Shown here in pieces: positions 1 through 9,775 of a DNA stretch of 9,775 bases. A program made the position numbers and the translations under genes. The stretch covers positions 1 through 9,775 of the forward strand of contig JALSIF010000294.1 in assembly GCA_026981635.1 (NCBI GenBank), given 5' to 3'. The DNA comes from JALSIF01 sp026981635 [NCBI: bacterium] (lineage in GTDB: Bacteria; 4484-113; JALSIF01). A model generated the notes under the pieces. The model did not search any database. It was given only the letters and a program-made list of their open reading frames with translations, and was not told the origin of the DNA. How positions within the stretch are numbered: position 1 is the first letter of the stretch; every line of letters starts with the position of its first letter.

Positions 1-1
1 T

Positions 2-454
2 AGCCCCGGCCAAGTGGGAAAGCGACTAGGAGAAGATTCGGAAATTTTTCTGAAGTTGGTAGTGGCCCAACTCCGTCAACAGAACCCCCTCAAACCGCTG
101 GACAACGCTGAGATGATGCAGCAGCTTGCCGCCTTCAACCAGGTGGAGCAGCTAATCAACCTCAATGAGAACTTCACCCGCCTGCTGGGAAACCGGGAGC
201 TCATTGAGGCCAACGGCCTGGTGGGCAGGTTTGTGGAGGGGGTGGACGCCAACGGCAACCTGATCCGTGGAGTGGTCACCAGGGTGGAGCGAATTGACGG
301 GGTGGTTACTCTGAAAGTTGGCGACCAGCTCCTGCTACTCAGTCAGGTGACCACGGTGGCCCTGGACGAGAGCGGCTCGGCCCTGGGAGAGGCCAGCAAC
401 CAGGAGGGGGAGAAGAGCACGGCTCCCTTCAGTGAGGAGGACCAGTCGTCGTGA
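2..454 (+). CDS. flgD: Flagellar hook capping/assembly protein FlgD (5' partial)
   Basis: FlgD forms the scaffold cap on the tip of the growing hook and lets secreted FlgE subunits polymerise outside the cell. The visible part starts with the conserved FlgD N-terminal segment (EIFLKLVVAQLRQQNPLKPLDNAEMMQQLAAFNQVEQL), followed by a short tudor-like beta segment (GLVGRFVEG ... GVVTRVERIDGVVTLKVGDQLLLLSQVTTV) and an acidic, polar tail. The large Ig-like insert of enterobacterial FlgD is absent, so this is the short form found in Bacillus and Thermotoga. The frame is open to the left edge. A GTG at 14 exists, but no ribosome binding site is visible before it and family members usually have more residues ahead of this motif, so the true start probably lies outside the window. 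The stop overlaps the next start by 4 bases, which suggests translational coupling. Confidence 0.9.
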   Translation, partial: SPGQVGKRLGEDSEIFLKLVVAQLRQQNPLKPLDNAEMMQQLAAFNQVEQLINLNENFTRLLGNRELIEANGLVGRFVEGVDANGNLIRGVVTRVERIDGVVTLKVGDQLLLLSQVTTVALDESGSALGEASNQEGEKSTAPFSEEDQSS

Positions 455-1005
455 GCCAGTTTGATCCACGCATCGGTGGGCTGGTCTCCCTACCCCACTC
501 CCAGGGGGTAGGGCAGGGCAGGAGGCAGGAGCAGATAGCCCCGGCCAAGGCGGCAGACACGGGCTTTGCCGAGGTCCTCAGGGAGAAGCTTGCTGCTGCC
601 GGCCTTGAGCTTTCGGCCCATGCCCAGAGGAGGCTGACAAGCCGGGGGATCAGACTGGACGAGCAGAGAACAGAGAAGATCGGTGAGGTGGTTGAGCTTC
701 TGGCCAGCAAGGGAGCGCGGGAGGCGCTGCTGGTGCTGGAGGACGGTGCCCTGGTGGTTAGCGTCAGGGCGCGGAAGGTAATCACCGCTCTCTCCCTGGG
801 CGATCTCAGGGAGCGGGTGGTTACCGGCATTGATGCGGCGGCCTTTGTGGAAGTGAGGGGGCAAGCCAAGGGAGTGGACGCTGCCCAAGGCAGCGGGCTT
901 CCGGCCGGGGGAGCGACCGAACCCGGCCCCCCACCTCCTTCCGCAAACGGCCTGCCTGGTCAGGTTTCCCCGCCAGGGAGAGAGGAACTAGGAAAGGACC
1001 ACTAA
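451..1005 (+). CDS. Flagellar operon protein, TIGR02530 family
   Basis: This matches by eye the small flagellar operon protein (TIGR02530) that lies between flgD and flgE in many Gram-positive and deep-branching bacteria; its biochemical role is not established. The family core spans about residues 38-134: FAEVLREKL, then LELSAHAQRRLTSRGI, then the beta-rich part ALLVLEDGALVVSVRARKVITAL and the GIDAAAFV end. The GTG start overlaps the flgD stop (GTGA), and a GAGGAGG site lies at 434-440, ten bases upstream. At 184 aa the protein is longer than the usual 100-135 aa, because of an N-terminal linker and a Gly/Pro-rich tail (about residues 135-184) that looks disordered. Its position argues for a role in hook assembly, but that is inference from context. 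Confidence 0.85.
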   Translation: MSQFDPRIGGLVSLPHSQGVGQGRRQEQIAPAKAADTGFAEVLREKLAAAGLELSAHAQRRLTSRGIRLDEQRTEKIGEVVELLASKGAREALLVLEDGALVVSVRARKVITALSLGDLRERVVTGIDAAAFVEVRGQAKGVDAAQGSGLPAGGATEPGPPPPSANGLPGQVSPPGREELGKDH

Positions 1006-1006
1006 C

Positions 1007-1016
1007 AAGGAGGTGG
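1007..1016 (+). promoter_or_regulatory. Strong ribosome binding site of flgE
   Basis: AAGGAGGTGG lies directly after the stop of the preceding gene; ten bases separate the AAGGAGG core (1007-1013) from the flgE ATG at 1024. It is the best Shine-Dalgarno match in the window and fixes the flgE start. A strong site fits the high copy number of hook subunits. Confidence 0.75.
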
Positions 1017-1023
1017 TGGAAAG

Positions 1024-3321
1024 ATGGCAAGTGCATTCTTTACCGCGGCGAGTGGCATCCGCAACATGCAGACCAAGCTGGATGTCATCGCCAACAACAT
1101 CGCCAACATCAACACGGTTGGCTACAAGTCAAGCACGATCCTCTTCGGTGAGCTTCTAAGCCAGATCATCCGCGGGGCCAGTGCTCCAACCGCCTCGCTG
1201 GGTGGGACCAACCCCATCCAGGTGGGGCTGGGCAGCTTTATCGCTGCCATCTCCACCAACTTCACCCAGACCGGCTTTGAGCGCACCGAACGCCCCACCG
1301 ATGTGGCCATCAATGGTCGGGGCTTCTTCGTCACCCGCCAAGGTAACCAACTCTTCTACACCCGGGCGGGAAACTTCGGGGTTGACGCCCAAGGTCACCT
1401 GGTTACCCCCGATGGCCGTTTTGTACAGGGGTTTGTGGAACTGACGCCGGACGGCCAGGCGATAGATCCCAACAGTCGTATCGGTGACATCATTATTCGC
1501 TTTGGCCAGAAGTTGGAGGCTAGAGCCACAACTGAAGTGGTCTTCTCCTCAAATCTGGATGCATCCAGTGATGTGTTCGGTAGTGCTGAGCTGGTGTCCG
1601 CCGGGACTACCGGCATCCAAACGGTGAGTGAAGCGATGCAACAGCGAGCCCTCATCGTTGGCACCAGTCCAGCGGTTCCAGGTTCGGTTGGTCAGATCAT
1701 CATCAATGGAGATCCCACTCCCACCACCTACGACACCACTCCTGCCACCAATTCGCTGGAAGCGGCCCAGATCATCGCCGACGCCATCAACAGTGACCCC
1801 GACATCAACCAGGCGGTCCAGGCTACGGTCAGAAACGTCAACAACCAGGGATTCGTGGTGATTCAGGCGATTCCAGTGGGGGGTTCATTTACCATTGACG
1901 GGACCGGTGCCACCGGTTCTGGTTTTGATGGACTTCCCCTCACTACGGTGGATCCGGCTCCAGAGCCCGATTTTAGGCTCGTGGGAAGAAACGAATTGGT
2001 GATAACCGATGCCCAAGCAGCGACGGTCACCACCCAAACCCCAGTGGGCTTTGGGGCCAATGCCCCCGACCCCACCTCCGACTTCACCATCAACGGGGTT
2101 TATTACCAACTTTCTGGGGGGCCAAGTGGGATCAACTTTTCAGACACTGGGACTGCAGCAGGCAACGCAGCCATCATCGCCAACATAATTAACAACACCC
2201 CCGGTACCCAGGTTAAGGCTACTGCCAATCCCAACGGAACCCTTACCATCACCCAACTCAAAGCAGGTGCCAATAATACAATTCTGATTGACTTCGGTGT
2301 ACCTCCCAACACTGTGGGTGAGCAGCCCCCTGGATCTATCGGGTTCGCTTCAATCCCCGATGATGATCCCGGTACGCCATTTACGCGGCTTATCAGCAAT
2401 GGAGTTAACGCCCGTGCGGAAGTAACCTTTATTCCTGAAGACGGTTCCCCTCCCCTGGTACGATTCTTTGAAGATAACGCTCCCGCTGGTACCGCTTCCA
2501 GTCTTGAGCGGGTGCGTCAAGCCATCACTGGACCTAACCCAACCTTCCCCCTGATTCCTGGGGTGGTCATCTCGGCGGAGGAACTCAAGCCTGGCCGGGC
2601 CATCATCCAGACCAAGGATGCCTTTCGTCACACCACTAACCGGATTGTCTATGACTCCTTGGGCAACCCCCACGACCTCAACGTCACCTTCATCCACGTG
2701 AAGGAAAATACTTGGGACTGGGTGGTAACACTGCCCAAGGAGCCCGACTTGGTGCTAACTAACAACACTGGCAGAATCACCTTTGACAACAGTGGGCTGA
2801 TAAGTGTGCCCAACCCCTCTGACCCGGTTACCTTTGAGCCTTCAGGCGCTGACCGGATGGAGATAAACTTCGTCTTTGATGGTGACGGGGAGCCGGTCGC
2901 TGGAATCACTCAGTTCTCTGCTCCCACTACCACAGCAATCATAGAACAAGACGGCTTTCCCATGGGCGTTCTCCAGTCCTTTGAAATTGATCAAAATGGG
3001 GTGATAAGTGGCCTGTTTGATAACGGCCAGGTTCGCCCCATCGCCCAGCTTGCCTTGGCCGACTTTAACAATCCGCAGGGTCTACAGCGCTCAGGTAACA
3101 CCTCCTTCATTGAGAGCGACAACTCGGGCGTGCCCATCTTTCTCAGACCCAACACTGGCGGAGTGGGGACCATCTTCGGTGGATTCCTGGAGCAATCCAA
3201 TGTTGACTTGACCAGTGAGTTTACTCAGTTAATCATCGCCCAGCGGGGCCTGCAGGCAAACTCCAGGGTCTTTACCACCCAGGACCAGGTGCTGGAGGAG
3301 ATCGTCAACCTGAGGAGATAG
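1024..3321 (+). CDS. flgE: Flagellar hook protein FlgE with a large central insertion
   Basis: FlgE is exported by the flagellar type III system and polymerises into the hook, the universal joint between rod and filament. The N-terminal rod/hook helix is at residues 1-45 (SGIRNMQTKLDVIANNIANINTVGYK), followed by the conserved beta part GFFVTRQGNQLFYTRAGNFGVD at 100-121. A FlaE/D2-like region begins near residue 540 (IVYDSLGNPHDLNVTFI), and the C-terminal helix (EQSNVDLTSEFTQLIIAQRGLQANSRVF) is at 723-750. These ends are diagnostic for FlgE. The protein has 765 residues against about 400 in common FlgE. The extra part is roughly residues 190-530 and holds two repeats similar to the flagellin hook IN module (about 219-292 and 352-425). 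This segment looks richer in A/T and in Asn/Thr/Pro than its surroundings. The reading frame is intact. Confidence 0.95.
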   Translation: MASAFFTAASGIRNMQTKLDVIANNIANINTVGYKSSTILFGELLSQIIRGASAPTASLGGTNPIQVGLGSFIAAISTNFTQTGFERTERPTDVAINGRGFFVTRQGNQLFYTRAGNFGVDAQGHLVTPDGRFVQGFVELTPDGQAIDPNSRIGDIIIRFGQKLEARATTEVVFSSNLDASSDVFGSAELVSAGTTGIQTVSEAMQQRALIVGTSPAVPGSVGQIIINGDPTPTTYDTTPATNSLEAAQIIADAINSDPDINQAVQATVRNVNNQGFVVIQAIPVGGSFTIDGTGATGSGFDGLPLTTVDPAPEPDFRLVGRNELVITDAQAATVTTQTPVGFGANAPDPTSDFTINGVYYQLSGGPSGINFSDTGTAAGNAAIIANIINNTPGTQVKATANPNGTLTITQLKAGANNTILIDFGVPPNTVGEQPPGSIGFASIPDDDPGTPFTRLISNGVNARAEVTFIPEDGSPPLVRFFEDNAPAGTASSLERVRQAITGPNPTFPLIPGVVISAEELKPGRAIIQTKDAFRHTTNRIVYDSLGNPHDLNVTFIHVKENTWDWVVTLPKEPDLVLTNNTGRITFDNSGLISVPNPSDPVTFEPSGADRMEINFVFDGDGEPVAGITQFSAPTTTAIIEQDGFPMGVLQSFEIDQNGVISGLFDNGQVRPIAQLALADFNNPQGLQRSGNTSFIESDNSGVPIFLRPNTGGVGTIFGGFLEQSNVDLTSEFTQLIIAQRGLQANSRVFTTQDQVLEEIVNLRR
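1678..1899 (+). other. First IN-like module inside FlgE
   Basis: This encodes about residues 219-292 of the hook protein. The order is a short strand with ING (QIIINGDP), a polar stretch, a helix with repeated Ile/Ala (EAAQIIADAINSD), then two strands (AVQATVRNVNNQGFVVIQA). This is the layout of the Flagellin_hook_IN motif found as surface insertions in flagellins and hook-associated proteins. The assignment is by eye, not by profile search. Confidence 0.55.
2077..2298 (+). other. Second IN-like module inside FlgE
   Basis: This encodes about residues 352-425. It repeats the layout of the first module: DFTINGVYYQL, a polar loop, AAIIANIINNTPG, then QVKATANPNGTLTITQ. The last part is the more typical IN signature of the two (helix, then VxAxxxxxGxLxIT). 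The two modules are about 130 residues apart and only loosely similar, so a duplication would be old or the modules were acquired separately. Confidence 0.6.
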
Positions 3322-3334
3322 TAAGGGCTGGTTA

Positions 3335-3365
3335 GGGGCAGGGGAGCCCGAGGCTTCCCTGCCCC
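3335..3365 (+). other. Strong hairpin between flgE and swrD
   Basis: GGGGCAGGGGAGCC (3335-3348) pairs with GGCTTCCCTGCCCC (3352-3365) around a CGA loop, giving 14 pairs with one G-T wobble. No T-run follows (the next bases are CGTATAATC), so it is not a canonical intrinsic terminator. It may stabilise the 3' end of a flgE-containing transcript, act as an attenuator, or mark an RNA processing site. It sits 13 bases after the flgE stop, in the only sizeable gap of the flagellar block. Confidence 0.75.
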
Positions 3366-3367
3366 CG

Positions 3368-3373
3368 TATAAT
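3368..3373 (+). promoter_or_regulatory. Possible -10 box before swrD
   Basis: A perfect TATAAT follows the hairpin and lies 17 bases before the swrD ATG. A transcript from it would begin near 3380, just at the AAGGAAG ribosome binding site. No -35-like hexamer or extended TGn element is visible at the right distance, because that place is occupied by the hairpin. An internal promoter for swrD-fliM-fliY is possible but weakly supported. Confidence 0.3.
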
Positions 3374-3390
3374 CTGGGTAAGGAAGCTCC

Positions 3391-3642
3391 ATGATCAGGG
3401 TGACCAGAGTTGATGGGACCGAGCAGATCATCAACGCTGAGCTGATTGAGGTTATCTCGCCTGGCACCGACACCATCATCACCCTCACAACCGGTAGAAA
3501 GATCAGGGTAAGAGAAGGGGTGGAGGAGCTGGTGGATCGCATTGTTGAGTACAAGCGTCGCATCCACTACCTGACCATCGTGACTGAGAAGGGGGAACTG
3601 GACGAGGAGGCCAGGGCGGCCGAGGTCAAGGAGAAGCTTTAG
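3391..3642 (+). CDS. swrD: SwrD/FlbD-family flagellar protein
   Basis: This small protein (83 aa) belongs to the FlbD/SwrD (formerly YlzI) family. In Bacillus subtilis SwrD is needed for full flagellar motor torque and swarming. The whole family core is visible: MIRVTRVDGTEQIINAELIEVI, TDTIITLTTGRKIRVREGVEELVDRIVEYKRRI. A charged tail of about 20 residues extends past the usual end. No signal peptide or membrane segment is present. AAGGAAG at 3380-3386 supports the ATG start. It keeps the Bacillus position directly after flgE, but is followed at once by fliM, without fliL. It should not be confused with the unrelated Caulobacter transcription factor also called FlbD. Confidence 0.88.
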   Translation: MIRVTRVDGTEQIINAELIEVISPGTDTIITLTTGRKIRVREGVEELVDRIVEYKRRIHYLTIVTEKGELDEEARAAEVKEKL

Positions 3643-3645
3643 GGA

Positions 3646-4647
3646 ATGAATGAGGAAACCATCACTCCGGAAGAGCTGGAGCAGCTGCTTGCGGCGGTAG
3701 GCGAGGAGTCCTTTGAGCAGGTCCAGACGCCCCCCGAACAGCCGGAGAGAAAGCACAAGATAAAGCTCTACGACTTCAAGCGCCCCGACCGCTTCAATCG
3801 TGAGCAGATCCGCACCATCTACATGCTCCACGAGACCTTCTGTCGACTGTGGAGCGGGAGGCTTTCCAACTGGCTAAGGACTATCGTCTCCATGTCGGTC
3901 CTCTCGGTTGACCAGGTGACCTACAGCGAGTTTCTGGAATCCATCCCCAGCCCCTCCATCCTGGCCATTCTGGCGGTGGAACCGCTGGAGGGGAGGGCAC
4001 TGATGGAGTTTTCCCCTTCCATCGCCTTTCCCATCATTGACCGCCTGCTGGGGGGAAGCGGCGAGAGCCAGATCCAACCCCGCGAGCTTACCGACATTGA
4101 GGAACGCATCATCTCAAACATCGTGGATGAGAGCCTGGTCTTTCTGCGCGAGGCGTGGGAGGCAATGGTTGAGCTTGAGCCGGAACTCATGCGGCTGGAG
4201 GCAAACCCCCTCTTTGTACAGCTGGTTCCTCCCAACGACATGGTGCTGGTCATTGCCATGGAGACCAGGCTGCAGGCCTTCTCCGGCCTGATCAACCTGG
4301 TCTACCCCTACGTGCTGCTGGAGCCCATTCTGGACAAGCTCACTGCCCAGACCCTCTACTCCAGCCAGTCGGCCGGTGCCAGCCCCGAGGTCAAGAAGCT
4401 CATCTCGGAAACGGTGAGGAGGGCACCGGTTGATGTGAGTGTGAGGGTGGGAAGGTGTGAGCTGACCTTCGGAGAGATCATGCAGCTTGAGGAGGGTGAC
4501 GTAGTTCGTCTGGACAGCCAGGTGGACGACGACCTGGACATCTTCGTGGGGGGCCGGCTCAAGTTCAAGGGACGCCCCGGCATCTACCGTGGCAGGATGG
4601 CCTGTCACATAACCCGACTGGTCAAGGATGAAGAGCTGGAGGAGTAG
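3646..4647 (+). CDS. fliM: Flagellar motor switch protein FliM
   Basis: FliM is the C-ring protein that binds phosphorylated CheY and passes the switch signal to FliG. Near the N-terminus ITPEELEQLLAAV (residues 6-18) corresponds to the CheY-binding EIDALL peptide, though it is divergent. The middle CheC-like domain begins with KIKLYDFKRPDRFNREQIRTIYMLHETF and contains LLGGSGE (about residues 134-140), the GGxG motif that contacts FliG. The C-terminal SpoA/FliN-like domain covers about residues 260-328 (VDVSVRVGRCELTFGEIMQLEEGDVV ... LKFKGRPGIYRGRMACHITRLV). The length (333 aa) is normal. AAGGAG at 3628-3633, within the end of swrD, lies 12 bases upstream. The 3-bp gap to swrD and 3-bp gap to the next gene show a tightly packed operon. 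Confidence 0.95.
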   Translation: MNEETITPEELEQLLAAVGEESFEQVQTPPEQPERKHKIKLYDFKRPDRFNREQIRTIYMLHETFCRLWSGRLSNWLRTIVSMSVLSVDQVTYSEFLESIPSPSILAILAVEPLEGRALMEFSPSIAFPIIDRLLGGSGESQIQPRELTDIEERIISNIVDESLVFLREAWEAMVELEPELMRLEANPLFVQLVPPNDMVLVIAMETRLQAFSGLINLVYPYVLLEPILDKLTAQTLYSSQSAGASPEVKKLISETVRRAPVDVSVRVGRCELTFGEIMQLEEGDVVRLDSQVDDDLDIFVGGRLKFKGRPGIYRGRMACHITRLVKDEELEE

Positions 4648-4650
4648 ACC

Positions 4651-5715
4651 ATGGCAGATGAAGGTCAGGAAAAGGACGTCGGTTTGAGTGAGGAGGAGAT
4701 CAGCGGACTTCTCAACCCCGGCGAAGGGGCTCCTTCCGCCACCGGCGAGGTGGGAGAGGAGGAGCTGCTCAATTTGGTGGAGGAGGCTGAGAAGGAGGTA
4801 GGGGAGGAGCTTTCAGCCGCCCTCACCACAGCCCTCAAGCGCGAGCGACCGGTCTCGGTCAAGAACCTGGACGTCTTTGCTACCAGCAGTGAGGAACTTT
4901 CCCGCATTGTCACCCCAGGGGACTTCGCCGTCAGGGTGGCATTTAACGTCAAGGGAGAGGAACACGCCCACTTCTTCAGCCTGGAGAAGGATGTGGCGGT
5001 GCGCTTTGCCAGCCATGCACTGGGCAAGGAGGAGCCGGGTGAGGAACTGGATGAGGAGGCCCAGGCAGCCCTCACCGAGGTGTTTACCACCTTGGCTGGG
5101 GCGGTGGCCAATCGGCTGGGCAAGCTGGTGGGGGGCAGTGTTGAAATAGGTGAGGTGGCCCCGGTGGCGGTGGTTGAGGCGGGAGGCTTTGAGGAGCTGG
5201 GGGAAAGCTTCTTCCACGCCACCTACCTGCTTGAGGTGGACGGGGAGGAGGTCACCGTATACCACTTCTTCCCCCGATCCCATGCCCTCGTTTTGGCCGA
5301 GGCCAGATCGCCAGGGGTGGAGATGGCTCCCCTGGCCGCAGGGCCGGGTCCAGGCGCTCAGCCGAGCGAGGCTCCAGCGACCGAAGAGGAGCCACCGCCA
5401 ACCGTCAAGCGGGCCGTTTTTGAGGAGCTTTCCCCCTCCGCACCCTCTACCCAGCCCAGAAACATTGACATCCTGCTGGATGTTCCCATGGAGATTACCG
5501 TGGAGCTGGGACGTACCCAGGTTCCCATTCAGCAGATCCTGGAGTTTGGGCAGGGGAGCCTAATCACACTGGACAAACTGGCCGGGGAGCCGGTTGACCT
5601 GTTGGTCAATGGCAAATACTTTGCCAAGGGCGAGGTGGTGGTGATTGACGAAAACTTCGGGGTGCGGATCACCTCCATCCTCAGTCCGGAGGAGCGCCTG
5701 AAAAGGTTGCGTTAG
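4651..5715 (+). CDS. fliY: Flagellar motor switch protein FliY (FliN with CheC-like domain)
   Basis: The 354-aa length and three-part layout match FliY rather than the short FliN. Residues 11-21 (GLSEEEISGLL) resemble the CheY-P-binding peptide. A CheC-like domain covers about residues 65-220. A Pro/Glu/Ala-rich linker spans 225-270. The C-terminal SpoA domain at 271-345 (NIDILLDVPMEITVELGRTQVPIQQILEFGQGSLITLDKLAGEPVDLLVNGKYFAKGEVVVIDENFGVRIT) is highly conserved and diagnostic. In Bacillus FliY is a rotor component that also dephosphorylates CheY-P. Here the CheC catalytic pattern E-x2-N appears as E143-V-F-T146, so phosphatase activity is doubtful. GGAGGAG at 4638-4644 gives a good start. 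It is the last gene of the visible flagellar cluster. Confidence 0.92.
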   Translation: MADEGQEKDVGLSEEEISGLLNPGEGAPSATGEVGEEELLNLVEEAEKEVGEELSAALTTALKRERPVSVKNLDVFATSSEELSRIVTPGDFAVRVAFNVKGEEHAHFFSLEKDVAVRFASHALGKEEPGEELDEEAQAALTEVFTTLAGAVANRLGKLVGGSVEIGEVAPVAVVEAGGFEELGESFFHATYLLEVDGEEVTVYHFFPRSHALVLAEARSPGVEMAPLAAGPGPGAQPSEAPATEEEPPPTVKRAVFEELSPSAPSTQPRNIDILLDVPMEITVELGRTQVPIQQILEFGQGSLITLDKLAGEPVDLLVNGKYFAKGEVVVIDENFGVRITSILSPEERLKRLR

Positions 5716-5733
5716 CTCTATCCCCTTCCTGAT

Positions 5734-6477
5734 CTAGCGGTGGGAAGTAAGCCTGAGCTGATAGAGGGAGCCAAAGTGCCACTTTTCCACCAGATGGAGC
5801 CCCTGGGCCGCAGCCAGGTCCAGGTAGTAGCTCAGTGGCTTGGCTCTGGTTGAGGCCCCTCGCCTTACCACCCCTGCCCTGATCAGGGCGTCAAGCAGGG
5901 CACGCTGACCACGGCAGTAGACCGAGAGCCAGAGTTCGCCACCCGGCTTGAGGATACGGGCAAACTCTCCCAGCAGCCGTCCCGGCTCCTTCATTCCCTC
6001 CAGTCCCCACTGGCAGAGGGCAGCATCAAAACAGTCATCGGCGAAGGGGAGGGTCGTGTCGCCCCCCAGCAGAAGGAGGAAGATGCGGTCGGGTTCCTGG
6101 TGGCTGAGTTCCCTGATGCTTACCAGCGATTCCAGGGACTGGCCGGCAATCACCGCAACCTCTGCCCCGGAGTGGCCGATAGCCTCCTTGGCCAACATCC
6201 CGCCATAGAGGGGAAACTCAATCAGCCTGGTGTCGGCAAAGCTCTCGTAGAAGCGGATCGCCTGGGTGCGATAGTAGCTTGGATCGGCCAGCTCTCCCAT
6301 GATGATGCGGGAAAGTACTCCCGGCCCCTTCACTTCGCTTGGCTTTCTTCTCTGGGCCTTCTCCTGACTGGCCTGAGCAAGCACCAGCACCTCGGAGTGT
6401 TCGGGGTGTGGGATGAGTTCAAATCCAGGTTGGATTAGTTCGCCTAGTTTCTGGTTTATTATCCTTCCCTCTATCAC
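5734..6477 (-). CDS. Class I SAM-dependent methyltransferase-like protein with degenerate motif I
   Basis: The C-terminal half looks like a UbiE/Methyltransf_11 fold. GDTTLPFADDCFDAALCQWGLEGM (about residues 139-162) matches the post-II region, and LLGEFARILKPGGELWLSVY (168-187) matches motif III. The glycine-rich SAM loop expected upstream (VLDxGxGxG) is replaced by AEVAVIAGQSLESLV, so SAM binding is uncertain. The N-terminal 60 residues are not recognised. I chose the GTG at 6477 (247 aa) because GGAGAAGG lies nine bases upstream. The frame stays open to an ATG at 6594, but that would run through the divergent epimerase start region. It converges on fliY with 18 bases between the stops and diverges from the epimerase with 38 bases between the starts. 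The substrate cannot be told. Confidence 0.65.
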   Translation of the reverse strand: MIEGRIINQKLGELIQPGFELIPHPEHSEVLVLAQASQEKAQRRKPSEVKGPGVLSRIIMGELADPSYYRTQAIRFYESFADTRLIEFPLYGGMLAKEAIGHSGAEVAVIAGQSLESLVSIRELSHQEPDRIFLLLLGGDTTLPFADDCFDAALCQWGLEGMKEPGRLLGEFARILKPGGELWLSVYCRGQRALLDALIRAGVVRRGASTRAKPLSYYLDLAAAQGLHLVEKWHFGSLYQLRLTSHR

Positions 6478-6500
6478 CGGATTTAGCCTTCTCCCCTGGT

Positions 6501-6507
6501 TATAATA
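6501..6507 (+). promoter_or_regulatory. -10 box of epimerase operon; reads as a -10 on both strands
   Basis: TATAAT at 6501-6506 ends nine bases before the epimerase GTG, so the transcript would begin at or within a few bases of the start codon. No good -35 is visible. On the minus strand the same bases read TATTAT (6507-6502), correctly placed to start a transcript near 6495 just ahead of the methyltransferase ribosome binding site. One symmetric box could serve both divergent genes. Confidence 0.5.
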
Positions 6508-6508
6508 C

Positions 6509-6520
6509 CCCACCGGTGGG
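6509..6520. repeat. 12-bp perfect palindrome over the epimerase start
   Basis: CCCACCGGTGGG is its own reverse complement. It lies just downstream of the TATAAT box and its right arm contains the GTG start codon, a typical place for a repressor operator. A very similar inverted repeat is at 8544-8558 in front of the lipoprotein gene. As a hairpin it could only have a tiny loop, so protein binding to DNA is more likely than an RNA role. Confidence 0.55.
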
Positions 6521-6959
6521 CCATAGACGCAGGCTGGACCACATAGCCATCGCGGTCCGCAACCTAGAAAGTTCCCTCTCCCGCTGGACCGCACTGCTTG
6601 GCATTGAACCTTCAGAGGTGGAAATCCACTCCATAGAGTCGGAGGGGGTTAGGGTGGCGATGCTCCCTTTGGCGGATGGGGTAATGGTTGAGCTGATGGA
6701 GCCTTTGAGTGACCAGTCGCCGGTGGCCCGCTTTCTTGAGCGGCGGGGAGAGGGCATCCACCACTTCGCCCTGCGCTCGAAAGATCCGGCAAAGGACCTT
6801 GCCCGCGCCCGGGAGATCGGGCTAGAGGCGGTGGGCGACGGGCCGGTGGAGACTACGGTGGGTGATCTGGTGGCCTTCCTTCACCCCCGCTCCCTGAATG
6901 GTGTACTCTTGGAGTTCAAGCAGCGGCGGGAGGAGAGAAGCCATGGCGGCGGAACCTGA
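6516..6959 (+). CDS. mce: Methylmalonyl-CoA epimerase
   Basis: This enzyme interconverts (2R)- and (2S)-methylmalonyl-CoA in the cytoplasm, linking propionyl-CoA carboxylase or decarboxylase to methylmalonyl-CoA mutase. The 147-aa protein shows the vicinal-oxygen-chelate fold: [12 protein letters not shown] (first metal ligand His9), [21 protein letters not shown] (Glu59 at the second ligand site), [10 protein letters not shown] (the third His, 82-83) and NGVLLEFKQ (Glu133, acting as ligand and base in characterised relatives). [15 protein letters not shown] is almost a signature for this family. There is no Shine-Dalgarno before the GTG start. A TATAAT box lies nine bases upstream, which suggests a leaderless message. 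The 3' end overlaps the carboxyltransferase by 17 bases. Confidence 0.9.
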
Positions 6960-8511
6960 ATTTCGTCCCGGCAAAAAGATTAAGACCACCAAGGACCGCA
7001 TCAAGCAGCTTGAGGAGCTCAGGCGCAAGGCCCAGGCAGGAGGCGGCCCGGAGCGGGTCACCGCCCAGCATGAGAAGGGCAAACTCACCGCCCGGGAGCG
7101 CCTGCATCTGCTTTTGGACGAGAACTCCTTCATGGAGATTGACGCCTTCGTTGCCCATCCCCAGTTCAAGGTGCTTGGCGATGGGGTGATTACCGGCTAC
7201 GGAACCATAGGTGGGCGCAAGGTTTGCGTCTATGCTCAGGATTTCACCGTGATGGGGGGAAGCCTGGGGGAGCGCCACGCCCAGAAGATATGCAAGATCA
7301 TCGACATGGCCATCCGGATGGGCTGTCCGGTGATTGGCCTAAACGACTCGGGTGGGGCGCGCATCCAGGAGGGAGTGGTATCCCTTGCCGGTTATGCGGA
7401 GCTCTTCTTCCGCAACGCCATGGCCAGCGGGGTGGTCCCCCAGATAACTGCCATCATGGGCCCCTGCGCCGGTGGAGCGGTCTACTCTCCCGCCCTGCAG
7501 GACTTTATCTTCATGGTTAAGCACACCTCCTTCATGTTCCTCACTGGCCCCGATGTGATCAAGGAAGTGCTCAACGAGGAGGTTACCTTTGAGGAGCTGG
7601 GTGGAGCACTCACCCACGCCACCAAAAGTGGGGTGGCCCACTTTGTGGCCTCAAACGAGATTGACTGCATAAACGAGATTAAGCGTTTGCTCTCCTACCT
7701 TCCCCAGAACAACCTGGAAGATCCCCCCCGGAGCAAAAGCGATGACCCCATAGACCGCAGGGAGGAGCGGCTGGCCGAGATCGTCCCTGATGACCCCAAC
7801 AAGCCCTACGACATGAAGGAGGTCATAAACCTCATCGTTGACCGCGACTCTTTCTTTGAGGTCCACTCCCTATATGCCCCCAACCTGATTGTGGGCTTTG
7901 CCCGCCTGGGGGGTGATGTGGTGGGCATCGTGGCCAACCAGCCCAAGGAGTTTGCCGGTGTGCTGGACATAAAGAGCAGCGTTAAGGGCGCCCGCTTCAT
8001 CCGCTTCTGCGATGCCTTCAACATTCCCATCATCACCTTTGAGGATGTGCCCGGCTTCCTTCCTGGCACCAGCCAGGAGTGGAACGGCATCATCCGCGAA
8101 GGGGCCAAACTGCTCTACGCCTACTGCGAGGCCACCGTGCCAAAGCTCTGCGTGGTCACCCGCAAGAGCTATGGGGGGGCCTACTGCGTGATGAGTTCCA
8201 AGCACCTGCGAAGTGACCTGAATTTCGCCTGGCCCACGGCGGAGTTTGCCGTCATGGGAGCGGAGGGGGCGATAAACATCATCTATCGCAAAAAGTTAAA
8301 GGAAGCCCGCAACCCGGAGAAGCTGAGAAAGAAGCTCATTGAAGAGTACAAACGGGACTACCTGCATCCCTATCTGGCTGCCAGCCGGGGCTATGTGGAC
8401 GATGTGATTGACCCCCGCGAAACCCGGGAGAGACTCATCTATGGGTTGAGGCTCCTTAGGGGTAAGGTTGACCAGAGACCCAAGCGCAAGCACGGCAACA
8501 TGCCCCTCTAG
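6943..8511 (+). CDS. Propionyl-CoA carboxylase beta / methylmalonyl-CoA decarboxylase alpha-type carboxyltransferase
   Basis: This is the biotin-dependent acyl-CoA carboxyltransferase component that moves CO2 between carboxybiotin and an acyl-CoA, most likely propionyl-CoA. It has 522 aa, the normal family length. The two crotonase-like halves are visible: the N-half with [31 protein letters not shown] and the oxyanion motif [12 protein letters not shown] (173-184), and the C-half with [42 protein letters not shown] and KSYGGAY (408-414). The C-terminus KRKHGNMPL is the classic end. The residue after GGAY is Cys415 where propionyl-specific enzymes have Asp. ATG 6943 is preferred over upstream starts because GGAGGAG at 6929-6935 precedes it. 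The biotin carrier, biotin carboxylase or membrane decarboxylase subunit is not in the window, so carboxylase and decarboxylase roles cannot be separated (candidate names pccB or mmdA). Confidence 0.93.
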
Positions 8512-8512
8512 C

Positions 8513-8541
8513 TTGGGCTGAGGATGGCAAAGTTCTATACT
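8513..8541 (+). promoter_or_regulatory. Putative promoter of the lipoprotein gene
   Basis: TTGGGC at 8513-8518 and TATACT at 8536-8541 are separated by 17 bases. The box ends nine bases before the ATG at 8551, exactly the spacing found for the epimerase. This suggests a separate, leaderless or near-leaderless transcript starting right after the carboxyltransferase stop. The -35 match is only partial. Confidence 0.45.
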
Positions 8542-8543
8542 AG

Positions 8544-8558
8544 GCCCACTATGTGGGC
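8544..8558. repeat. Inverted repeat over the lipoprotein start
   Basis: GCCCAC (8544-8549) and GTGGGC (8553-8558) are perfect inverted arms around TAT. The repeat begins two bases after the TATACT box and includes the ATG at 8551. It shares the CCCAC...GTGGG arms and the position of the palindrome at 6509-6520, so both may be bound by one regulator. Confidence 0.5.
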
Positions 8559-9775
8559 AGGCGCACGCAAGCTATGCGTGCTGGGGTTGCTCTTGCTTGG
8601 GCTTCTAACCCTATTCTCTTGTGGGAGAGCACTAGATTCCCAGAAGAGGAGCCAGGGGATGGAAGCGGAACCATCTCGCACCCTGTCCCTGGCTACCCCC
8701 ATCGTGACCCAGCTTGAGCTTGACCCCAGCCAGGTAAATCGGCTTGGCTTTCAGGTGACCCTGCAGGGGGATGCCAACGGCGACATGTCGGTGGGCTTTG
8801 CCGATGTGAACCTGCTAGTGGAACACTTTGGCGCTCCCCCCGATGACCCCGACCTGCCGGCGGTGGACTTCAACCTGAACGGCCAGTCGGACTTTGGGGA
8901 TGTAAACATCCTGGTGGAGAACTTTGGGGTGGAGCTGACCCGCTTTGAGGTCCGCGACATAAGTAGCCCTCCCAACCCCCTGCTGGAGCTTTCCCCAGAC
9001 CAAGGCAGCCCCATCCCCCAGGGGGTTGAGTTTGGCTCCGTCTTCATCCCCTCGCCCGATCTTGCGGTGAGGGTGGCGGTCTTCGGGCGGCTTTCCGCGG
9101 GCGGCAGCGAACAGCTCATCACCGTAAGCCCGGTCTTCTCCCTAAACGACCCCCTGCTTAGCGCGTGGGACAGCTCAACCGTAGTCTGGCGCACCGATGA
9201 GCTCATTGGCCTCACTGAGCTATCCAGCGGCCGCAGCGGGGTTATCGCTCGCATTGCCGGGGAGACCGGCATCCCCTGGGTGTGGGATGAGACCAGCCAG
9301 CGGCTTATCTTCTACGGTGAGAACGGGGGGCAGGTGGGGGTGTGGGCCACCAGCCTGGACGGCTCGGCCCCAGAGCTCATGAGCGGCAACGCCAGCCTGC
9401 CCGGAACAGGGCCGGTCAACCTGATTCTGGTCAGCCCCACCGGGGATGCCCTCTACCTCAGCCGGGGGGAGATTGACCCGGGAAGCGGGCTCTATCCCCA
9501 GCTCTACCTGCTTGACTTTGCCAGCAAGCAGTATGTCCGGCTGGGCAAAAGCCTCAACGACAGCGGCTTCGGTCTCTTCCCCGGCGACTGGTTCCCCGAC
9601 GGAAGCGGAGTGCTGGCGGGGGTGATAGACCCGGCCGGCATCGGTGGTGCCCAGCTCTACAAGTTCAGCCTGAGCGACCCGGAGGGCTCGCAGTATGGCC
9701 CCCTGGGTCTGGCCACCGGTTTCTTTGCCCAGGCCACCAGCGGGGATTACTACCTGGTGGCGGCGGACTTCCGGC
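8551..9775 (+). CDS. Secreted lipoprotein with two EF-hand/dockerin-like repeats and a TolB-like propeller region (3' partial)
   Basis: The frame is open to the right edge (408 visible residues). The N-terminus MWAGARKLCVLGLLLLGLLTLFSC is a lipoprotein signal peptide ending in a lipobox-like LFSC, so Cys24 would be lipidated. Two calcium-loop repeats follow: DANGDMSVGFAD (residues 74-85) and DFNLNGQSDFGD (106-117), each followed by a helix of the type VNxLVExFG. This resembles a type I dockerin pair. From about residue 240, blocks such as GVWATSLDG, LVSPTGDALYLS, QLYLLDFAS and WFPDGSGVLAGV resemble PD40/TolB-like propeller blades. An in-frame ATG at 8524 would add nine residues but has GAGG directly touching it. 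I prefer 8551 because of the signal peptide shape and the promoter layout. Function is unknown; an extracellular binding or surface-anchored role is inference. Confidence 0.75.
   Translation, partial: MWAGARKLCVLGLLLLGLLTLFSCGRALDSQKRSQGMEAEPSRTLSLATPIVTQLELDPSQVNRLGFQVTLQGDANGDMSVGFADVNLLVEHFGAPPDDPDLPAVDFNLNGQSDFGDVNILVENFGVELTRFEVRDISSPPNPLLELSPDQGSPIPQGVEFGSVFIPSPDLAVRVAVFGRLSAGGSEQLITVSPVFSLNDPLLSAWDSSTVVWRTDELIGLTELSSGRSGVIARIAGETGIPWVWDETSQRLIFYGENGGQVGVWATSLDGSAPELMSGNASLPGTGPVNLILVSPTGDALYLSRGEIDPGSGLYPQLYLLDFASKQYVRLGKSLNDSGFGLFPGDWFPDGSGVLAGVIDPAGIGGAQLYKFSLSDPEGSQYGPLGLATGFFAQATSGDYYLVAADFR

What the first reader, a model, noticed from the sequence alone, without database searches (positions are those of the whole stretch)
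6501..8558. Same promoter-plus-inverted-repeat layout at two unlinked starts
At 6501-6521 the sequence is TATAAT, then CCCAC-CG-GTGGGC; at 8536-8558 it is TATACT, then CCCAC-TAT-GTGGGC. In both, the box ends nine bases before the start codon and the inverted repeat covers the expected transcription start and the start codon. Seeing CCCAC...GTGGG twice, each time immediately after a -10 box, is unlikely by chance in 10 kb. It suggests a common operator, possibly a regulon linking methylmalonyl-CoA metabolism with the lipoprotein gene, or a conserved 5' end of leaderless transcripts.
Basis: partly seen in the sequence, partly recalled or inferred. Interest (0 to 1): 0.6.

Follow-up and report, generated by a model that had tools for sequence, protein, structure and literature searches.

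The report
Two leaderless promoters, coincidental palindrome

Summary
The letters are as reported: TATAAT 6501-6506 with CCCACCGGTGGG 6509-6520, and TATACT 8536-8541 with CCCACTATGTGGG 8545-8557; each box ends nine bases before a start codon. The box placement is general: in a 491 kb sample of this genome 91 of 418 predicted starts have TANNNT 6-10 bases upstream, against 100 of 7,708 internal ATG/GTG codons. This is the signature of leaderless genes known from Actinobacteria and Deinococcus-Thermus. The epimerase start has such a box in 5 of 9 class relatives. The palindrome does not behave like an operator: 13 genome copies against 28 for the reversed control, the other 11 inside predicted genes, near-matches not commoner at starts (14 of 416) than at internal ATG/GTG (557 of 7,708), absent from the epimerase contigs of 9 of 9 class relatives. 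The starts are not unlinked: 2 kb apart, one strand, bracketing one operon. For the operator: the only two box-plus-repeat copies found in the genome are neighbours. No relative closer than class is held, so it is unlikely but not excluded.

The parts
6501..6506 (+). TATAAT, -10 box of the epimerase gene, 9 bases before its start codon
   Evidence: read directly; enrichment of TANNNT 6-10 before starts in the sampled genome; such a box in 5 of 9 class relatives
6509..6520 (.). CCCACCGGTGGG, perfect 12-base palindrome over the expected transcription start and the GTG start codon; most likely chance
6516..6959 (+). methylmalonyl-CoA epimerase-like gene (Glyoxalase_4), GTG start, probably leaderless
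   Evidence: Pfam PF13669 E 4.7e-20; matches in 9 of 9 class relatives
6943..8511 (+). carboxyltransferase gene of the propionyl/methylmalonyl-CoA carboxylase beta type, overlaps the epimerase gene; Shine-Dalgarno-like GGGAGGAG upstream
   Evidence: Pfam Carboxyl_trans E 3.4e-197; beside the epimerase in the fetched loci of 5 of 9 class relatives, families f3 and f4
8536..8541 (+). TATACT, -10 box 9 bases before ATG 8551
   Evidence: read directly
8545..8557 (.). CCCACTATGTGGG (six-base arms GCCCAC/GTGGGC at 8544-8558), inverted repeat over the start; most likely chance
8551..9775 (+). dockerin-like lipoprotein gene (cut by the contig end), start ATG 8551 preferred; 24 residues up to and including the lipobox Cys, within the 17-30 read by eye for its paralogues
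   Evidence: no Pfam family at E 0.001
8524..8526 (+). alternative in-frame ATG with TAGCTT (8509-8514) nine bases upstream; rival start of the same gene
   Evidence: read directly; the ORF listing
6502..6507 (-). TATTAT on the minus strand, overlapping the plus-strand TATAAT; possible shared -10 of the divergent methyltransferase gene
   Evidence: read directly
5734..6477 (-). methyltransferase gene, divergent to the epimerase gene; Shine-Dalgarno-like GGGGAGAAGG at 6487-6496, GTG start
   Evidence: Pfam Methyltransf_11 E 1.1e-9

Best explanation
Both places are ordinary leaderless promoters. RNA polymerase binds a -10 box (TANNNT, often after GGC; no clear -35) that ends 6-10 bases before the start codon, so the transcript begins at or within a few bases of the ATG/GTG and is translated without a Shine-Dalgarno site. 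That the genome has such a class of genes is shown statistically; that these two genes belong to it, and their exact RNA 5' ends, are inferred. The inverted repeat is a by-product: in this genome the two bases before such starts are mostly C and the base after is often G, and GTG itself supplies part of an arm, so short palindromes across the start arise at about the chance rate. Two happened to have the same arms.
For:: TANNNT peaks at 6-10 bases before predicted starts (19, 21, 16, 26, 12 at distances 6-10; about 4-5 per position at 20-45); the peak is also present at distances 7, 8 and 10, where an in-frame stop codon in the box cannot create it; 91 of 418 starts against 100 of 7,708 internal ATG/GTG and 23 of 418 for TANNNT at 26-30; the 91 starts show C at -2 in 63% and -1 in 44%, with G right after the start codon in 41%; inverted repeats with arms of 5 or more across the start, 4 of 91 against 3.15 when left and right halves are swapped between genes (109 of 300 swaps reach it); with the two window genes added, 6 of 93 against 3.65 (46 of 300); at most 2 mismatches to the motif at 14 of 416 starts, 6 of 91 TANNNT starts and 557 of 7,708 internal ATG/GTG; the other 11 exact sites lie inside predicted genes, none at a predicted start; 5 of 9 class relatives have TANNNT 6-9 bases before a candidate epimerase start; none of the 9 has an exact site on that contig; 0 of 10 paralogues of the lipoprotein have the motif in the stretch searched upstream.
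Against: For this exact motif at TANNNT starts, swapped halves give 4 of 8,281, about 0.17 expected over some 358 such genes in the genome (extrapolated by me), and two are seen; in a position-specific model CCCAC recurs at two or more starts in only 0.27% of 1,500 simulated genomes. This is after the fact: some arm sequence recurs in 23% of them. That both copies are neighbours adds to the oddity. With at most 1 mismatch TANNNT starts have 2 of 91, a little above internal ATG/GTG (83 of 7,708; all starts 3 of 416). With arms of 6 or more the set including the window genes has 3 of 93 against 0.93 (17 of 300 swaps). No RNA data. My gene caller missed the likely starts of both window genes (it put them at 6684 and 8659), so its starts are imperfect. 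The mirrored pattern TNNNAT scores 60 of 418 and ANNNTA 35 of 418 at the same distances; the former overlaps TAGAAT/TATAAT itself. In the in-frame against out-of-frame comparison distance 16 is raised too (26 against 7.6). Four of 9 relatives lack the box at the epimerase start.
Confidence: 0.85

Rival explanations
1. The repeat is a true operator. A repressor dimer bound over the transcription start and start codon shuts both leaderless promoters, tying the epimerase-carboxylase operon to the lipoprotein gene next to it.
For: Only two TANNNT+repeat copies were found in the genome and both are here, at neighbouring promoters bracketing one operon; window excess 2 against 0.10; exact recurrence of CCCAC arms is rare in simulation (0.27%).
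Against: 13 sites genome-wide against 28 control; 11 of 13 inside predicted genes; near-matches with at most 2 mismatches not enriched at starts; no exact site on the epimerase contigs of 9 of 9 class relatives and TANNNT+repeat found in none of these 9 genomes; no known DNA-binding regulator family among the 10 window proteins scanned (two had no family, and the role of the FlbD-type protein is open).
Confidence: 0.07
2. The repeat acts in RNA: a hairpin at the 5' end of the transcript hides the start codon.
For: At site 2 an RNA starting right after the box (8542) folds into GCCCAC-UAU-GUGGGC.
Against: With the start expected 7 bases after the box, the left arm is mostly not transcribed; the folds from 6513 and 8548 do not contain the hairpin, and at site 1 even the RNA from 6507 does not form it. 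Energies are not unusual (z -0.61, 0.05, -1.63, -1.11).
Confidence: 0.02
3. Only site 1 is a real promoter; the lipoprotein starts at ATG 8524 (or is read from the carboxylase transcript) and TATACT is coding sequence. (Not exclusive of the main reading: the palindrome would be chance here too.)
For: ATG 8524 is in frame, with TAGCTT nine bases before it; it lies 12 bases after the carboxylase stop.
Against: From 8551 the signal peptide has 24 residues to the lipobox Cys, within the 17-30 I read for its 10 paralogues, against 33 from 8524 (one paralogue has a longer alternative); TATACT is closer to TATAAT than TAGCTT is.
Confidence: 0.2

Closest known systems
Leaderless ('TA-led') genes of bacteria (Zheng et al. 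2011, PMC3160421; abstract and one results section seen)
   Same: TAnnnT signal about 10 bases before the start, in a high-GC genome, at roughly a fifth of genes, mixed with Shine-Dalgarno-led genes.
   Different: An unnamed lineage whose phylum I could not determine; no RNA data.
-10 region adjacent to ORFs in Deinococcus-Thermus (Zhong et al. 2025, PMC12340547; outline and one results section seen)
   Same: TANNNT directly before the ORF alongside a GGAG-type motif at other genes.
   Different: There mostly 6-7 bases before the ORF and most often TACACT; here 6-10 with 9 the commonest and TAGAAT/TATAAT frequent.
Bidirectional promoters of bacteria (PMC12825309, PMC10268837; search listing only)
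   Same: The TATAAT of the epimerase overlaps a TATTAT for the divergent methyltransferase gene.
   Different: Sequence only; no transcript evidence; not part of the finding.

Membership tests
bacterial leaderless genes (-10 box adjacent to the ORF) | TANNNT about 6-10 bases before the start codon | tested here: met
   both boxes end nine bases before the start; peak at these distances in the sampled genome
bacterial leaderless genes (-10 box adjacent to the ORF) | no Shine-Dalgarno site before the start | tested here: met
   the 20 bases before 6516 and before 8551 hold no GGAG/GAGG/AGGA (read); for the rival start 8524 GAGG lies against the ATG
bacterial leaderless genes (-10 box adjacent to the ORF) | box position kept in orthologues | tested here: inconclusive
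   epimerase: 5 of 9 class relatives, all 4 of family f2, 1 of 3 of f4, 0 of 2 of f3 (up to 4 candidate starts per gene were tried, G006 has only 46 bases upstream; 1 of 10 loci from other phyla also has it). Lipoprotein: no orthologue in the relatives, only weak dockerin-like matches
bacterial leaderless genes (-10 box adjacent to the ORF) | mRNA 5' end at the start codon | not testable with these tools
   no RNA data
   absent at the epimerase in 9 of 9 class relatives, but the list marks none as closer than class

The most novel reading that the evidence does not exclude
CCCAC-N2-3-GTGGG is a genuine, very local operator laid over the start codons of two neighbouring leaderless transcription units. 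One repressor would close both promoters and no others: a two-site regulon joining methylmalonyl/propionyl-CoA metabolism to a neighbouring surface lipoprotein.
Probability: 0.06. Interest if true: 0.35.

Novelty: new member of a known kind. Interest (0 to 1): 0.14.

Why it matters
It points to leaderless genes, about a fifth by this signal, in a further, little-sampled lineage (10 genomes held in its phylum) and perhaps in some of its relatives, which matters for calling gene starts there. The palindrome itself is best treated as ordinary.

Tried and rejected
Rejected: shared operator; RNA hairpin over the start; standard sigma-70 promoter with both hexamers (0 found in 6300-8700 at 9 of 12 matches). 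A stop-codon artefact in the box count was considered: TAA/TAG in frame could raise distances 6 and 9, but 7, 8 and 10 are raised too.

Led nowhere: naming the organism. The search for 16S rRNA in the genome found none, and the genome-contig scan with the epimerase kept 80 loci from records of many phyla, best identity 50%. Lipoprotein orthologues in relatives: only weak dockerin-like matches. First gene calling mixed in contigs that read N and was replaced. The first look at epimerase upstream regions had minus-strand loci unturned and was replaced. In one search the motif check returned an empty stretch for G006 (contig end); its absence there rests.

Full report
What is there. The window is contig C294 of an unnamed bacterial genome (1,745,230 bases, 317 contigs, 85% complete). 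It holds flagellar genes (FlgD, FlgE, FlbD, FliM, FliN-type), a divergent methyltransferase gene, a methylmalonyl-CoA epimerase-like gene (6516-6959), a carboxyltransferase gene of the propionyl/methylmalonyl-CoA carboxylase type (6943-8511) and the start of a dockerin-like lipoprotein gene (the names epimerase, propionyl-CoA carboxylase and dockerin-like are mine, from the Pfam families, the pairing of the first two genes and the look of the repeats, not from an assay). The boxes and repeats are at the stated places, each box ending nine bases before a start codon. The two starts lie 2,035 bases apart on one strand at either end of one operon, so they are not unlinked.

The box. I called genes with a simple codon-usage method in 65 sequences (490,927 bases, 63.3% GC). 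Of 423 predicted genes with a closed start, 418 have 60 bases upstream. TANNNT ending 6-10 bases before the start occurs at 91 of 418, against 23 of 418 at 26-30 bases and 100 of 7,708 internal in-frame ATG/GTG; so 22% raw, some 16% above the upstream background. Other controls at 6-10 bases: reverse complement ANNNTA 35 of 418; mirrored TNNNAT 60 of 418, which is not clean because TAGAAT and TATAAT fit it. Around the predicted starts, in-frame ATG/GTG exceed scaled out-of-frame ones at distances 6-10 (25, 35, 22, 29, 22 against 6.1, 12.2, 13.7, 9.2, 13.7), but also at 16 (26 against 7.6). The 91 starts, aligned on the box, show GGC before TANAAT-like boxes, no -35 consensus by eye, C at -2 (63%) and -1 (44%), and 54 ATG, 35 GTG and 2 TTG starts. 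The signal is strongest in front of divergent genes: 43 of 132, against 23 of 153 (same direction, gap over 40), 23 of 119 (gap up to 40) and 2 of 14 at contig edges. A Shine-Dalgarno peak coexists. This is the pattern described as TA-led or leaderless genes in high-GC bacteria (PMC3160421, abstract and section 'Diverse distribution') and as the -10 motif adjacent to ORFs in Deinococcus (PMC12340547, outline and first results section). In stretches of five class relatives the same peak is weak: TANNNT hits at 6-10 number 12 for 75 starts (G003), 10 for 62 (G007), 9 for 60 (G004), 6 for 57 (G005) and 2 for 48 (G009), against backgrounds of 6.0, 2.5, 5.2, 2.9 and 3.7; G009 shows none.

Conservation at the epimerase start. 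All 9 other genomes held from this class, the same 9 that are held from the phylum, encode the epimerase (each examined 10 genomes including this one). Five have TANNNT 6-9 bases before a candidate start codon of that gene: G001 TACAAT, G005 TATAAT, G007 TAGAAT, G008 TATAAT, G009 TAGATT. G002, G003, G004 and G006 do not; G006 has only 46 bases upstream. Of 10 loci from other phyla looked at in the same call, 1 (L022) has such a box. None of the nine class relatives has an exact CCCAC-N2-3-GTGGG on the contig of its epimerase gene. So the box is present in part of the class while the repeat is not. The relatives are distant (37-43% identity at the protein), so a fast-changing operator could be missed.

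The repeat. The genome search finds 13 exact sites; the control pattern read backwards finds 28. Short contigs read N when fetched and may not have been searched. The class relatives hold 0-7 sites each, with controls of 0-7. All 13 lie in sequence I hold; 11 lie inside predicted genes and none of those at a predicted start. With at most two mismatches, matches centred on starts number 14 of 416 (3.4%), on TANNNT starts 6 of 91 (6.6%), on internal ATG/GTG 557 of 7,708 (7.2%); with at most one, 3 of 416, 2 of 91 and 83 of 7,708 (the two window genes left out). Inverted repeats with arms of at least five across TANNNT starts: 4 of 91 against 3.15 on swapped halves; with the two window genes 6 of 93 against 3.65; at other starts 10 of 325 against 8.42. 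A position-specific model expects 8.1 per 358 genes with loops of 2-3, that is about 2.1 per 91; 2 of 91 were seen. Inverted repeats are therefore not in clear excess at leaderless-type starts.

What speaks for the operator. For exactly this motif, 4 of 8,281 swapped pairs give about 0.17 expected in some 358 TANNNT genes (358 is my extrapolation from 463 genes in 490,927 bases and 91 of 418), and two are found. In simulation CCCAC recurs in 0.27% of 1,500 genomes, any arm sequence in 23%. The two copies are the only TANNNT+repeat sites found in the genome and are neighbours. I read this as an after-the-fact coincidence, with about 6-7% left for the operator.

How it works, most likely. RNA polymerase opens the DNA at the -10 box; with usual spacing (established knowledge) transcription starts about seven bases after it, at 6513-6516 and 8548-8551, giving mRNA with a leader of at most a few bases, read by the ribosome from its 5' end. 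Shown: box statistics and partial conservation. Inferred: the 5' ends, the translation mode, and the choice of ATG 8551 over 8524 for the lipoprotein, which rests on signal-peptide length compared with its paralogues. Seven of those 10 paralogues have a GGAGG/GAGG-type site before the likely start by eye, and 0 of 10 carry the motif in the stretch searched. RNA folding gives no reason to expect a start-codon hairpin from these 5' ends.

Limits. The gene caller is home-made and placed the starts of both window genes too far downstream, so leaderless starts may be under-counted. The sample was partly chosen for motif sites and paralogues. No genome closer than class is held, and the organism could not be named.

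Noticed in passing
window 6478-6515: The divergent methyltransferase and epimerase genes are 38 bases apart and -10-like boxes overlap (TATAAT on plus, TATTAT on minus): a possible bidirectional promoter with one leaderless and one Shine-Dalgarno-led arm.
   Followed up: partly
L129 around 345-366 (G000:C4): Two divergent genes with a 21-base gap share one palindromic box (TAGACT on one strand, TAGTCT on the other), which lies 9 and 7 bases before their GTG starts: apparently back-to-back leaderless genes from one -10 element. Of 60 divergent pairs with gaps up to 300 bases, 18 have TANNNT 6-10 before the plus-strand gene and 8 of those have a reverse box overlapping or within 4 bases (no chance control).
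   Followed up: partly
G000 C20, C83, C99, C124, C138, C142, C235, C290, C301: The genome has 10 further matches to the window's lipoprotein, in nine contigs, in proteins that look like lipoproteins with the same dockerin-like region.
   Followed up: partly
L022 (G027, another phylum): An epimerase gene outside the phylum also starts six bases after TAGAAT, so the leaderless layout for this gene may occur elsewhere.
   Followed up: no
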